This document shows, in pieces, positions 1 to 64,000 of a stretch of DNA of 64,000 nucleotides (its first letter is position 1; every line of letters begins with the position of its first letter). The DNA is from Minwuiaceae bacterium. Lineage in GTDB: Bacteria; Pseudomonadota; Alphaproteobacteria; Minwuiales; Minwuiaceae. The stretch spans positions 1-64,000 of the forward strand of contig JANQEE010000027.1 in NCBI GenBank assembly GCA_028278525.1, written 5' to 3'. The translations under genes and the position numbers were made by a program. The notes beneath the pieces were generated by a model. That model saw only the letters and a list, made by a program, of their open reading frames with translations. It searched no databases and was not told the origin of the DNA.

Positions 1-1357
1 TCTAGGCGGCGGTATCGCGGCGATCGGCGCCACCGCGCTGATGAGTACCACGATGCTGACCGCACCGGCGGCGGCGCAAACCGCCGAAGAGTTGAAGGCG
101 CAGATCGACAAGCTGCAGCAGCAGGTCGACCAGCTCAGCCAACAACAGACCGCGGCCGCGCCAGTTCAGGCGGTGGTCGGCGGCGACAAACCGCGGACCT
201 ATAAGCTGCCGGGTACCGACACGTCGCTGCAATTCGGCGGTTACGTCAAGGGCGACCTGATATACGACGTCAAGTCGAGGAACGGCGACTCGTTCGCGGT
301 CAGCGCGATTCCAGGCGAAGACAGTGACGCAGACGAGCGGGAAGGCCATGTGCGCTTTCATGCCCGTCAGTCGCGCGTCTGGTTCAAGAGTTGGACGCCG
401 ACGGACCTTGGCGAGGTGCGCACCCACATCGAAGGCGACTTCGAGGGTGGCAGCACGGGTGATTCCGACCCGAACGACCGCGAGTTCGACGAGACGTTTT
501 CGAATTCGAGCCTGTTCCGCCTGCGCCATGCCTACGGCACCCTGGGCGGCCTGCTGATCGGTCAGACCTGGACCAACTTCATGGGCCTGCACGGCTATCC
601 GGAAACGATCGACTTCTTCGGCCCGACCGGCATGCCGTTCGCACGGCAGGCACAGATCCGCTACACCTTCACGCCTAGCCCGGGCCTGGCGGTGTCGGTG
701 TCGGCCGAGAACCCGGAGACCGACGGTCGTGCCGATGCGGCGGTGGGTGGCGGCCGCATCGAAGAATCACGAGGTGGTCTCGGATTCGACGAGGTTCCGG
801 ACTTTACCGCTGCCGTGAGATACTCGGGCGAGATGGTCACGCTTAGCGCCGCAGGCTTGGCGCGCTGGCTGACCGTCGACAACGGCGTCGGCGGCGTGGG
901 TGAAATCGACGAAGACGAGTTCGCCTGGGGTCTGAGGGGCTCGGCGTCTGCCGACCTCGCCGGTGGACGCGCCAACCTAGTGGCCAACATCCACGGCGGC
1001 GACGGCATCGGCCGGTACATGCTGACCTCGGGTCTCGGCGCGACGTTGGATGCCACCGGCGAACTGGATACCGTCTTCCAGTACGGCTTTACGGTCGGCG
1101 GCGGCTGGAAATGGACCGACTACGTTCGGTCGTCCATCGGTTACGGCCATGTCGAGATCGACGATGACGACATCCTCGCCCCGACCCTTCCGGTTCGGCA
1201 GCAAACGTTGCACGTCAACTTGATCTGGGCGCCGGTACCGCGGGTATGGATCGGCATTGAAGGCATCTGGGGTCGACTTACCGTGGATGAAGCCGCAACC
1301 GGCGATGACGAGAACGATCAGTTCCGGATCCAGATCGGTAGTCGGTTTAGCTTCTAA
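1..1357 (+). CDS. DcaP-like outer-membrane porin (5' end cut by window)
   Basis: The reading frame is open from base 2, so the start codon lies upstream of the window. The visible N-terminus is the end of a signal peptide (Ala-rich, cleavage near AAAQTAEEL), followed by a short coiled coil (EELKAQIDKLQQQVDQLSQQ) and a long beta-strand-rich domain ending in the outer-membrane signature GSRFSF with a terminal Phe. This is the plan of DcaP-type trimeric porins, whose N-terminal coiled coil precedes the barrel. It is about 75-80% identical by eye to the gene at 1659, so the pair is a recent tandem duplication. Substrate is unknown; small anionic or dicarboxylic solutes would be typical of the family (inference). 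Confidence 0.8.
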   Translation, partial: LGGGIAAIGATALMSTTMLTAPAAAQTAEELKAQIDKLQQQVDQLSQQQTAAAPVQAVVGGDKPRTYKLPGTDTSLQFGGYVKGDLIYDVKSRNGDSFAVSAIPGEDSDADEREGHVRFHARQSRVWFKSWTPTDLGEVRTHIEGDFEGGSTGDSDPNDREFDETFSNSSLFRLRHAYGTLGGLLIGQTWTNFMGLHGYPETIDFFGPTGMPFARQAQIRYTFTPSPGLAVSVSAENPETDGRADAAVGGGRIEESRGGLGFDEVPDFTAAVRYSGEMVTLSAAGLARWLTVDNGVGGVGEIDEDEFAWGLRGSASADLAGGRANLVANIHGGDGIGRYMLTSGLGATLDATGELDTVFQYGFTVGGGWKWTDYVRSSIGYGHVEIDDDDILAPTLPVRQQTLHVNLIWAPVPRVWIGIEGIWGRLTVDEAATGDDENDQFRIQIGSRFSF

Positions 1358-1379
1358 ACAAATACCGTAGCTCACCTGA

Positions 1380-1415
1380 CCGCCCGCGCGATTACCGCGC
1401 GGGCGGTTTTCTTTT
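1380..1415 (+). terminator. Rho-independent terminator of first porin
   Basis: An 11-bp perfect GC stem (CCGCCCGCGCG with CGCGCGGGCGG) with loop ATTAC is followed by TTTTCTTTT. It lies 22 bp after the porin stop. The same stem and loop recur at 3057-3093. Confidence 0.9.
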
Positions 1416-1458
1416 GCCGATTCGTCAACCCGCACAATCGGACTCTCGTTTTCGTGAC

Positions 1459-1484
1459 AAAATATAGACATTTCTCTATATTTT
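1459..1484. promoter_or_regulatory. 10-bp inverted repeat upstream of second porin
   Basis: AAAATATAGA at 1459-1468 and its exact complement TCTATATTTT at 1475-1484 are separated by 6 bp, inside a 240-bp AT-rich intergenic tract that is unusual for this GC-rich sequence. It could be an operator for porin control or part of a long 5' leader; the sequence alone does not decide. Confidence 0.5.
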
Positions 1485-1658
1485 ATAGATCTTTAGTTTC
1501 ATTTAGCGGGTTAAAATAACGATCTAAAGTTGCGAAATTACAACACATATTAGAAAGTTAAAATCCAAAGAATACAAAGAAATATGCTTCGCCAATACTG
1601 CTGATCTACCGTCCTCCAATCACGATGTGCCAAATGTTGCAGAGGGAGCACGGCAGAA

Positions 1659-3032
1659 ATGGATAAATACTTACGCCCAGGTCTCGGGGGCAGTGTGGCG
1701 GCGGTTGGCGGCGCGGCGTTGCTGGGGACAACAATGCTGACCGCGTCGGTGGCCGCGCAAACCGCCGAAGAGCTGAAAGCCCAGATCGACAAGCTGCAAG
1801 CGCAGGTCGATCAGCTCAGCCAACAGCAGACCGCGGCCGCGCCGGTTCAGGCGGTGGTCGGCGGCGACAAGCCACGGACCTACAAGCTTCCGGGCACCGA
1901 CACATCCTTGCAGGTGGGTGGCTACGTCAAAGGCGACCTGATCTACGACGTCAAGTCTGAGAACGGCGATTCGTTCGCAGTCAGCGCGATCCCGCTGGAA
2001 GGTTCAGAACCGGCGGACGAGCGGGAAGGTCATGTGCGTTTCCATGCCCGTCAGTCGCGCGTTTGGTTCAAGACCTGGACTCCGAGCGATCTCGGCGAGG
2101 TGCGGACACATATCGAAGGCGACTTCGAGGGTGGCAGCACGGGTGATTCCGACCCGAGCGACCGCGAGTTCGACGAGACGTTTTCGAATTCGAGCCTGTT
2201 CCGTCTGCGCCATGCCTACGGCACCCTGGGCGGTCTGCTGATCGGTCAGACCTGGACCAACTTCATGGGCCTGCACGGCTATCCGGAAACGATCGACTTC
2301 TTCGGCCCGACCGGCATGCCGTTCCTCCGGCAGGCGCAGATCCGCTATACCTTCACACCCAGCCCGGGGCTGGCGGTGTCGGTGTCGGCCGAGAACCCGG
2401 AGACCGACGGCCGCATCGCCGGTACCGGCGCCGCGATCGACGAATCGCGAGGCGGTATCGCATTCGATGAATATCCGGACTTCACGGCGCGGATAAAATA
2501 CTCCGGCGAGATGGTCACACTCAGCGCCGGCGCAGTGGCGCGCTGGCTGACGGTCGACAACGGGTTAGGCGGCGCCGCGGAGATCGACGACGAAGAGTTC
2601 GGCTGGGGCCTGCGGGCTTCCGCGTCGGCCGATCTGGTCGGCGGCCGGATGAACGTCGTCGCCAACGTCCATGGCGGCGACGGCATCGGCCGCTACATGC
2701 TGACGTCCGGCCGCGCGCTGGTCGTGAACGGCGACGACCTCGATACGGTCACGCAATGGGGCACGACGGTCGGCGCCGGCTGGAAGTGGACCGACTACCT
2801 CCGGTCGTCCGTCGGCTGGGGCCACGTCGAGATCGACGACGACGATCTCGCGGTCGCCACCCAGCCGGTACAGCAGGATACGATCCACCTCAACCTGATC
2901 TGGGCGCCGGTACCGCGCGTTTGGATCGGTATCGAGGGCATCTACGGTCGGATCGAAGTCGACAACAACCCAGGCGGCGATGACGATAACGATCAGTTCC
3001 GGCTCCAGATCGGTAGCCGGTTCAGCTTCTAA
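1659..3032 (+). CDS. DcaP-like outer-membrane porin
   Basis: A 457-aa porin with a Tat/Sec-like signal peptide (MDKYLRPGLGGSVAAVGGAA... cleaved near SVAAQ), a coiled-coil segment at about residues 35-60, then a beta-barrel ending in GSRFSF. The ATG at 1659 is preceded by a good ribosome site, GAGGGAG at about 1643. It is a close paralogue of the upstream porin; divergence is concentrated in the loops after residue 240, the usual pattern for surface-exposed or pore-lining segments. It has its own AT-rich leader, so it is probably transcribed separately from the upstream copy, which ends in a strong terminator. Likely function: general or semi-selective uptake across the outer membrane. Confidence 0.85.
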   Translation: MDKYLRPGLGGSVAAVGGAALLGTTMLTASVAAQTAEELKAQIDKLQAQVDQLSQQQTAAAPVQAVVGGDKPRTYKLPGTDTSLQVGGYVKGDLIYDVKSENGDSFAVSAIPLEGSEPADEREGHVRFHARQSRVWFKTWTPSDLGEVRTHIEGDFEGGSTGDSDPSDREFDETFSNSSLFRLRHAYGTLGGLLIGQTWTNFMGLHGYPETIDFFGPTGMPFLRQAQIRYTFTPSPGLAVSVSAENPETDGRIAGTGAAIDESRGGIAFDEYPDFTARIKYSGEMVTLSAGAVARWLTVDNGLGGAAEIDDEEFGWGLRASASADLVGGRMNVVANVHGGDGIGRYMLTSGRALVVNGDDLDTVTQWGTTVGAGWKWTDYLRSSVGWGHVEIDDDDLAVATQPVQQDTIHLNLIWAPVPRVWIGIEGIYGRIEVDNNPGGDDDNDQFRLQIGSRFSF

Positions 3033-3056
3033 ACGACGTTACTCACGATCACCAAC

Positions 3057-3093
3057 CCGCCCGCGCGATTACCGCGCGGGCGGTTTTCTTTTG
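3057..3093 (+). terminator. Rho-independent terminator of second porin
   Basis: The stem CCGCCCGCGCG / CGCGCGGGCGG, the ATTAC loop and the tail TTTTCTTTTG are all identical to the terminator after the first porin. The duplication unit therefore included the terminator. Confidence 0.9.
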
Positions 3094-3102
3094 TTGAAGC
3101 AT

Positions 3103-3579
3103 GTGACACCGAAGCACCCTCGCGATAGCGAAATCGACGAAGACGAGTTCGGTTGGGGCCTGCACGGATCGTTTTCCGCGAATGTATTCGGCGGCGATAC
3201 GATCGTCGCAAACATTCAGGGCGGCGACGGTATCGGCCGGCATATGCTGTCGTCAGGACTGGACGCTTTCATTGATGCCAGCGGGGAGCTTGAGACCGTG
3301 AGCCAGTACGCGTTCTCGGTCGGCTACGGACACCGCTGGAACGACTTCCTTAAGAGCTTCGTCGCCTTCGGCCGAACGCATATTGACGATGACGACGTGC
3401 CGGCAACAGTGCCGAACGTCCTGCAGACGCTGCACGTGAACCTTCAATGGAGCCCGGTACCGCGGGTCAATCTGGGGGCCGAAGTAGTCTGGGGCCGCGC
3501 CGAAGTGGAGGACAACCCGGGCGGCGACGACGAGAACGATCAGATCCGGCTTCAGGTCGCCGGCAGGTTCAACTTCTGA
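3103..3579 (+). pseudogene. C-terminal remnant of a third DcaP-like porin
   Basis: From about 3127 the frame encodes a sequence homologous to roughly the last third of the two upstream porins (EIDEDEFGWGL..., GGDGIGRHMLSSGLDA, ending VAGRFNF). No signal peptide, coiled coil or first two-thirds of the barrel is present, and homology begins abruptly about 30 bp after the preceding terminator. A GTG at 3103 would be in frame but has no ribosome site or signal sequence. The remnant is more diverged from the two intact copies than they are from each other, so it looks like what is left after a deletion or recombination within an older porin array. Confidence 0.75.
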
Positions 3580-3604
3580 AGACCTGATAAGCGACGACGA
3601 TATG

Positions 3605-3637
3605 GCCCGCGCGGCTTGGCTGCGCGGGCTTTCTTTC
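3605..3637 (+). terminator. Terminator after porin remnant
   Basis: GCCCGCGC / GCGCGGGC form an 8-bp stem followed by TTTCTTTC, 25 bp after the remnant's stop. It is the native terminator of the third porin copy and differs from the two upstream ones. Confidence 0.75.
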
Positions 3638-3740
3638 GTCCCTACCCGCGACAGAGAACGGCCAACTTGCCGGTTGGCCTTATCCGACAATACGGGCATG
3701 CTGCGGCCTTCCTTGGCGAAGTCCAACTGGAGATTTGGCG

Positions 3741-5876
3741 TTGAGCCGCAGACAATCCCGCGCCGGCGCGAAGCGCGGACCGCCACCGGCGGAACGGCTG
3801 GCCGCCCTGCTGAACGAGGCCGTCCAGCAGCACCAGGCCGGCCGTCGGAACGCGGCGGAGAAGCTGTACCGGCGCGTCCTTAAGGCCGCGCCGGACCAGC
3901 CGGATGCGCTGCACTGGCTGGGCGTCCTGACGTATGAGCGCGGCCAGCACGACAAAGCGGCAGCCCTGATCGAAAGGGCGATTGCCAAGAACGACCGCGA
4001 TCCCGCCTATCACTACCATCTGGGCGAAGCCTATCGCGTCGCCGGGCGCGCGGCCGACGCGGCGGCGAGTTATCGCCGGGGCATCGCGCTGGAGCCGGGC
4101 GTTGCCGACCTGCACTTTGCGCTGGGCAACAGCCTGCTTGACCTTGGCGACCCCGAAGGCGCCGCCGGCGCGTTTCAGAATGCTCTGGCGTCCGAACCGA
4201 ACGACGCCGAATACCTCAATTGCCTGGGCATCGCGCTGGCGGAACTGGACAGAACCGAAGAGGCTGTCGACCGCTTCAGCGCTGCGTTGAAACTGCGTCC
4301 GGACTATGCCGACGCGCACTATCATCTGGGATTGGCGCGAGAGAAACAGGACCGCGAAGACGACGCGATCGCCTGCTATCAGTTCGCGATCGCCGGCGAC
4401 CCGGAGCACACGCCAGCGCTGACCAATCTGGGCCGGCGGTTCAGGCAATCCGGCAACCTGGATGACGCCATCGATTGCTACCGACAGGCATTGCGGCTAC
4501 GTCCGGATTCCGAAGCCGCGCACCTGAGCCTGGCCAATACGCTACGCGAAGCCCGGCGTTACGACGACGCGATCGATATCTTGAAAGCAGCGTTGCGCCA
4601 TGCCCCCGATAGCCTTGAGGCCCTGAACAACCTGGGTCTCTGTTTCGACGAAAGAGGCGATCACGAGGGTGCACTGACCTACTACCGCGCCGCCCTGCAG
4701 ATCGACCCCGACTTTGCCGAAGCTCATTTCAACATCGCCGTCGGCCTGCAAAACCGTGGCCAGTTTGCGGAGGCAATCGCGTGGCACAGGAAAGCCCTGG
4801 CATCCAAGCCGGACCTGGCCGAAGCCTACTACTCCCTGGCCGCCAACAAAGAATTCAAAGCAGACGATACGGACATTGCGCAAATCGAGCGGTTGTTGGC
4901 GCAGGGCGACCTGTCCGACGAAAAAAAAGTGCATCTGAATTTCGCGCTCGCCCAGGCCTATGACGACCGCGACCTTGTCGACCGCGCGTTCCAGTATTAC
5001 CGCGCGGCCAACGACCTGAAATCGCGCCTGCTGGGCTATGACATCGACGCCAACGAACGCTACACCGACCGTATCATCGAAACCTACAACCAGGCGTTCT
5101 TCGCCGAACGAAAGGGCCACGGCAGCGACAGCCGGTTGCCTATCCTGATCGTCGGCATGCCAAGGTCGGGTACGACCCTGGTGGAGCAAATCCTCTCCAG
5201 CCACCCGGATGTTCACGGCGCCGGCGAGTTGCGCCTGTTTCTGGACATGGTCACTGCGTTGCCTTCGGTACTTGAAACAAGGCTGGACGAGCCCGAATGC
5301 GTCAGCCTGATAACGCCCGAGACGTCGAAAGAGCTGGCGGCCGGTCATTTGGAGAGGCTAACGGCATTCTCGCCACGCGCCACGCGCGTCACCGACAAGA
5401 TGCCGAGCAACTATCTGAGGCTGGGACTGATCGCGCTGCTGTTCCCCAAAGCCGCCATCGTGCACTGCCGCCGCGATCCGCTGGACAATTGCGTGTCGTG
5501 CTATTTACAGAACTTCGGCCAGGGCATGAACTTCACCTACGACCTGCGCCACCTGGGCCTGGCCCACCGGACCTATCAGCGGCTGATGGCGCACTGGCAG
5601 GCCGTGTTGCCGGTGCCGATCCTGGACGTCGACTACGAAGAACTGATCGCCGATCAGGAACGCGTGAGCCGGCAAATCGTTGACTTTTGCGGGCTGGACT
5701 GGGATGACACGGTCCTCGATTTCCACCGGACGGAACGGGAGATCCGAACCGCGAGCTTTTGGCAGGCTCGCCAACCGATCTACAAGTCGTCGATCGCGCG
5801 CTGGCGGCGGTACCGGGCCCATCTTGGCCCCTTGTTCGATGCGCTCGGACATCCGGAACCACCCGCGGATCGTTGA
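3741..5876 (+). CDS. TPR-repeat protein with C-terminal sulfotransferase domain
   Basis: About 711 aa. Residues 20 to about 390 are a run of about ten TPR repeats (recurring A-x-x-x-L...A...Y/F...AL..P patterns, for example DAIDCYRQALRLRPDSEAAH). From about residue 470 a sulfotransferase domain follows, with the PAPS 5'-phosphosulfate loop PILIVGMPRSGTTLVEQILS and the 3'-phosphate region AAIVHCRRDPLDNCVSCY. The predicted reaction is sulfuryl transfer from PAPS, with the TPR array presenting an acceptor protein or glycan (family knowledge; acceptor unknown). I prefer the TTG at 3741 because GGAG at 3729-3732 is 8 bp upstream; the in-frame TTG at 3735 is too close to it. The gene heads a plus-strand run with methyltransferases. 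Confidence 0.85.
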   Translation: MSRRQSRAGAKRGPPPAERLAALLNEAVQQHQAGRRNAAEKLYRRVLKAAPDQPDALHWLGVLTYERGQHDKAAALIERAIAKNDRDPAYHYHLGEAYRVAGRAADAAASYRRGIALEPGVADLHFALGNSLLDLGDPEGAAGAFQNALASEPNDAEYLNCLGIALAELDRTEEAVDRFSAALKLRPDYADAHYHLGLAREKQDREDDAIACYQFAIAGDPEHTPALTNLGRRFRQSGNLDDAIDCYRQALRLRPDSEAAHLSLANTLREARRYDDAIDILKAALRHAPDSLEALNNLGLCFDERGDHEGALTYYRAALQIDPDFAEAHFNIAVGLQNRGQFAEAIAWHRKALASKPDLAEAYYSLAANKEFKADDTDIAQIERLLAQGDLSDEKKVHLNFALAQAYDDRDLVDRAFQYYRAANDLKSRLLGYDIDANERYTDRIIETYNQAFFAERKGHGSDSRLPILIVGMPRSGTTLVEQILSSHPDVHGAGELRLFLDMVTALPSVLETRLDEPECVSLITPETSKELAAGHLERLTAFSPRATRVTDKMPSNYLRLGLIALLFPKAAIVHCRRDPLDNCVSCYLQNFGQGMNFTYDLRHLGLAHRTYQRLMAHWQAVLPVPILDVDYEELIADQERVSRQIVDFCGLDWDDTVLDFHRTEREIRTASFWQARQPIYKSSIARWRRYRAHLGPLFDALGHPEPPADR

Positions 5877-5939
5877 TCGAACAGAGCCGGGCCGGGCTCG
5901 CCGACCTCAAGACAATCCTCACAAGGCATATTTCAAACC

Positions 5940-6809
5940 ATGACCGATTTCGTCGACGTTCTTCACCTGCCGTATGGCGCCCCCGAGACGGACTACCGGC
6001 CGGGCCCCGACCTTGAGCGTATGCGCGCGGGGGCAAGCGAGGCCGAGCGCCTGATCGGCGCCGCCGTCGCCGACATTGTCGACGGGACAATCGAGGCGGA
6101 CGAGAGCGACATCGTGGCGAAGATCGAACGGCGGCGGGCGGAACTGGCCGCGTCTTCCGCTCCTATCGCCTATATGGATTTCGGCGCATCGACCCGGGAC
6201 GCCAGCGAAACGCCCGAGGAAATGTATCGCGGCAAGCCGGTGGAGCGGACCGTCGGCAACCTTGAACAGCGAACCAGCAAGCGCCACCGCGCGGCGTTGC
6301 TGCTGATGAAACTGCTGCGGGCGTTCCGGCCCACGCACGGGCTGGAGCTTGGCACCTGTCTCGGTATTTCCGCCGCGTACCAGGGCGCGGCGCTGGCGCT
6401 GAACAACCGGGGCCGGCTGATAACGCTGGAAGGCGCCGAGCCGGTCGCGGCCCTTGCCCGGGAAACCCTGTCCGGCCTGGGTATCGACAGAGTGGGCATC
6501 ACCATCGGCCGGTTTCAGGATACTTTGCAGCACGTGCTGAACGGCAACGAGCCGTTCGATTATGCCTATATCGACGGGCACCACGACGGCGCGGCGACCG
6601 TCGGCTATTTCGAACAGATCAAACCGCATTTGTCCGCTAAAGCCTTGCTGGTGTTCGACGATATCCGCTGGTCGGCGAGCATGACCGAAGCCTGGGAACG
6701 GATTATCGGCGATCCCCTGGTCGCCGTCTCGGCGGACCTGGTGGATATGGGAGTCTGCTACCTTGACGGCGCCTCGAACGGCGCCGTGCGATATAGTATG
6801 GCGCCTTAA
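5940..6809 (+). CDS. Class I SAM-dependent methyltransferase
   Basis: A 289-aa protein with a Rossmann methyltransferase core starting near residue 130: the glycine-rich motif I is GLELGTCLGISAAYQ, a motif II-type acidic residue lies in ITLEGAEP, and DYAYIDGHHDGAATVGYF resembles the O-methyltransferase/Methyltransf_24 substrate region. The N-terminal 120 residues are helical and charged, without a recognised domain. It lies 63 bp after the TPR-sulfotransferase and 4 bp before the next methyltransferase-like gene, so co-transcription is likely. The substrate is not evident; modification of a glycan or small molecule together with sulfation would fit the context (inference). Confidence 0.75.
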   Translation: MTDFVDVLHLPYGAPETDYRPGPDLERMRAGASEAERLIGAAVADIVDGTIEADESDIVAKIERRRAELAASSAPIAYMDFGASTRDASETPEEMYRGKPVERTVGNLEQRTSKRHRAALLLMKLLRAFRPTHGLELGTCLGISAAYQGAALALNNRGRLITLEGAEPVAALARETLSGLGIDRVGITIGRFQDTLQHVLNGNEPFDYAYIDGHHDGAATVGYFEQIKPHLSAKALLVFDDIRWSASMTEAWERIIGDPLVAVSADLVDMGVCYLDGASNGAVRYSMAP

Positions 6810-6813
6810 CCCA

Positions 6814-7584
6814 ATGGGCGGGAGCGATGACGATGGTTCGAGGTCGGCTTTGAGCAACGTTCAGCAGCGGGTGGGGGAACCGGTACCGTTCGAGCGGCGC
6901 ACCGACCTGAACAAGGACGAATACTACCAGGTCATCATGGACGGCGTGGCCCGCTACCTGGAAAGCCCCTTCCTGACCGATCTGGTGAAAACCCTGGTGA
7001 CGTTCACCAACGCCCGCAACGTGGATTTCGCCGACGCCATGGGCAAAAACCAGATCGCCAGCAAGAAATGGCTGATCGAAGAATTATGCAAAGCGACCGG
7101 CGGGCGTTTCGGTCAAGTCTATCTGCTGGGCGGATGGTACGGCCTGCTGGCCGCCATGCTGTTGCATGACGGTCGACCGCAGATCGACACCGTGACCAGC
7201 ATCGACCTGGATCCGACCTGCGAGGACGTGGCCCGGAGCCTGAACCGGACACATGTCGCGGACGGCAAATTCGAAGCGATAACGGCCGACATCTGCACGA
7301 TCGACTATCGGCCGCTGCGGTCGAACGGCAGCGGGTCCGCCGAGTCGCTGGTGATCAACACCAGTTGCGAGCATCTGCCGGACTTCGACGGCTGGTACCG
7401 CCGGATTCCGGCCGGCATGCTTCAGGTTTTGCAGTCCAACAACCTGTTCGACGACCCGGAGCACGTGAACTGCGTTCCCGACCTGGACGCCTTGCGCCGG
7501 CAGGCGCCGATGTCCGAAACTCTGTTTGCCGGGGAACTCAAGCTGAATAGATATAGCCGCTTCATGCTAATTGGGAGAAAATAG
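6814..7584 (+). CDS. Methyltransferase-like protein
   Basis: About 256 aa. The core has QVYLLGGWYGLLAAML where motif I normally sits, then SIDLDPTCEDVARSLN and ITADICTIDY, followed by LVINTSCEHLPDFDGWY, the arrangement of Rossmann SAM methyltransferases. The motif I glycines are reduced to GGWYG, so binding may be atypical. The start is uncertain: ATG 6814 has no clear ribosome site, whereas TTG 6850 (LSNVQQ...) is preceded by GAGG about 7 bp upstream. Together with the preceding gene it makes a methyltransferase pair. Confidence 0.6.
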   Translation: MGGSDDDGSRSALSNVQQRVGEPVPFERRTDLNKDEYYQVIMDGVARYLESPFLTDLVKTLVTFTNARNVDFADAMGKNQIASKKWLIEELCKATGGRFGQVYLLGGWYGLLAAMLLHDGRPQIDTVTSIDLDPTCEDVARSLNRTHVADGKFEAITADICTIDYRPLRSNGSGSAESLVINTSCEHLPDFDGWYRRIPAGMLQVLQSNNLFDDPEHVNCVPDLDALRRQAPMSETLFAGELKLNRYSRFMLIGRK

Positions 7585-7668
7585 CACGGCCGGTCACAAT
7601 GAAGATGCGGCGATGCGTGGCCGGCACCGGGATTGATACAAAACAACAATAGTCTGACAGGGATAAAA

Positions 7669-9645
7669 ATGGCGAGTTGCGACAGCCGGCGGCGATCCGC
7701 AAGTGGGTTCGCGTTGCGGGCGCTACTGACCTTTTCTTCGATAGCGGCGGTTTTCACTTACGCGAACCTTGCCTCGGCGGCCAAACCGCAAATGGTGGAA
7801 ACGCCTTTCCTGGCGCCGGCCGTGGAGCGGGGGGAGCTGCCCCCGGTATCGGATCGGATCCCCGACGTGCCGTCGATCGTCCGGTTCGACCAGCCTGGGC
7901 GGTCGGCCGGCAAGCCGGGCGGCGACCTGGAAACCCTGATGGCGAAACCGAAGGACGTGCGCCTGATGACCGTCTACGGCTACGCCCGCCTGGTTGCCTA
8001 CGACGAGGATTTCAATCTCGTGCCCGACCTGCTGGAACGGTTCGAGATAAAGGAAGGCCGCATTTTCACCCTGCATCTGCGGCCGGGCCACAAATGGTCC
8101 GACGGCGCGCCATTCACCGCCGAGGATTTCCGGTATTTCTGGGAAGACATGTCGCTGAACGAGGCGCTGGCACCGTTCGGCCCGCCGAAGCCGCTGCTGG
8201 TGGACGGCGAGCGACCGAAGTTCGAGGTGATCGACGAAACGACGGTGAGATTTAGCTGGTCGCAGCCCAACACGGCGTTCCTGCCGGCATTGGCCGGGGC
8301 CGCACCGCTTTGGATTTACCGCCCGTCCCATTACCTGAAGCAATTCCACGCGGCCTACGCCGATCCCAAGACGCTGAAAGCCATGGTCAAGGAAACCCGG
8401 CAGCGCAACTGGGCCGGCCTGCACCACCGGCGCGACCGCCAATACCGGTTCGACAATCCGGTGCTGCCCACATTGCAGCCCTGGTACAACACAACGGACC
8501 TGCCCGCCGAACGGTTCATTTTCGTTCGCAACCCGTTCTATCACCGGATCGACGAGAACGGCCATCAGTTGCCGTACGTCGACCGGGTGATCATCAAGAT
8601 CGCGGACGCCAAGATCATCCCTGCCAAAACCGGCGCCTCGGAGACCGATTTACAGGCGCGCTACATCCGGTTCGACCATTTCACCTTCCTGAAACGGGCC
8701 GAAAAGCGGCATAATTTCGATGTCAGGTTGTGGCGCACGATCAAGGGCGCGCAGGTCGCGCTGTACCCCAATCTCAACAATCGGGACCCGGTATGGCGCG
8801 AGGTGCTGCGCGACGTGCGGTTCCGTCGCGCCCTCTCGCTGGCGATCGACCGGCACGAGATCAACCAAGTGATCTATTACGGGCTGGCGCGCGAGGGCAA
8901 CAACTCGGTGCTGGAGGAAAGCCCGCTGTTCCGGCCGGAATACCGTAACGGCTGGGCCAGTTTCGACCTGGAAAAGGCCAACCAGCTGCTTGACGAGATG
9001 GGCCTGACCGAACGCGACGACCGCGGCGTGCGGCTGTTGCCGGACGGCAGACCGATGGAACTGATCATCGACACGGCTGGCGAAAGCACCGAAGAGACCG
9101 ACGTGCTGGAGCTGATCAGCGACAGCTGGCTCAAAGCCGGCGTGAAGCTCTATTCGCGTCCGTCGCAGCGCGAGGTATTCCGCAACCGCGTCTATGCCGG
9201 CGAGTCGCTGCTGTCGATCTGGTCGGGCCTGTCGAACGCGGTACCGAATGCAGACACCAGTCCGGCCGAGTTCGCGCCGACCGAGCAGGACCAGCTTCAA
9301 TGGTCCAAATTCGGCAAATACTACCAGACCAGCGGCCAGTCGGGAGTCAAGCCGGACATCCAGGGCGTTGTCGACCTGGCTACCCTGCACGACGCCTGGC
9401 GGCACACGAACGATACGGAAGAGCGGGCCAGGATCTGGCACGAGATCCTCAAATTGCATAGCGAGCAGATCTTCACCATCGGCGTCGTCAACGGCGTGCA
9501 GCGCCCGGTGGTCGTAAACAACGAGCTCAAGAATGTGCCGGAAGTTGGTGTCTACAACTGGGATCCCGGCGCGGCCTTCGGCGTGTACAAACCGGACACC
9601 TTCTGGTTTACTGAAGCGCGTCGAAAGCGCGATCAGTCCCAGTGA
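7669..9645 (+). CDS. ABC transporter substrate-binding protein, family 5 (peptide/opine type)
   Basis: About 658 aa. The ATG at 7669 follows ACAGGG with 6-bp spacing and opens a clean signal peptide (hydrophobic core AFALRALLTFSSIAAVFTYA-like, cleavage after NLASA), so I reject the upstream TTG. The mature protein has the SBP_bac_5 landmarks: a central domain with GGDLETL, MTVYGYARLVAYDEDFNLVPDL, LRPGHKWSDGAPFTAEDFRYFW and RRALSLAIDRHEINQVIYYG. It would bind oligopeptides or similar ligands in the periplasm and deliver them to the permeases encoded next (9718 and 10713). At 658 aa it is longer than the usual 530-600. Confidence 0.88.
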   Translation: MASCDSRRRSASGFALRALLTFSSIAAVFTYANLASAAKPQMVETPFLAPAVERGELPPVSDRIPDVPSIVRFDQPGRSAGKPGGDLETLMAKPKDVRLMTVYGYARLVAYDEDFNLVPDLLERFEIKEGRIFTLHLRPGHKWSDGAPFTAEDFRYFWEDMSLNEALAPFGPPKPLLVDGERPKFEVIDETTVRFSWSQPNTAFLPALAGAAPLWIYRPSHYLKQFHAAYADPKTLKAMVKETRQRNWAGLHHRRDRQYRFDNPVLPTLQPWYNTTDLPAERFIFVRNPFYHRIDENGHQLPYVDRVIIKIADAKIIPAKTGASETDLQARYIRFDHFTFLKRAEKRHNFDVRLWRTIKGAQVALYPNLNNRDPVWREVLRDVRFRRALSLAIDRHEINQVIYYGLAREGNNSVLEESPLFRPEYRNGWASFDLEKANQLLDEMGLTERDDRGVRLLPDGRPMELIIDTAGESTEETDVLELISDSWLKAGVKLYSRPSQREVFRNRVYAGESLLSIWSGLSNAVPNADTSPAEFAPTEQDQLQWSKFGKYYQTSGQSGVKPDIQGVVDLATLHDAWRHTNDTEERARIWHEILKLHSEQIFTIGVVNGVQRPVVVNNELKNVPEVGVYNWDPGAAFGVYKPDTFWFTEARRKRDQSQ

Positions 9646-9717
9646 TCCGCCAATTTGCGGGAAACGACGCCGGTGGCCGATTCCATCGGTAGCTGAACGG
9701 AACTCGGAATCCACCAC

Positions 9718-10716
9718 ATGATCCGTTATGTGATCCAGCGACTGCTGATCATGATTCCCACGCTGATTGCGATCAGCGCGATCGTGTTCATTCTGATTCA
9801 GCTGCCCCCCGGCGACTACCTCGACAGCTACATCGCCGAACTGCAGAGCCAGGGCGAAAAGGTCGACCCGAAGAAGATCAAATTCCTGCGCGAGCAATAC
9901 GGCTTCGACAAACCGCTGATCGAGCAGTATTTCGTCTGGGCTATCGGCATGCTGCAGGGCGATTTCGGCTATTCGTTCGAGTACGGGTTGCCGGTCACCG
10001 ACGTGGTCGGAGACAGGGTTTTCCTGACATTTCTAGTGTCGGTGACGACAATCGCGTTCGCCTGGATCGTCTCGTTTCCGATCGGCGTCTATTCGGCGAC
10101 CCATCAATATAGCTGGGGGGATTACGGACTCACCTTCCTTGGCTTTTTGGGCCTGGCGACGCCCAACTTCTTGCTGGCCCTGGTGCTGCTTTACTTCGCC
10201 AACGTCGTCTTCGGCACCTCGATCGGCGGCCTGATGGACCCCGAATATATCGACCAGCCATGGAGCTTCGACAAGGTGCTGTCGGTGCTGGAACATCTGT
10301 GGATCCCGGTCGTGGTCATCGGTACCGCCGGCACCGCCGAGATGATCAGGCGGGTGCGCGCGAACCTGCTGGACGAATTGCAGAAGCAGTATGTGATCAC
10401 CGCCCGCGCCAAAGGCCTGGCGCCGACCAAGGTGATCCTGAAATATCCGCTGCGCGTCGCGCTCAACTTCTTCGTTTCCGACGTCGGCAGCCTGCTGCCG
10501 GGCGTCATCTCCGGCTCGGCGATCGTATCGGTGGTTCTGTCGCTGCCGACCACCGGGCCGATGCTGTTGGAATCCCTGCGTAGCCAGGACATGTATCTGG
10601 CCGGATCGTTCCTCATGCTGCTGGCGACGTTGACCGTTATCGGGGTGCTTATCTCCGACCTGGCGCTAGCGGCGCTCGACCCGCGCATCCGGCTGGAGGG
10701 GGGCATCACCCGATGA
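9718..10716 (+). CDS. ABC transporter permease, DppB/OppB type
   Basis: A 332-aa membrane protein with the N-terminal helix RYVIQRLLIMIPTLIAISAIVFI typical of OppB/DppB, a periplasmic loop with REQYGFDKPLIEQYF, and a C-terminal permease core with the EAA coupling motif around QYVITARAKGLAPTKVILKYPLR. It pairs with the DppC-like subunit, whose start overlaps this stop by 4 bp (ATGA), implying translational coupling. It is part of a solute-binding-protein-permease-permease cassette for which no oligopeptide ATPase gene follows. Confidence 0.88.
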   Translation: MIRYVIQRLLIMIPTLIAISAIVFILIQLPPGDYLDSYIAELQSQGEKVDPKKIKFLREQYGFDKPLIEQYFVWAIGMLQGDFGYSFEYGLPVTDVVGDRVFLTFLVSVTTIAFAWIVSFPIGVYSATHQYSWGDYGLTFLGFLGLATPNFLLALVLLYFANVVFGTSIGGLMDPEYIDQPWSFDKVLSVLEHLWIPVVVIGTAGTAEMIRRVRANLLDELQKQYVITARAKGLAPTKVILKYPLRVALNFFVSDVGSLLPGVISGSAIVSVVLSLPTTGPMLLESLRSQDMYLAGSFLMLLATLTVIGVLISDLALAALDPRIRLEGGITR

Positions 10717-11897
10717 CCACCGTCGACCGCGACAACGACGCCCCGAAGCATTACGTCGCCACCGGTCCGTACGACCCACAGAGCGTCGAGCGGCTGACGC
10801 CGGAACAGGAACGCTATTTCATGGCGCCGCAATGGCGCCTGATCTGGTGGAAATTCAGACGGCATCGGCTGGCTGTGGTATCCGGCGCCATTCTGCTCGC
10901 CTTTTATCTGTCGATTCTGATCAGCGAATTCCTGGCGCCATACAATCTGCACACGCGCCATCCAGACTTCATCTACGCACCGCCCCAGGGCATTCACCTG
11001 TTCCACGAAGGCGAATTCGTCGGTCCTTTCGTCTATGGCTTCGACTATCGCCTGGACATGGAAATCCTGAAGCGCGAGTACACACCGAACACGTCCAAAC
11101 CCTATCCCCTGAGGTTTTTCTGCCTCGGCGACGAATACCGCTTCTGGGGCGCGATACCCGGCCGATTCCATTTCGTCTGCCCGCCGGAAGACGGCACCTT
11201 CTTCCTGCTGGGCACCGACCGGCTGGGGCGCGATATGCTGTCGCGGCTGATCTACGGCGCACGGATCTCTCTAACGATCGGATTGCTGGGCATAACGATC
11301 TCGTTCATCCTGGCAATGTTCTTCGGCGGGATAGCCGGCTACTACGGCGGTTGGATCGATAACGTCATCCAACGCATGATCGAGGTATTGCGGTCGTTTC
11401 CGCATCTGCCGCTGTGGATGACCCTGGCCGCGATCCTGCCGGTCAACTGGAGCCCATTGTTCATCTTCCTCGGGATTACCCTGATCCTCGGCCTGCTGGA
11501 ATGGACCGGCCTGGCGCGATCGGTCCGGTCGAAACTGCTGTCGCTGCGAGAAGAAGACTATGCGACCGCAGCCATGCTGCTCGGCGCCGGGCCCAGACGC
11601 ATCATCGGCCGCCATTTGCTGCCCAACTTCATGAGCTATTTGATCGCGTCGGCCACACTGGCCATACCCGGCATGATCCTGGGTGAGACGGCGTTGAGTT
11701 TCCTGGGTCTTGGGTTGCGGCCGCCAATCACCAGCTGGGGCGTGTTGCTGAACGAAGCCCAGAACATCAACGCCGTGGATCTTTATCCGTGGCTGATGCT
11801 GCCCGTCGTACCGGTTATCATTGTGGTCCTGACATTCAATTTCCTCGGCGACGGTTTGCGAGACGCCGCCGACCCATATTATGAGGGCGGCAACTGA
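10713..11897 (+). CDS. ABC transporter permease, DppC/OppC type
   Basis: 394 aa. After an N-terminal cytoplasmic segment (PQWRLIWWKFRRHRLAVVSG, the OppC N-terminal motif) and the first helix there is a long periplasmic insertion (about residues 85-165), then FLLGTDRLGRDMLSRLIYGARISL, the OppC hallmark, and the EAA-loop-like EEDYATAAMLLGAGPRRIIGRHLLPN. It works as the second inner-membrane subunit with the DppB-like protein. Canonical DppD/DppF ATPases are not adjacent; they must be encoded elsewhere or be shared. Confidence 0.88.
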   Translation: MTTVDRDNDAPKHYVATGPYDPQSVERLTPEQERYFMAPQWRLIWWKFRRHRLAVVSGAILLAFYLSILISEFLAPYNLHTRHPDFIYAPPQGIHLFHEGEFVGPFVYGFDYRLDMEILKREYTPNTSKPYPLRFFCLGDEYRFWGAIPGRFHFVCPPEDGTFFLLGTDRLGRDMLSRLIYGARISLTIGLLGITISFILAMFFGGIAGYYGGWIDNVIQRMIEVLRSFPHLPLWMTLAAILPVNWSPLFIFLGITLILGLLEWTGLARSVRSKLLSLREEDYATAAMLLGAGPRRIIGRHLLPNFMSYLIASATLAIPGMILGETALSFLGLGLRPPITSWGVLLNEAQNINAVDLYPWLMLPVVPVIIVVLTFNFLGDGLRDAADPYYEGGN

Positions 11898-12043
11898 CCG
11901 ACCACGGACCGGATTTCGCCAAAGCATCCCTAAGCCTGGCAATGCGGCGGGCGGGGCTGCGTTTACCCACAAATTCGCATCCGCTAACCTGCCTGCTATC
12001 GAAGAATACAAAAACCGGTAAAGCGGACTGAGGGGCACCGAAT

Positions 12044-14716
12044 TTGGAATCGAGTATTTTCAGGTTCGCATTAAAGTACAGTCTGCGGCAGCAGATCATT
12101 TTGCTTGTAGTGACTTTGATCTCGTTTCCATTTCTGTACTACTCATACGAACTGCCGAAACTGATCGTCAATCACATCAAGGACGTGGGCGAACACGTTC
12201 TCGACAACGACCTCGAGAGCTATCCGCTCAAGGCGATCAGCACGCTGGATTTGGAGGCCCTGCCCTATCTGCTGGCACTATGCGTCGTTTACCTGTTCCT
12301 GGTGATCGTCAGCGGCGGCTTCAAGTATTTCATCAACGTTTACAAGGGCCAACTTGGCGAGCGCATGCTGCGGCGGCTGCGTTACAGACTGTACAGCCGT
12401 GTCCTGCGCTTTCCCCTGCCGCAATTCCGCAAGGTCAGTCAGGGCGAAATCATCCCGATGGTGACGGCGGAAGTGGAGCCGCTGGGCGGCTTCATCGGCG
12501 ACGTATTCGTTCAGCCGCTGTTCCAGGGCGGATTGCTGCTGGTCCCGCTGGTGTTCATCCTGGTTCAGGATCCGATTCTGGGACTGACCGCGATCGCGCT
12601 TTATCCGTTGCAGATGTACGTGATCCCGAAGCTGCAGCGGCGGGTCAACCTGTTGGCCAAAGAGCGAGTCAGGGTCGTTCGCAAACTCTCCGACAGGATT
12701 GGCGAGACGGTTTCGGGAATCCAGGAGATTCACGCCAACGATGCCTCCAACGCGGCGCGCGCGGATTTCATCGAACGGCTGGGCACGATCTACGGCATTC
12801 GCTATCGGATCTACCGGCTGAAGTTCTTTGCCAAATATCTCAACAACTCGATCGATAAACTGACGCCCTTCTTTTTCTATTCGATCGGCGGGTACCTAGT
12901 GTTCCAAGGGCGGCTGGACCTGGGCGCCCTGGTCGCCGTTATCGCCGCGCAAAAAGACCTGGGCTATCCGTGGAAGGAACTGCTCGCCTACTACCAGCAG
13001 CAGGCGGACGCAAGGATCAAGTACGACCAGGTTGTCGAGCAGTTCCAACCGCCGGAATTGATGGACGAGGCGCTGCAAACCGTCGAACCGGCAACCATCG
13101 AGCCACTGAGCGGCGACGTCGTCGTGACGCGCATCAATCTGGTCGACGAAGCCAAGGTGAGAATAGTCAGCGGCGCGAGCTTCCAGTTCAGCCTTGGCCA
13201 GCACGTGGCGCTGGTCGGCGGCGGCGGCAGTGGCAAGGAAGAGATCGGCCAGATCCTCGCCCGCCTGCTCAACCCGACCGACGGCCAGGTCAGCATCGGC
13301 GGACAGCGCCTGGAAAACCTTCCGGAAGCGGTTGTCGGACGACGCATCGGCTATGTCGGCCAAACCTCTTATCTGTTCTCCGCGTCGCTTGGCGAGAATT
13401 TGTTCTTCGGCTTGGGCCATCGGCCACTGCGCAAGGACTACGAGCCCGAGAAAGCCGCCGCGCGGGAAGCTGCAATGGCCGAAGCCGTGCGCGGCGGCAA
13501 CCCGGCGCTGGACGTCGAAGCGGACTGGATCGACTTCGAAAGCGCCGGCGCGTCCAGCATGGCGGAATTGACGGAGAAGGCGTTCGACATCCTGCGCCTG
13601 GTTGGCCTGGACGAGGATACCTACCAATTGGGACGGCAATGCACGATCGACCCGGCCGAGAATCCGGGCCTGGCCAATGTTATCCTGAAAGCGCGCGCCG
13701 CCATGCGCGAACAACTCAGCAGCGATAACCTCGCCCAGTTGGTCGAGCCGTTCGATACCGAACGATATAACCTGAATGCGACGACCGGCGAAAACCTGCT
13801 GTTCGGAACACCGGTCGGCCCCACCTTCCAGATCGACCGGCTGGCCGAAAACGACTACATCCTGGAAACCCTGGAGAAGGTCGAGTTGGTCGACGACATG
13901 CTGTCGATTGGCTGGCAGATCGCCGACACGATGGTCGAACTGTTCTCGGACCTGCAACCCGGTCATGAGATTTTCGAGCAGTTCTCGTTCATCGACGCGG
14001 ACGACCTGCCTGAATTGCAGGCGCTGCGCGGTCGGGTCGGCCAGGACAAGCTGGATACCCTGAAGCCCGAAGACAGGCGGCTGTTGCTGTCACTGCCGTT
14101 CAAGCTGATCCCCGCCAGGCACCGTCTGGGCCTGATCGACGAAAGCATGCAGCAAAGACTGCTGGAGGCCCGCGCGCTGTTCGCCAAAGACCTTCCGTCG
14201 CGTTTGCACGGTACCGTCGAATTTTTCGATCCCGAGAGCTACAACGCGGCGGCGACCCTTCAAGACAACATACTGTTCGGCAAGCTTGCCTATGGGCAGG
14301 CCGGCGCCGAGGCCCGGGTCAGCGGCCTGATCAACGAGGTGCTGGACGACCTGGATCTTCGGTCGACCGTGATGGAGGTTGGTTTTTCCTACCAGGTCGG
14401 CATCGCCGGATCGCGGCTGAATACGCCGCAGCGGCGAAAGCTGGCAATCGCCCGCGCTCTGTTGAAACGGCCGGACATCCTGATCATGAACGATTCCCTC
14501 GCGGTGTTCGACGGCGCTACGCAACAACAGGTTCTCGCGAACCTGCGGTCGGAAATGCAGGGACGCTGCCTGGTCGCGGTGCTGCATCGCGCATCGCTGG
14601 CACAGGGTTTCGACCGCATTTTCGTGGTGCAGGGCGGCAGGATTGTCGAAGACGGCGGGTTCGACGACCTAAACGGCGCCGGCGGCCCGTTTCAGGAGCT
14701 TCTGAGCTCCGATTAG
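12044..14716 (+). CDS. ABC exporter-type protein with expanded, degenerate ATPase domain
   Basis: An 890-aa fusion of an ABC-exporter membrane domain (about residues 1-320, six predicted helices) and a nucleotide-binding domain. Walker A is present (VALVGGGGSGKEEIG, about residue 390) and so is a Q-loop (GYVGQTSYLFSASLGENLFFG). The signature is LNTPQ instead of LSGGQ, and Walker B reads ILIMNDSLAVFD: the Mg-binding Asp is Asn and the catalytic Glu is Asp. About 390 residues separate Walker A from the signature, against about 100 normally, and ENLFFG-type motifs recur at about residues 451, 582 and 741. TTG 12044 is supported by GAGGGG about 9 bp upstream. The substrate is unknown; low or no ATPase activity, or action with a partner, is an inference. 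Confidence 0.75.
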   Translation: MESSIFRFALKYSLRQQIILLVVTLISFPFLYYSYELPKLIVNHIKDVGEHVLDNDLESYPLKAISTLDLEALPYLLALCVVYLFLVIVSGGFKYFINVYKGQLGERMLRRLRYRLYSRVLRFPLPQFRKVSQGEIIPMVTAEVEPLGGFIGDVFVQPLFQGGLLLVPLVFILVQDPILGLTAIALYPLQMYVIPKLQRRVNLLAKERVRVVRKLSDRIGETVSGIQEIHANDASNAARADFIERLGTIYGIRYRIYRLKFFAKYLNNSIDKLTPFFFYSIGGYLVFQGRLDLGALVAVIAAQKDLGYPWKELLAYYQQQADARIKYDQVVEQFQPPELMDEALQTVEPATIEPLSGDVVVTRINLVDEAKVRIVSGASFQFSLGQHVALVGGGGSGKEEIGQILARLLNPTDGQVSIGGQRLENLPEAVVGRRIGYVGQTSYLFSASLGENLFFGLGHRPLRKDYEPEKAAAREAAMAEAVRGGNPALDVEADWIDFESAGASSMAELTEKAFDILRLVGLDEDTYQLGRQCTIDPAENPGLANVILKARAAMREQLSSDNLAQLVEPFDTERYNLNATTGENLLFGTPVGPTFQIDRLAENDYILETLEKVELVDDMLSIGWQIADTMVELFSDLQPGHEIFEQFSFIDADDLPELQALRGRVGQDKLDTLKPEDRRLLLSLPFKLIPARHRLGLIDESMQQRLLEARALFAKDLPSRLHGTVEFFDPESYNAAATLQDNILFGKLAYGQAGAEARVSGLINEVLDDLDLRSTVMEVGFSYQVGIAGSRLNTPQRRKLAIARALLKRPDILIMNDSLAVFDGATQQQVLANLRSEMQGRCLVAVLHRASLAQGFDRIFVVQGGRIVEDGGFDDLNGAGGPFQELLSSD

Positions 14717-14764
14717 CTGGCGGTCGAACGATCAGCCGATCCGGCGGAAGGCAGTACCGACACC

Positions 14765-15367
14765 ATGCCGCACGAGGATTATCCCTGGGACGCGTACAGT
14801 CCTAATTCGCCGATGGATATGGACTACCTGCTGAGCGAGGCCGGGGAAACGCGATCCGTTCTGGCGGCGCATTTCGTTCGCCATTGCAATCACGTGATCG
14901 AAATCGGCGGATACAAGATGCCGATCACCAAGTATCTGACGTCGGTACCTCAAAGCGTTCTTGTGATCGACCCGAAGGTCGACCCGTTCTCCGCGACGTC
15001 GCTATATGGCAAACCGTGCAAAGTCGACCATATCGCCGAACGGTTCCAGAATATCGAGATCCAGCCGCGGGACGGTGGCTATGGCTTCGTACTGCTTGGC
15101 TGTTCTCTGAAGTTTCCCCATGCCGACCGGCGAGAGCTTGACACCTATTGGCACAAACTGGTGGCGCTGATCGACGGCGCCGAGGTTGCGGTTTTGGAAT
15201 ATGGCCTCGACTGGCCGCTTGGCGCCGAGAACGCCGCTCTGATCCTGCGCCGAACGGCGTCCGCGGTTCGCCTCAGCGTCGACCTGGATCTCGGGCGTAA
15301 CGACGGCATGCATCCGCAGTTTTATCGGCGCCGTTTCTTGGTTCTGAAGCCCCCCGACCGAGCCTGA
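14765..15367 (+). CDS. Uncharacterised Rossmann/methyltransferase-like protein
   Basis: A 200-aa soluble protein. HCNHVIEIGGYKMPITKYL followed by SVLVIDPKVDPFS and, later, YGFVLLGCSLKF resembles the beta1-beta2-beta4 skeleton of SAM methyltransferases (a motif I-like IEIGGY, an acidic end to strand 2), but no family could be assigned. It lies 48 bp downstream of the ABC exporter and in the same direction, so it may belong to the same transcript as the methyltransferase/sulfotransferase block. Confidence 0.5.
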   Translation: MPHEDYPWDAYSPNSPMDMDYLLSEAGETRSVLAAHFVRHCNHVIEIGGYKMPITKYLTSVPQSVLVIDPKVDPFSATSLYGKPCKVDHIAERFQNIEIQPRDGGYGFVLLGCSLKFPHADRRELDTYWHKLVALIDGAEVAVLEYGLDWPLGAENAALILRRTASAVRLSVDLDLGRNDGMHPQFYRRRFLVLKPPDRA

Positions 15368-15606
15368 TTCGGCCTTACACCGATTTTTCCACATGCAGCA
15401 ACCGAGCGGGTTGCAGACCATACCATCCGACCCATATACGATCACAAATCAGCGAGACCGGGTGCGCAGGTCGGACTCTTTCGATGTTTCACGAAAATAT
15501 GAGCGGACGGCGAGAAACCCGTTCCCTCACAATCGCCTTGATCCGCGCAATCCGAGTGTTGGTCAGGCATTTCGGACCGCGCGTAGGAGAGAGGGAAAAC
15601 GCCATA

Positions 15607-16287
15607 GTGAGGCTCTTGATAATAGAGCGATTCGCTTTGATCAGGAGCGGGTTGCGCGGACTGCTTGCGGAATTGGATCGCGACATCGAGTTTGTCGAAC
15701 TGGAAAGCATCGACGAAATCTTGAGCAAGGAGCCGGCATCGTTCGACGCCGATTTAGCGGTAATCAGTTACGATTCGCCGCAGGAGGGCATGTTCGCCCA
15801 GATCTCCGACCTGCATCAGCATTTGCCGCAGATACGGATTGTCTTGCTGACCGAGCATATCGACAGCGCGACGGCAAGGCGGGCAATTGCCGCCGGCGCC
15901 GCCGGCTTCATCCCGAAGAGCGCGAATACCCAGGTGATGATCAGCGCCCTTAAGCTGGTCTTGTCAGGCGAAGTGTTCATTCCTTCGTCGATCTTCGAAT
16001 CCACCCAACAGGCCGATCACGGTATTGCCGGGCTGCGGATACCGAAGAAGCCGCCGGGCCGCCTGGGCGACCTCAGCCAACGCCAGATGGAGGTCTTAAG
16101 GCTGCTGGCCGCCGGCAAGTCCAATTCAACGATAGCGACAGAGCTGCGGATCGAGCCCGGCACGGTCAAGAACCACGTGCAGGCGATATTGCGGACTCTC
16201 AAGGTGCACAACCGCACCCAGGCCGTGCGCATCGCCGTCGATGCGGGCCTGACCCCCTTGGCGCCCATTGAGCGAGGTGCCGTTTAG
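15607..16287 (+). CDS. LuxR-family regulator with pseudo-receiver domain
   Basis: A receiver-like domain (about residues 1-120) plus a C-terminal LuxR/NarL helix-turn-helix (DLSQRQMEVLRLLAAGKSNS...TVKNHVQAILRTLKVHNRTQAV). Start choice: GTG 15607 has AGGAGAGAGGG 11 bp upstream, and the receiver begins immediately; the in-frame ATG 15484 would add an unrelated basic tail. In the receiver the acidic pair after strand 1 is ER (LLIIERFAL) and the phospho-acceptor position after strand 3 is Ser (DLAVISYDSP), while the switch Lys (GFIPKS) is kept. It therefore probably does not work by Asp phosphorylation. Targets are not visible. Confidence 0.8.
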   Translation: MRLLIIERFALIRSGLRGLLAELDRDIEFVELESIDEILSKEPASFDADLAVISYDSPQEGMFAQISDLHQHLPQIRIVLLTEHIDSATARRAIAAGAAGFIPKSANTQVMISALKLVLSGEVFIPSSIFESTQQADHGIAGLRIPKKPPGRLGDLSQRQMEVLRLLAAGKSNSTIATELRIEPGTVKNHVQAILRTLKVHNRTQAVRIAVDAGLTPLAPIERGAV

Positions 16288-16316
16288 GTCATAGAAACAA
16301 TGGGAACTGGGTCAGG

Positions 16317-16541
16317 TCAGCAAACGCCCTGCTGAGCTTCCAGCACGCCGCTTTCCGGCCGGCGATCCCCTTGCCATGGCGCGGCCGCTTCCGTCCCGAC
16401 CCGAGATATAAAACTGCCGCTTTTCAGAAGAACCGTCTCCGGTTCCTGCATGATCACGAGAAACAGCACGATTATCGTGCCGATGCCGACCACGAGAGAA
16501 ATCAACGCGCCTGCGATCACCCACTCTTCGCGGAATTTCAT
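16317..16541 (-). CDS. Small single-pass membrane protein
   Basis: 74 aa: a short charged N-terminus (MKFREEW), one hydrophobic helix (VIAGALISLVVGIGTIIVLF...), then a polar tail. A strong ribosome site (GAAGGGGAAGG) directly precedes the ATG, which is the main reason to believe the gene. It is convergent with the LuxR-type regulator. Function unknown. Confidence 0.55.
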   Translation of the reverse strand: MKFREEWVIAGALISLVVGIGTIIVLFLVIMQEPETVLLKSGSFISRVGTEAAAPWQGDRRPESGVLEAQQGVC

Positions 16542-16591
16542 AAACCTTCCCCTTCGCGCATCCAGGATGCAGATCTCAGCGACCGTCCCCT

Positions 16592-16927
16592 GTGGCCTCT
16601 AGCTGCGTCCATTTTTCCCATCGGCCGAATTGCTTAGCGCCGGCCTTGAGAAACCCGTTGGTTCGCGACTTGAATTACCTTCTAGCCGAAACCGTTCCCG
16701 ACGGAACGGCGAACGGCGCTCGGACCTTATCGGCCGCTACACTCGGCGATGCACTATTACGCCGAGGCGGCTTCGGCTCTGTGGTTTTTCGCACGCGCCT
16801 TACACTTTTCGGCAAGGCGCTGGAGCAACGCCATGAAGTTCTCAGAAGCAACCGCGGGATCGCTTACAAGTTGGACCCCGAGTGCGGCGCCATCGCCGCC
16901 ACATTTGAAGAGAATTCAAAAACTTGA
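16592..16927 (+). CDS. Doubtful ORF with winged-helix-like C-terminus
   Basis: The reading frame encodes about 111 aa. The C-terminal half (TLGDALLRRGGFGS...HEVLRSNRGIAYKLDPE) loosely resembles an OmpR/PhoB winged helix ending in the R-G-x-G/A-Y-K/R-L turn. There is no convincing ribosome site, and the first 35 residues look non-coding. It may be a decayed regulator or chance. The surrounding 16,542-17,096 interval otherwise holds nothing I can identify. Confidence 0.2.
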   Translation: MASSCVHFSHRPNCLAPALRNPLVRDLNYLLAETVPDGTANGARTLSAATLGDALLRRGGFGSVVFRTRLTLFGKALEQRHEVLRSNRGIAYKLDPECGAIAATFEENSKT

Positions 16928-17096
16928 ACGCCCAATGGCTGAACAGTATCCAATGACGCACCGAAAGGAACGGCCTGATCGGCCCGGCGCTTATACTCAC
17001 TGACGTCAAAGTTGTGTAGTCCTTATGGACCTTTCACGCAAACGTTGCGACGAGTAGACTTCCTCTCGGGATGATTCGAGGGGTTGAGAGTGAACC

Positions 17097-17675
17097 ATGC
17101 GGTATAGTCGTGGCTTTGTTGTAGCCTTCCTGCTTACGGTCGTTAGCTTCGGGTCGGCTAGCGCCTCAGTCATTACGATCCGGGTGGAAGCGCCACCAGG
17201 ACCGATATTTGGTGCGCTGTACCGGGTGGAAACGAAGACGACCACGACCTTGGGAAGGAACTTCAGTGGGTTTTCGTTCGAGGGATTGGATCTGGACGGC
17301 GACAAGCTGCTGGAAACCAATGAGGTCACATCATTCAGCGGCACAACTGTTGATCCCGACCTCAGCGGCGACACCCTATTCGATGTACTGGAGCAGGTAA
17401 CGTTCGATTTGGATACGGTCGAATTCGTTGTCCAGATTGTTTTCGCGAACAGTGTAAGCGGAAATGTGCTTGGATTCGCTGCCGCCGCTACTGGCCAGTT
17501 TGATGAGGCGGCAATGCCGCAACTCACGGTGATACCCCAACCGGTTGCGGAGGTTCCAGCGCCTGCAGCGTTAGGATTGATTGCGCTGGGCTTAGCAACC
17601 CTCGGCTGGACTCGAAGAGGGCGGCAGTTTGATATCCGATCGCGACGTTCGGGCGACCGCCAAGCCGCACATTGA
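17097..17675 (+). CDS. Exported protein with VPLPA/PEP-CTERM-type sorting signal
   Basis: 192 aa. Signal peptide at residues 1-24 (FVVAFLLTVVSFGSASAS), a secreted domain rich in Thr, Asp and Val, then a CTERM tail: VPAPAALGLIALGLATLGWTRR, that is, VPxPA, a transmembrane helix and a basic cluster, the signature of exosortase/rhombosortase-class substrates in Gram-negative bacteria. The secreted domain is not recognised. Oddly, about 17 residues continue after the Arg cluster, whereas these signals normally end within a few residues. The gene lies immediately left of the tRNA-Thr integration site. Confidence 0.75.
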   Translation: MRYSRGFVVAFLLTVVSFGSASASVITIRVEAPPGPIFGALYRVETKTTTTLGRNFSGFSFEGLDLDGDKLLETNEVTSFSGTTVDPDLSGDTLFDVLEQVTFDLDTVEFVVQIVFANSVSGNVLGFAAAATGQFDEAAMPQLTVIPQPVAEVPAPAALGLIALGLATLGWTRRGRQFDIRSRRSGDRQAAH

Positions 17676-17721
17676 CCAGCACTCCGAAGAATAGCGAAAG
17701 TGCGTCAAGTTGTTGCAATAG

Positions 17722-17808
<87 letters not shown>

Positions 17809-17887
17809 TTTCTTAATCATTCCAATATTTTAGTTCCGGTCCATGGATTACAATGGATCTGACGATTGCTGTACGAAATGGGAACAT

Positions 17888-17909
17888 TGTTACCTCAAAT
17901 GTTACCTCA
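17888..17909. promoter_or_regulatory. Left integrase arm-type sites
   Basis: TGTTACCTCA occurs at 17888-17897 and again at 17900-17909 (12-bp period), 50 bp upstream of the integrase start. The same pair with the same period is found at the other end (33603-33624), as expected for arm-binding sites of a tyrosine integrase or sites for an excision factor. Confidence 0.6.
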
Positions 17910-17958
17910 GGAGGTCGTTGTACAGCCAGGGGGCGGCGGATGAAGAAGGGTATTACAA

Positions 17959-19326
17959 GTGCCGAGGGTGCGTTTGACCGCCGCAGCAGTTGCCAAACTG
18001 AAGACGCCTAAACCGGGGGTTGGCACCGAGTACTTCGACGCCAGCTTCCCAGGCCTGTCGCTGCGCATCACGCCGAGGGGAGCCAAGACCTTCGCGCTGA
18101 TGACCAGGATCAACGGCCGCCAGAAGCGCATCACGCTCGGCAGGTGGCCCGCGCTCGGTCTCGCTGACGCCAGGAAGAAGGCCACCGACCTGCTCGACCA
18201 GATCGACCGGGGTGAGGACCCGACCAGAAACGATGACGACGACAGGGACCTGGTCGAAAACGTCGTCGCGGAGTGGATCGAGCGCGACCAGTCCAAGAAC
18301 AAAGGAGTCGACGGCGTCAGGCGCCTGTTCGACAAGGACGTACTGCCCCGGTGGCGAGGCAGGCTGATCCACGACATCAAGCGCAGGGACGTGATCGACG
18401 TCATCGACGCGATCGTCGACCGGGGCGCGGTGATCCACGCCAGAAGAATGCACGCACACCTTCATCGCATGTTTCGCTGGTCCGTTGGCCGGGGCATCAT
18501 CGACGTGAACCCGATGGCGGACCTGCCCAAGCCGGGTCGTGAAAACCCGCGGGACCGGGTACTCGACGACGACGAACTTGCCAGGGTGTGGCACGCCAGC
18601 CTGAGAATGGGCTATCCGTTCGGTCCTCAGATCAGACTTCTGATCCTCACCGGCGCGCGGCTTACGGAGATCGCCGCCTGCACCAGGGACGAACTCGACA
18701 CCGACCGGGGCATGATCGCGCTGGACGGCGACCGGACCAAGAACGGTGAACCCCGGATCATCCCGTTGTCGCAGCAGGCTCTGGACGTGCTGGACCCGCT
18801 GCCCGTCGTGCTGACAGGGTCGCGCCGTAAGCAGAGGCCGAGCGACTACGTCTTCACAACGACGGGGGACACCCACGCGGCCGTAGGCTTCAAGGCGCGC
18901 AGGCGCCTCGACGCGCTGGTCGCTGGCGTGGATGCCGGTGGAGCAGACCTCGAAGAAGACCAGCCCATCAACTACTGGCGGACGCACGACCTCAGGCGCA
19001 CCGTTGCGACAGGCCTACAGAGGCTCGGCGTCAGGCTGGAGGTCACCGAGGCCGTGCTCGGCCACACGTCGGGATCGAAGTCCGGCATCGTTGGTGTCTA
19101 CCAGCGCCACGACTGGGCGCACGAGAAGTGCGCGGCCCTCGACGCGTGGTGCCGGTACGTCGGTCTAATCGTTACCCCGGCTGGAGCAGAGGTCGCGCGG
19201 ATGCTCGACGCCGGGCCGGTCGAGAGGGTCGAGTTTCAGGCCGCGATCATGGCCGGGGGATCGGTGTGGAACACCTATCTGAGCCGGCGTTTTCCAAGAA
19301 GTCATGCGGCCCTTTTGGCTTCATAG
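17959..19326 (+). CDS. Tyrosine site-specific integrase
   Basis: 455 aa. The N-terminal DUF4102-type domain (DASFPGLSLRITPRGAKTF..., ITLGRWPALGLADARKKA) is followed by a core-binding domain and a catalytic domain with Arg (LTGARLTEIAA), H-x-x-R (WRTHDLRRT), the second His (LGHTSG) and the nucleophile Tyr (GVYQRHDW). This is the P4/CP4-57-like class that inserts at tRNA genes. GTG 17959 follows AGAAGGG with 8-bp spacing. It is directed away from attL into the element. It would catalyse integration into and excision from the tRNA-Thr locus. Confidence 0.95.
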   Translation: MPRVRLTAAAVAKLKTPKPGVGTEYFDASFPGLSLRITPRGAKTFALMTRINGRQKRITLGRWPALGLADARKKATDLLDQIDRGEDPTRNDDDDRDLVENVVAEWIERDQSKNKGVDGVRRLFDKDVLPRWRGRLIHDIKRRDVIDVIDAIVDRGAVIHARRMHAHLHRMFRWSVGRGIIDVNPMADLPKPGRENPRDRVLDDDELARVWHASLRMGYPFGPQIRLLILTGARLTEIAACTRDELDTDRGMIALDGDRTKNGEPRIIPLSQQALDVLDPLPVVLTGSRRKQRPSDYVFTTTGDTHAAVGFKARRRLDALVAGVDAGGADLEEDQPINYWRTHDLRRTVATGLQRLGVRLEVTEAVLGHTSGSKSGIVGVYQRHDWAHEKCAALDAWCRYVGLIVTPAGAEVARMLDAGPVERVEFQAAIMAGGSVWNTYLSRRFPRSHAALLAS

Positions 19327-19426
19327 CTGACGGTCGTAGCAGATTGCAGACCCCGACTACGCCATCAAAATGTTGCGCCGCAAGAGCACTCGATGCATAT
19401 CGGATTCGCCAACAGCGAATTTTTTC

Positions 19427-19455
19427 TTGACAACGGCGAACTTCGCCGCTAATCT
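19427..19455 (+). promoter_or_regulatory. Sigma70-type promoter of the retron
   Basis: TTGACA (19427-19432), 17 bp, TAATCT (19450-19455): a near-consensus promoter, placing the transcript start at about 19461, right at the 5' arm of the predicted retron ncRNA. Confidence 0.7.
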
Positions 19456-19460
19456 AGCGA

Positions 19461-19740
19461 ACATGTTCAGGTGAATGAATAGCGCCACAGGTTGGTCAGC
19501 CAAGCTGGCCGTGGGGGCTTCGGCCCCTCCCTTCGCCGGGAGAGCGCGTCGTGTTCCAGTTCGTGGGGACCGGCCGCCGATCCCGGGCTAAAGGCCGCAA
19601 GCGCACTTTGCGGCATGGGGTGCCTAGGAGTTACCGCGAGCCCGACTTGCCTCTTGGGTCGGCGCACACCCGTGGGAATAGTCTCACGGGGTTGCCCAGG
19701 AGGATGGAAGATGGATTTGAATTCCATTGACCCCCTGGAC
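19461..19740 (+). ncRNA. Predicted retron msr-msd ncRNA
   Basis: The segment between the promoter and the small ORF is densely structured: hairpins at 19494-19510 (GGTCAG/CTGGCC), 19514-19527 (GGGGC-TTCG-GCCCC), 19527-19542 (CTCCC/GGGAG), 19594-19614 (GCCGCAA/TTGCGGC), 19640-19663 and 19669-19690 (CCCGTG/CACGGG). An AGC at 19481-19483, just after the 5' arm, is a candidate branching-G site (G19482). The 5' arm at 19465-19480 can pair with 19721-19740 (15 pairs with bulges) as a1/a2. The boundary between msr and msd is not resolved. It would be template and primer for the reverse transcriptase at 20256. Ends are approximate. Confidence 0.6.
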
Positions 19741-19917
19741 ACCGGGCAGCGGAACCGTCGTAAGCGTCTAAAGCGCCGTATCAAGAAACTGTGGCGGCGC
19801 GTTCTTAAGAGTCTTCGAGCTTTTAGGAATCGGCGTGTGCTGTTGGTCGTGCTTTGGGTGGTTAACACCATCGTGCAACTAGCGCGGCTTATTGGCCAAG
19901 TTATCGACGGCTCCTAG
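19711..19917 (+). CDS. Small basic membrane peptide, candidate retron toxin
   Basis: 68 aa: residues 13-42 are extremely basic (RNRRKRLKRRIKKLWRR...), residues 43-63 form a hydrophobic helix (VLLVVLWVVNTIVQLARLI). AGGAGG sits 7 bp before the ATG, an excellent ribosome site, while the longer upstream reading frame runs through the structured RNA and is rejected. It lies between the retron ncRNA and the XRE gene, where effector genes of retrons are found. A cationic amphipathic peptide with one membrane helix is a typical toxin form. Its first codons contain the putative a2 arm, so ncRNA folding could hide its translation start. Function is inferred from context only. Confidence 0.65.
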   Translation: MDLNSIDPLDTGQRNRRKRLKRRIKKLWRRVLKSLRAFRNRRVLLVVLWVVNTIVQLARLIGQVIDGS

Positions 19918-19948
19918 GTGTCTACATCTTCAGCGGGGATGAAGTGAA

Positions 19949-20263
19949 ATGATAAACAAGGCTCTCAGGCTGATTCGGGTGTATCACGACCTTAATCAGG
20001 CTGATGCCGCCGCACGTGTTGGGTTGTCGAAATCCTACATCTCAGAGATTGAGTCAGGGAACAAGAAGGTCACACTTGAAGTTCTGGAGAAGTATTCCAA
20101 CGCCTTCGATATCCCAGTGTCGTCGCTGATGCTGTTTGCTGAAAAGGCCGGCGAAGCTAGCTTCGCTGACGATACGCGCGTGTACGTCGCGGACAAAGCT
20201 TTGAAGATGCTCGACTGGGTCGCGATGATCTCTTCGGACAAAGGCTCAAATACCCATGGTTAA
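19949..20263 (+). CDS. XRE/Cro-C1-type DNA-binding protein of the retron
   Basis: 104 aa. The helix-turn-helix at about residues 5-60 (LNQADAAARVGLSKSYISEIESG) is of the XRE family, followed by a 40-aa tail. The reverse transcriptase start overlaps its stop by 8 bp (ATGGTTAA), so the two are translationally coupled. HTH-bearing retrons form a recognised class (type VI in the published classification, from memory). It may act as antitoxin or sensor that binds the reverse-transcribed DNA or the promoter at 19427 (inference). An inverted repeat CTTCA/TGAAG at 19928-19944 spans its ribosome site. Confidence 0.85.
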   Translation: MINKALRLIRVYHDLNQADAAARVGLSKSYISEIESGNKKVTLEVLEKYSNAFDIPVSSLMLFAEKAGEASFADDTRVYVADKALKMLDWVAMISSDKGSNTHG

Positions 20264-21182
20264 ACGGCGGGCGTATCCCAGAAATCAGTCTCGACTTTAC
20301 AAAATCACGAGTCCCGCACAACTCGCCGCGAGGCTTCTTATGAAGCCCGAGCAGCTGGAGCAACTTCTGGAAGCAGACGACAACTACATTCGTTGGACAG
20401 ACAAAGAGACGGGCCGGCCAATTCAGCGGCCGAAACCGTTGCCCGAGCGCTTGCACAAGCGTGTCGGTGTTCTTCTTTCGCGCATTGAAACGCCGGACTT
20501 TTTGCACTCGGCAATTAGGGGGCGTTCGTACATCTCTAATGCGTCCCAACACGATGCGAACCAACCAACCGTCAAGATCGATATTCGCAAGTTCTACCCG
20601 TCGACCCGCGCGCAGGCGGTGTTTCACTTTTTCCGCGATAGAATGCTGTGTGATGGGGATGTTGCCGGAATTCTCGCGAGACTACTAACGGTGGATGGCC
20701 ATCTCGCAACCGGCAGTAGCGCGAGCCCGATCCTCTCTTATTTCGCCTACGAAGACATGTTTGCTGAGATCGAAGCACTCGCCGTTAGCCGCGGCATTGC
20801 TATGACCTGCTATGTCGACGATATGGTCTTCACCGGACCCCACGCAACGCGTCGCTTAATCTACGACGTCATTCGAATAGTTCGCCGTTATCGGCTATGG
20901 GGGCACAAAACGAAAGTATTCAAACCTGGTCAGCCCAAGGTGATTACCGGCATAGCCGTAACGCGCTTAGGGAGTCGTCTTCCAAATAAGCGTCAGAAGG
21001 TCATCAATGACGAGCTGTTATCTCTCGACGGATTGGCGAATGACAAAGACCGATTGCGGGTCATGCGACGTCTCATGGGCCGGCTTTACGAAGCCGCGCA
21101 AATCGATCCGTTGTGGTTGCCGAAAGCTGATGCGCTGGCGGCTCAAAAGCGCAGTTTGGAGAGGCGTGTCCTAAAGAACTAG
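20256..21182 (+). CDS. Retron reverse transcriptase
   Basis: 308 aa, the usual retron RT size. The motifs are all present: NASQH (retron NAxxH), catalytic Asp in KIDIRKFYPST, the GHLATGSSASPILSYFAY region equivalent to the QG-SP loop, the active-site CYVDDMVFTG (YxDD), the thumb HKTKVF, and KVITGIAVT, the (V/I)TG motif used in template RNA recognition. There is no maturase or endonuclease domain, which argues against a group II intron or DGR. It would copy the adjacent structured RNA into branched msDNA. It is convergent with the serine recombinase gene 21 bp away. Confidence 0.93.
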   Translation: MVKRRAYPRNQSRLYKITSPAQLAARLLMKPEQLEQLLEADDNYIRWTDKETGRPIQRPKPLPERLHKRVGVLLSRIETPDFLHSAIRGRSYISNASQHDANQPTVKIDIRKFYPSTRAQAVFHFFRDRMLCDGDVAGILARLLTVDGHLATGSSASPILSYFAYEDMFAEIEALAVSRGIAMTCYVDDMVFTGPHATRRLIYDVIRIVRRYRLWGHKTKVFKPGQPKVITGIAVTRLGSRLPNKRQKVINDELLSLDGLANDKDRLRVMRRLMGRLYEAAQIDPLWLPKADALAAQKRSLERRVLKN

Positions 21183-21203
21183 GTTGATAGATTATTGGTC
21201 CGC

Positions 21204-21869
21204 TCAAGACTCAGAAGCGAGTTTGACTAAACCAGCGACCTTATGATTTCCGCCGAGCGCCCTTCTTATTGTAGGCGCGCTGGTCCGGTACTTGGTTGCC
21301 AGCGCGCGAAGGCTCATGCCCCGCTCCCTGTCGATGCGAATGCCCCGGACCTGTAGGTCGTCGAGCGCCGGGGGTCTGCCCAGCCGCTTACCATTCGCCC
21401 GCGCCTTCGCGAGGCCGGCCCTCACCCGCTCCTGGATCATGCACCGCTCGAACTCGCTGAACACGCCGAGCATCTGAAACATGGCGCGTCCCGACGGAGT
21501 CGACGTGTCGAGCCCCTGCTGGTGAAGGTACAGGTCGACCCCGGCAGACTGGATGTCCTGCAGGAAGGCCAGCAGGTCCTGAAGGCTCCTGCCCAGTCGG
21601 TCGACGGACCAAGCAGCGACAACGTCGAACTCGCGCCGGGTTGCGTCACGCAAAAGTCCGTCGAACGCACGCCTGCCTGAGCGGCCCACCGAGCCGCTTA
21701 CGCCGTTGTCGGTGTATTCGCCTACCACCTGCCACCCGGCCCTGTCAGCGACCTCCCTGAGCGCCGTCAGCTGCACGTCAGGGTCCTGATGCCCGTTCGA
21801 CGTGCTGACCCTGGCATAGAGGGCCGCGCGGCGCTCTGGTTTTGCTCGCTTGCGCCCTGCTCTGCTCAT
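21204..21869 (-). CDS. Serine recombinase (resolvase/invertase family)
   Basis: 221 aa from ATG 21869, which follows AGAAGGA with 8-bp spacing (an in-frame start at 21905 is less likely). The catalytic domain begins RRAALYARVSTSNGHQDPDVQL with the nucleophilic Ser in ARVST, then AAWSVDRLGRSLQDLL and the E-helix region SEFERCMIQERVRAGLAKA; the C-terminal helix-turn-helix is LRALATKYRTSAPTIRRAL. It is a small Hin/Tn3-resolvase-type enzyme that would resolve or invert DNA at palindromic sites; a perfect palindrome lies 33-51 bp upstream of the start. It is a second recombinase in addition to the integrase. Confidence 0.92.
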   Translation of the reverse strand: MSRAGRKRAKPERRAALYARVSTSNGHQDPDVQLTALREVADRAGWQVVGEYTDNGVSGSVGRSGRRAFDGLLRDATRREFDVVAAWSVDRLGRSLQDLLAFLQDIQSAGVDLYLHQQGLDTSTPSGRAMFQMLGVFSEFERCMIQERVRAGLAKARANGKRLGRPPALDDLQVRGIRIDRERGMSLRALATKYRTSAPTIRRALGGNHKVAGLVKLASES

Positions 21870-21901
21870 CGGTCCATCCTTCTTCTCTATCTTCTTGCAG
21901 A

Positions 21902-21920
21902 TCATATGCAGTACATATGA
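21902..21920. promoter_or_regulatory. Perfect palindrome upstream of serine recombinase
   Basis: TCATATG-CAGTA-CATATGA: 7-bp arms and a 5-bp spacer, 33 bp upstream of the recombinase ATG. It is a candidate crossover (res) half-site pair or an operator for autoregulation. Confidence 0.55.
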
Positions 21921-22085
21921 CCAATAGATTTTATGGATGGATCACCGGCGCTGTAAACAAAACATGCGGATTTGACCAGGCGATGGCGCCTGATCGAAAG
22001 GGTTCAATTATGGTGACAGTCGTGTCGAAGAGACTTGGCGCGCGCCGAGCCTGGACGCGCGCCCTCTTTGACAGAGTCTACGCGG

Positions 22086-22337
22086 TCAGGCGACAGACCA
22101 CCCATGCTTGCCAAGAACGGCGACGGTGGTGTGCCAGGGCTTGCCGGCGTGGTCGTCGGTCGTTTCCTGACCCACGTGCAACAGCTTATACCCGTGCTCG
22201 TCAATGTAATGATTGATCGAGTCGGCGATGATGTCCGACGTCGAGCCGAACACAGCGCTGCACTCCTCGCATCCCTTAATCACGTCAGTGCTTACCTTCA
22301 CGACGTGACTGATACCTTCATACGTATCGTTCGCCAT
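22086..22337 (-). CDS. Hypothetical 83-aa protein
   Basis: A small soluble protein with a CEEC pair (IKGCEECSAVFGS), TSDIIADSINHYIDEHGYKLLHV and a His-rich C-terminus (HTTVAVLGKHGW). GGAG lies about 10 bp before the ATG. It is separated from the recombinase by about 215 bp. No family recognised; Cys/His content could support a metal site. Confidence 0.5.
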   Translation of the reverse strand: MANDTYEGISHVVKVSTDVIKGCEECSAVFGSTSDIIADSINHYIDEHGYKLLHVGQETTDDHAGKPWHTTVAVLGKHGWSVA

Positions 22338-22571
22338 TTGACTCGTCTCCGATTTCGAGATCCCGCGACCCGACCGGGGCGATCATTCCAGACACGCGCT
22401 TGCGCGGCAAGCTAAGGCCTATGTGTCAAGATCTGGCCGTCTTTGCAACCTACGATAGTCGAAACTCTTCTCCCCTTGCGCGAATCCTTCACATGCTCGA
22501 CAGTAGATAAGTAGGCTGACCAGTTTCCACGTAGAGGGTAGTTCCAGTTCGGTTTCGTCAACGAGGCGAGC

Positions 22572-23849
22572 GTGACAATTCGGAATATTTCGCAAGACCA
22601 TCTGTCTGAGGTGCTAAGAGAGCACCTCACACCGTCGGCGCACATAACAACTCCGGAACGCTTGTTTGGACGAGAAGGTAAGCTCCGTCAGATAGGCCGG
22701 GCTTTCAATTCGGTTGGTCGTCATGTCTTCATTTATGGTGACCGAGGAGTTGGAAAGTCATCACTTGCGCTTACTGCGGCACATATGCATCACGGAAGCG
22801 GCAGTGATCCAATATACGTCCCGTGCAGCGAGACCTCCACATTTGGCGACATCATCCAAGCTGTCGGCAATGCGTCATTTGCAGTGACGGAGCGTTTCGA
22901 GCATCCAGGTAGCCCCAGTTCGCTTAACATGACGATTATGGGGAGTGGAGGTGGACTTTCGCGTGGTTCGCGTCCGCGCCCGGAGATAGAAAAACCTACC
23001 GACCTCAACAGCGCTTTCGATGTCATCCGTTACGTGGCCTCCCGACTTCAAGGCAACATCGTCGTCGTTATCGATGAGTATGAACGTATAACCGAAGAGG
23101 CCGACAAAACTATCTTTGCGGAGTTCATGAGAAGCGTACCTGACTTCGATGGCCGGATGAAGTTTGTCTTTTGCGGGATTGGATCGACGGTCGATGAACT
23201 ACTAGGGTCGCACACGTCGGTTGGTCGACGCCTAGAAACCGTTGAATTGGAGCGCCTACACCACGATCACCTGTGGCGGATCATCACCGCTGTTTCTGAG
23301 AAGTTGGACGTGGAAATCGACAGGGAAATGCTTATTAGGATTGGCATTACAAGTGATGGTTTTCCACATTATGTCCATCTTATTGGAGAGTCCTTGTTCT
23401 GGAAGATGTTTGACGACAATGAAGAGGTTCGGAGAGCCGGCGCACGCCACTACAAAGCGGGCGTGAATGGGGCGCTCACGCGAACAGAGGCAATTCTCCG
23501 AACAGCTTATTTCAAAGCCACTCAGAAAACTAAAAACACAGAGGATTACGAAGTCGCCCTATGGTCGTTGGCCGACCATCACAACCTCCGTCGACAGGTT
23601 ACAGAGATCTACAACAAGTCTTACCTGCCAATTTCGCAACAGCTTGGAAAGAGGACTGGGGAACGCCTGACCAAATCTCAGTTTAACAATCGTTTGTTAA
23701 GGCTGAGGGAAGAATCCCACGATCGGGTCCTGGTGGGTCATGGTTCTGGATGGTTTTCATTTCGTGAGAATGTTCTGAGAGGTTATGTACGTCTCAACGC
23801 CGAGAACAGAGGCATAACGCTGGCCAGAGACCACTATATAACCACATAG
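22572..23849 (+). CDS. AAA/STAND-type ATPase, Orc1/Cdc6-like
   Basis: 425 aa with LFGREGKLRQIGRAFNS (linker typical of the Orc/STAND group), Walker A FIYGDRGVGKSSLA, Walker B NIVVVIDEYERI, a sensor-1-like KFVFCGIGSTV and a C-terminal winged-helix-like region (about residues 310-410). The GTG start at 22572 follows GAGG. Base composition is lower in GC than the flanking chromosome. Proteins of this kind act in replication, plasmid maintenance or phage defence; nothing here decides which, though a defence or regulatory role fits island cargo. The 87-aa gene at 23955 follows in the same direction. Confidence 0.75.
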   Translation: MTIRNISQDHLSEVLREHLTPSAHITTPERLFGREGKLRQIGRAFNSVGRHVFIYGDRGVGKSSLALTAAHMHHGSGSDPIYVPCSETSTFGDIIQAVGNASFAVTERFEHPGSPSSLNMTIMGSGGGLSRGSRPRPEIEKPTDLNSAFDVIRYVASRLQGNIVVVIDEYERITEEADKTIFAEFMRSVPDFDGRMKFVFCGIGSTVDELLGSHTSVGRRLETVELERLHHDHLWRIITAVSEKLDVEIDREMLIRIGITSDGFPHYVHLIGESLFWKMFDDNEEVRRAGARHYKAGVNGALTRTEAILRTAYFKATQKTKNTEDYEVALWSLADHHNLRRQVTEIYNKSYLPISQQLGKRTGERLTKSQFNNRLLRLREESHDRVLVGHGSGWFSFRENVLRGYVRLNAENRGITLARDHYITT

Positions 23850-23954
23850 GCGCCAGCCTCGCTCGCAGTGTTGTTCAACTCTTATATGCCATACTCAAAA
23901 CCGCCAGTTCCAGATGAAGATTTCAATGGCTCAGAGCCATAAGGAGTTGCGCAA

Positions 23955-24218
23955 ATGCCAAACAAGTACAGGGGGTTGGATTTGGACGAAGAAGGCAGGA
24001 TCATAGTCTATCCTGTCGTAGGTTGGTCGGCCTTCGTCCCGTTCGGGATGGCGTGTGGCCTACGATTAGAATACGCCAAATCTCCCGACAAAGAAGAAGA
24101 CCTTGCAGCTGTTCAATTGGTTCTAGCCCCGGACCAAGCACGCGAACTCGCACAAGTGTTGCTAAGAAAGGCGGAACAGGCGAGTAATCCGCTAGAGCAG
24201 GGCGAACCTCGTAATTAG
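23955..24218 (+). CDS. Hypothetical 87-aa protein
   Basis: Starts at an ATG with AGGAG 9 bp upstream. It is acidic, with an amphipathic C-terminal helix (LVLAPDQARELAQVLLRKAEQ) resembling small proteins that describe ligand or partner contacts, but no family is recognised. It lies 105 bp after the AAA ATPase and may be co-transcribed. The following 235 bp (24,219-24,453) show no gene. Confidence 0.55.
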   Translation: MPNKYRGLDLDEEGRIIVYPVVGWSAFVPFGMACGLRLEYAKSPDKEEDLAAVQLVLAPDQARELAQVLLRKAEQASNPLEQGEPRN

Positions 24219-24453
24219 CTATGAACAAGCAAGCAGAGATTTATTTGTGGATGGGTTGATTGCTGTTGTGACGGTCCTCGAAAGGGCTCCCACCTCCAGG
24301 ATCGACTCCGACTCTCCAAACGCCCCCGAGTGACCAGTTCATCAGGTTTGGCACCAAGCGGGTCGGAGGCCTTGTCGATAACGGTAACTGTGGGATTTCG
24401 GATGCTGCGGTCGATGCCGCTTAGGCGAATATCATGCAGGTCGGGTTTGTGAA

Positions 24454-24630
24454 TTAGTTCTCCCCGACTCGAATTTTGTCCAGGACAAAACGCCTTTTCA
24501 GCAACCTACAGAGCTTCTCCGCGCTCAACCATTCGACGCCCAACAGCACGTCCAGCACCGTCCATACGAACAGCATACCACTGGCCGCTATGCTGGCCAC
24601 GATGACGACCAAGTCTACGATCCCGAGCAT
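24454..24630 (-). CDS. Small membrane protein downstream of Flp pilin
   Basis: A 58-aa ORF: MLGIVDLVVIVASIAASGML starts the N-terminal membrane helix, which continues to about residue 32, followed by a basic tail (CRLLKRRFVLDKIRVGEN). GGAG lies 6 bp before the ATG. Translation, ribosome site and clean hydrophobic segment together support it as real. It is transcribed after the Flp pilin, with a strong RNA hairpin between them. It could be a pilus accessory peptide or a small toxin/holin-like protein (inference). Confidence 0.6.
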   Translation of the reverse strand: MLGIVDLVVIVASIAASGMLFVWTVLDVLLGVEWLSAEKLCRLLKRRFVLDKIRVGEN

Positions 24631-24648
24631 TTGTATCTCCGAGAAGAC

Positions 24649-24688
24649 GGACCCCGGCCCTAGGTGTAAGGAGGGCGGGCCGGGGTCC
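24649..24688 (-). promoter_or_regulatory. 12-bp perfect inverted repeat between pilin and small membrane ORF
   Basis: GGACCCCGGCCC (24649-24660) and GGGCCGGGGTCC (24677-24688) form a 12-bp GC-rich stem with a 16-nt loop, on the minus strand after the Flp pilin stop and 18 bp before the small membrane ORF. There is no T-tract, so it is more likely an mRNA-stability or attenuation element than a classic terminator. Confidence 0.6.
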
Positions 24689-24718
24689 TGACCACGCTGG
24701 TGGTATCGCCGATGCGGG

Positions 24719-24913
24719 TTAGGTTCCGTCGCCGACCGCGTTCGTCAGGTGGCCCGCGACGCTGTTGAACATCGTTTCGAGCGAACCGCCGAGTTGGGTA
24801 AGCGCACCGATGGCGGCCACCGACACCAGCGCGGCGATCAGCCCGTACTCGATGGCCGTCGCGCCCTCGCGGTCCTGGAAGAACTCTCTGGCGAGGCAAA
24901 AGACACGAATCAT
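24719..24913 (-). CDS. Flp-family type IVb pilin
   Basis: 64 aa with the diagnostic Flp/Fap core GATAIEYGLIAALVSVAAIG: short leader, Glu at mature position 5, hydrophobic helix. A prepilin peptidase (TadV/CpaA) would cleave before ATAIEYG. GAGGAG lies 8 bp upstream of the ATG. No Tad secretion genes are nearby, so it is a solitary pilin inside the mobile element that would need host machinery; it could alter host adhesion or phage reception (inference). Confidence 0.88.
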   Translation of the reverse strand: MIRVFCLAREFFQDREGATAIEYGLIAALVSVAAIGALTQLGGSLETMFNSVAGHLTNAVGDGT

Positions 24914-25177
24914 GATGTGAACTCCTCTCTGCTGAGCCTCGCCCGACTATCTACTCGACCTCCTAATAAAGGGTTAATTCGGGTCAAAAATCACGAATAC
25001 GAGTTCTTTAGCACATATATGAATTAATTAGATCAAGTCTTGTAGACGGAGCGTCTGTTCACTATCATTAAACGTCTAGACGCGGTCAGTTCCGCTGCTT
25101 CCCTAGATCCACTCCGACCAAGGCCTATACGTGCGTCACGCAGCGCCCCCGCCTGATCTTCCTGAGCGTACTCGCCG

Positions 25178-25405
25178 ATGACCGAGAAGGAGTGGCGCGA
25201 CCGCGTGAAGGGCATCCTGAAGGCCGAGATCAAGCGCCGAAATTTGAACTACGACGACCTGGCCGCGCGCCTGCGCGAGACCGGCATGGACGTCAACGCG
25301 CACTCGATCAACAACAAGATCAACCGGGGTGGGTTCTCGGCGACCTTCTTCCTGCGCTGCCTCGACGCCCTCGACGTTAAGCGGCTCGACCTGGAGCAGC
25401 TGTAG
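25178..25405 (+). CDS. DUF6471-type small DNA-binding-like protein
   Basis: 75 aa: LKAEIKRRNLNYDDLAARL then HSINNKINRGGFSATFFLRCLDAL, the layout of DUF6471 proteins, which resemble XRE helix-turn-helix domains (YxxLAxxL, then a recognition-like helix and NKxxRG). No strong ribosome site is seen. It may be a regulator or excision factor of the element. The interval 25,406-25,639 shows no gene. Confidence 0.7.
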   Translation: MTEKEWRDRVKGILKAEIKRRNLNYDDLAARLRETGMDVNAHSINNKINRGGFSATFFLRCLDALDVKRLDLEQL

Positions 25406-25639
25406 CGCCGGGTCGCGTACCAGCCGACGCTCACATTATGCATCCCTTTTTCGCAGGTCTTGGGCCCAGGTCTTCTTTCGCAGGAAGCGGATGACAGCCT
25501 ATTCGGATCTAACCCCGGAGAAGCACCTAACGCATTGGATCGAAAAGTAGGATCCTCATCGATTGCTTCAGGCCCGCTGGGAACACAAGGCCTGAGGACA
25601 GGATGTGGACGATGTAGGTAGCATCAAGTCGCAACATTG

Positions 25640-26092
25640 CTAGCGATCATCTGCTTCCCCAGACTCCGTCTGTCGGTTACCAAAGAGAGTATCAGCAATA
25701 ATTCCGATAAACGCACCTACTACGACTTCGATTAAGGCAAGACGTTCTTTTAGGTCATCAGCGGACAGGTTTCCCCCGGAGAAAAAATTATATAGGTTGT
25801 AGATTACAAGAGCGCCAAATGAGATTGTAAATACTAGAGATATTGCCGAAAATTCCCAAGAAACGAAGAGTTTAGTTGTTCTTTTACTCTCTTTCCATAA
25901 GTTATGTTTTATAATATCTTTTACAAAAGCCATCGCATACACCGCTGTAACTGGCGTAAGAATTAGAACTATTATGTTGAATTCTTGCCTGCTTACGAAA
26001 CTGTCTAACCAAATATAGCAAAGCCCAACCGCGCAAATATGCAACCCAACAAGTGAAAAGCCGATAAGGTTCTTTAGAATATCAACGGGCAT
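25640..26092 (-). CDS. Polytopic membrane protein, AT-rich
   Basis: 150 aa with about four hydrophobic helices (LIGFSLVGLHICAVGLCYIW; IIVLILTPVTAVYAMAF; FSAISLVFTISFGALVIYN; LIEVVVGAFIGIIADTLFG). Codon use is AT-rich against the surrounding element. It follows the 252-aa gene by 28 bp on the same strand, suggesting a two-gene unit. No family recognised. Confidence 0.65.
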   Translation of the reverse strand: MPVDILKNLIGFSLVGLHICAVGLCYIWLDSFVSRQEFNIIVLILTPVTAVYAMAFVKDIIKHNLWKESKRTTKLFVSWEFSAISLVFTISFGALVIYNLYNFFSGGNLSADDLKERLALIEVVVGAFIGIIADTLFGNRQTESGEADDR

Positions 26093-26120
26093 GATTCAGT
26101 ATCTCTGAAATACTCGTTTG

Positions 26121-26879
26121 TTATTCCCAGTCGTACACACCAAACCGACCACTAATGCAGTGAGCTAGCTGAGACAAAAGACCCGACTGAAATTCTGCAA
26201 GAAGCGGAATATGCGCCTCGGTCATTTCTTGAAATCGAACCAGTGGCGGACGGGTATTGGGAGGTGAAAAAGCGATTTGTGCTCGCGGTATAAACACCGT
26301 GTAAGTAACTTCAGATTCAAAAGCGGCTCGGATCCTCAGGTGGATTCGAATGAATTCCCACGTTCGGTCTGATTTTTGTGACAATAATTGACTAGGGCCA
26401 AACAGTTCTACGTCGTATTCGGCGAATCCATCGTTCAGTAATCGTCCTGACACATTGGTCTCGACTGCCTCATCATATGACAGACAATCACCGATGAAGA
26501 GGAGTCGTAATCTGTGCCTGTAAAAGGGATGAAGATGAACGAATGCCAATCTTCCTTCCATCATCAATTGGTCGCCACCTTCCTCAGCCCCAACTGCAAT
26601 CCGTTCTGGTCGCTCCAGAACCTTGGCGTCTATGGGATTGGGGGCGGCAGCAATATTGTCCGCATCGTCAGCGCTTTTAAAGAAGTACCAATAAACAAAC
26701 CCAGATATCGCGCAAAGAATCGTCAATAAAAAGAATAAATGTTTCCAAGGGGGCATAGAAAAGAAATTGATGTACTTATTCTTGTAATGACTGTTTGATT
26801 TTTTTCTAGCTCTCCTATTATGGTATTCATTAATTTCTTCATCGGACGGGCGTAGCTTTATTTCGCTCGGGCTTTTCAT
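26121..26879 (-). CDS. Single-pass membrane protein, AT-rich
   Basis: 252 aa: a basic cytoplasmic N-terminus (RRARKKSNSHYKNKY), one helix at about residues 48-67 (HLFFLLTILCAISGFVYWYF) and a large beta-rich extracytoplasmic domain. It is low in GC, like its partner at 25640. No recognised domain. As the first gene of an isolated two-gene membrane cassette inside a mobile element it could be a defence or superinfection-exclusion function, but this is speculation. Confidence 0.65.
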   Translation of the reverse strand: MKSPSEIKLRPSDEEINEYHNRRARKKSNSHYKNKYINFFSMPPWKHLFFLLTILCAISGFVYWYFFKSADDADNIAAAPNPIDAKVLERPERIAVGAEEGGDQLMMEGRLAFVHLHPFYRHRLRLLFIGDCLSYDEAVETNVSGRLLNDGFAEYDVELFGPSQLLSQKSDRTWEFIRIHLRIRAAFESEVTYTVFIPRAQIAFSPPNTRPPLVRFQEMTEAHIPLLAEFQSGLLSQLAHCISGRFGVYDWE

Positions 26880-27058
26880 CGGTCAAAAGCCATAAATCTT
26901 CTTTTTCAACTGTGAGCATTACTATCCTACGTTGAAAAATTGAAGCGATTCGTTACTAATCCGTCAAATGGTTTCTCACAAATTTGAGTGAGTGTCGCTT
27001 AGGAGGAACGGCAACGTCAGTGTTAGGACGACTTCGTCGGTCGCTGTCTCATACAGAA

Positions 27059-27937
27059 CTAACCAAAGACTGCTTTTGCCGCTGTACCTGGATTCTGCTC
27101 CATCGCCCGCGCGTAGGCCGTGTAGTAGTCGCAACCTTCGTCGCGCATGATGCCCTTGGCGACGGTCTCTAGTTCGACTTCTGCTCTCGACTTGTTGATC
27201 GCGACCAAGCAGGTGTTGTCCGCGTATCGCTTGGTGATCTGGAAGCGCTGGTTGTCGCCGGGGTTGGTTGCGGCGGCCTGGGCCTCGCGGTGAAGTTTGT
27301 CTGCCAGATTGGCAACCTTCCTGTACTCGTCCCCGGCTTCGGACCGTTCGAAGCCCAGTCGTGTGGCGGCCTTGTGGTACGGCTCGCCTTCGGCTCTGTG
27401 CTTCTCGATCACATCGTCTAAAAGGGTGCCGGCCTCGGTGTGCTGTTTGTGTACGTCTGCCGGGGTGGTCTGTTTGGTCATGGTCTTGGTCTCCTCGATC
27501 TCGGCCAGGAGCGCTTTCTCCTTGGCGAAAGTACGTTCCAGGGTGGCGAGCTTCACCGCGTCGTCGCCACGACGCTGAGCGTCTATGCTCATCTGCGTAA
27601 GGGCGTCGCGTGCCTCTCCTCGCTCCCGCGCCCTGTTCGCGGCACGTACCTGTCCAGGGGTGGCTGACACGGCGGCTGCTCGGTGGGCGTGCCCCTCAGC
27701 CTCGCCAATCATGACCCTCCCAGTTCTCATGTCCATCACCCAGGGGTGCTGGTGGCCGTCGCTTCCACCGGGGGTCGACAGACCCTCGAACGATGGGTTT
27801 GGGGTACTCCTGTCGCGGGGATCTTCTCCGATCAGCAGCAGGTGGGTGTGTCCGTCAGTGGCAGTGGTAAGGATCGCCTGCTTGTTGAACGTCGTCGGTC
27901 CCTTGGCGTCGCGCTTCATCATCGTGATGCTGGTCAT
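27059..27937 (-). CDS. Phage-like protein with repeated G-H-x-H motifs
   Basis: 292 aa. The N-terminal part has three GHxH-type motifs (TDGHTHLLL, SDGHQHPWV, AEGHAHRAA), as seen in phage structural or maturation-associated proteins; a helical middle with Glu/Lys-rich coiled coil follows, and a C-terminus (YYTAYARAMEQNPGTAAKAV) of a type frequent in phage head-region proteins. It overlaps the upstream gene by 4 bp at the end of a five-gene minus-strand operon starting with a terminase-small-like gene. The function is not established. Confidence 0.55.
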   Translation of the reverse strand: MTSITMMKRDAKGPTTFNKQAILTTATDGHTHLLLIGEDPRDRSTPNPSFEGLSTPGGSDGHQHPWVMDMRTGRVMIGEAEGHAHRAAAVSATPGQVRAANRARERGEARDALTQMSIDAQRRGDDAVKLATLERTFAKEKALLAEIEETKTMTKQTTPADVHKQHTEAGTLLDDVIEKHRAEGEPYHKAATRLGFERSEAGDEYRKVANLADKLHREAQAAATNPGDNQRFQITKRYADNTCLVAINKSRAEVELETVAKGIMRDEGCDYYTAYARAMEQNPGTAAKAVFG

Positions 27938-28509
27938 GCTGCCCTCTCCTTCTCGACGCCGAGAGCGTCGGCAAGCGGCTTGATCTTGGTTCGGTTGAAG
28001 GGAGCGGGAACGCCAATCAGCTTGCAGAGCGAGCCGGCCCCGTGCCAGAAGGCGTTGCGAAGCGCGTACTGGCGCGCTCGTAGGGTGCTGCCGGGTGTGC
28101 CCTCCAGCTTCGCGATCTCGCTGTCCATCTTGGTGAGTTCGTCCGTCTGCTGGCCGAGCTGTCTAATCGTCTGGTCGATCTCGCCGGCCAGCGTCGCGCG
28201 CTTCTTACGCACTTGACCAGCACGCGCAAACCGAAGATCGGTCTCGTGATCCTCGAGGTCGCGCACCGCGCGATCGCGCTCGCCGGTCAGCGTCATGACG
28301 GCGTACTCGATCTCCTTGAACTGGCTCTTGGCCGTGGCGATCTGCTCACGAAGCTCCCTCGTCCGCTCGTCGTCGTCCTCGACGATTGCCGCGTTTAGCT
28401 GCTCGGTGAGTACGGGTATCGACTCCCTGACGGCTTGACGCCGCTCAGCGAAGGTCTCGATCCTGTCGGTCAGGTCGCTGATGGTCTTCCGAAGTCTGTC
28501 TCTCGACAA
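27934..28509 (-). CDS. Coiled-coil protein of the phage-like operon
   Basis: 191 aa, starting at a TTG with AGGAGG 6 bp upstream. Heptad-rich over about residues 1-140 (LRKTISDLTDRIETFAERR..., LREQIATAKSQFKEIEYAV), then a basic C-terminus. It resembles scaffold- or spacer-type phage proteins in form only. The next gene starts within its stop (4-bp overlap). Confidence 0.6.
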   Translation of the reverse strand: MSRDRLRKTISDLTDRIETFAERRQAVRESIPVLTEQLNAAIVEDDDERTRELREQIATAKSQFKEIEYAVMTLTGERDRAVRDLEDHETDLRFARAGQVRKKRATLAGEIDQTIRQLGQQTDELTKMDSEIAKLEGTPGSTLRARQYALRNAFWHGAGSLCKLIGVPAPFNRTKIKPLADALGVEKERAA

Positions 28510-28519
28510 CGCTGTCCTC

Positions 28520-29002
28520 CTAAGATGCCTGAAACGCTGGGTAGGGATAGCTGGGCAGGGGAACCGGGGTCGGTTGGTCGTCGGGTCGCTCGATGTCGCC
28601 GGCCAGGACCACCTCGCATGCGATCATTCTGTCGGCCCCCTCGCAGCACGCCCTGTGAACGTACAGAGCGCGCAGCACGTCGAGCCGGCGTTCGTCGATC
28701 ACGAGGGCGCCTGAGCCGGGTTCGTGGACCGAGCGGAAGGCGTTCGCGACCGGATCGCGAAGGAAGCCCATCATGGCCAGCATCACCTGCTCGTCGCACC
28801 TCGTGCCCCGCGCTATGCCGATGATGTCTTCCGGGGTGTAGGCACTGGCCTCGCGCTCCTGGCGCTCGCACAGGATCATCGCGATCAGGAAGGTGCGCTC
28901 GTCGATGGTGTTGGCGAACTTGAGCGCGATCTCGTCGTCAACGATCTTGTGGTACAGGAGAACGTCGAGGAGTGACAGAAGGTCCTCTCGCTTCAGGTAC
29001 AT
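28520..29002 (-). CDS. Hypothetical protein of the phage-like operon
   Basis: About 160 aa, beginning MYLKREDLLSLLDVLLYHK. GGAGG 4 bp upstream favours the ATG at 29002 over the adjacent ATG at 29005. It is helical and acidic, with a Pro-rich C-terminal tail. The start overlaps the upstream stop (TGATG), so translation is coupled. No family recognised. Confidence 0.6.
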   Translation of the reverse strand: MYLKREDLLSLLDVLLYHKIVDDEIALKFANTIDERTFLIAMILCERQEREASAYTPEDIIGIARGTRCDEQVMLAMMGFLRDPVANAFRSVHEPGSGALVIDERRLDVLRALYVHRACCEGADRMIACEVVLAGDIERPDDQPTPVPLPSYPYPAFQAS

Positions 29003-29283
29003 CATTCCTCCATGAAGCGTATGAACCGGTCGATCACACCGCATCGGTCACCGCCGTCGTCGCGCAGCTTGTAGAGCGCCCGCATCTTCTTCGAGGTGAT
29101 CACCGGGGCGAACTGAGCGTACGAACCGGGGAACGCGTCTTCGATCATCTCGCCTACGGAGTCCACCGCCACGTCAAAGAGCGCCTCCAGCAACGCCGGT
29201 TCGCTATCAAGGTTGTCATGGTGTTCGCGAAGAAGGTCCAACGCCGCCGAAAGCCTTCTTAGGTCCGGTCTGTTTTCCACCAC
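29002..29283 (-). CDS. Hypothetical 93-aa protein of the phage-like operon
   Basis: 93 aa, acidic and helical (RLSAALDLLREHHDNLDSEP, LFDVAVDSVGEMIEDAF). It sits 9 bp after the terminase-small-like gene and overlaps the following gene, so it belongs to the same mRNA. No recognised domain. Confidence 0.6.
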   Translation of the reverse strand: MVENRPDLRRLSAALDLLREHHDNLDSEPALLEALFDVAVDSVGEMIEDAFPGSYAQFAPVITSKKMRALYKLRDDGGDRCGVIDRFIRFMEE

Positions 29284-29292
29284 TCGATACTC

Positions 29293-29913
29293 CTAGTTCT
29301 CGATCCTGGAGGGCAGTTCTCGTGTCCCTGATGACCGGGGGCCTGGGCTACCTATCGTGGGGGACATGTCTGCCGGTCTACCGGCAAGGCGCTCAGCGCC
29401 GATCTGCATGATCCGCTCCTGCACCTCAAGAGCGCCCTTCAGGGCGGCCCGCTCGTCTTTGGTTAGGATCTCGAAGATCGCGTGGACCTTCTTCTCGTCG
29501 ATAGCGCTGTGATTGAGCTGGCCGTCGAGCTTCATCTGCTGGCGCTCGCTCCACCGCTCCGGGGCCAGGGCAGCTGCGTAGCGAAGCAGGAGCCGGTTGT
29601 CGTAGCGCAGTTCCTTGGCGACCACCTGACCGTTCGAGACTACGGGGCGCTCGGTGGGCGTCATTGCGCGCCGGCTAATCTCGGCCTCGATCTTTCCTAG
29701 GGCGCGCTCTTCTGCCTCGTCCCATCTGGCCGCGAACTCCGGGTCGTTGGCGCGCCGCCTTCTGAAGCCGCTCAGTCCCCCGGTGCGATGCTTGGACCAG
29801 GGGGTGGCCGCTCTGGCCGCGGCGGTTACACTGCCCGTCTCTTGCAGCGTTTCGAGGAAGACCTCGATGCGCTGGTCGGTGATTTCGTTCCAGGTGTGAT
29901 CGAGCTTGTCCAT
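29293..29913 (-). CDS. Terminase-small-subunit-like protein
   Basis: 206 aa. The N-terminal helix-turn-helix (VFLETLQETGSVTAAARAA..., then GLSGFRRRRANDPEFAARWDEAEERA) is the pattern of small terminase subunits that bind phage DNA; EAEISRRA..., LRYDNRLLLRYAAALAPERW continues the family resemblance. No large subunit gene accompanies it. In satellites such as PICIs a solitary small terminase redirects helper packaging to satellite DNA (known biology), which would explain its presence here (inference). First gene of the minus-strand operon. Confidence 0.65.
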   Translation of the reverse strand: MDKLDHTWNEITDQRIEVFLETLQETGSVTAAARAATPWSKHRTGGLSGFRRRRANDPEFAARWDEAEERALGKIEAEISRRAMTPTERPVVSNGQVVAKELRYDNRLLLRYAAALAPERWSERQQMKLDGQLNHSAIDEKKVHAIFEILTKDERAALKGALEVQERIMQIGAERLAGRPADMSPTIGSPGPRSSGTRELPSRIEN

Positions 29914-30024
29914 GCAGAAATTACTTCAGTCGGAGTAGCTTGACGCAATAATACACAGTAAGTACGACGTATTAAATGGAGATAAGCTGGTGCTTCTTAC
30001 GTGATCAAAAAATCCCGAAGCTGG

Positions 30025-30126
30025 TGTAACAAAAACCCCTGCAAGTTCCGGGCTATGCTGGCCGCAGTTTGCCGGGGGATCGATGCTGACCGTGGTGGTG
30101 TTTCAAAAACAGGTGGTTTTGTTACA
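30025..30126. repeat. Inverted repeat TGTAACAAAA(A)CC
   Basis: TGTAACAAAAACC at 30025-30037 and GGTTTTGTTACA at 30115-30126 are complementary apart from one extra A, separated by 77 bp, in the non-coding interval between the terminase-like operon and the primase. Candidate regulatory site pair for the divergent or late operon. Confidence 0.4.
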
Positions 30127-30421
30127 GCGTTCGATGATCCGGGATCGATTGACCGAGGCGTGTTTGAGAGCTTGCAGCGCGCGCCCGGCTGGTCAGGGTC
30201 GACAACTGCCGGCTCGATCCTCGAGGCCGCTTGTTGGGTCTGTATGTCGGCCTGATGTGCCTTCTGGCCGGGGTGTGTTGGTCGACCGGGTTTGCGCGTG
30301 GATGGCTTCGTCGCCAAGGATGCTTACGCAGGCGCGGCCTTCCCAATCAACGCGATCAAATCGTTCCCCTATCGGATGCCAAATTGGCAGTGAATCACAC
30401 TGCGACGACACTTAGTTCGTT

Positions 30422-30676
30422 TAGTCCAAGCCGGTCGCAATTGAACTACGACTTGGACTATGAATTTTGCAAACGGTATCAACTATTTATATGAATTTAG
30501 TTCAGGTAGTTCTACTAAAAGCTACAAAAAATAATCAAACCGCCAAACTGACCGGTTCAACGCTGTGGCGAATTACACGCATTCCAAAAAAGTCTGCTGC
30601 CAACTTGGACTACTTGGACTAACTGAAAAACTACCAGTAAAAACAGCGCTTAAGCCCAGCAAGACCTTAGTCCAAG
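30422..30676. repeat. Five iterons CTTGGACTA: candidate replication origin
   Basis: The 9-mer CTTGGACTA or its complement TAGTCCAAG occurs at 30422-30430 (-), 30452-30460 (+), 30604-30612 (+), 30613-30621 (+, directly adjacent) and 30668-30676 (-), within an AT-rich tract just downstream of the primase-helicase stop. In SaPI-type satellites the origin lies downstream of the rep/primase gene and is made of iterons. The whole interval 29,914-30,770 has no ORF with a credible start; it appears to be origin and regulatory DNA. Confidence 0.6.
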
Positions 30677-30770
30677 TTGTTTGACCCGGTTGCGCTAAGC
30701 ATCGAAACTCCGGGCCAAACCACTATGAGGTGAAGGCTTCGTCGAACTGCCGTGCTTGTCGAGACCCGGA

Positions 30771-33020
30771 TCAGAACGGCGTAGAAGGGCCGGTTTCGCC
30801 GTCGACTCCCAGGTTCCAATCGGTCAGCGTGTCGTCGAACTCGACCTCCAGGAAACGATCGCAGAAAGCGCTTCTGGCCTCCACCAGGCTCGGCATCAGC
30901 CAAGCGTTCCGCTGCCCGAGCGGCGGCAGCGTCGGCCGTGGATGGACCTTCTCGGCTCCGATCTTCTTGATCAGCTTGGCCAGCATCTGGTCCGAAACGC
31001 TCTTCAGCTGCGGGTTGCTACGTCTGGCCTCGTCGAATAGGCCCGGATAGCGCTTGCCGCCGTATTGGGCGTCCTTCGACAGACATACACGGTCGGGCCA
31101 GTCCGTCGCGCAAGGCAACTCGCCCACGTCCAGCAGGTCCATCAGCCACGCGACCTTCGGGTCGAGTGTTAGCGCCTGTTGCGCGCGCAGCGCATCCGTC
31201 CGCGGAACACGCCTGACGTTAAATGCCGAGAGGTCAACGTTCAGAAGATGGTTGAGGAGATTTGCGTCGCCCCCGCCGCGCATGCCCTGGTCCATCGCGC
31301 CGAAGTAGTCGAAGTCGTTGCGCTTGATATCCGACACATCGAGCACGAAGAATCGCCGCGCGTTGATGTTGGCCGGTACGACCCATTCGGAGTTCGACGC
31401 CATCATAAGGTGGACGTAGCGGCGGACCATCTTCGCCGGCTGGTACTTGCCCTCGCTGAGAACCTCGGCTTCGGTTATCAGGCCCTTAAGCACGGCCTCG
31501 TGCTTCTTATTGCCCGCATACAATGCCTCGTCGGCGAAGCACAGCACGCAGGCGTTCAGGTGCCCGGTAAATCGGCCGACCAAGTGCTCAGGCTCCGTCA
31601 GATGCATGAAGTGGTCGCCCATGATCCTTCCCAGCGGCGCGACGGCCATGCCCTTTCCGGCACCCTCAGGCCCACGCATAACAACGGCGACCCCGGGCAT
31701 GTGGTCGGGATGCTGAACCATGTGCGCCAGCCACCTTTCCAGATAATGGAAGTGCTCCTCGTTGCCGGCGCAGATGATTTCCCTCAGGTGATCGAGATAT
31801 CTGAGGTGGTGATCGCCTGGGCATGGATCGATGCCGAAGCCGCGCCACGTGTTGAGGCACCAATTCGGCGCTCCCCCCGGATAGAAGCCCATCGTTTCGT
31901 ATAGTTGCTTGCCCGGATGTTCGTTCCAGGCCTTGAAGATTGGTGTCCCAGCGGGCGGGTTCTTAGTTGGATTGACCACGACCTTCTCGTGCGCGTGCGC
32001 CTTGATCAGGTCATCCAGCTTGTGCTTGACGTAGCGCCGCTTCTTCAACGCGCCGTCGTATCGATCCTCGACGATACGGAAGCCGCTCCCCTCGGCGTCG
32101 ACAACACACGCGAATCGGTCGTTGATCCTGTCAACCCAATCAGGCGTGGCTGATCGACCGGCGGACCCTGCCTCGTACTTTAAGACCCGCTCGACGATGC
32201 CGTTCAGTTCGCCGTCGTCGAGCGGACCCTCAGCAAAGCTCGCGTGAACGTCGGAATTCTTCCTGTTGGCCTCCTGCAGGGCCGCACGAATGGCGCTCTC
32301 GGGCATGCCGTAGGACCGCATCGAGCAGCCGACCTTGAACAGAGCGTCGTTCCGGCCCGCCGCCTTAACGCGCGCCGACGACTTCGACGGTTCGTCTAGG
32401 TACTTGGCGAGTTCATTCCACGCCTTCGGACTGCTTCCAACTTCGTCTACATCACTAACGGCCTGTCCAGTGACTGCGAAGAACCTGCCCGATACGTAGG
32501 CCTCGATGCCTGGAGACTTAGTCTTGTCGCTGCCAGGGATCGGTATCGGATCGCCCTCCATTTTTCGGCTGTTTGTCCTGAGCGACTTCGGGCAGCCATG
32601 AGCGAAGATTTTGAACCCGGTGCCACTCGGCGACACCTCTGCGTAGCTGTTGAATAGGATCAGCCACTTATGGACCCAGTCGGCGGCCTTGCCGGTAACC
32701 GGGTCCCGGCACCCATCGAGATCGACGCCGCCGAGGTCGTCGTCATTCGTGAAGACGAAACCAATCCCGCCGTCAGCAGGGACTCGCTCGACGGCTTGCT
32801 GGTAAGTCAGGAACTGATCGGGCCGATCGATCCTCTGGTTCGGTATCTTCTTGCCGTCCGCGTCTCGCCACGTGACCCAGCGATTGATCGACTTGAGGTC
32901 GTTGGGAACGGCTGCGAAGCGCCGGTCCGTGCCCTGTTTATTAAAACGCGACTTTTCTCCTATGTTGTTCGCGTTCTGATTGCCGTGGTTGGGGTTCTCG
33001 TTTATACTCAAATCGCTCAT
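30771..33020 (-). CDS. Primase-polymerase/helicase replication protein
   Basis: About 749 aa from ATG 33020 (GAGGA 5-6 bp upstream; an in-frame start at 33059 is less likely). The N-terminal PrimPol-like domain includes NRWVTWRD, GGIGFVFTNDDDLGGVDLDG and SPSGTGFKIFAHG; the C-terminal superfamily-3/D5-like helicase has Walker A VVMRGPEGAGKGMAV (about residue 450), Walker B-like ACVLCFADEALYAG and the sensor MMASNSEWVVPANINARRFFV. It would prime and unwind at the iteron cluster downstream. This is the replication module typical of satellites and integrative elements. Confidence 0.88.
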   Translation of the reverse strand: MSDLSINENPNHGNQNANNIGEKSRFNKQGTDRRFAAVPNDLKSINRWVTWRDADGKKIPNQRIDRPDQFLTYQQAVERVPADGGIGFVFTNDDDLGGVDLDGCRDPVTGKAADWVHKWLILFNSYAEVSPSGTGFKIFAHGCPKSLRTNSRKMEGDPIPIPGSDKTKSPGIEAYVSGRFFAVTGQAVSDVDEVGSSPKAWNELAKYLDEPSKSSARVKAAGRNDALFKVGCSMRSYGMPESAIRAALQEANRKNSDVHASFAEGPLDDGELNGIVERVLKYEAGSAGRSATPDWVDRINDRFACVVDAEGSGFRIVEDRYDGALKKRRYVKHKLDDLIKAHAHEKVVVNPTKNPPAGTPIFKAWNEHPGKQLYETMGFYPGGAPNWCLNTWRGFGIDPCPGDHHLRYLDHLREIICAGNEEHFHYLERWLAHMVQHPDHMPGVAVVMRGPEGAGKGMAVAPLGRIMGDHFMHLTEPEHLVGRFTGHLNACVLCFADEALYAGNKKHEAVLKGLITEAEVLSEGKYQPAKMVRRYVHLMMASNSEWVVPANINARRFFVLDVSDIKRNDFDYFGAMDQGMRGGGDANLLNHLLNVDLSAFNVRRVPRTDALRAQQALTLDPKVAWLMDLLDVGELPCATDWPDRVCLSKDAQYGGKRYPGLFDEARRSNPQLKSVSDQMLAKLIKKIGAEKVHPRPTLPPLGQRNAWLMPSLVEARSAFCDRFLEVEFDDTLTDWNLGVDGETGPSTPF

Positions 33021-33602
33021 CGCGGTCCTCTCTAGCCGGAGCGCAGGGCGCTCCATCAAGCGTTCATCCCCGGCCAGCGCAATTTGGGTTTGCCGCGCTG
33101 GCCGCTCCCTTCAACTCAACTTCTTCGCTTCTTCTTCAGAGAGGTGCCGAGCGGGCGTGTTGTCCGCGCTCGGACTTGCAATCGACTGGCCCGTAGGCGA
33201 CGGTCGTTCGGCACTCTTTGTCTGCGATGGCTGATTCTTAGTGGGGTGTCGAATCACCCGTCGCAAGTGCTTTGGCAATTATTGCCCAAAAGACGCGTCA
33301 GTTAAATCAGAAGTTCAAGAAACCTTCACTGTCATTTAACTTCAACTAGAAAGACAAATATTTGTTGCCGTAAATCTATCCTGGGTATATATTGTCTACA
33401 TCCTCAATGCCGCTCATCGCAAGTGCTACATTCGAGGTTCGAGGCCCCTACATCGGCCCTTCCCGATTGGGGGCCTCATCTCGTTTGGGTCAGCCCGGCA
33501 CCGACACGCCCTACCAACGAATTCTAGCGGCCCCACCATGTGGTTCCCCGGCTCGATCCAGCCATCGGCCACGCGCCCCAGACACACAAAGGACATACGA
33601 CC
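33021..33602. other. Leader/regulatory region of the replication gene
   Basis: This 580-bp stretch has no credible gene. It contains an inverted repeat AGTTAAAT (33300-33307) / ATTTAACT (33334-33341) and a repeated CGCAAGTGCT (near 33263 and 33418) in AT-rich DNA. These look like operator or promoter elements controlling the leftward primase transcript, but no consensus promoter can be fixed by eye. Confidence 0.4.
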
Positions 33603-33624
33603 TGTTACCTAAGGTGTTACCTCA
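33603..33624. promoter_or_regulatory. Right integrase arm-type sites
   Basis: TGTTACCT at 33603-33610 and TGTTACCTCA at 33615-33624: same orientation and same 12-bp period as the pair at the left end, about 45 bp inside the right attachment repeat. Confidence 0.6.
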
Positions 33625-33669
33625 GGCAGAGATACGAGTCGTGTATATCGGCTAAAGCATTGATTTAAA

Positions 33670-33756
<87 letters not shown>

Positions 33757-33790
33757 ATAGGGATTTTGCCGGCGCCCCGCAAGCGGGCGA

Positions 33791-35125
33791 TCACGGGCTT
33801 GCCTGCACGGGCTGCAACGCGCCGGCGCCGCCAGTCACCGCCCCGTTGGAACGCAGCGTATCGAAGGCGCCGCAGGCCGGACAAAGCGGCTCGTAATCCG
33901 AACTCTGCTGGCCACAGGCCCTGCAGTGCCATTTACCGGCGACCGGGGCATGCGCCGCCCGGACAAGCCATTCCCGAGCAGCCGTAGCGTTACCGTTGTA
34001 AGTCTCTTCGTAATCGGCCATCAGGCGGCATACCCTGGCGTCGGGATTGGCGCCCTCACCGCCCGCGCCGGCGAGACTCTCGCGCGCCGTCTGCCAGTCT
34101 TCGCTGGCGAACGCCGCACCGGCGATCAAGAGGTGAGTTTCCGGATGGTCCGGGTTGCGCGTTTTGAGAATTTCCAGCCGCTTAAGCTGTTCCGACGGCG
34201 AGTCGTCGGGGCGGATGCGCTGCCAGGCGGCGGCGAGTGCCGGATGCGGCGCCTTGGCCCAGGCATCGGAAATCACCCGTTCCGCCTTGGAAAGCTTGTC
34301 GGCCGCCGTGAACAGGCAAGCCTGCATCACGGCGGCGGGCACGAAATCGGGAGCCAGATCGGACGCGGCTTTCGCCAGGTTCTGCGCATCCCTGGGGCGG
34401 TCCGCCCGATCCGCTTCCAGGGCCTGAGCGTACCGCAGGACCGCGCGGTGGCGGCGGACCTCGTCCGGCGGGAACTGCTTTTTCTTATCCGCCCGGTCCA
34501 GTGCCGCTTCGGCTTCGCGCCAGTTTCCCGCCTCCGCCTGAAGCTCGAACGAGATTTCGGTCACCCAGGGCATGTCCGGCCGCAATTCCGTCGCCCGACG
34601 CGCCAGTTGCAAGGCGGCCTGCCGGTCGCCGTCGCGGCCGGCCAGCGACAACAGGCCGCGGATCCCAAGAAACTCAGTCTCCGGACGGTCCAGCATGGCG
34701 CGGAACTGCGTCTCGGCGGCGGCGGTATCGCCGGCCAGCTGGGCCGCCTGGGCCGACAGCAGCATGGTCAACGGCGGTTCGTCCAGCAGCGATGCCGCGC
34801 GGTTCGCCTGGCGCAAAGCCTCCCGCTTGTCGCCAGCCGCGACGGCAACCATGCCTAACGACAGCGCCCGGTGGCCGCGCCTGAGCCGAACCTGTTGCCG
34901 GGCTTCGCCGAGTTCGGACGGCGCCCGCCTGAGCCAGCGCCATGCGCGGTACAGCACCGCGACGATCAGCGAGAACGCCAGAACCGCGACCACGGCGATG
35001 CCGGCCGACGTCTCGATGCGGTAATCCGCCCAGTCGATCACGACCGAGCCAGGCCGGTCCGCCAGCCAGGCGGCGCCGGCCGCGAAGGCGACGATCAGGG
35101 CAAATGCGAGTAACAGACGCAGCAT
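33791..35125 (-). CDS. HemY-like TPR inner-membrane protein
   Basis: 444 aa: two N-terminal membrane helices (LLLAFALIVAFAAGAAWLA; GIAVVAVLAFSLIVAVLY), then the HemY_N and TPR region (LRRGHRALSLGMVAVAAGDKREA...) and a C-terminal zinc-ribbon with two CxxC pairs (HCRACGQQSSDYEPLCPACG). This is the haem-operon HemY of proteobacteria, associated with late porphyrin synthesis; it is not the protoporphyrinogen oxidase of the same name. It follows the HemD-Mic60 fusion by 16 bp in a hemC-hemD/Mic60-HemY operon. Confidence 0.88.
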   Translation of the reverse strand: MLRLLLAFALIVAFAAGAAWLADRPGSVVIDWADYRIETSAGIAVVAVLAFSLIVAVLYRAWRWLRRAPSELGEARQQVRLRRGHRALSLGMVAVAAGDKREALRQANRAASLLDEPPLTMLLSAQAAQLAGDTAAAETQFRAMLDRPETEFLGIRGLLSLAGRDGDRQAALQLARRATELRPDMPWVTEISFELQAEAGNWREAEAALDRADKKKQFPPDEVRRHRAVLRYAQALEADRADRPRDAQNLAKAASDLAPDFVPAAVMQACLFTAADKLSKAERVISDAWAKAPHPALAAAWQRIRPDDSPSEQLKRLEILKTRNPDHPETHLLIAGAAFASEDWQTARESLAGAGGEGANPDARVCRLMADYEETYNGNATAAREWLVRAAHAPVAGKWHCRACGQQSSDYEPLCPACGAFDTLRSNGAVTGGAGALQPVQASP

Positions 35126-35141
35126 TACGAACAGGGCCGCG

Positions 35142-37181
35142 TCAATTGACGGCGTCGCCGCTGAGGCGGCCGATCACCAGGGATTGCAGGGACTCTAGAG
35201 CGCCATTGACCGCTAGGCGATCGCGCGCCGCGCCGAGCCAATCTGCTACCGCTTCGCCCGGCGCGCCGATTAGCTTCTCGGTCTCAGCAACCGCCGCGGT
35301 CAGGTCCCCGGCGCCGAGCCGGGCTTCGGCGCGAGCGACAATCGCTTCCGTATCGTCGCCTTCGACCTCGCCGGTGCGGCGCACCGTGACGATGGAGCCG
35401 AGGCGGTTGATGGTGCGGCCGATCCACCCTTCGTTCTCCGGCAACCGGGAGGCGCGGACCGCGGCCGCAGCGACCGCCGGGAACCGGGCCCGCAGATCCG
35501 ACATGGTCGGCGCGCCGGCCGCGGCATGCGCGTCCAGCACCTGAAGCGACGCGTCATCCGCGCCAAGTGCCTGCACCGCCGCCAGCTGTTCCGAGAACGG
35601 CGTGGATCGCTTTGCCGCGTCCTGCAATTGCCCGACGGCCAGAACCAAGCCGGTCTTGCGGGCATCGCCGACGCCCGCCGCGGCGGAGGATTCGACCGCC
35701 GCCAGACGCGTATCCTGCCCGGTGAGCCCGCTGGAGATATCGGCGACGGTTTGTTCGAGCCGGCTGAGCCGGTCGGATAAATCCGGCGCCGCCGCGCGCG
35801 ATTCGACCGTATCGAGCCGGCGCGTCAACTCGCTCAGTTTCGCGGCGTCCACGCCACCGCCCCGTACCGCCGCATCCGCCAGTGCCTCCGACAAGGCGGC
35901 AACGCGCTGCTCCAGTGCTTCCAGCCGTTCGGAATCGCCGTCCGCGGCCTGAGCTTCGACCGCATCCAGCCTGGCCGACAGGGCGGCCAGCGCCTGGTCA
36001 GCCGCCGTGGCCTGGCTCTCGATATCGCTGAGAGCGGCCGCAGGGTCGCGCGCTTCCAGTGCCACGACGCGTTGCTCGATAGCCCCGATTTGGTCGGAAC
36101 CGGGACGCGGCGAATCTTCCAACGCGGCAAGCCGGCGGTCGAGATCGGCGAGTTGCTCCGACAGCCCGCCCCCGGCGGCAATCGCGGCCAATGGCGCCGG
36201 CAACAGCGGCGCGATGCGCGGCATCAGCAACGGCCAGGCGACGATGCCGGCCAAGAAAACCACGACCAGGACAGCAACCGCCCAGGGCCAGCGGCGGCGC
36301 TTTTTGATCGGCGGCGGCGTTTCGTCGGTCTCGGAAGGCGCGTCATCGCCCGAATCGGCACTCGCCCATACAGCCGGCGCCCGTGTCTCGCCGGTTGGTT
36401 CCGTCGTGTCGTCTTTATCGTTCCGGTCGGATGGTGAACTCATACCGGTTTCCTTTTGTCCGGTCCCTGCATACGCCGCCTCGCGCACCAACTGCAACAA
36501 CGATTCTTGGGTTGGCCGCGGCGCGACCGCGACCTGGCGCCAGGGCAAAGTGTTGACCGCATCGCCGACGGCGGCGCTCAGGCAAAAAGCGGTGAGCCGC
36601 CGGCAGCCTTCGGCCAGGTCTTCCGCCTCCGTTAGGTCCACAAAGGCCGCGGCGCTACGCGGCGAATAGAACAGTACGCCGTCAAGCGGACCGTCCTTTA
36701 GAGCGTGACGTGCTTCTTCGGAAAACCCGCCAGCGGTTTCCGACCGATAGAGGACGGACCGGCGCACGTCGAAGCCGTCCGCTTTAAGCATGCCGGAGAG
36801 ATCGCCCGCGCGATGGCTGCCGGCGACGTGCAGCAACGGCCCGTCGGCGGGATCGAGCGTTTCGGCAACCAATATCGCAAGGTCCCCGACGTCGCCTTTT
36901 GCGCTTTTAGTCTGCGCGAAGCCGGCGTCCACCAGCTCCCGCGCCGTGGAATCGCCGACGGCGAAGACCGGCTTGTCGCGGCGTTCGGTGGCGCCGGCCA
37001 GGGCCCTGGCGCCGTTGCGGCTGGTCAGCAGCACGGCCTGCACCGCATCCAGGTCCGGCGGCTCTGCCGGTTCGAACCGGATTTCGAGCATCGGTTCGAT
37101 CATCGACTGGATGTCGAGTTCGGATAGACGGGCCGCGACCTCCTCCGCGTCTTGCCGCGGCCGGGTAATCATCAGCCGCAT
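35142..37181 (-). CDS. hemD: Uroporphyrinogen-III synthase fused to Mic60/mitofilin-like protein
   Basis: A single 679-aa reading frame. Residues 1-245 are HemD (RLMITRPRQDAEEVAARL, LLTSRNGARAL, VAGSHRAGDL, VLFYSPRSAAAFVDL), which closes hydroxymethylbilane to uroporphyrinogen III. Residues 247-679 form the alphaproteobacterial Mic60: a Pro/Asp-rich segment, one membrane helix at about 297-316 (WPWAVAVLVVVFLAGIVAWP), a long coiled coil and a C-terminal mitofilin domain (VRASRLPENEGWIGRTINRL). An ATG at codon 247 (36443) is preceded by AAGGA about 8 bp upstream, so separate Mic60 translation is possible. The two are usually adjacent separate genes in alphaproteobacteria. The start is 3 bp after the hemC stop. 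Confidence 0.88.
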   Translation of the reverse strand: MRLMITRPRQDAEEVAARLSELDIQSMIEPMLEIRFEPAEPPDLDAVQAVLLTSRNGARALAGATERRDKPVFAVGDSTARELVDAGFAQTKSAKGDVGDLAILVAETLDPADGPLLHVAGSHRAGDLSGMLKADGFDVRRSVLYRSETAGGFSEEARHALKDGPLDGVLFYSPRSAAAFVDLTEAEDLAEGCRRLTAFCLSAAVGDAVNTLPWRQVAVAPRPTQESLLQLVREAAYAGTGQKETGMSSPSDRNDKDDTTEPTGETRAPAVWASADSGDDAPSETDETPPPIKKRRRWPWAVAVLVVVFLAGIVAWPLLMPRIAPLLPAPLAAIAAGGGLSEQLADLDRRLAALEDSPRPGSDQIGAIEQRVVALEARDPAAALSDIESQATAADQALAALSARLDAVEAQAADGDSERLEALEQRVAALSEALADAAVRGGGVDAAKLSELTRRLDTVESRAAAPDLSDRLSRLEQTVADISSGLTGQDTRLAAVESSAAAGVGDARKTGLVLAVGQLQDAAKRSTPFSEQLAAVQALGADDASLQVLDAHAAAGAPTMSDLRARFPAVAAAAVRASRLPENEGWIGRTINRLGSIVTVRRTGEVEGDDTEAIVARAEARLGAGDLTAAVAETEKLIGAPGEAVADWLGAARDRLAVNGALESLQSLVIGRLSGDAVN

Positions 37182-37184
37182 CGG

Positions 37185-38120
37185 TCAGTCGCCGACGAGA
37201 AAGAAATCCGACGGGGCTTGGCGCCGCAGCTCCTCGCCGGCATCGAGGCCAAGCGTCGCCGCGTCCGCGGCAGCGCCGGCCCGCTCGGCGGTGAAGGACT
37301 GGCTGCCGTCGGGACGCAGGATCTCGCCTTTGAACGACAGGCGGCCCGCGCCGTCCAGGTTGGCAAGGCCGGCAATCGGCGTGCGGCAGGAGCCGTCGAG
37401 CGCCGCAAGAAAAGCCCGCTCGGCTGCGACACAAACGGCGGTATCAGGGTGATTGAGCGGCGCTAGAAACCCACGTACGCGGTCGTCCGACGCCCTCTGT
37501 TCGATCCCGATGGCACCCTGGGCGACCGCGGGCAGCATCTCTTCCGGTTCGACCAGGCTGGCGATATGCGCCGTCAGACCCAGGCGGCGGAGGCCGGCAT
37601 TGGCGAGCAGCGTCGCGTCGACCTGGCCCTCCTGCAGCTTGCGCAGACGCGTATCGACATTGCCGCGCAGGATGTCGACCCGGAGGTCCGGCCGAAGGCG
37701 GCGGATCTGCGCCTGCCGGCGCAAGCTGGCCGACCCGACCAGGGCGCCGGCCGGCAGCGCCGAAATGCTGTCGGCGGCAAGCGAGATGAAGGCATCGCGC
37801 GGATCTTCCCGTTCCAGCAGACAGGTGATTTCGAGCCCGTCCGGCAGGACGGTCGGCATATCCTTCATGGAATGCACGGCGATATCGATGCGGCCGTCCA
37901 GCAAGGCTTCTTCGATTTCCTTCGTGAACAGGCCCTTGCCGCCGGCTTCCGCCAGCGCCCGGTCCTGAATGCGGTCGCCGGACGTTTTGATCACCACGAT
38001 CTCAACCGCGTTCTCGCTTAGATCCGCATGCGCGGCGCAGAGTCGGACGCGGGTTTCGTTGGCCTGGGCCAGGGCCAGCGGGCTGCCCCGGGTGCCGATG
38101 CGGATGGCGGCTTGCGTCAT
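37185..38120 (-). CDS. hemC: Porphobilinogen deaminase (hydroxymethylbilane synthase)
   Basis: 311 aa with [64 protein letters not shown] and the dipyrromethane-cofactor Cys in [13 protein letters not shown]. It condenses four porphobilinogens to hydroxymethylbilane in the cytoplasm, feeding the HemD domain encoded next. It is divergent from tsaD, the usual alphaproteobacterial arrangement. Confidence 0.96.
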
Positions 38121-38195
38121 GCTGGAACGACGTGTAGAGCCTGTGTCAGTTGGAGCCGCCCTTTTATCGCAAAAGGGTCGCCATTCCTAACGGTT

Positions 38196-39263
38196 ATGCG
38201 GCGGACTATGGTCGTTCTGGGCATCGAAACGAGTTGCGACGAAACCGCCGCCGCGGTGGTCGACGGCGACCGGACCGTGCTTGCCAACCTTGTGCTGTCG
38301 CAACTGGACGAGCACGCGCCCTATGGCGGCGTCGTGCCGGAGATCGCGGCGCGCGCCCATATCGACCATATCGACGGCCTGATCGCGGCGGCGATGCGCG
38401 AGGCCGGCGTAACGTTCGACAAGCTGGACGGCGTCGCCGCGACGGCGGGGCCGGGCCTGATCGGCGGCGTGATCGTCGGCCTGACCACCGCCAAGGCCAT
38501 CGCCGCCGTCGCCGACCTGCCGCTGATCGCGGTCAACCATCTGGAAGGCCACGCACTGACCGCGCGGCTGACCGACGACCTGGCCTATCCCTATCTGCTG
38601 CTGCTGGTCTCTGGCGGCCATTGCCAACTGGTGGCGGTGGAGAGGGTTGGCGAATACCGCCGTCTCGGCACCACTATCGACGACGCCATCGGCGAGGCGT
38701 TCGACAAGACCGCGAAGATGCTGGCGCTTGGCTATCCGGGCGGGCCGGCGGTCGAGCGGGCTGCGGCGGACGGCGACCCGGCGCGGTTCGACCTGCCGCG
38801 GCCGATGCGTGGGCGGGAGGGTTGCGACTTCTCGTTCTCCGGCCTGAAGACCGCCGTCCGGCACGCCATCGCCGGGCTCGGCCACCCGCCAACCGGGCAG
38901 GACAAGGCGGACATCGCGGCGTCGTTCCAGGCGGCAGTCGCGGATTCGGTGGTCGACCGAACGGCCAACGGCATCGCGGCGTTCCGGGCGCTGCATCCCG
39001 AGGCGCGGTCGCTGGTCGTCGCCGGCGGGGTCGCGGCCAACAAATCATTGCGCCGACGACTGGAACAATGCGCAGCGGCGGCAGGCTTCGACCTGATCGC
39101 GCCGCCGCCGGCGCTCTGCACCGACAACGCGGCGATGATCGCCTGGGCCGGACTAGAGCGGTTGCGGGCGGGCCTGACCGACCCGCTGGACGCGCCGGCC
39201 CGGGCCCGCTGGCCGCTGGATCCGGAAGCGCCACCGGTCCGCGGGCCGGTCGGCAAGGCTTAG
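38196..39263 (+). CDS. tsaD: tRNA N6-threonylcarbamoyladenosine biosynthesis protein TsaD
   Basis: About 355 aa. [20 protein letters not shown] opens the ASKHA fold; metal-binding His residues lie in [12 protein letters not shown], and SGGHCQLV and [13 protein letters not shown] are present. It acts with TsaB/E on tRNAs that read ANN codons. ATG 38196 is chosen, with ATG 38208 as an equal alternative; neither has a clear ribosome site. It is divergent from hemC. Confidence 0.95.
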
Positions 39264-39277
39264 AACACGAGAGAGAC

Positions 39278-39967
39278 ATGACCGCAGACGAGGGAAAACG
39301 CCGCGCCGCCGAACGCAGCCTGGATTTCGTGGAAAACGGCATGACGCTCGGGCTCGGCACCGGGTCGACGGCGGCGCATATGGTTGCGTTGCTCGGCGCG
39401 CGCGTCCGCGATGGCCTGGACGTTCGCGGCGTGCCGACATCGGAAGCGACGCGGCGGCTGGCGGAAGAGAACGGCGTGCCGCTGACCGACCTCGCGACGG
39501 TGTCGCGCCTGGACCTCACCATCGACGGCGCCGACGAGTTCAACCCGGACCTCAACCTGATCAAGGGCGGCGGCGGCGCGCTGCTACGCGAGAAGATCGT
39601 GGCGTCGCTCTCGGACCGGATGATCGTGATCGCCGACCCGTCGAAGAAGGTTGCCCGGCTCGGCGCCTTCGCCCTGCCGGTCGAGGTCGTGCCGTTCGCG
39701 GCGGCGGCGTTGAAGCCGAGACTGGAACGGTTCGGCTGCACGGCGACGTTACGCAGCCGCGACGGCGCGCCGTTCGTCACCGACGAAGGCAACCACATTC
39801 TGGACTGCGCCTTCGGGACGATTGCCGACCCACCGGCCCTGGCCGCCGAGATCGGCGCAATCCCCGGCGTGGTCGAGCACGGGCTGTTTATCGGCATGGC
39901 CGAGCGGGCGGTGATCGGCGGCGCGGACGGGATCGAGGAGATCCTGGCGCCGGGCACGGAGCGCTAA
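39278..39967 (+). CDS. rpiA: Ribose-5-phosphate isomerase A
   Basis: 229 aa with [12 protein letters not shown] (phosphate loop), [26 protein letters not shown] (catalytic Asp, Glu and Lys region) and [11 protein letters not shown] 39278 follows GAGAGA. It interconverts ribose-5-phosphate and ribulose-5-phosphate. It is tightly placed between tsaD and gpsA on the same strand. Confidence 0.95.
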
Positions 39968-39970
39968 AGG

Positions 39971-40969
39971 GTGGCGGTCCAGCATATCGGCGTGATCGGC
40001 GGCGGCGCCTGGGGCACAGCCCTGGCGCAGACCGCCGCGGAAGCCGGGCGCAAGGTGACGTTGTGGGCGCGCAATCCGGATGTGGTCGACGCCGTCACCA
40101 ACGCCCAGGAAAACCCGCTCTATCTGCCGGGCGTCAAACTGGACCCACGCATCGACGCCACCGCGACCCTGGCGGACGCCGCGAAGACGGACGCCGTGCT
40201 GCTGGTGGTGCCGGCGCAGCATTTGCGCACCGTGCTGGCCGACCTGGCGCCGCACCTGCCGGACGGCACGCCGCTGGTGATCTGCGCCAAAGGGATCGAG
40301 CAAACCAGCCGCAAGCTGATGAGCGAGGTGGTCGGCGAGATCGCGCCGGGCGCGCCGCAAGCGGTGCTGTCCGGGCCGACTTTCGCCATCGAAGTAGCGC
40401 GCGGGCTGCCGGCGGCGGTGACGCTGGCCTGCGCCGACGAAGCGCTCGGCGAAGCCCTGGTCGCGGCCATCGGCCGGCCGACATTCCGGCCGTACCTGAC
40501 CGCCGACGTCACCGGTGCGGAGATCGGCGGCGCGGTGAAGAACGTGCTGGCGATCGCCTGCGGCATCGTCGACGGCCATAAGCTCGGCGACAACGCCCGC
40601 GCCGCCCTGATCGCGCGTGGATTGGCGGAGATGCTGCGGCTCGGCCAGGCCAAGGGCGGGCGACCGGAAACCCTGATGGGCCTTTCCGGCCTGGGCGATC
40701 TGGTGCTGACCTGCACCAGCGAGACCTCGCGCAACTATTCCCTCGGCATCGAGCTCGGCCGCGGCCGAAAGCTGGACGATGTGCTGGGCGAACGGCGGAC
40801 GGTGGCGGAAGGCGTCTGGACGGCGGCGGCGGTAACGGCGCTGGCGCAAGAGTTGGGCGTGGAGATGCCGATTGCCGAAGCGGTCAACGACGTGCTGCAT
40901 GGCGGCGCCGATGTCGACGCGGCGATCGCGGCTTTGCTGAACCGCCCGTTCACGACCGAAACTGGCTGA
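39971..40969 (+). CDS. gpsA: Glycerol-3-phosphate dehydrogenase [NAD(P)+]
   Basis: 332 aa with the nucleotide-binding IGVIGGGAWGTALAQ, LVICAKGIEQ, LSGPTFAIEVARGLPAA, the catalytic Lys in GGAVKNVLAIACGI, and GLSGLGDLVLTCTSETSRN. It makes sn-glycerol-3-phosphate for phospholipids. GTG start 3 bp after the rpiA stop; GGAG lies about 10 bp upstream. Same operon as rpiA. Confidence 0.95.
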   Translation: MAVQHIGVIGGGAWGTALAQTAAEAGRKVTLWARNPDVVDAVTNAQENPLYLPGVKLDPRIDATATLADAAKTDAVLLVVPAQHLRTVLADLAPHLPDGTPLVICAKGIEQTSRKLMSEVVGEIAPGAPQAVLSGPTFAIEVARGLPAAVTLACADEALGEALVAAIGRPTFRPYLTADVTGAEIGGAVKNVLAIACGIVDGHKLGDNARAALIARGLAEMLRLGQAKGGRPETLMGLSGLGDLVLTCTSETSRNYSLGIELGRGRKLDDVLGERRTVAEGVWTAAAVTALAQELGVEMPIAEAVNDVLHGGADVDAAIAALLNRPFTTETG

Positions 40970-41027
40970 CGTCCTCGCCGTGCGATAGAGTGCCGGCAAC
41001 AAACGACGATAGAACGGGAGGGCAGCC

Positions 41028-41321
41028 GTGTATTACATCGTGCTTTGCACCGACAAGCCGGGCGCCGGCCAGGTCCGCGCCGACAACCGGCCGGAGCATA
41101 TCGAGTTCCTGAAGGCCGCCGGCGACAGCATCAAGCTGGGCGGCGCGACGCTGGCCGACGACGGCGAGACGCCGAACGGCAGCTTCCTGATGGTCGAGGG
41201 CGACAGCCTGGAAGAGGTCAAAGCCTGGGCGGCCGGCGACCCGTTTGCCAAGGCCGGCCTGTTCGAGTCGGTCGAGGTGCGACCGTGGCGCTATGTGCTT
41301 GGCGACGGGCCGACGAAGTGA
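41028..41321 (+). CDS. YciI-family protein
   Basis: 97 aa with MYYIVLCTDKPGAG, RPEHIEFLKAAGD and EEVKAWAAGDPFAKAGLFESVEVRPW: the ferredoxin-like YciI fold with the conserved Asp of DPFAKAGL. A GGGAGGG ribosome site precedes the GTG start. Biochemical role in this lineage unknown. It sits between gpsA and the EVE gene, a frequent alphaproteobacterial order. Confidence 0.9.
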   Translation: MYYIVLCTDKPGAGQVRADNRPEHIEFLKAAGDSIKLGGATLADDGETPNGSFLMVEGDSLEEVKAWAAGDPFAKAGLFESVEVRPWRYVLGDGPTK

Positions 41322-41346
41322 GAGACAAGTGGGGGCAACTGGCGGC

Positions 41347-41766
41347 ATGAAATACTGGCTGATGAAATCGGAACCCGGCACCTGGTCGTGGGACGACCAG
41401 GTAAAGTCCGGCGACAAGGGCGCCGAGTGGGACGGTGTCCGCAACTACCAGGCCAACAACAATATGAAGGCCATGAAGAACGGCGACCGGGTGTTCTTCT
41501 ACCATTCGGTCGACGAGAAGCGGGTGGTCGGCGTCTGCGAGGTGATCAAGGAGTGGTACCCGGACCCGACGTCGCCCAAGCCGGCCTTCGGCATGGTCGA
41601 CATCCGCGCCATCGAACCGATGCCAAATCCGGTGACGCTGGCCGACATCAAGGCCGAACCGAAGCTGTCGGAACTGCCGCTGATTCGCCAAAGCCGCCTG
41701 TCGGTGCTGCCGGTCGACGCCCCGTCGTGGAAACTGATCTGCAAGATGGGCGGGTTGAAGCCCTGA
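41347..41766 (+). CDS. EVE-domain protein
   Basis: 139 aa, MKYWLMKSEPGTWSWDDQ, WDGVRNYQANNNMKAMKNGDRVFFYHS and PLIRQSRLSVLPVD: a full EVE (PUA-like) domain, implicated in recognising modified bases in DNA or RNA. ATG 41347 is where the family begins; upstream in-frame residues are not conserved-looking. Confidence 0.92.
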   Translation: MKYWLMKSEPGTWSWDDQVKSGDKGAEWDGVRNYQANNNMKAMKNGDRVFFYHSVDEKRVVGVCEVIKEWYPDPTSPKPAFGMVDIRAIEPMPNPVTLADIKAEPKLSELPLIRQSRLSVLPVDAPSWKLICKMGGLKP

Positions 41767-41789
41767 CCGGCCGTCCGGCCGCGCCGCTG

Positions 41790-42191
41790 ATGACGCTCGG
41801 CCGGCCGGACTGGCGCGCCTATCCCAACGCGCCGGCTCCGGGCACGGCGCTCTGCCGCCTGGACGACCTGGCCGACGGCGAAGCCCGCTCCTTCGACTTA
41901 AGCCCCGTTGACGCACGCCCCGACGACCGCTTCGCTGTAATCGTGCTGCGCCGGGGCGAGACCGCGGTCGCCTATGTCAACGACTGCCCGCACGCGCACA
42001 CGCCGCTTGACTGGAAGCCTGGCGAGTTGCTGAATCGCGCCGGCACCCACCTCCGCTGCGCGACGCATGGCGCGCTGTTCCGGTTGAACGACGGTTATTG
42101 CGTCTCCGGCCCCTGCCGAGGCGACCATCTGGTGCCGGTGCCGGTGCAAATTGTCGACAGTCTGGTATGCATTGCGGATAGTACTGTCTGA
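41790..42191 (+). CDS. Rieske [2Fe-2S] ferredoxin-like protein
   Basis: 133 aa. Cluster ligands are DCPHAHTPLDW (C-x-H) and HLRCATHGALFRL (C-x-x-H), followed by DGYCVSGPC. This is the small cytosolic Rieske ferredoxin type that feeds electrons to oxygenases or acts alone. ATG 41790 is the likely start; no strong ribosome site is present. A truncated, mutated copy of the C-terminal half lies at 44546-44803. Confidence 0.85.
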   Translation: MTLGRPDWRAYPNAPAPGTALCRLDDLADGEARSFDLSPVDARPDDRFAVIVLRRGETAVAYVNDCPHAHTPLDWKPGELLNRAGTHLRCATHGALFRLNDGYCVSGPCRGDHLVPVPVQIVDSLVCIADSTV

Positions 42192-42391
42192 AACACACCG
42201 ACCTCCAAAGTGGCGGGAGGCGCGCCTCCAGAACTTAATCAACCGTCGACCCGACGCAATGTCGCCACAATTGTCGCGGAGTGTAAACGTCAACATACTA
42301 TGTGTTGCGGATGACACTTTGACAAAGGCTTTCGCGCAGGTGGGGAGGGTTGCCGCATGAACCCCTGCGCCATGGCGGCAGGCGATCACAG

Positions 42392-42979
42392 ATGGCAGTG
42401 AGCTACTCGTTTAAAATCAAAGCTCTCGTGTCGGTCATCGTACTTCAAATCATAGTTTTCCTGCTTTGGGTCTTCGTTCTCGACTGCTTGCTGTGCCCGT
42501 GGAACCCAAAGCCGCCTTGGCGGACGGATGCAGACTATGCGGCGCTGCTGCTTTTCGGGCCGAACGAGAACGTGGACGGTGTCGATACCGTCGACGGCAT
42601 CCAGATCTACGATAGGCGGGGGCTCGGTCCACGCAATTGGCAAGAAGAAGTTGAGGATGGCTATCTGGTCTACGAGACCAAGAACGAGCAAGAGATCAGG
42701 TCGATTGTTTCTTCTATGAGGCAGCACGAAACGACCGACATTTGCGAAAGGCGCGGCGTAGGAAAGGAACTTAGTCTTGTCGCTTTCGACAACACATTCA
42801 TGCGGGCGGCGTACTTTCAATTGACCGCCTGTTGGGACGAAAACGATCGGCACGTCGTTCTTCGGGCCCTGGAGGCCGATAGCGGGGCCATTGGGACTAG
42901 CGGCATCGGCAGTTCGCAGCTTGCCGAAACATTGACGGATTTCCGCGTTTACGGCGTTTTCGGGCGGGCGATCCAGTAA
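42392..42979 (+). CDS. Immunity-like membrane-anchored protein, paralogue A
   Basis: 195 aa: an N-terminal membrane helix (ALVSVIVLQIIVFLLWVFVL) and an extracytoplasmic domain with PPWRTDADYAALL, VDTVDGIQIYDRR, LVYETKNEQEIRSIVSS, DICERRG, DNTFMRAAYFQL and a second Cys in TACWDEN. The Cys pair is shared by the paralogues at 43963 and 44929, suggesting a periplasmic disulfide. No known family. Position upstream of a colicin M-like gene and similarity to the gene directly after it suggest an immunity role (inference). Confidence 0.7.
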   Translation: MAVSYSFKIKALVSVIVLQIIVFLLWVFVLDCLLCPWNPKPPWRTDADYAALLLFGPNENVDGVDTVDGIQIYDRRGLGPRNWQEEVEDGYLVYETKNEQEIRSIVSSMRQHETTDICERRGVGKELSLVAFDNTFMRAAYFQLTACWDENDRHVVLRALEADSGAIGTSGIGSSQLAETLTDFRVYGVFGRAIQ

Positions 42980-43114
42980 GGAGGTTGGCCGTTGTAGACA
43001 CCTCACTGCCGTTTCGGTTCATTTCCTCGGCGGGAATGCGAGCATCGCGGACAGCATGAGGCCCGGACTGCGCGACATTGAACAAGGTAGCAATTCTTAG
43101 GCTGAATATATATC

Positions 43115-43154
43115 AGATACGTATTGAATATAAATTATATCTATCACAGTCTCC
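43115..43154 (+). promoter_or_regulatory. Two-box leader of the colicin M-like gene
   Basis: AGATACGTATTGAATAT (43115-43131), 9 bp, CTATCACAGTCTCC (43141-43154), 35 bp before the ATG. Both boxes, the spacer length and the distance to the start are conserved at 45641-45680 in front of the second module-bearing gene. ATACGTAT inside box 1 is a palindrome. Confidence 0.7.
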
Positions 43155-43189
43155 ACGGCCCCACGATCTATAGGCAGAGACCAGTCGAC

Positions 43190-43972
43190 ATGCCACCGTT
43201 CGATCCCACGAAAGCCAGCCGCTCCAAAAAGGCGCGCAGGAACGGCGCCTCGCCCGACGGACCGGTCGGACCGCCGCAGGGAAGCTTTGGCCTGCTCGGC
43301 CCGCAAATCAACCCTCCGCGAACAGCTGGGTTGTTGGGCCCAAGCGTGCCAGTGGCAGGCACGCAATCCAGGGTTCAAGCGACCGCCAACAAACGACAGC
43401 CTAATAAATTCCCGCCGATAATTGATGCCCAGACCGGCAGCCCAATCGCAGCTGCGGACACGGACGACGCTTTCGACCGAACCCAGCCGGGCCACAATGT
43501 CGATCCAACGACGGCGCAAGGAGCCGTGGAATGGTACTTCGACCCGAATAACTCGGATGTCAATGTTGCCTTCAGTCTTGTGGACATCGGCCTGCAGCCT
43601 CGGGACTTCAGAAAACGGGACGGAACGAAGTTTGAAAACAGCGAACCGTTCGACGTTACGGTAAAGAGTCTGAGAGGAAAAACGGGGACATTTCCCTATT
43701 CGGGGTGGGAGAAAGCAACGATACGCCAGCCTTTTGGCCAAATGACCTATACGCTTAGAGGAACGTTCCACACCACGCGCGATGAGTGGACCTTCAAAGG
43801 CTCAATTGAAGCTGAAGACGACGATTTCGATTTCAATCCCGAAGAACTCGGGAAACGACGCCTTGACGCCGAGGCTGCAACACGAATTTTTGCGTTGGTC
43901 CCAGGCGGCAAACCATTCAAGTACATTTTCAATGGCAGCCGAACCGTACAGGACGGTGGCAAATGGCAATAA
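43190..43972 (+). CDS. Colicin M-like toxin with N-terminal GLLGP-repeat module
   Basis: 260 aa from ATG 43190. The N-terminus (about residues 1-60) is basic, then SFGLLGPQINPPRTAGLLGP and SVPVA, a module shared with the protein at 45715. The C-terminal 150 residues resemble the catalytic domain of colicin M: GTFPYSG..., MTYTLRGTFHTTRDEWTFKG, EAEDDDFDFN, GGKPFKYIFNG. Colicin M cleaves lipid II in the periplasm. The alignment is from memory; the D-x-Y-D core reads D-D-F-D and the following His-Arg is not clearly kept, so activity is uncertain. The stop overlaps the start of the next immunity-like gene (10 bp). No signal peptide is seen, so a dedicated secretion route is implied. Confidence 0.65.
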   Translation: MPPFDPTKASRSKKARRNGASPDGPVGPPQGSFGLLGPQINPPRTAGLLGPSVPVAGTQSRVQATANKRQPNKFPPIIDAQTGSPIAAADTDDAFDRTQPGHNVDPTTAQGAVEWYFDPNNSDVNVAFSLVDIGLQPRDFRKRDGTKFENSEPFDVTVKSLRGKTGTFPYSGWEKATIRQPFGQMTYTLRGTFHTTRDEWTFKGSIEAEDDDFDFNPEELGKRRLDAEAATRIFALVPGGKPFKYIFNGSRTVQDGGKWQ

Positions 43973-44541
43973 GCCAACCACTTAAAGTCAAACTTCTTTT
44001 CGCGGTGGTCGTTCTCTTAACCCTGGCCTTCCTGTATTGGGTATTCGTTCTCGATTGCCTGTTGTGTGCGCAAAAGCCCAAGCTTCCTTGGCGAATAGAC
44101 GATGCCTATGCGGAAAGGCTTATAGCCGGACCGAGCGAGAAACTTGACGACATTGATACCGTAGACGGCATACAAATTTACGAGAGACAGCAGCAGTATA
44201 CCGATAACTGGCTTGACAGAGTGACAGGCGGCGATCTGGTCTACGAGACCAAGAACAAACAGGAGATCAGATCGATAGTTTCCTCCTTGCGGGAGTACGA
44301 GAGCGCCGACAATTGTGAGAGACGCGGGCAGACACGGAGGTTCAATTTCATTGCTATCGACAACACATTTATGCGGGCAGCCTACTTACAAATGAGTTTA
44401 TGTTGGGGCGAAGCCGGTCAGTACATTAGTGTTCCGGCCTCGGATTACTATGACGGCCACGGCGGTACCAGCAGTCGAAGGTTGGCCGAAACTCTAAGGG
44501 AACTTGGCGCTTACGGAGTGGTGGGCCGCGAGGCGCAGTGA
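43963..44541 (+). CDS. Immunity-like membrane-anchored protein, paralogue B
   Basis: 192 aa: a membrane helix at residues 10-30 (LLFAVVVLLTLAFLYWVFVL), then LPWRIDDAYAERL, IDTVDGIQIYER, LVYETKNKQEIRSIVSSL, DNCERRG, DNTFMRAAYLQMSLCWGE. It is about half identical to paralogue A by eye. Its ATG lies inside the last codons of the colicin M-like gene (ATGGCAATAA), which ties expression of the two together, as expected for a toxin and its cognate immunity protein. Anchoring in the inner membrane with the domain in the periplasm matches the topology of colicin M immunity proteins. Confidence 0.7.
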   Translation: MAISQPLKVKLLFAVVVLLTLAFLYWVFVLDCLLCAQKPKLPWRIDDAYAERLIAGPSEKLDDIDTVDGIQIYERQQQYTDNWLDRVTGGDLVYETKNKQEIRSIVSSLREYESADNCERRGQTRRFNFIAIDNTFMRAAYLQMSLCWGEAGQYISVPASDYYDGHGGTSSRRLAETLRELGAYGVVGREAQ

Positions 44542-44545
44542 GCAA

Positions 44546-44803
44546 CGGAGCGCTGCCGTTGCCTACGTCGACGACTGCCTGCATGCACACACGGCACTGG
44601 ACTGGAAGCCGGGCGACCTGCTGAACCGCGCCGGCACCCACCTCCGCTGCGCCACCCGTGGCGCCTTGTTTCGTCTGGAAGATGGCTACTGCATCTCCGG
44701 CCCTTGTCACCGAGAGTACCTGACGCCAGTGCCGGTGGAGGTTGCGAGAGGGGAAGTCCTTCTGACGGGCCACATGGCTGGAACGACGATGAATAGAGAA
44801 TAG
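44546..44803 (+). pseudogene. Truncated Rieske gene copy
   Basis: The frame matches the C-terminal two-thirds of the Rieske protein at 41790 (AVAYVDDCLHAHTALDW, HLRCATRGALFRLEDGYC) but has no start or N-terminus. One of the second pair of ligands is changed (CATH to CATR), so it cannot hold a normal cluster. It marks a segmental duplication of the Rieske plus immunity-like region. The sequence after it also echoes the spacer after the intact gene (GTCGCCACAATT). Confidence 0.85.
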
Positions 44804-44928
44804 GGATGAATCCCTCCGACGTGCCGTCGCCGTAACGCCGACCCGACCCGACCCATTGTCGCCACAATTCGCTCCGAGCATAGCGACCGTTGCGTTATGC
44901 ATTCTGGATACAATAGCGCGTCGCCATC

Positions 44929-45576
44929 ATGAGCAGCGACGAAGCAGTGGGGTTGGCCGAAATGGACAAAGAGCCGAGGCGCCGATTATCGGTATGGGGC
45001 GTAATTCGCACACTGGCAATCGTTGTATTATCGGTGGTGGTTGTCGTCGAGACCACGATGTTGATTTTCGGATTCCTATTCTTCGAAGCCACATGGGAGC
45101 GGACGCCTAAGTCTCCATGGCGGTACGACAACGATTTTCCGGATCGCACGCTTTTGATGCGACGACCAAACGAAGGCTACGCGGGTCTGGTCGACGGTAT
45201 CCAGGTCTATCAGAAGAGAACGGACGGATCGTATCTGGATGACGCCTATGACATAGCGCCCAAGAATGAACTGGTGTTCGAGACAAAGGACAGCGACGCG
45301 ATCGAACGGATCATGACGGCTCTCGGTAGCACACGCAACGACGGCAAACTCTGCTCGCAACCGGAAGATCCGATAGACTTCTATCTTTTCATGACCGACA
45401 ACACATTCATGCGCTTCAATTACGTTCTGTTGCAAATGTGCGATATGGAGGGGCGCCAACATGTCGTCGTCCACAGCGAGGACAAATACGACAGCGATTT
45501 CGCCTACAACCGGGATTTGGCGGAGGTATTTATCAGCTTGGACGCGCGCGGACTCCTTTTTTATGAGTTTGAGTAG
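44929..45576 (+). CDS. Immunity-like membrane-anchored protein, paralogue C
   Basis: 215 aa, the most diverged paralogue: a membrane helix at about residues 30-50 (TLAIVVLSVVVVVETTMLIF), then SPWRYDNDFPDRTLL, LVDGIQVYQKR, LVFETKDSDAIERIM, LCSQPED, TDNTFMRFNYVLLQMCDMEG. The same two Cys positions as in A and B are kept. It lies upstream of the second module-bearing gene (45715), in the same relative position that paralogue A takes to the first. It could protect against the product of 45715 or a related toxin. Confidence 0.65.
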   Translation: MSSDEAVGLAEMDKEPRRRLSVWGVIRTLAIVVLSVVVVVETTMLIFGFLFFEATWERTPKSPWRYDNDFPDRTLLMRRPNEGYAGLVDGIQVYQKRTDGSYLDDAYDIAPKNELVFETKDSDAIERIMTALGSTRNDGKLCSQPEDPIDFYLFMTDNTFMRFNYVLLQMCDMEGRQHVVVHSEDKYDSDFAYNRDLAEVFISLDARGLLFYEFE

Positions 45577-45640
45577 TTAATGGTGCGCCAGAGTGAGCGA
45601 CCAGCAAAATCGGTAGCAAATCGCACTTATTTTATACATT

Positions 45641-45680
45641 AGATACGTATTGAATATTGTCTGTGCCTATCACAGTCTCC
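45641..45680 (+). promoter_or_regulatory. Two-box leader of the second module-bearing gene
   Basis: AGATACGTATTGAATAT (45641-45657), 9 bp, CTATCACAGTCTCC (45667-45680), 34 bp before the ATG at 45715. Identical boxes and spacing to 43115-43154, although the DNA around them differs. Confidence 0.7.
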
Positions 45681-45714
45681 CCAGCTCAAAACCCGCAGAC
45701 GGAGCCCGACCGAC

Positions 45715-46575
45715 ATGGCACAACGCGATCCAACTAAATCCAAACGTGAGAAACAGGCACTTCGCAACGCGCCTGTCTCCGGCGGGTCGGCGCGCATGGC
45801 TCAAGGCAGTTTGGGCTTGCTAGCGCCCAAGGTCGAGCCCGCACGTACTGCTGGATTGCTTGCGCCGAGCGTGCCGGTGGCGAACATCAAGGTTGGTGGA
45901 CAGTCAGCTCAAGCAGACGCCTTTCCTAGCCAAGGGCGTGCGGTATCGATTGCAGATGCGACCGGCGGGCCTTCGACATCCAAATCAGGTTCGCCGAAGC
46001 CGGACATACGGCAAATCGAATTGGAAGACCTGAACTCTCCGACAGACATCGCAAGCCGCATACAATCAGGAGAACGCATTAGGCTCTCACCCAGCGCTAT
46101 TTCAACGCTGAGCGATTCAGAACTCGCAGGCGTCTTGCAGAGACTCGACAATTTCGTAGAGGTGGAGTCGAAAGCATTAGATAAGCTCAATGAGAAAGAC
46201 CGGTTAGATAGAGCTCAGCTGGGCGCAGTGGCGGAGCAGGAAGAGAGACTGCGTGATGAAGCGCTAACGAATGCGGGATTAGATGCGATTGGACTACTGG
46301 ATCCGACAGTGAACTCACTAGGTAAGCTTTTTAGAAAACTGACCCCACCGGCACTGACATTCGGGCTTCGATTGGCGCAAGATCACGAAAAAGCGAACTC
46401 TAGGTCCAGATTTGGCATGAAGCTGCGAGATTTAGTCGACGAACAGAACCGACAAAGGCAGGAATTGCAGAGCGCGATTAGTGGATTGATATCGCAACGA
46501 GATGCCATCAGAGCCGAGGAAGAACGCCGCAAGTCCTTGACCGATGAAATGCGACCGCTGCCCCCCGGGTCTTAG
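45715..46575 (+). CDS. Second GLLAP-module protein with unrelated C-terminus
   Basis: 286 aa. The N-terminus (DPTKSKREKQALRNAP..., GSLGLLAPKVEPARTAGLLA, PSVPVA) matches the colicin M-like protein at 43190. From about residue 75 on it is different: a Ser/Pro linker, an acidic helical region (SAISTLSDSELAGVLQRLDN), a segment that could insert in membranes (NAGLDAIGLLDP...LFRKLTPPALTFGLRLA) and a C-terminal coiled coil (EQNRQRQELQSAISGLISQR). No known toxin domain recognised. Same leader, same start module and different tail are what polymorphic toxin families look like. No immunity-like gene follows directly; paralogue C precedes it. Confidence 0.65.
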   Translation: MAQRDPTKSKREKQALRNAPVSGGSARMAQGSLGLLAPKVEPARTAGLLAPSVPVANIKVGGQSAQADAFPSQGRAVSIADATGGPSTSKSGSPKPDIRQIELEDLNSPTDIASRIQSGERIRLSPSAISTLSDSELAGVLQRLDNFVEVESKALDKLNEKDRLDRAQLGAVAEQEERLRDEALTNAGLDAIGLLDPTVNSLGKLFRKLTPPALTFGLRLAQDHEKANSRSRFGMKLRDLVDEQNRQRQELQSAISGLISQRDAIRAEEERRKSLTDEMRPLPPGS

Positions 46576-46683
46576 CCACCCACTCTGACGAACGCTGGCG
46601 GCGCCTGGTTGCGGAGAGGTTTACTCTACATATTGCATTCTCTCAGCTCTTTGCAGGCTTTTGAGATCGTGCAACCATAGCGC

Positions 46684-48261
46684 ATGGGATCGGGCATTAT
46701 TCTTCGGCCGGCAACCCGGTTGTTAGTTACCGCTATCGCTGCGCTTAGTACCGTGCAGGCGACGGCAGACGAGTTGCCGTCCAGTTGGCTCGCCGACGCA
46801 GGCATCGTCCTGGCCCGAGGCGACTGCACGACCGCGGTCGATCTGATGGAGCGGGGCGCGGCGGCGGGCGAGGTGGCGGGGCTGTATCCGGCGCGGTCGT
46901 TTTATCTGTTCCATGAATGCGCCGAGCCGGACGCGGCCGAGCGGATCTATCGGATCGGGCTCAAGCTCGCGGACGGCGACGGGATGCCGCAGGACGATGC
47001 GGCGGCGGTCGCCTGGCTGGAATGGGCCGAACATCTGGGGTTTGCGCAGGCACAACACTTGCTGGCGTTCCAGGGACTGAATGAAAGCGCACACAACCGA
47101 CTGGCCCAGTGGCGCCTGGAATGGGCGGCCATCCGCGGCGACCCGGAGGCGCAGCGGAATTTGGCCATCTTCCGGCTAAACCATGAAAAACGCACAACCG
47201 ACGCGCTGACTTGGCTGTTGCGCGCGCGGCAAAACGGCGGCGACGTCGACGAGGAAATCGCCGCGGTCGGCGCCGAGGCCAGCGAATACATGTGGCAGGA
47301 CGCTAGAGAGGCCGCGGCCAAGCCGCCGCCCGGCAGGGACGACCTGTGGTGGGAGCCCCACTTCTGGGTCGCCTTGGACAAGGGCGACTGCCCGACGTCC
47401 AAGCACTATCTGGATGCCGCCGTCGCCGCCGGCAGCGACGAGGCCATCGGGATGATGCCAAATTTTTACGAGAGCCCACGCAGTAGCGATTGCTTCTCAG
47501 TCAACGTTGAAAAGCACAGGGAGATCTTGGAGTTCGTCGTGAACCGCCTTCCCGATGAACCGCGGCCCAAGCAGAAACTCGCGGCGTTTTACCTGGATGG
47601 CCCCTATCGTGGAACGCACGCTGCGGAAGCCGAGCAGCTGATGCGACTGGCGGTGCTGGATATCGGCCCCCTGTCAGCAGAGCACTACCAACCGATGTTG
47701 GAAGCCTATATGCCGCGGTCCGAAACCGGCGCAGCCGCTTTCAAAGCAGCAATTGCGTGGTTTCACGGAATTGAACCGGATGAGGAAGCCAGAGCCTATC
47801 GGCTTCACCAAATGTTCCGAGCCGGCGACGGCTTTCGCAAAGACGACCAACGAGCGCGCGATTGGCTTCACCACGCGGCCGGCAAAAAATTCCCGGAAGC
47901 ATACTTCGAGCTGGCAATGCTGACGCTGGACGGCACCTGGACTTTCGATACGACGGAGGAAGCCGTCGGGTATCTCGAAAGCGGCGCTTCATACGAACAC
48001 GGGCCGGCGCAGGCCGAACTCGGCAGACGGCTGGCGAAAGGCGACGGCGTCGAGCGGGACGACCAGATTGCCTATCTGTGGCTGGTCCGCGCCGGCATGA
48101 ACGGCGAGCCGGTCGACGCGCTGAAGACCGACGTCGGGGAGCGCCTCTCGTTCTTCGATCGTGCGTGGCTTTGGACATGGGCTTTCGCCCAGCCGGTGAT
48201 CAACTGGGTGTTCGAAGCCGTGGTGACGGTTTTGAACTGGGTCGCGCGGTTGCTCTCCTAA
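46684..48261 (+). CDS. Sel1-repeat (TPR-like) protein with signal peptide
   Basis: 525 aa: a probable signal peptide (LLVTAIAALSTVQATADE), multiple Sel1-type repeats (GDGMPQDDAAAVAWLEWAEH, GDGFRKDDQRARDWLHHAAG, GDGVERDDQIAYLWLVRAGM) and a C-terminal hydrophobic segment (FAQPVINWVFEAVVTVLNWV). A periplasmic scaffold or adaptor role is typical for the family. Its last 4 bp overlap the convergent creatininase-family gene. It is next to the toxin-like cassette, but a link is not shown. Confidence 0.75.
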   Translation: MGSGIILRPATRLLVTAIAALSTVQATADELPSSWLADAGIVLARGDCTTAVDLMERGAAAGEVAGLYPARSFYLFHECAEPDAAERIYRIGLKLADGDGMPQDDAAAVAWLEWAEHLGFAQAQHLLAFQGLNESAHNRLAQWRLEWAAIRGDPEAQRNLAIFRLNHEKRTTDALTWLLRARQNGGDVDEEIAAVGAEASEYMWQDAREAAAKPPPGRDDLWWEPHFWVALDKGDCPTSKHYLDAAVAAGSDEAIGMMPNFYESPRSSDCFSVNVEKHREILEFVVNRLPDEPRPKQKLAAFYLDGPYRGTHAAEAEQLMRLAVLDIGPLSAEHYQPMLEAYMPRSETGAAAFKAAIAWFHGIEPDEEARAYRLHQMFRAGDGFRKDDQRARDWLHHAAGKKFPEAYFELAMLTLDGTWTFDTTEEAVGYLESGASYEHGPAQAELGRRLAKGDGVERDDQIAYLWLVRAGMNGEPVDALKTDVGERLSFFDRAWLWTWAFAQPVINWVFEAVVTVLNWVARLLS

Positions 48262-49007
48262 TCCGCCGTCAGGAACGCGCGGTACTTTTCGGCGATGTCG
48301 TCGACCGCGGCACGGTAGAGCTTCTCGCCCGCCTCCACCGACGCCAGCGACGGGTCGGAGCCGATGCGGCCGTCGGGGAAGCGGCGGCGATAGTCATCGG
48401 CGTCGTAGATCGGGCCGGTCGGCGCGATCGGCGGGTCGATCTTTGCTTCCGGGATATGGTCGGGATAGGCGTAGTAGGTGAGCGAGACTTCCGACGGGGT
48501 AGCATGGCCGCCTTCCGCGTCGCCGAACAGCTCTTTCGAGAGCGCGCGCACGCCCTTGCAGTCCCACCAGTTCTGCATCTTGCAGCGGACCGGCGGCCGG
48601 TTGTGGCCGGCGGTGCCGAGGCTGGATTCGGCATAGATCTCCGAGAACGCTGCGGTGACGGTCGCGATATTGCCGCCGTGGCCATTGAGGAAGAAGAACC
48701 GGTCGAATCCATGCCGGCTGAGCGAATTGACCGTGTCCTGCACCACCGCCATCAGGGTCGAGGGGCGGAGCGTCACCGAACCGGGGAAGCCCAGATGGTG
48801 CTGCGCCATGCCGGTCGAGATGGTCGGCGCGACCAGGGCGCCGGTCGCTTCGGCGATGCCGTCGGCCAGGAATTCGGGGCAGAGCGCGTCGGTGCCGATA
48901 TAGCCGTTCGGCCCGTGCTGTTCGGTCGAGCCGATGGGAATGATGATCCCGGTCGAGTCTTTCAGGTAAGCCTCCACCGCCGGCCAGGTCATTAGCTGTA
49001 AACGCAT
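48258..49007 (-). CDS. Creatininase-family amidohydrolase
   Basis: 249 aa from ATG 49007 (AAGGA 7 bp upstream). The fold markers GIIIPIGSTEQHGPNGYIGTDAL (metal ligands Glu, His, Asp), FFFLNGHGGN and GGHATPSEVSL (Glu) are all present. The family includes creatinine amidohydrolase, mycofactocin-associated MftE and enzymes of flavin or riboflavin pathways; the substrate cannot be chosen here. It is divergent from the acetyl-CoA synthetase gene. Confidence 0.88.
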   Translation of the reverse strand: MRLQLMTWPAVEAYLKDSTGIIIPIGSTEQHGPNGYIGTDALCPEFLADGIAEATGALVAPTISTGMAQHHLGFPGSVTLRPSTLMAVVQDTVNSLSRHGFDRFFFLNGHGGNIATVTAAFSEIYAESSLGTAGHNRPPVRCKMQNWWDCKGVRALSKELFGDAEGGHATPSEVSLTYYAYPDHIPEAKIDPPIAPTGPIYDADDYRRRFPDGRIGSDPSLASVEAGEKLYRAAVDDIAEKYRAFLTAD

Positions 49008-49147
49008 GATTTTCCTTCTTCGATTGACGCCGCAAGCCCTACCGCCGCTTGTCCGCCGCCGTGTTTTACGACCATAATCGGCATAAGGATAACCGCGGCC
49101 CGGACCGCAGAGAAGCCCGGGCCGCAGAGATAGGGAGACGCCCAACG

Positions 49148-51085
<1,938 letters not shown>

Positions 51086-51223
51086 GCCGCCGGGCAAGTT
51101 GCGCGGGACGACTTTTGGTTTCGTTTCCGGTACGGAACGATTTTGTTCCACATGCGAAACCAGTTGTATCGGAATGGGAATGAACCATTTCGCGGCCGAA
51201 CCGGTTGAGCATTGACGGCGTCT

Positions 51224-52726
51224 TCAGCCAGCGAGAACCGACGCCATACGCTCGACCGCCGGCTCGATCTCCGCCTCGGGCACGGCGGCGTAACCGAGCA
51301 GCAAACCTTGCGTTACATCCCCGCCACGGTAGTAGCCGGATAGCGGCGGTGCGGTAATACCGGCGGCCGCCAGGTTCTCCGACACCGTCCGGTCCGGCAG
51401 GCGGGCCGCGAGATCGGACGACAGCATGCCGACCAGATGCATGCCCGACTGGCTGGGACGGAAGTCCAGCAGCCCCGATAAATGGCGGTTTCCCGCCTCC
51501 AGCAAGGCCTGGCGGCGGGCCGCGTAGAGTCGCCGCGTGCGGCGGACATGGGCGGCGAAGTGGCCGTCGGCAATGAACCGGGCCAGCGCGCCCTGGGCAA
51601 TCGACGACGGGTGATCGTCAAGTGCGGCCCGGGCCCGGCGGAACGGCTGCACCAGATCCGGCGGCACCACCAGATAGCCGAGACGGAGCGACGGGAACAG
51701 CACCTTCGAGAAGCTGCCGATATAAATAACGGAACCGGAACGATCGAGGCCCTGCAAGGCTGCGAGCGGCCGGCCGGCATAGCGGTATTCGCTGTCGTAA
51801 TCGTCCTCCAGGATCCAGGCGCCGCGGCGCGAGGCCCAGTCGAGCAGCGCCAAGCGGCGGCGCAGGCTCATGGTCACGCCGAGCGGGTATTGATGCGACG
51901 GCGCGACGCAGGCGAGCCGCGCGTGAGACGCTGCCCGTTCGCCGGCCGCGATATCCAGCCCTTCCTCGTCCACCGGGACCGAGACGAGATCGACGCCAGC
52001 GCCGGTGAGCGCACCCCACGCGCCGATATAGCCGGGCTCCTCGACCAGGGCGGCGTCTCCGGGGTCGAGCAGCACCCGAGCCGCAAGATCCAGGCCATGT
52101 TGCGCACCCGAAACGATTATCACCTGGTCCGCATCGCAGCGCACGGCCCGCACCGCGCCGAGATAGGCGGCGATTTCCGCGCGCAGGTCCCGATCGCCGG
52201 CGGGATCGCCGAAGGCAAGCAGCCGCGCCGCCGGCCGACGCCAGGGCCGTGCCAACAGGCGGGCCCAAAGCTGAAACGGAAATTCGTCCAGCGCCGGCAG
52301 GCCCGGCGTGAACGCCCGATAACTGAAGATACGTGGGTTGACCGAGGCCGCCAGCGCCTCCCCGCGGCGGGACAGGCCGGGCCGGTCGCCGAGCGGGGAC
52401 ACGGCCGATGATGGCGTCAGACCGGGTGCGGCGCCCGTATCCAACAGGGCATCCGGCAAAACCGGGGAAACGTAGGTGCCGGAGCCAACCTTGCTGACCA
52501 GATAGCCTTCCGCCAGCAGTTGATCGAAAGCGCCGACGATGGTGTTACGCGAGACGCCCAGATCGGTGGCAAGGCTGCGGGTCGAAGGCAGGCGCGTTTC
52601 AGCCGGCACGCCGCGGCGCAGGATCAGGCCGCGCAGCTGGTCGTAGAGCTGCCGCTGCATCGGCCGGCCCGCATTGCGGTCCAGGTCCAGCGCGAGTAGC
52701 GCTTCGCGGGTAGCGCGGCGTGACAT
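51224..52726 (-). CDS. MocR/PdxR-type regulator (GntR HTH plus aminotransferase domain)
   Basis: About 500 aa from ATG 52726; the 138 upstream in-frame codons are not protein-like. Winged helix: QRQLYDQLRGLILRRGVPAE, then LPSTRSLATDLGVSRNTIV. Fold-type I domain: VSGAQHGLDLAARVLLDPGD, EEPGYIGA, LEDDYDSEYRY, and the PLP Lys in YIGSFSKVLFPSLRLGYLV. MocR proteins sense PLP or amino compounds and often control the divergent gene; here that is a PNPOx-like flavoprotein 120 bp away. Confidence 0.92.
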   Translation of the reverse strand: MSRRATREALLALDLDRNAGRPMQRQLYDQLRGLILRRGVPAETRLPSTRSLATDLGVSRNTIVGAFDQLLAEGYLVSKVGSGTYVSPVLPDALLDTGAAPGLTPSSAVSPLGDRPGLSRRGEALAASVNPRIFSYRAFTPGLPALDEFPFQLWARLLARPWRRPAARLLAFGDPAGDRDLRAEIAAYLGAVRAVRCDADQVIIVSGAQHGLDLAARVLLDPGDAALVEEPGYIGAWGALTGAGVDLVSVPVDEEGLDIAAGERAASHARLACVAPSHQYPLGVTMSLRRRLALLDWASRRGAWILEDDYDSEYRYAGRPLAALQGLDRSGSVIYIGSFSKVLFPSLRLGYLVVPPDLVQPFRRARAALDDHPSSIAQGALARFIADGHFAAHVRRTRRLYAARRQALLEAGNRHLSGLLDFRPSQSGMHLVGMLSSDLAARLPDRTVSENLAAAGITAPPLSGYYRGGDVTQGLLLGYAAVPEAEIEPAVERMASVLAG

Positions 52727-52747
52727 GACAGATCCCGATCGACACTC

Positions 52748-52779
52748 AAGTGGTCCCTTCCAATAGTTCAAAATGGACC
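52748..52779. promoter_or_regulatory. Probable MocR operator in divergent promoter
   Basis: AAGTGGTCC (52748-52756) and AAATGGACC (52771-52779) are direct half-sites 23 bp apart, with AATAG/CTATT inverted around the second. Tandem direct repeats in the shared promoter are usual MocR binding sites. Confidence 0.45.
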
Positions 52780-52846
52780 TATTGAGCAAACCAATTTGCC
52801 GGTAGCGTCCGGACCGACGGATAACCCGACAATAGGACGACCGACG

Positions 52847-53497
52847 ATGACCGCCTTTACCCCGACCGATCGATCCCGCGCGAAACGGCTGCACCAACGG
52901 GCTGCCTATGACCGAGAGTCCATCTACCCGATCCTGGATGCCGGCGTGGTCTGCCATGTGGGGTACAGCATAGACGGTCAGCCCTACGTGACGCCGACCT
53001 GCTATTGGCGGGAGGGCGACCGGCTTTACTGGCACGGCTCGTCGGCCAGCCGCATGCTGCGTCAGGTCAAAACCGGCATCCCCGCCTGCCTGACGGTGAC
53101 TCATTTCGACGGCCTGGTACTCGCCCGATCCGGTTTCCATAGCAGCATCAACTACCGCTGCGTCATGGCGTTCGGGTCCGCCGCCGAAGTAAGCGAGAAG
53201 GCCGAGAAATCCGCCGCGCTGGAAGCCTTCGTCGAACGCCTGACGCCGGGACGGTGGGCCGAGCTACGGCCGATGAACGATCAAGAGCTGAAGGCAACCA
53301 CGGTCGTTGCCATGGAAATCGAGGAAGCATCGGCCAAGACGCGGACCGGCCAGCCCGCGGACGACGAGGAGGATTACACACTGGATGTCTGGGCGGGCGT
53401 TGTGCCAATCCGGCAAATCACCGGGACCGCGGAGCCAGATCCGAAGCTCAAGCCGGGCATTTCCCAGCCTTCATACCTCGACCATTTCGACCTGTAG
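52847..53497 (+). CDS. Pyridoxamine 5'-phosphate oxidase-family FMN-binding protein
   Basis: 216 aa from ATG 52847 (AGGA 9 bp upstream). Split-barrel features: DAGVVCHVGYSIDGQPYVTPT, YWREGDRLYWHGS, ACLTVTHFDGLVLARSGFHSSINYR, then VRQ-like ITG and YLDHFDL. It belongs to the PNPOx-related group often divergent from MocR regulators; true PLP synthesis is not proven. Probably induced or repressed by the regulator at 51224. Confidence 0.85.
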   Translation: MTAFTPTDRSRAKRLHQRAAYDRESIYPILDAGVVCHVGYSIDGQPYVTPTCYWREGDRLYWHGSSASRMLRQVKTGIPACLTVTHFDGLVLARSGFHSSINYRCVMAFGSAAEVSEKAEKSAALEAFVERLTPGRWAELRPMNDQELKATTVVAMEIEEASAKTRTGQPADDEEDYTLDVWAGVVPIRQITGTAEPDPKLKPGISQPSYLDHFDL

Positions 53498-53836
53498 GAC
53501 CCGCTACACCAAATCGGTATGGCGGCCATATAGGTCGAACATAAAAAGAACAAAAGAATTTGTACCTAGACCGATTCGCAACAGGGTGTGGCCGTCTCAG
53601 TTAACCAAGACGGAGGCCCACCGTTCATGATCTAGATCTTGGGCACTAATTTCCGAACGACCCTAGACGAACATCTAATACATTGATTTAGCTTTGTTGT
53701 TCGATTCGTAAGCAGACTGACCGAGATAATTTATCGTTAATGTCCTGGTAGAGAATCGTTCCTGATGGGTCGCCCGAATCGATTCGGCGGAAATAGGAAT
53801 TATTCCCCTGCCGGAAGTGAAAGCGAACCGATCGGT
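53498..53836. other. Intergenic region without recognisable gene
   Basis: 340 bp, lower in GC than its flanks, with no ORF with a ribosome site, no tRNA and no clear hairpin-plus-T terminator. Confidence 0.5.
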
Positions 53837-54034
53837 TCAAAAGTCGCTGCAGATTCCCTTATTCTCCCAATCGCCGTAACGGGTCGGCTCCGGGCCGGAT
53901 GGCCCGTTGATCTCACCCGGCACCTGTTTCAGCTTGTGGGCCGGATTATCCTTCGCCGCTTTCGCACTTTGATCCTGCTCTTCCTGGCCATTTTCGGCGC
54001 TGGCCTCGGCCTCGGATTTCGCCTGTTCGCTCAT
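53837..54034 (-). CDS. DUF1674 / SdhAF4-like succinate dehydrogenase assembly factor
   Basis: 65 aa from ATG 54034, with GGGAG 8 bp upstream. The N-terminal half is acidic and variable; the C-terminus carries the family hallmark GPEPTRYGDWENKGICSDF. The homologous SdhAF4 helps maturation of flavinylated SdhA. It is divergent from htpX, a common neighbour in alphaproteobacteria. Confidence 0.92.
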   Translation of the reverse strand: MSEQAKSEAEASAENGQEEQDQSAKAAKDNPAHKLKQVPGEINGPSGPEPTRYGDWENKGICSDF

Positions 54035-54141
54035 GCCTGATCTCCCGTTTTCGGCGGCCGCCGCTCGCTTGAAGGCGATAAGTACTCCCTTACATATGAA
54101 ACTGATGGCCCTGCTGTCGAGGGGCCGAACGAGAGGACTGA

Positions 54142-54996
54142 ATGAGTTACGCCCGCACCGCACTGCTGCTGGCCGGTCTGACCGGCCTTTTCCTGGCCGT
54201 CGGGTACATGCTGGGCGGAGAAGCGGGCATGGCCATCGCGCTGATTATCGCGCTCGCTATGAACCTGTTTTCTTACTGGAACTCCGACAAACTGATCCTG
54301 CGCATGCATGGCGCGCGGCAGGCGGACCGCCGCAGCGCGCCAGAACTATTCGGTATCGTCGAGCAACTGGCCGACAATGCCGGCCTGCCGATGCCCAAGG
54401 TCTACATCATGGAGAACGACCAGCCGAACGCGTTCGCCACCGGGCGCAACCCGGAGAACGCAGCGGTCGCGGCCACTACCGGACTGCTTCGCCGGCTGTC
54501 GACCGAGGAAGTCGCGGGCGTGATGGCACACGAGCTGGCGCATGTGAAAAACCGCGACACGCTGATCATGACGATTACGGCGACGATTGCCGGCGCGATC
54601 AGCATGCTGGCCAATTTCGCCCTGTTCTTCGGCGGCAACCGCAATAACCCGCTCGGCCTGATCGGCACCATCGCGCTGATGATCCTGGCGCCGATGGCCG
54701 CGATGCTGGTGCAAATGGCGATCAGCCGCAGCCGGGAGTACGAGGCGGACCGGATCGGCGCGGAAATCTGCGGCCGGCCGCTCTGGCTAGCCAGTGCCCT
54801 TGAAAAACTGGACGCGGGCGCCCAGCGGATCGACAATCCGGTGGCGGAGGCCAATCCGGCCACCGCGCACCTGTTCATCGTCAACCCGCTGCATATGCGA
54901 AGCATCGATTCCCTGTTCTCCACCCACCCGAAGATGGACGAGCGCGTCCGCCGCCTGCGGCAGATGGCGGGCGCCGGCGCCGGGCCCTGGGGGTGA
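54142..54996 (+). CDS. htpX: Membrane zinc metalloprotease HtpX
   Basis: 284 aa: two N-terminal helices ([35 protein letters not shown]), the zinc site [17 protein letters not shown] (HExxH), two more helices, and [13 protein letters not shown] supplying the third ligand. Quality control of inner-membrane proteins. rsmB starts within its stop (GTGA overlap). Confidence 0.95.
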
Positions 54997-56300
54997 CGCC
55001 GGCGCGACCCGGTCAGACCGGCACTATCGAAACGAAAGCGGCCGACGCCAGGGCGGCGGCGGCGGCGTTGTTACGGCTGGTGCTGCGCCGGAAGCAGCCT
55101 CTGGACGATGCGCTGGACCCGGCCCTGACGGGCCTGGAAGACCGCGACCGACGCTTCGCCCGGGCCATCGCGACAACCGCTTTGCGACGGCTGGGCCAGA
55201 TCGACGCGCGGATCGACCGATGCCTGGACCGCCCCTTGCCGAAATCCGCGGCGCCGGCTCGCGATGCCTTGCGCATCGGCGCAGCCCAGCTTCTCTATAT
55301 GGATGTGCCGGCCCACGCCGCCGTCGACGGCAGCGTCGCGCTGCTGCCAGCGTCCAGCAAATTCAGGGGACTGACAAACGCGGTTCTGCGGCGGATCGCC
55401 CGCGAGGGAACCGGAGACGATGGCGAGCCGATCAGCGCGGCAATGCCTGACTGGCTTTGGCAAAGTTGGGCAGCGACTTACGGCGACGCCAAGGCGGCCG
55501 CCATCGTCGCAGCCCAACTAACCGAGCCGCCGACCGACATCACCGTAAAGGCCGATGGCGCCGAATGGGCCAAGCGGCTGGACGGCAATCTGCTGCCAAC
55601 CGGCAGCATTCGGCGCCGCGGCGCCGGCGGCATAGAGAAACTGCCGGGCTATGCGGATGGTGCCTGGTGGGTGCAGGACGCCGCCGCGGCCCTGCCCGCC
55701 CGATTGCTCGGGGTCGGTTCGGAGCAAACCGTCATCGATCTTTGTGCCGCGCCTGGCGGAAAGACCGCGCAGCTGGCGGCCACCGGCGCTTCCGTGATCG
55801 CCGTCGACCGAGCCTCCAGTCGCCTGGCGAGGCTGCGCCAGAACCTTGAGCGGCTCGGCTTACGGGCTGAAACGGTCGCGGCCGACGCGGCGGCATGGCG
55901 GCCCGACAACGCGGCGGACGCCGTGTTGCTGGACGCGCCCTGCTCCGCAACCGGCACAATACGGCGTCACCCGGACGTCGCGTGGCTGAAGACACCCGGC
56001 GACGTCGAAAAGCTGGCCAGGGTCCAATCCCGGCTGCTGCGGGCGGCCGTCGACATGGTCAAACCCGGCGGGCTACTGGTCTACTGCGTCTGTTCCCTGC
56101 AGCCGGAAGAGGGGCCGCAGCAGATTGAGGACTTGCTGAACAAGGGAGCGCCGGTGGAACGCGAGCCGACTTCGGCCGATGACGTCGGCAACCTGACCGA
56201 TCTGATCACGCCGGCCGGCGACCTGCGCACGCTGCCGTCCCATTTGGCCGACATCGGCGGCATGGACGGCTTCTATGCCTGTCGCCTCAGACGACTTTAA
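54993..56300 (+). CDS. rsmB: 16S rRNA (cytosine-967-C5)-methyltransferase-type RsmB
   Basis: 435 aa: an N-terminal NusB-like RNA-binding domain ([39 protein letters not shown]) and a RNA m5C methyltransferase domain with [29 protein letters not shown] and the catalytic Cys in [15 protein letters not shown] start overlapping htpX by 4 bp. The exact target base is inferred from the family. Confidence 0.92.
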
Positions 56301-56355
56301 CACGTACGGGGTCGGTTCCCTTGCGGGTAACCGGTCAAGTTGCTAGAGAAGCCGC

Positions 56356-57018
56356 ATGCAGAAACCGATCCGGATTGCCCCGTCGATCCTCGCCGCGGAT
56401 TTCGCCAAACTGGGCGAGGAAATCGCGGCCATCGACCGGGCCGGCGCCGACTACATCCACATCGATGTGATGGACGGCCACTTCGTACCGAACATCACCA
56501 TCGGACCGGAGGTCGTCAAAGACCTGCGCCGCCACACCGACAAGCCGTTCGACACGCACCTGATGATCTCGCCGATCGATCCCTATCTGGAGGCGTTCGC
56601 CGAGGCCGGGTCGGACATCATCACGGTACACCCGGAAGCCGGGCCGCATCTGCACCGCACCATCCAGGCAATCAAGGCGCTGGGCAAAAAGGCCGGCGCA
56701 TCGCTTAACCCGGGAACGCCGGTGGAAGTGCTGGACCCGGTTCTGGAAGAACTGGACCTAGTTCTGGTGATGAGCGTCAATCCCGGTTTCGGCGGTCAGA
56801 GCTTCATCACATCCCAATTGGATAAGATTCGCGCATTGCGCCGACGCATCGATTCGATCGGCCGCGACATCGACCTGGAAGTGGATGGCGGGATCAATCC
56901 GGAAACGGCAACGCTGGCCAAAGCCGCCGGCGCCGACGTGCTGGTTGCCGGGTCGGCGACGTTTAAAGGCGGGCCGGACGCCTACGCGACGAACATCGAA
57001 CGCCTGCGCGGGGAGTAG
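56356..57018 (+). CDS. rpe: Ribulose-phosphate 3-epimerase
   Basis: 220 aa TIM barrel: [71 protein letters not shown]. All metal and catalytic residues (His, Asp, His, Asp) are visible. Interconverts ribulose- and xylulose-5-phosphate in the pentose phosphate or Calvin pathways. Confidence 0.96.
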
Positions 57019-57026
57019 AGAGCCGG

Positions 57027-58679
57027 TTGAGCGCCTTGGCCAAACAACCGGAAACCAGCGCAATCGGCCAGGCCGCGGCCAACCTGTTGTTCAAATCCCG
57101 CCTGTATCGGATGAGCCTGTCCGGACGCCACCCTGTGCAGCTTTCCGCCAAGCCGGAAGATCCCTGGCCGGGCGATCCCGCGACGGCGGACGACTTGTTT
57201 CGCGGCACCTTCCGGTTCGCGGACGCCGACGTAGTGCTGCCCAACCAATCGCCCTGGACCGTGACGCCGCCGAACGACGGCTGGTGGGAGGCGATGCATG
57301 GTTTCGTCTGGCTGCGGGACTTCGCGGCCGCCGGCGGTGATGCCGCGCAGCGCCATGCCCGCGCCCTGGTCAAGGCATGGCTGGAGCATTGGTCGGAGTA
57401 CGACGCGGATGTCTGGCGGTCGGACGTGCTCGGCCGCCGCATGATCTCCTGGATCAGCCAGGGACGGTTCCTGCTTGACGACGCGGAACCGATGTTCCGG
57501 TCGTCGGCACTGGACAGCCTGGCGCGCCAGGCCCGGCATCTGACCCGCACCGTGCGGATGTGCCCGAGCGGATCGCCGCGGCTGACGGCGGCGGCCGGCC
57601 TGGTCTTCAGCGGCGCAGCGTTGCCCGACGGCGCCGGACGGCTGAAGCGCGGCCTTAAGGTTCTGGACGAAGAGATCGAACGGCAGGTGTTGCCAGACGG
57701 CGGGCATGTCAGCCGCAACCCGGTCGTTCATCACGAAGTGCTGCGCGATCTGATCGCCGTGCGGTTCTGCCTGGAGGCCTGCAAGGCACCGGCACCCGAA
57801 TCTTTGAGCGCCGCGATCGGCCGAATGGCGCCGATGCTGCGTTTCTTTCGCCATAGCGACCGTGGGCTCGCCCTGTTCAATGGCGCGAACCAGAACGACC
57901 CGGCGGCGTTGGACCTGACGCTGGCTAAATCCGAGTGCGGCGATCAACCGCCGGACAGCGCCACGGATACCGGTTTCGAGAGGGTCGCAAACGGAGCAAC
58001 GCTGCTGCTGATCGAAACCGGCCCGACAGACAACAAGGCCTGGAAGACGGGGCATGCCGGACTGCTCAGCTTCGAAGCCAGCGCCGACGGCGAACGCCTG
58101 ATCGTCAATTGCGGGGCGCCCGTGGATACCGGCAGTGAATGGACACAGCCCCTGGCCGCGACCGCCGCGCACAGCACCGTGACCGTCGGCGAACGGAATT
58201 CGGTGGAGCTGAAGCAGGGCCGCGGTGTCGGCCATCCGCCTGCCTGCGACCGCCGCGAAAGAAACGAAGCCGACGGCCAGGTCTGGATCGAAGCGGCGCA
58301 TCACGGGTACGAACAGCCGTTCGCTCTGACCCACCGCCGTCGCCTCTATCTGGATGAAACCGGCATCGACTTGCGCGGCGAGGATATCCTGCGGTCGACG
58401 AACCTGCGCAAGTCGGACGACGTTCCATTCACCGCCCGCTTCCATCTGCATCCGGACGTGACCGCATCGTTGCTTGGCGAAGGGACCGGCGCCTTGCTGC
58501 GGACGTCTTCGGGCGCCGGCTGGCAGTTCAAGGCGGCGGGCGGTGAGGTAACGCTGCAGGAAAGCGTATATCTGGGTGTTGCCGGCGCGAAACGGCGCAG
58601 CGAACAGATCGTGGTATCCGGCCGCTGCGAGGGCCAGGAAACCAAAATCAACTGGGTCCTGTCGCGCATCGCCCACTGA
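57027..58679 (+). CDS. Heparinase II/III-family protein
   Basis: 550 aa, TTG start with AGAGAG upstream, 8 bp after rpe. An N-terminal alpha/alpha toroid (WLRDFAAAGGDAAQRHARALVKAWLEH) and a C-terminal beta-sandwich (GHAGLLSFEASADGERLIVNCG) match the heparinase II/III-like family that sits between rpe and purH in many alphaproteobacteria. Possible polysaccharide lyase, but the natural substrate of this conserved group is not known to me. Confidence 0.85.
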   Translation: MSALAKQPETSAIGQAAANLLFKSRLYRMSLSGRHPVQLSAKPEDPWPGDPATADDLFRGTFRFADADVVLPNQSPWTVTPPNDGWWEAMHGFVWLRDFAAAGGDAAQRHARALVKAWLEHWSEYDADVWRSDVLGRRMISWISQGRFLLDDAEPMFRSSALDSLARQARHLTRTVRMCPSGSPRLTAAAGLVFSGAALPDGAGRLKRGLKVLDEEIERQVLPDGGHVSRNPVVHHEVLRDLIAVRFCLEACKAPAPESLSAAIGRMAPMLRFFRHSDRGLALFNGANQNDPAALDLTLAKSECGDQPPDSATDTGFERVANGATLLLIETGPTDNKAWKTGHAGLLSFEASADGERLIVNCGAPVDTGSEWTQPLAATAAHSTVTVGERNSVELKQGRGVGHPPACDRRERNEADGQVWIEAAHHGYEQPFALTHRRRLYLDETGIDLRGEDILRSTNLRKSDDVPFTARFHLHPDVTASLLGEGTGALLRTSSGAGWQFKAAGGEVTLQESVYLGVAGAKRRSEQIVVSGRCEGQETKINWVLSRIAH

Positions 58680-58759
58680 CACCTGACGACCGCCGGGCAG
58701 CCATGTTAAACGAAGCGGTATCGACGCCGCCGATTGCCATCTTTTGAGGAAAGACCGCA

Positions 58760-60358
58760 ATGACCGATTCCGCCGACCGGCCGATACCCATTCGCCGGGC
58801 GCTGATCTCCGTTTCCGACAAATCCGGCCTGGTTGAGTTCGGCCGCTTTCTCGCCGACCGGGATGTCGAAATCCTTTCGACCGGCGGTTCCGCCAAGGCC
58901 TTGAGCGACGCCGGTGTGCCGGTGCGCGAGGTCAGCGACTACACAGGTTTCCCGGAAATGATGGATGGGCGGGTCAAGACGCTGCATCCGAAGATCCACG
59001 GCGGGTTGCTGGCGCTGCGCGACGCGCCGGACCACCAGGCCGCGATGCAGGACCACGACATCAGCGCCATCGATCTTCTGGCGGTCAACCTCTATCCGTT
59101 CGAGGAAACGGTCGCCCGCGGCGCCGACTTCGACACCTGTATCGAGAACATCGACATCGGCGGCCCGGCCATGATCCGTTCCGCCGCCAAGAATCACCAG
59201 CACGTCGCCGTGTTGACGGAGCCCGACGACTACAAAGCGGTGATGGACGAGATGGCGGGCGACGGCACCACGGGTCTGAGCTTACGCAAACGTCTCGCGG
59301 CGAAAGCCTTCGCGCGGACCGGCGCCTACGACGCGGCGATCTCCGGCTGGTTTGCTGGTCAAGTGGACGATGCCTATCCGTTGCGGCTGAATCTTTCCGG
59401 CAATCTGCAGGAAATTCTTCGCTACGGCGAGAACCCGCATCAGACGGCGGCGTTCTACCGAACCGGCGACACGCGGTTCGGCGTCGCGACGGCGACTCAG
59501 CTTCAAGGCAAGGCGCTGAGCTACAATAACCTGAACGATACCGACGCGGCCTACGAACTGGTCGGCGAGTTCGACCCAAGCGCGGGACCAGCGGTCGCGA
59601 TCATCAAACACGCCAACCCTTGCGGCGTGGCCCGGGGCGAGAGCCTGCTGGAAGCCTACCGCAAGGCACTTGCCTGCGACCCGGTCAGCGCCTTCGGCGG
59701 TATCATCGCGTTGAACCAAACATTGGATGCAGCGACCGCCGAAGCGGTAACGGAAATCCTGACCGAGGTGATCATCGCACCGGACGCCGACGAGGCCGCC
59801 CGCGCCATCGTGGCCAAGAAGAAGAACCTTCGTCTGCTGGTGACCGGCGGGTTGCCGGACCCCACAGCCCCGGGAATGACGGTCAAGTCGCTGGCGGGCG
59901 GATTGCTGGTGCAAGGCCGGGACGGCGGGCGCGTTGCCCGCGAAGATCTGAAGGTGGTAACCAAACGCGCGCCGAGCGAGCAGGAACTGACGGATCTGCT
60001 GTTCGCCTTCACGGTCTGCAAACACGTGAAATCCAACGCCATCGTCTACGTCAAGGACGGGGCGACCGTCGGCATCGGCGCAGGGCAAATGAGCCGAGTG
60101 GATTCGTCACGGATCGCCGCGCGCAAGGCGGCGGATGCGGCCGGCGCCGCGCACGAGACGGCCTCGCGCACCGAAGGATCGGTCGTCGCGTCCGACGCCT
60201 TCTTCCCGTTTGCCGACGGCCTGCTGGCGGCCGCCGAGGCCGGTGCGACCGCCGTCATCCAGCCCGGCGGTTCGCTGCGCGACGAGGAGGTGATCGCCGC
60301 CGCGGACGAGGCCGGGCTGTCCATGGTGCTGACCGGGATGCGGCACTTCCGGCACTAA
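58760..60358 (+). CDS. purH: Bifunctional AICAR transformylase / IMP cyclohydrolase
   Basis: 532 aa, full length. IMP cyclohydrolase (MGS-like) domain at residues 1-200: [39 protein letters not shown] transformylase domain: [27 protein letters not shown], the substrate site VKSNAIVYV and [10 protein letters not shown]. It performs the last two steps of IMP synthesis. Confidence 0.96.
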
Positions 60359-60362
60359 CGCA

Positions 60363-61742
60363 TCAGTGTTCGGCAGAAGGCGTGCGTTCCTCTTTCACGC
60401 CGACGAACAGTATTAAGCCGAGCACCAGGAACGGTAGCACCACCGAAATGCCGATACGTTGACTTTCGAACGTGTCGGTCAGGATGCCGATGGCGAGCGG
60501 GGCCATGAACGCCGTCGCCTTGCCGGACAGCGCGTACAGACCGAAGAACTCGCCCGACATTTCGGGCGGGGCCAGGCGCGCCAGCATGGTGCGGCTGGCC
60601 GCCTGCGCCGGTCCGCCGAAGATGCCGAGCAGAACAGAGATCACCATGAAGATCCGTTCGCCGGTGGAGGCGAACAGCGCGCCGTCCGGCTCTGGCATGC
60701 CGACTTCAAGGAAGAAAAACACCTTGCCGTCGCCGACCGAGACCACGCCCAGGGCGCTCAAAATGAGCCCGAGCACCGCCAGCACGATGGTGGTTTTCGA
60801 CCCCAGTTTGTCGTCGAGCCAGCCACCGACGAAACAGCCGACGGCGGCGAACACCAGGATGACGATGCCGAAAATGCCGAGCTGTGTCGTGCCCCATCCG
60901 AACAGGCCGGCGGCGTAAATGCCGCCAAAGGCGAATATCGCGGTTTGGCCGTCGTAGTAGAACATGCGCGCCACGAGATAGAGCGCGATGTTGCGGTAAC
61001 GCGGCAGTGCCCGCAACGTGCCGAGTAAGGTGGCGACGCCGCGCCGCGCCGCTTCCACCGCGCCTAGGCCACTGCCGGCCCTGTCCGGCGTCCAAACGAA
61101 CATCGGGATCACAAATACTGCGAACCAGATCGCGGATAGCGGCCCGACGATCCGGTCATGCTCGTGTGTCAGTTTGTCCAGACCGAACAGCGGCTGTTCG
61201 GGAAAGCTGAAACCGAGCAGGACGATAAACAGCGAGACCAGGCCGCCGAGATAGCCGAGCCCCCAGGCGAATCCCGACAGGCGGCCGATCCGGCCGTCCG
61301 GTACCAAGTTCGGCAGCATCGCGTTGTTGAAGACGGTCGCGAACTCGATGCCGATGGTGGCGAGCACGATCGCCGCCAACGTGAACGCCAGAACCCCGGC
61401 ATCGGCACCTGGCACCGCCCACCAAAGCGCGAATGTGGCCACGATGCAAAGCGCGGAGAAAACGAAGATCCAGGGCTTACGTGCCCCGCCGGCGTCCGCG
61501 ATGGCCCCGAGGAACGGCGCCAGAAGCGCAATCGTGACGCCGGCGGCAGCCTGCGTATAGCCCCAGAGCGCCTGACCCTGCACCGCGTCGCCGACCACGG
61601 CGGAGGTGAAATATGGGGCGAAGATGAAGGTGGTTATGATCGTGAAGTAAGGCTGGTTGGCCCAATCGAACATCGCCCAACCGAACTTGCCGGCCGCCGA
61701 CGCTTCGCTGGCGCCTACGGCATCCGCAGCCTGTACTGACAA
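60363..61742 (-). CDS. MFS transporter, UMF1/Atg22-like
   Basis: 459 aa with 12 predicted helices. KFGWAMFDWANQPYFTIITT and LLAPFLGAIADAGGARKPWI are the signature of the vacuole-effluxer-like UMF1 family. TTG start with AGGGGGG a few bases upstream. The substrate is unknown (amino acid efflux in the fungal relatives). Convergent with purH. Confidence 0.85.
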   Translation of the reverse strand: MSVQAADAVGASEASAAGKFGWAMFDWANQPYFTIITTFIFAPYFTSAVVGDAVQGQALWGYTQAAAGVTIALLAPFLGAIADAGGARKPWIFVFSALCIVATFALWWAVPGADAGVLAFTLAAIVLATIGIEFATVFNNAMLPNLVPDGRIGRLSGFAWGLGYLGGLVSLFIVLLGFSFPEQPLFGLDKLTHEHDRIVGPLSAIWFAVFVIPMFVWTPDRAGSGLGAVEAARRGVATLLGTLRALPRYRNIALYLVARMFYYDGQTAIFAFGGIYAAGLFGWGTTQLGIFGIVILVFAAVGCFVGGWLDDKLGSKTTIVLAVLGLILSALGVVSVGDGKVFFFLEVGMPEPDGALFASTGERIFMVISVLLGIFGGPAQAASRTMLARLAPPEMSGEFFGLYALSGKATAFMAPLAIGILTDTFESQRIGISVVLPFLVLGLILFVGVKEERTPSAEH

Positions 61743-61766
61743 CAGTCCCCCCTGAGAATCGCCTGA

Positions 61767-64000
61767 CTAGTGGGAGATCATACCGCCGACCATTTGATTG
61801 GCGATGGCCAATTTCGCAACGTCCAGTCCGCCGGTCGCCCGGAAGTCGGCAATCATTTGCGCCGAGCGCGACACGGCATTCTGTTCCTTGTCGGCCCAGC
61901 GGTCGATCGCCGCTTCGCCGACCGCGCCGTTCGCCGATTTCAGGACGCGGTTGGTCAGCGCGCGCTGCTGGCTGAACAGATCGTCGACCATGGCGGCGAT
62001 CGCCATCCGTTCCCAATTGTTCTCCGGCGGGATCTGCTCGGCCTGGGCGCGCAGCCAATCGAGGCCAAGGCGCGCACCGACCGCGAAATAGACCCGGCCG
62101 ACATCTTCAACCTCGCGCTTGCCGTCCTGCGCCGCCTGGACGATGTCGAGCGACGAGCCCAACGGTTCGAACGCGGCGACCTTGGCAGCCAGCTCCTTCT
62201 TTACCCCCTGCCCGACCAAGGCGGACATCCGGTCTGCAAGCTGCCCTGACTCCAGATCGCCGAGCATGGCATTCAGGCCGGCGCGGAGCTTGGCGATGCC
62301 CGGCGCGAAATCGCCGACCAGAGCGGTGATGTCGAGCGGTTTAGGACCGTGCCTCAGGAACCACAGGCTTGCACGCTTCAGCAGCTCCTGGGTTTCCAGG
62401 ATCATGCGGGTCTGCGTCGCCGCGGGCACTTTGTTGTCGAGCGACTGGATCGCAATCCAGATGGGGCGCAGGTCGAAGGCTTCGCGCGCGATGACCATGG
62501 CCCGCGCGATATCCGCGCCCGATGCGTTCGCTTCCTCTTTCAGGTCGTTGACGAAGGTGATGCCGCCGCGATTGACGACCATATTCGACAGCACCGTGGC
62601 GATAATCTCCCGCCGCAGGCGATGCCGGTCGATCACCTCGGTGAAGCCTTTGCGCAAAGGCCGCGGGAAGTACTTCGTCAGGTCGCCGACCAGATAGGTC
62701 TGATCTGGGAAATCGCTTTGCAGCAGCTCGTCGTACAGTTCCATCTTGGCGTAGGCCAGCAGCACCGACAGCTCGGGCCTCGTAAATGCCGTACCCAAGG
62801 CCTGCCGTTCCGCCAGTTCCTCCTCGCCCGGCAGGAACTCGATCTCGCGGTTCAGCCTGTCGCTCCGCTCCAGGCTCCGCATGAACCGGGCGATCGACGC
62901 GGTCAGCGCGACACCCTTGTGTTCGGCGACGGTCAGGGCCTGGGTTTGCAGATAGTTGTTGTGCAGAACCTGTAGGCCGACCTCCTCGGTCATCTCGGCC
63001 AGTTGGCGGTCGCGCTGCTTGCGGGTCATTTCACCGTCGGCGACAACCGAGTTCAGCAGGATCTTGATGTTGACCTCGTGGTCCGAGCAATCAACGCCGG
63101 CGGAGTTGTCGACGAAGTCCGTGTTGATCCGGCCGCCGGCCTGGGCGTACTCGATACGGGCCAGTTGGGTGACGCCGAGGTTGGCGCCTTCGCCGACGAC
63201 CTTGCAACGCAACTCCTTCGCATTAACGCGCAGCGAGTCGTTCGCACGGTCGCCCGCCTCCGCATGGCTCTCATCGCTGGATTTCACGTAGGTGCCGATG
63301 CCGCCGAACCAGAGCAGATCGACTTCCGCCCGCAGGATCGCGCCGATCAGTTCGGTCGGCGTGACCTCGCTTTCTTCCAGCAGCAGCATCTGCTTGACCT
63401 GCGCGGTCAACTTGACCGACTTCGCCTTGCGGTCGATCACACCGCCGCCTTTGGAAATCAGCTTGGCGTCGTAGTCTTCCCAGGACGACCGGGGCAGATC
63501 GAACAGCCGCTTGCGCTCAACCCAGCTTTTCGCCGAATCGGGATCGGGGTCGAGGAAGATATGCCGATGGTCGAACGCCGCCAGCAGCCGGATATGCTTG
63601 CTGAGCAGCATGCCGTTGCCGAACACGTCGCCCGACATGTCGCCGCAGCCGACGACAGTAAAGTCCTGGTTCTGGGTGTCGTGGCCCATTTCGCGGAAAT
63701 GGCGCTTGACCGATTCCCAGCCGCCGCGCGCAGTGATCGCCATCTTTTTATGGTCGTAGCCGGCGGCGCCGCCGGAGGCGAAAGCGTCGCCCAACCAGAA
63801 GCCGTAGCTTTCCGCCACTTCGTTGGCGATATCCGAGAACGTCGCGGTTCCCTTGTCGGCGGCAACGACCAGGTAGGGATCGTCGTCGTCGTGACGCACC
63901 ACGTCCTGCGGCGGCACGACGTCGCTGCCGGCCAGGTTGTCGGTGATGTCGAGCAGGCCGGAAATGAACATCTTGTAGCTGGCGATGCCTTCCGCCAGCC
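61767..64000 (-). CDS. NAD-specific glutamate dehydrogenase, large type (N-terminus beyond window)
   Basis: The frame remains open to the window's right edge, giving about 744 C-terminal residues of a protein normally of about 1,600. Visible motifs of the catalytic and C-terminal helical region: VVAADKGTATFSDIANEVAE, VVGCGDMSGDVFGNGMLLS, DLLWFGGIGTYVKSS, VVGEGANLGVTQLARIEYA, GRINTDFVDNSAGVDCSDHE. It oxidatively deaminates glutamate to 2-oxoglutarate. The stop is at 61767. Confidence 0.93.
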   Translation of the reverse strand, partial: LAEGIASYKMFISGLLDITDNLAGSDVVPPQDVVRHDDDDPYLVVAADKGTATFSDIANEVAESYGFWLGDAFASGGAAGYDHKKMAITARGGWESVKRHFREMGHDTQNQDFTVVGCGDMSGDVFGNGMLLSKHIRLLAAFDHRHIFLDPDPDSAKSWVERKRLFDLPRSSWEDYDAKLISKGGGVIDRKAKSVKLTAQVKQMLLLEESEVTPTELIGAILRAEVDLLWFGGIGTYVKSSDESHAEAGDRANDSLRVNAKELRCKVVGEGANLGVTQLARIEYAQAGGRINTDFVDNSAGVDCSDHEVNIKILLNSVVADGEMTRKQRDRQLAEMTEEVGLQVLHNNYLQTQALTVAEHKGVALTASIARFMRSLERSDRLNREIEFLPGEEELAERQALGTAFTRPELSVLLAYAKMELYDELLQSDFPDQTYLVGDLTKYFPRPLRKGFTEVIDRHRLRREIIATVLSNMVVNRGGITFVNDLKEEANASGADIARAMVIAREAFDLRPIWIAIQSLDNKVPAATQTRMILETQELLKRASLWFLRHGPKPLDITALVGDFAPGIAKLRAGLNAMLGDLESGQLADRMSALVGQGVKKELAAKVAAFEPLGSSLDIVQAAQDGKREVEDVGRVYFAVGARLGLDWLRAQAEQIPPENNWERMAIAAMVDDLFSQQRALTNRVLKSANGAVGEAAIDRWADKEQNAVSRSAQMIADFRATGGLDVAKLAIANQMVGGMISH

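Follow-up and report, generated by a model that had tools for sequence, protein, structure and literature searches.

Gene content of the island and its primase-helicase

The window, i.e., the whole 64-kb stretch of Minwuiaceae DNA analyzed here, harbors a ~16-kb island delimited by perfect 87-bp repeats, each with a complete tRNA-Thr(CGT) gene (Table 1). The duplicated ends comprise the entire tRNA gene plus 12 bp upstream, hence a full tRNA-Thr gene is kept at both island ends. An integrase together with a specific attachment site, as used for defining PICIs, can be deduced from the tyrosine integrase and the identical ends including tRNA-Thr, and by its gene content the island appears phage-satellite-like. 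Beyond the repeat array described below, the terS-like gene is found beside four adjacent ORFs (27059–29283, minus strand) without clear family matches, which may represent satellite or head-related genes. In addition, the island carries a type VI retron-like pair at 19949–21182 (plus strand), in which HTH_VI (PADLOC E 1.7e-34) overlaps the start of RT_VI (E 4.2e-75) and which is likely anti-phage defence cargo, as well as a serine recombinase (21204–21905, minus strand) and an AAA/STAND-like ATPase (22572–23849, plus strand). A serine recombinase is also present in some small plasmids carrying the same primase family.

The primase-helicase consists of a putative PrimPol domain (aa ~58–234), a PriCT_1 domain (231–296), a DUF5906 SF3-type helicase (461–568; Pfam E 1.8e-16) and a C-terminal tail extending to residue 762. 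Its N-terminal PrimPol part matches the NrS-1 PrimPol 7rr4 weakly (phmmer E 1.7e-7), and pLDDT of the predicted structure is below 60 in this part. In the alignment with NrS-1, the DLD and SPSG stretches are retained, and a lysine follows SPSG where NrS-1 has the histidine of its LHV stretch, so that the island PrimPol may be altered. The C-terminal half is predicted to have the DUF5906/SF3-type ring of NrS-1 fold, as the modeled structure aligns with the NrS-1 C-terminal ring 6k9c over 372 residues (VIA Z 27.2, rmsd 4.7). Alignment with the SaPI5 primase-helicase covers 316 residues (Z 19.7, rmsd 8.2).

Table 1. Features of the island and of the repeat array downstream of the primase-helicase gene (window coordinates; set A, primase side of the spacer; set B, opposite side).
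Position	Strand	Feature	Database match
17722..17808	-	Left end repeat of 87 bp, perfect match to 33670-33756; whole tRNA-Thr(CGT) at 17722-17796	
17959..19326	+	Tyrosine integrase adjoining the left end	phrog_1, E 7.6e-56
29293..29913	-	Terminase small subunit-like protein (terS), satellite-type packaging gene	phrog_4044, E 1.6e-20; Sf6_terminase below cut-off
30413..30421	-	Degenerate iteron TAGTTCGTT, phased by 9 bp with the iteron at 30422	
30422..30430	-	Exact iteron	
30440..30448	+	Degenerate iteron ATTGAACTA	
30452..30460	+	Exact iteron	
30461..30497		Stretch richest in AT, GC 24%, within set B	
30498..30515	-	Set B inner tandem, degenerate (TAGTTCAGG-TAGTTCTAC), 9-bp phase, opposed to set A	
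30516..30603		88-bp spacer between the inner tandems, GC 42%; candidate melting region	
30604..30621	+	Set A inner tandem: two exact iterons, head to tail, 9-bp phase	
30668..30676	-	Exact iteron TAGTCCAAG/CTTGGACTA, outer copy of set A, nearest to the primase	
30771..33059	-	Primase-helicase, proposed initiator, 762 aa	
33670..33756	-	Right end repeat, 87 bp; tRNA-Thr(CGT) at 33670-33744	

A 9-bp repeat array follows the primase-helicase gene

For the DNA next to the primase-helicase gene, an earlier note made from the window had described five copies of a 9-mer within 255 bp, three on the plus and two on the minus strand and two of them in tandem. Scanning the window retrieved precisely these copies of CTTGGACTA, starting at 30422 (minus), 30452 (plus), 30604 (plus), 30613 (plus) and 30668 (minus), and none in the rest of the 64 kb outside 30422–30676, with a mean of only 0.13 copies per window expected from shuffles. 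Five is correct for exact copies, whereas the total had been undercounted: the core TAGTYC/GRACTA, occurring 33 times in the window, is found nine times at 30413–30673, and the full array at 30413–30676 is made up of nine repeats, five exact and four degenerate. The claim that five copies in 255 bp are far above chance is corroborated by 100 dinucleotide shuffles of the window, where no 9-mer of any sequence reached this number and the maximum of four copies was seen once. Genome-wide, CTTGGACTA occurs eight times in 5.95 Mb, five times in the array and as singletons on three other contigs. An equally dense occurrence elsewhere, which according to the earlier note would speak against an origin, was looked for in both the window and the genome and did not occur. 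The region had also been rightly called AT-rich, its GC content (30422–30676) being 40.8% and thus below the 56.8% of the island and the 60.6% of the primase ORF, and rightly placed downstream of the primase-helicase stop, past which the array begins after 94 bp, within the 857 bp of intergenic DNA preceding terS.

Viewed from the primase side, an outer copy is followed by the tandem at 30621–30604, an 88-bp spacer, an opposed tandem at 30515–30498 and four further copies. Core pairs spaced by exactly 9 bp are present at 30413/30422, 30498/30507 and 30607/30616. Hence, two inner tandem pairs, each with 9-bp phasing, oppose each other across the spacer; the set B side of this arrangement relies on degenerate copies, and the exact copies alone show no inversion across the spacer. 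The GC minimum falls within set B and not within the central spacer (Table 1). Folding of 30410–30690 is somewhat better than that of shuffled sequences (z −2.6), as expected from inverted repeats. A single long stem-loop was not found by folding this stretch, which gives a stem-loop origin in the style of pRN1 no clear support.

Repeat clusters in relatives of the primase-helicase

Single-sequence scans of contigs from genomes and viruses did not reveal a close relative of the primase, and among all relatives found none was near enough for aligning the origin DNA itself. Relatives from plasmids, phages and genomes were gathered by tblastn, by genome search and by an alignment-based scan, and were scored for the best 9-mer in the 600 bp past the primase stop, counting 1 for an exact copy and 0.5 for one with a single mismatch; loci scoring at least 4 were taken as positive. 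This scoring is blind to orientation and spacing. Among the loci with enough sequence, 49 of 174 were positive, corresponding to 47 of 157 distinct primase loci after deduplication (window included), with 33 of 72 from genomes and 4 of 67 from viral contigs. Upstream of the gene or within it, clusters with a score of at least 4 were found at none of the 174 loci, nor in shuffles, while five regions located 1.2–1.8 kb downstream of the primase in the same set reached this score. When genome loci were divided into 600-bp bins, the bin from 0 to 600 bp was positive in 34 of 77 loci versus 23 of 1981 other bins. Such a cluster was not found in 63 of the 67 viral contigs, and since most large-phage relatives (M6-like) are among those without one, the primase gene is not always paired with a cluster.

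Each family possesses its own 9-mer past the primase stop; a Roseomonas plasmid, for instance, has ACCCTGGAC, Citrobacter plasmids have ACCAAGTAC and ACCTGTAAA, and AACCCCTAC occurs in a genome from the window's own family. A primase-side cluster with the layout described below is also carried by small circular plasmids, and in the 9.7-kb Roseomonas plasmid the primase is the sole replication gene recognised by Pfam. The Vibrio vulnificus plasmid pMP1 bears a second cluster of eight copies (GTACAGTTA) at 6572–6811, apart from its primase-side cluster at 2181–2452.

The layout is shared to a large extent. In 41 of 46 positives, orientation is inverted across a spacer (binomial p 4e-8), which has a median length of 94.5 bp and in 43 of the 46 a GC content lower than that of the ORF. 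For neighbouring copies spaced by 8–9 bp, orientation agrees in 97 of 99 cases, and weak copies are common among the relatives, too. With its degenerate copies counted, the window array fits this layout, having opposed 9-bp tandems separated by an 88-bp spacer.

The survey also bears on which part of the protein might recognize the repeats. Of 25 relatives shorter than 620 aa, which cannot accommodate a full PrimPol region, 18 are positive, suggesting that the helicase/C-terminal half and not PrimPol reads the repeats. By region, iteron similarity correlates with primase identity most strongly in the C-terminal part (rho 0.20, not attained in any of 200 permutations) and less so with identity of the helicase core (rho 0.08, 19 of 200 permutations), in both cases with ancestry not controlled, and the correlation for the C-terminal part is therefore only suggestive.

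The iteron cluster of phage NrS-1

In the genome of Nitratiruptor phage NrS-1 (AB746912.1), 11 copies of AAGTGTAAC are located at 17062–17377, directly past the stop of gene 28 at 17051. The template start sequence of NrS-1 polymerase, biochemically mapped to the 8-nt TTTGGTTA, has been suggested to possibly fix the start of genome replication (PMC8718748). This sequence is present only once in the NrS-1 genome, at 17198, at the junction of two iterons within the cluster, and GTG as the second reported start motif is contained in AAGTGTAAC. The published start sequence applies to a single-stranded template. A resemblance between CTTGGACTA and TTTGGTTA (shared TTGG..TA) was dropped as evidence, because the relatives vary freely in their iterons, of which TTTGGTTA and GTG are not a general part.

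A predicted replication origin and its alternatives

Position, layout and comparison with primase relatives all agree with an origin of the SaPI/PICI type, and from these sequence comparisons the likely SaPI-like origin proposed in the earlier note gains support. Hence, 30413–30676 is very probably the replication origin of the tRNA-Thr-integrated, phage-satellite-like island, with the adjacent primase-helicase acting as initiator.

Short repeated and partly inverted sites in the 857-bp stretch between genes that precedes terS could also be operators binding a transcription regulator of the terS-side operon or of the primase, and at least one HTH protein is encoded by the island. However, although the elements differ widely in their genes, the cluster goes with the 3′ end of the primase gene and is lacking at its 5′ end, and the single weak promoter-like site in 29900–30900 (at 29948–29975) is outside the array, making an operator function very unlikely. 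Centromeres of some plasmids are iteron-like arrays, and the island possesses a resolvase and a terS-like gene. The repeats might therefore be considered as a centromere-like partition site, a recombination site or a packaging site, to which a partition protein, the serine recombinase or TerS would bind. The array lies near the primase gene, however, which it also follows in relatives, and not near the resolvase, 9 kb off, or the island ends; moreover, a ParA/ParB-type protein was not recognised among the scanned island proteins. We regard this explanation as highly improbable.

A reading that overlaps with that of a functional origin and differs only in present activity is an origin relic, inactivated by the degenerate half and by motif changes. 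The inner tandem of set B has indeed decayed (TAGTTCAGG, TAGTTCTAC), and the PrimPol domain has lysine in place of the LHV histidine of NrS-1. On the other hand, five copies are identical, the 762-aa primase ORF is intact and weak copies are common in relatives as well, so that we consider a relic unlikely.

For the preferred reading as an origin, the following mechanism can be proposed. The C-terminal half of the initiator, i.e., SF3-type ring helicase and tail, would bind the 9-bp iterons as double-stranded DNA, and two rings might assemble head to head on the inner tandems, as these are opposed across 88 bp. The AT-rich DNA between and beside the tandems would then melt, with each ring enclosing one strand, and the N-terminal PrimPol and PriCT domains could start synthesis on the exposed strand, resulting in bidirectional replication of the excised circle. 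Steps comparable to these have been established for SaPI/PICI origins (PMC6092414). As iterons differ among diverged elements, an initiator would act mainly on the replicon that encodes it.

Relation to known replication systems

In SaPIs and Gram-negative PICIs, origins lie 3′ of rep and have an AT-rich region with one set of iterons on either side, and a cloned origin of this kind replicates (PMC6092414). The island resembles these elements in the position directly 3′ of the primase/helicase gene and in element-specific iterons (PMC6092414, PMC7581432) as well as in being integrase-bearing with a terS-like gene. In contrast to SaPIs and PICIs, its initiator is of the NrS-1-like PrimPol/DUF5906 type, and the layout occurs here in small plasmids, in other islands and in phage NrS-1 as well. 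The SCCmec helicase Cch2, too, uses its C-terminal domain to bind direct repeats that lie shortly past its own gene (PMC7581432), as proposed for the island initiator, but there are only three repeats (AAGTG), a separate primase and a different element, and what is established for Cch2 is repeat binding. pRN1 ORF904 is also a PrimPol-helicase initiator with an origin 3′ of its gene, which is, however, a 100-nt stem-loop and not an iteron array (PMC4234260). NrS-1 polymerase shares with the island protein the C-terminal fold and the predicted domain order of PrimPol, helix-bundle/PriCT and SF3-type ring (PMC8718748, PMC7102993), and its gene is directly followed by an iteron cluster, too. Unlike the island, NrS-1 is a full phage, and its 11 iterons of AAGTGTAAC are partly in 12-bp phase.

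Accordingly, the origin layout is already known from PICIs and the window array is a further case. What appears to be new in the literature searched is its association with initiators of the NrS-1-like PrimPol/DUF5906 group, both in plasmids and islands and in NrS-1 itself, which suggests that PICIs are not the only elements with a PICI origin layout, against a published statement (PMC6092414). It is conceivable, albeit more doubtful than the origin assignment itself, that one kind of protein in islands, small plasmids and some phages reads private iterons by its C-terminal ring/tail while PrimPol starts DNA de novo at iteron junctions, with TTTGGTTA of NrS-1 being one such junction, and that the PICI layout is general to SF3/PrimPol initiators and not a hallmark of PICIs.

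Besides a predicted origin for a satellite-like island, the comparison provides a rule for finding origins in PrimPol/DUF5906 replicons, namely opposed tandem 9-mers within 0–300 bp past the primase stop. For NrS-1, a biochemically mapped start sequence of a phage PrimPol is now tied to an iteron array. In this phage, the cluster is overlain by NRS1_29, an ORF annotated as hypothetical at 17055–17456, which is probably not a gene.
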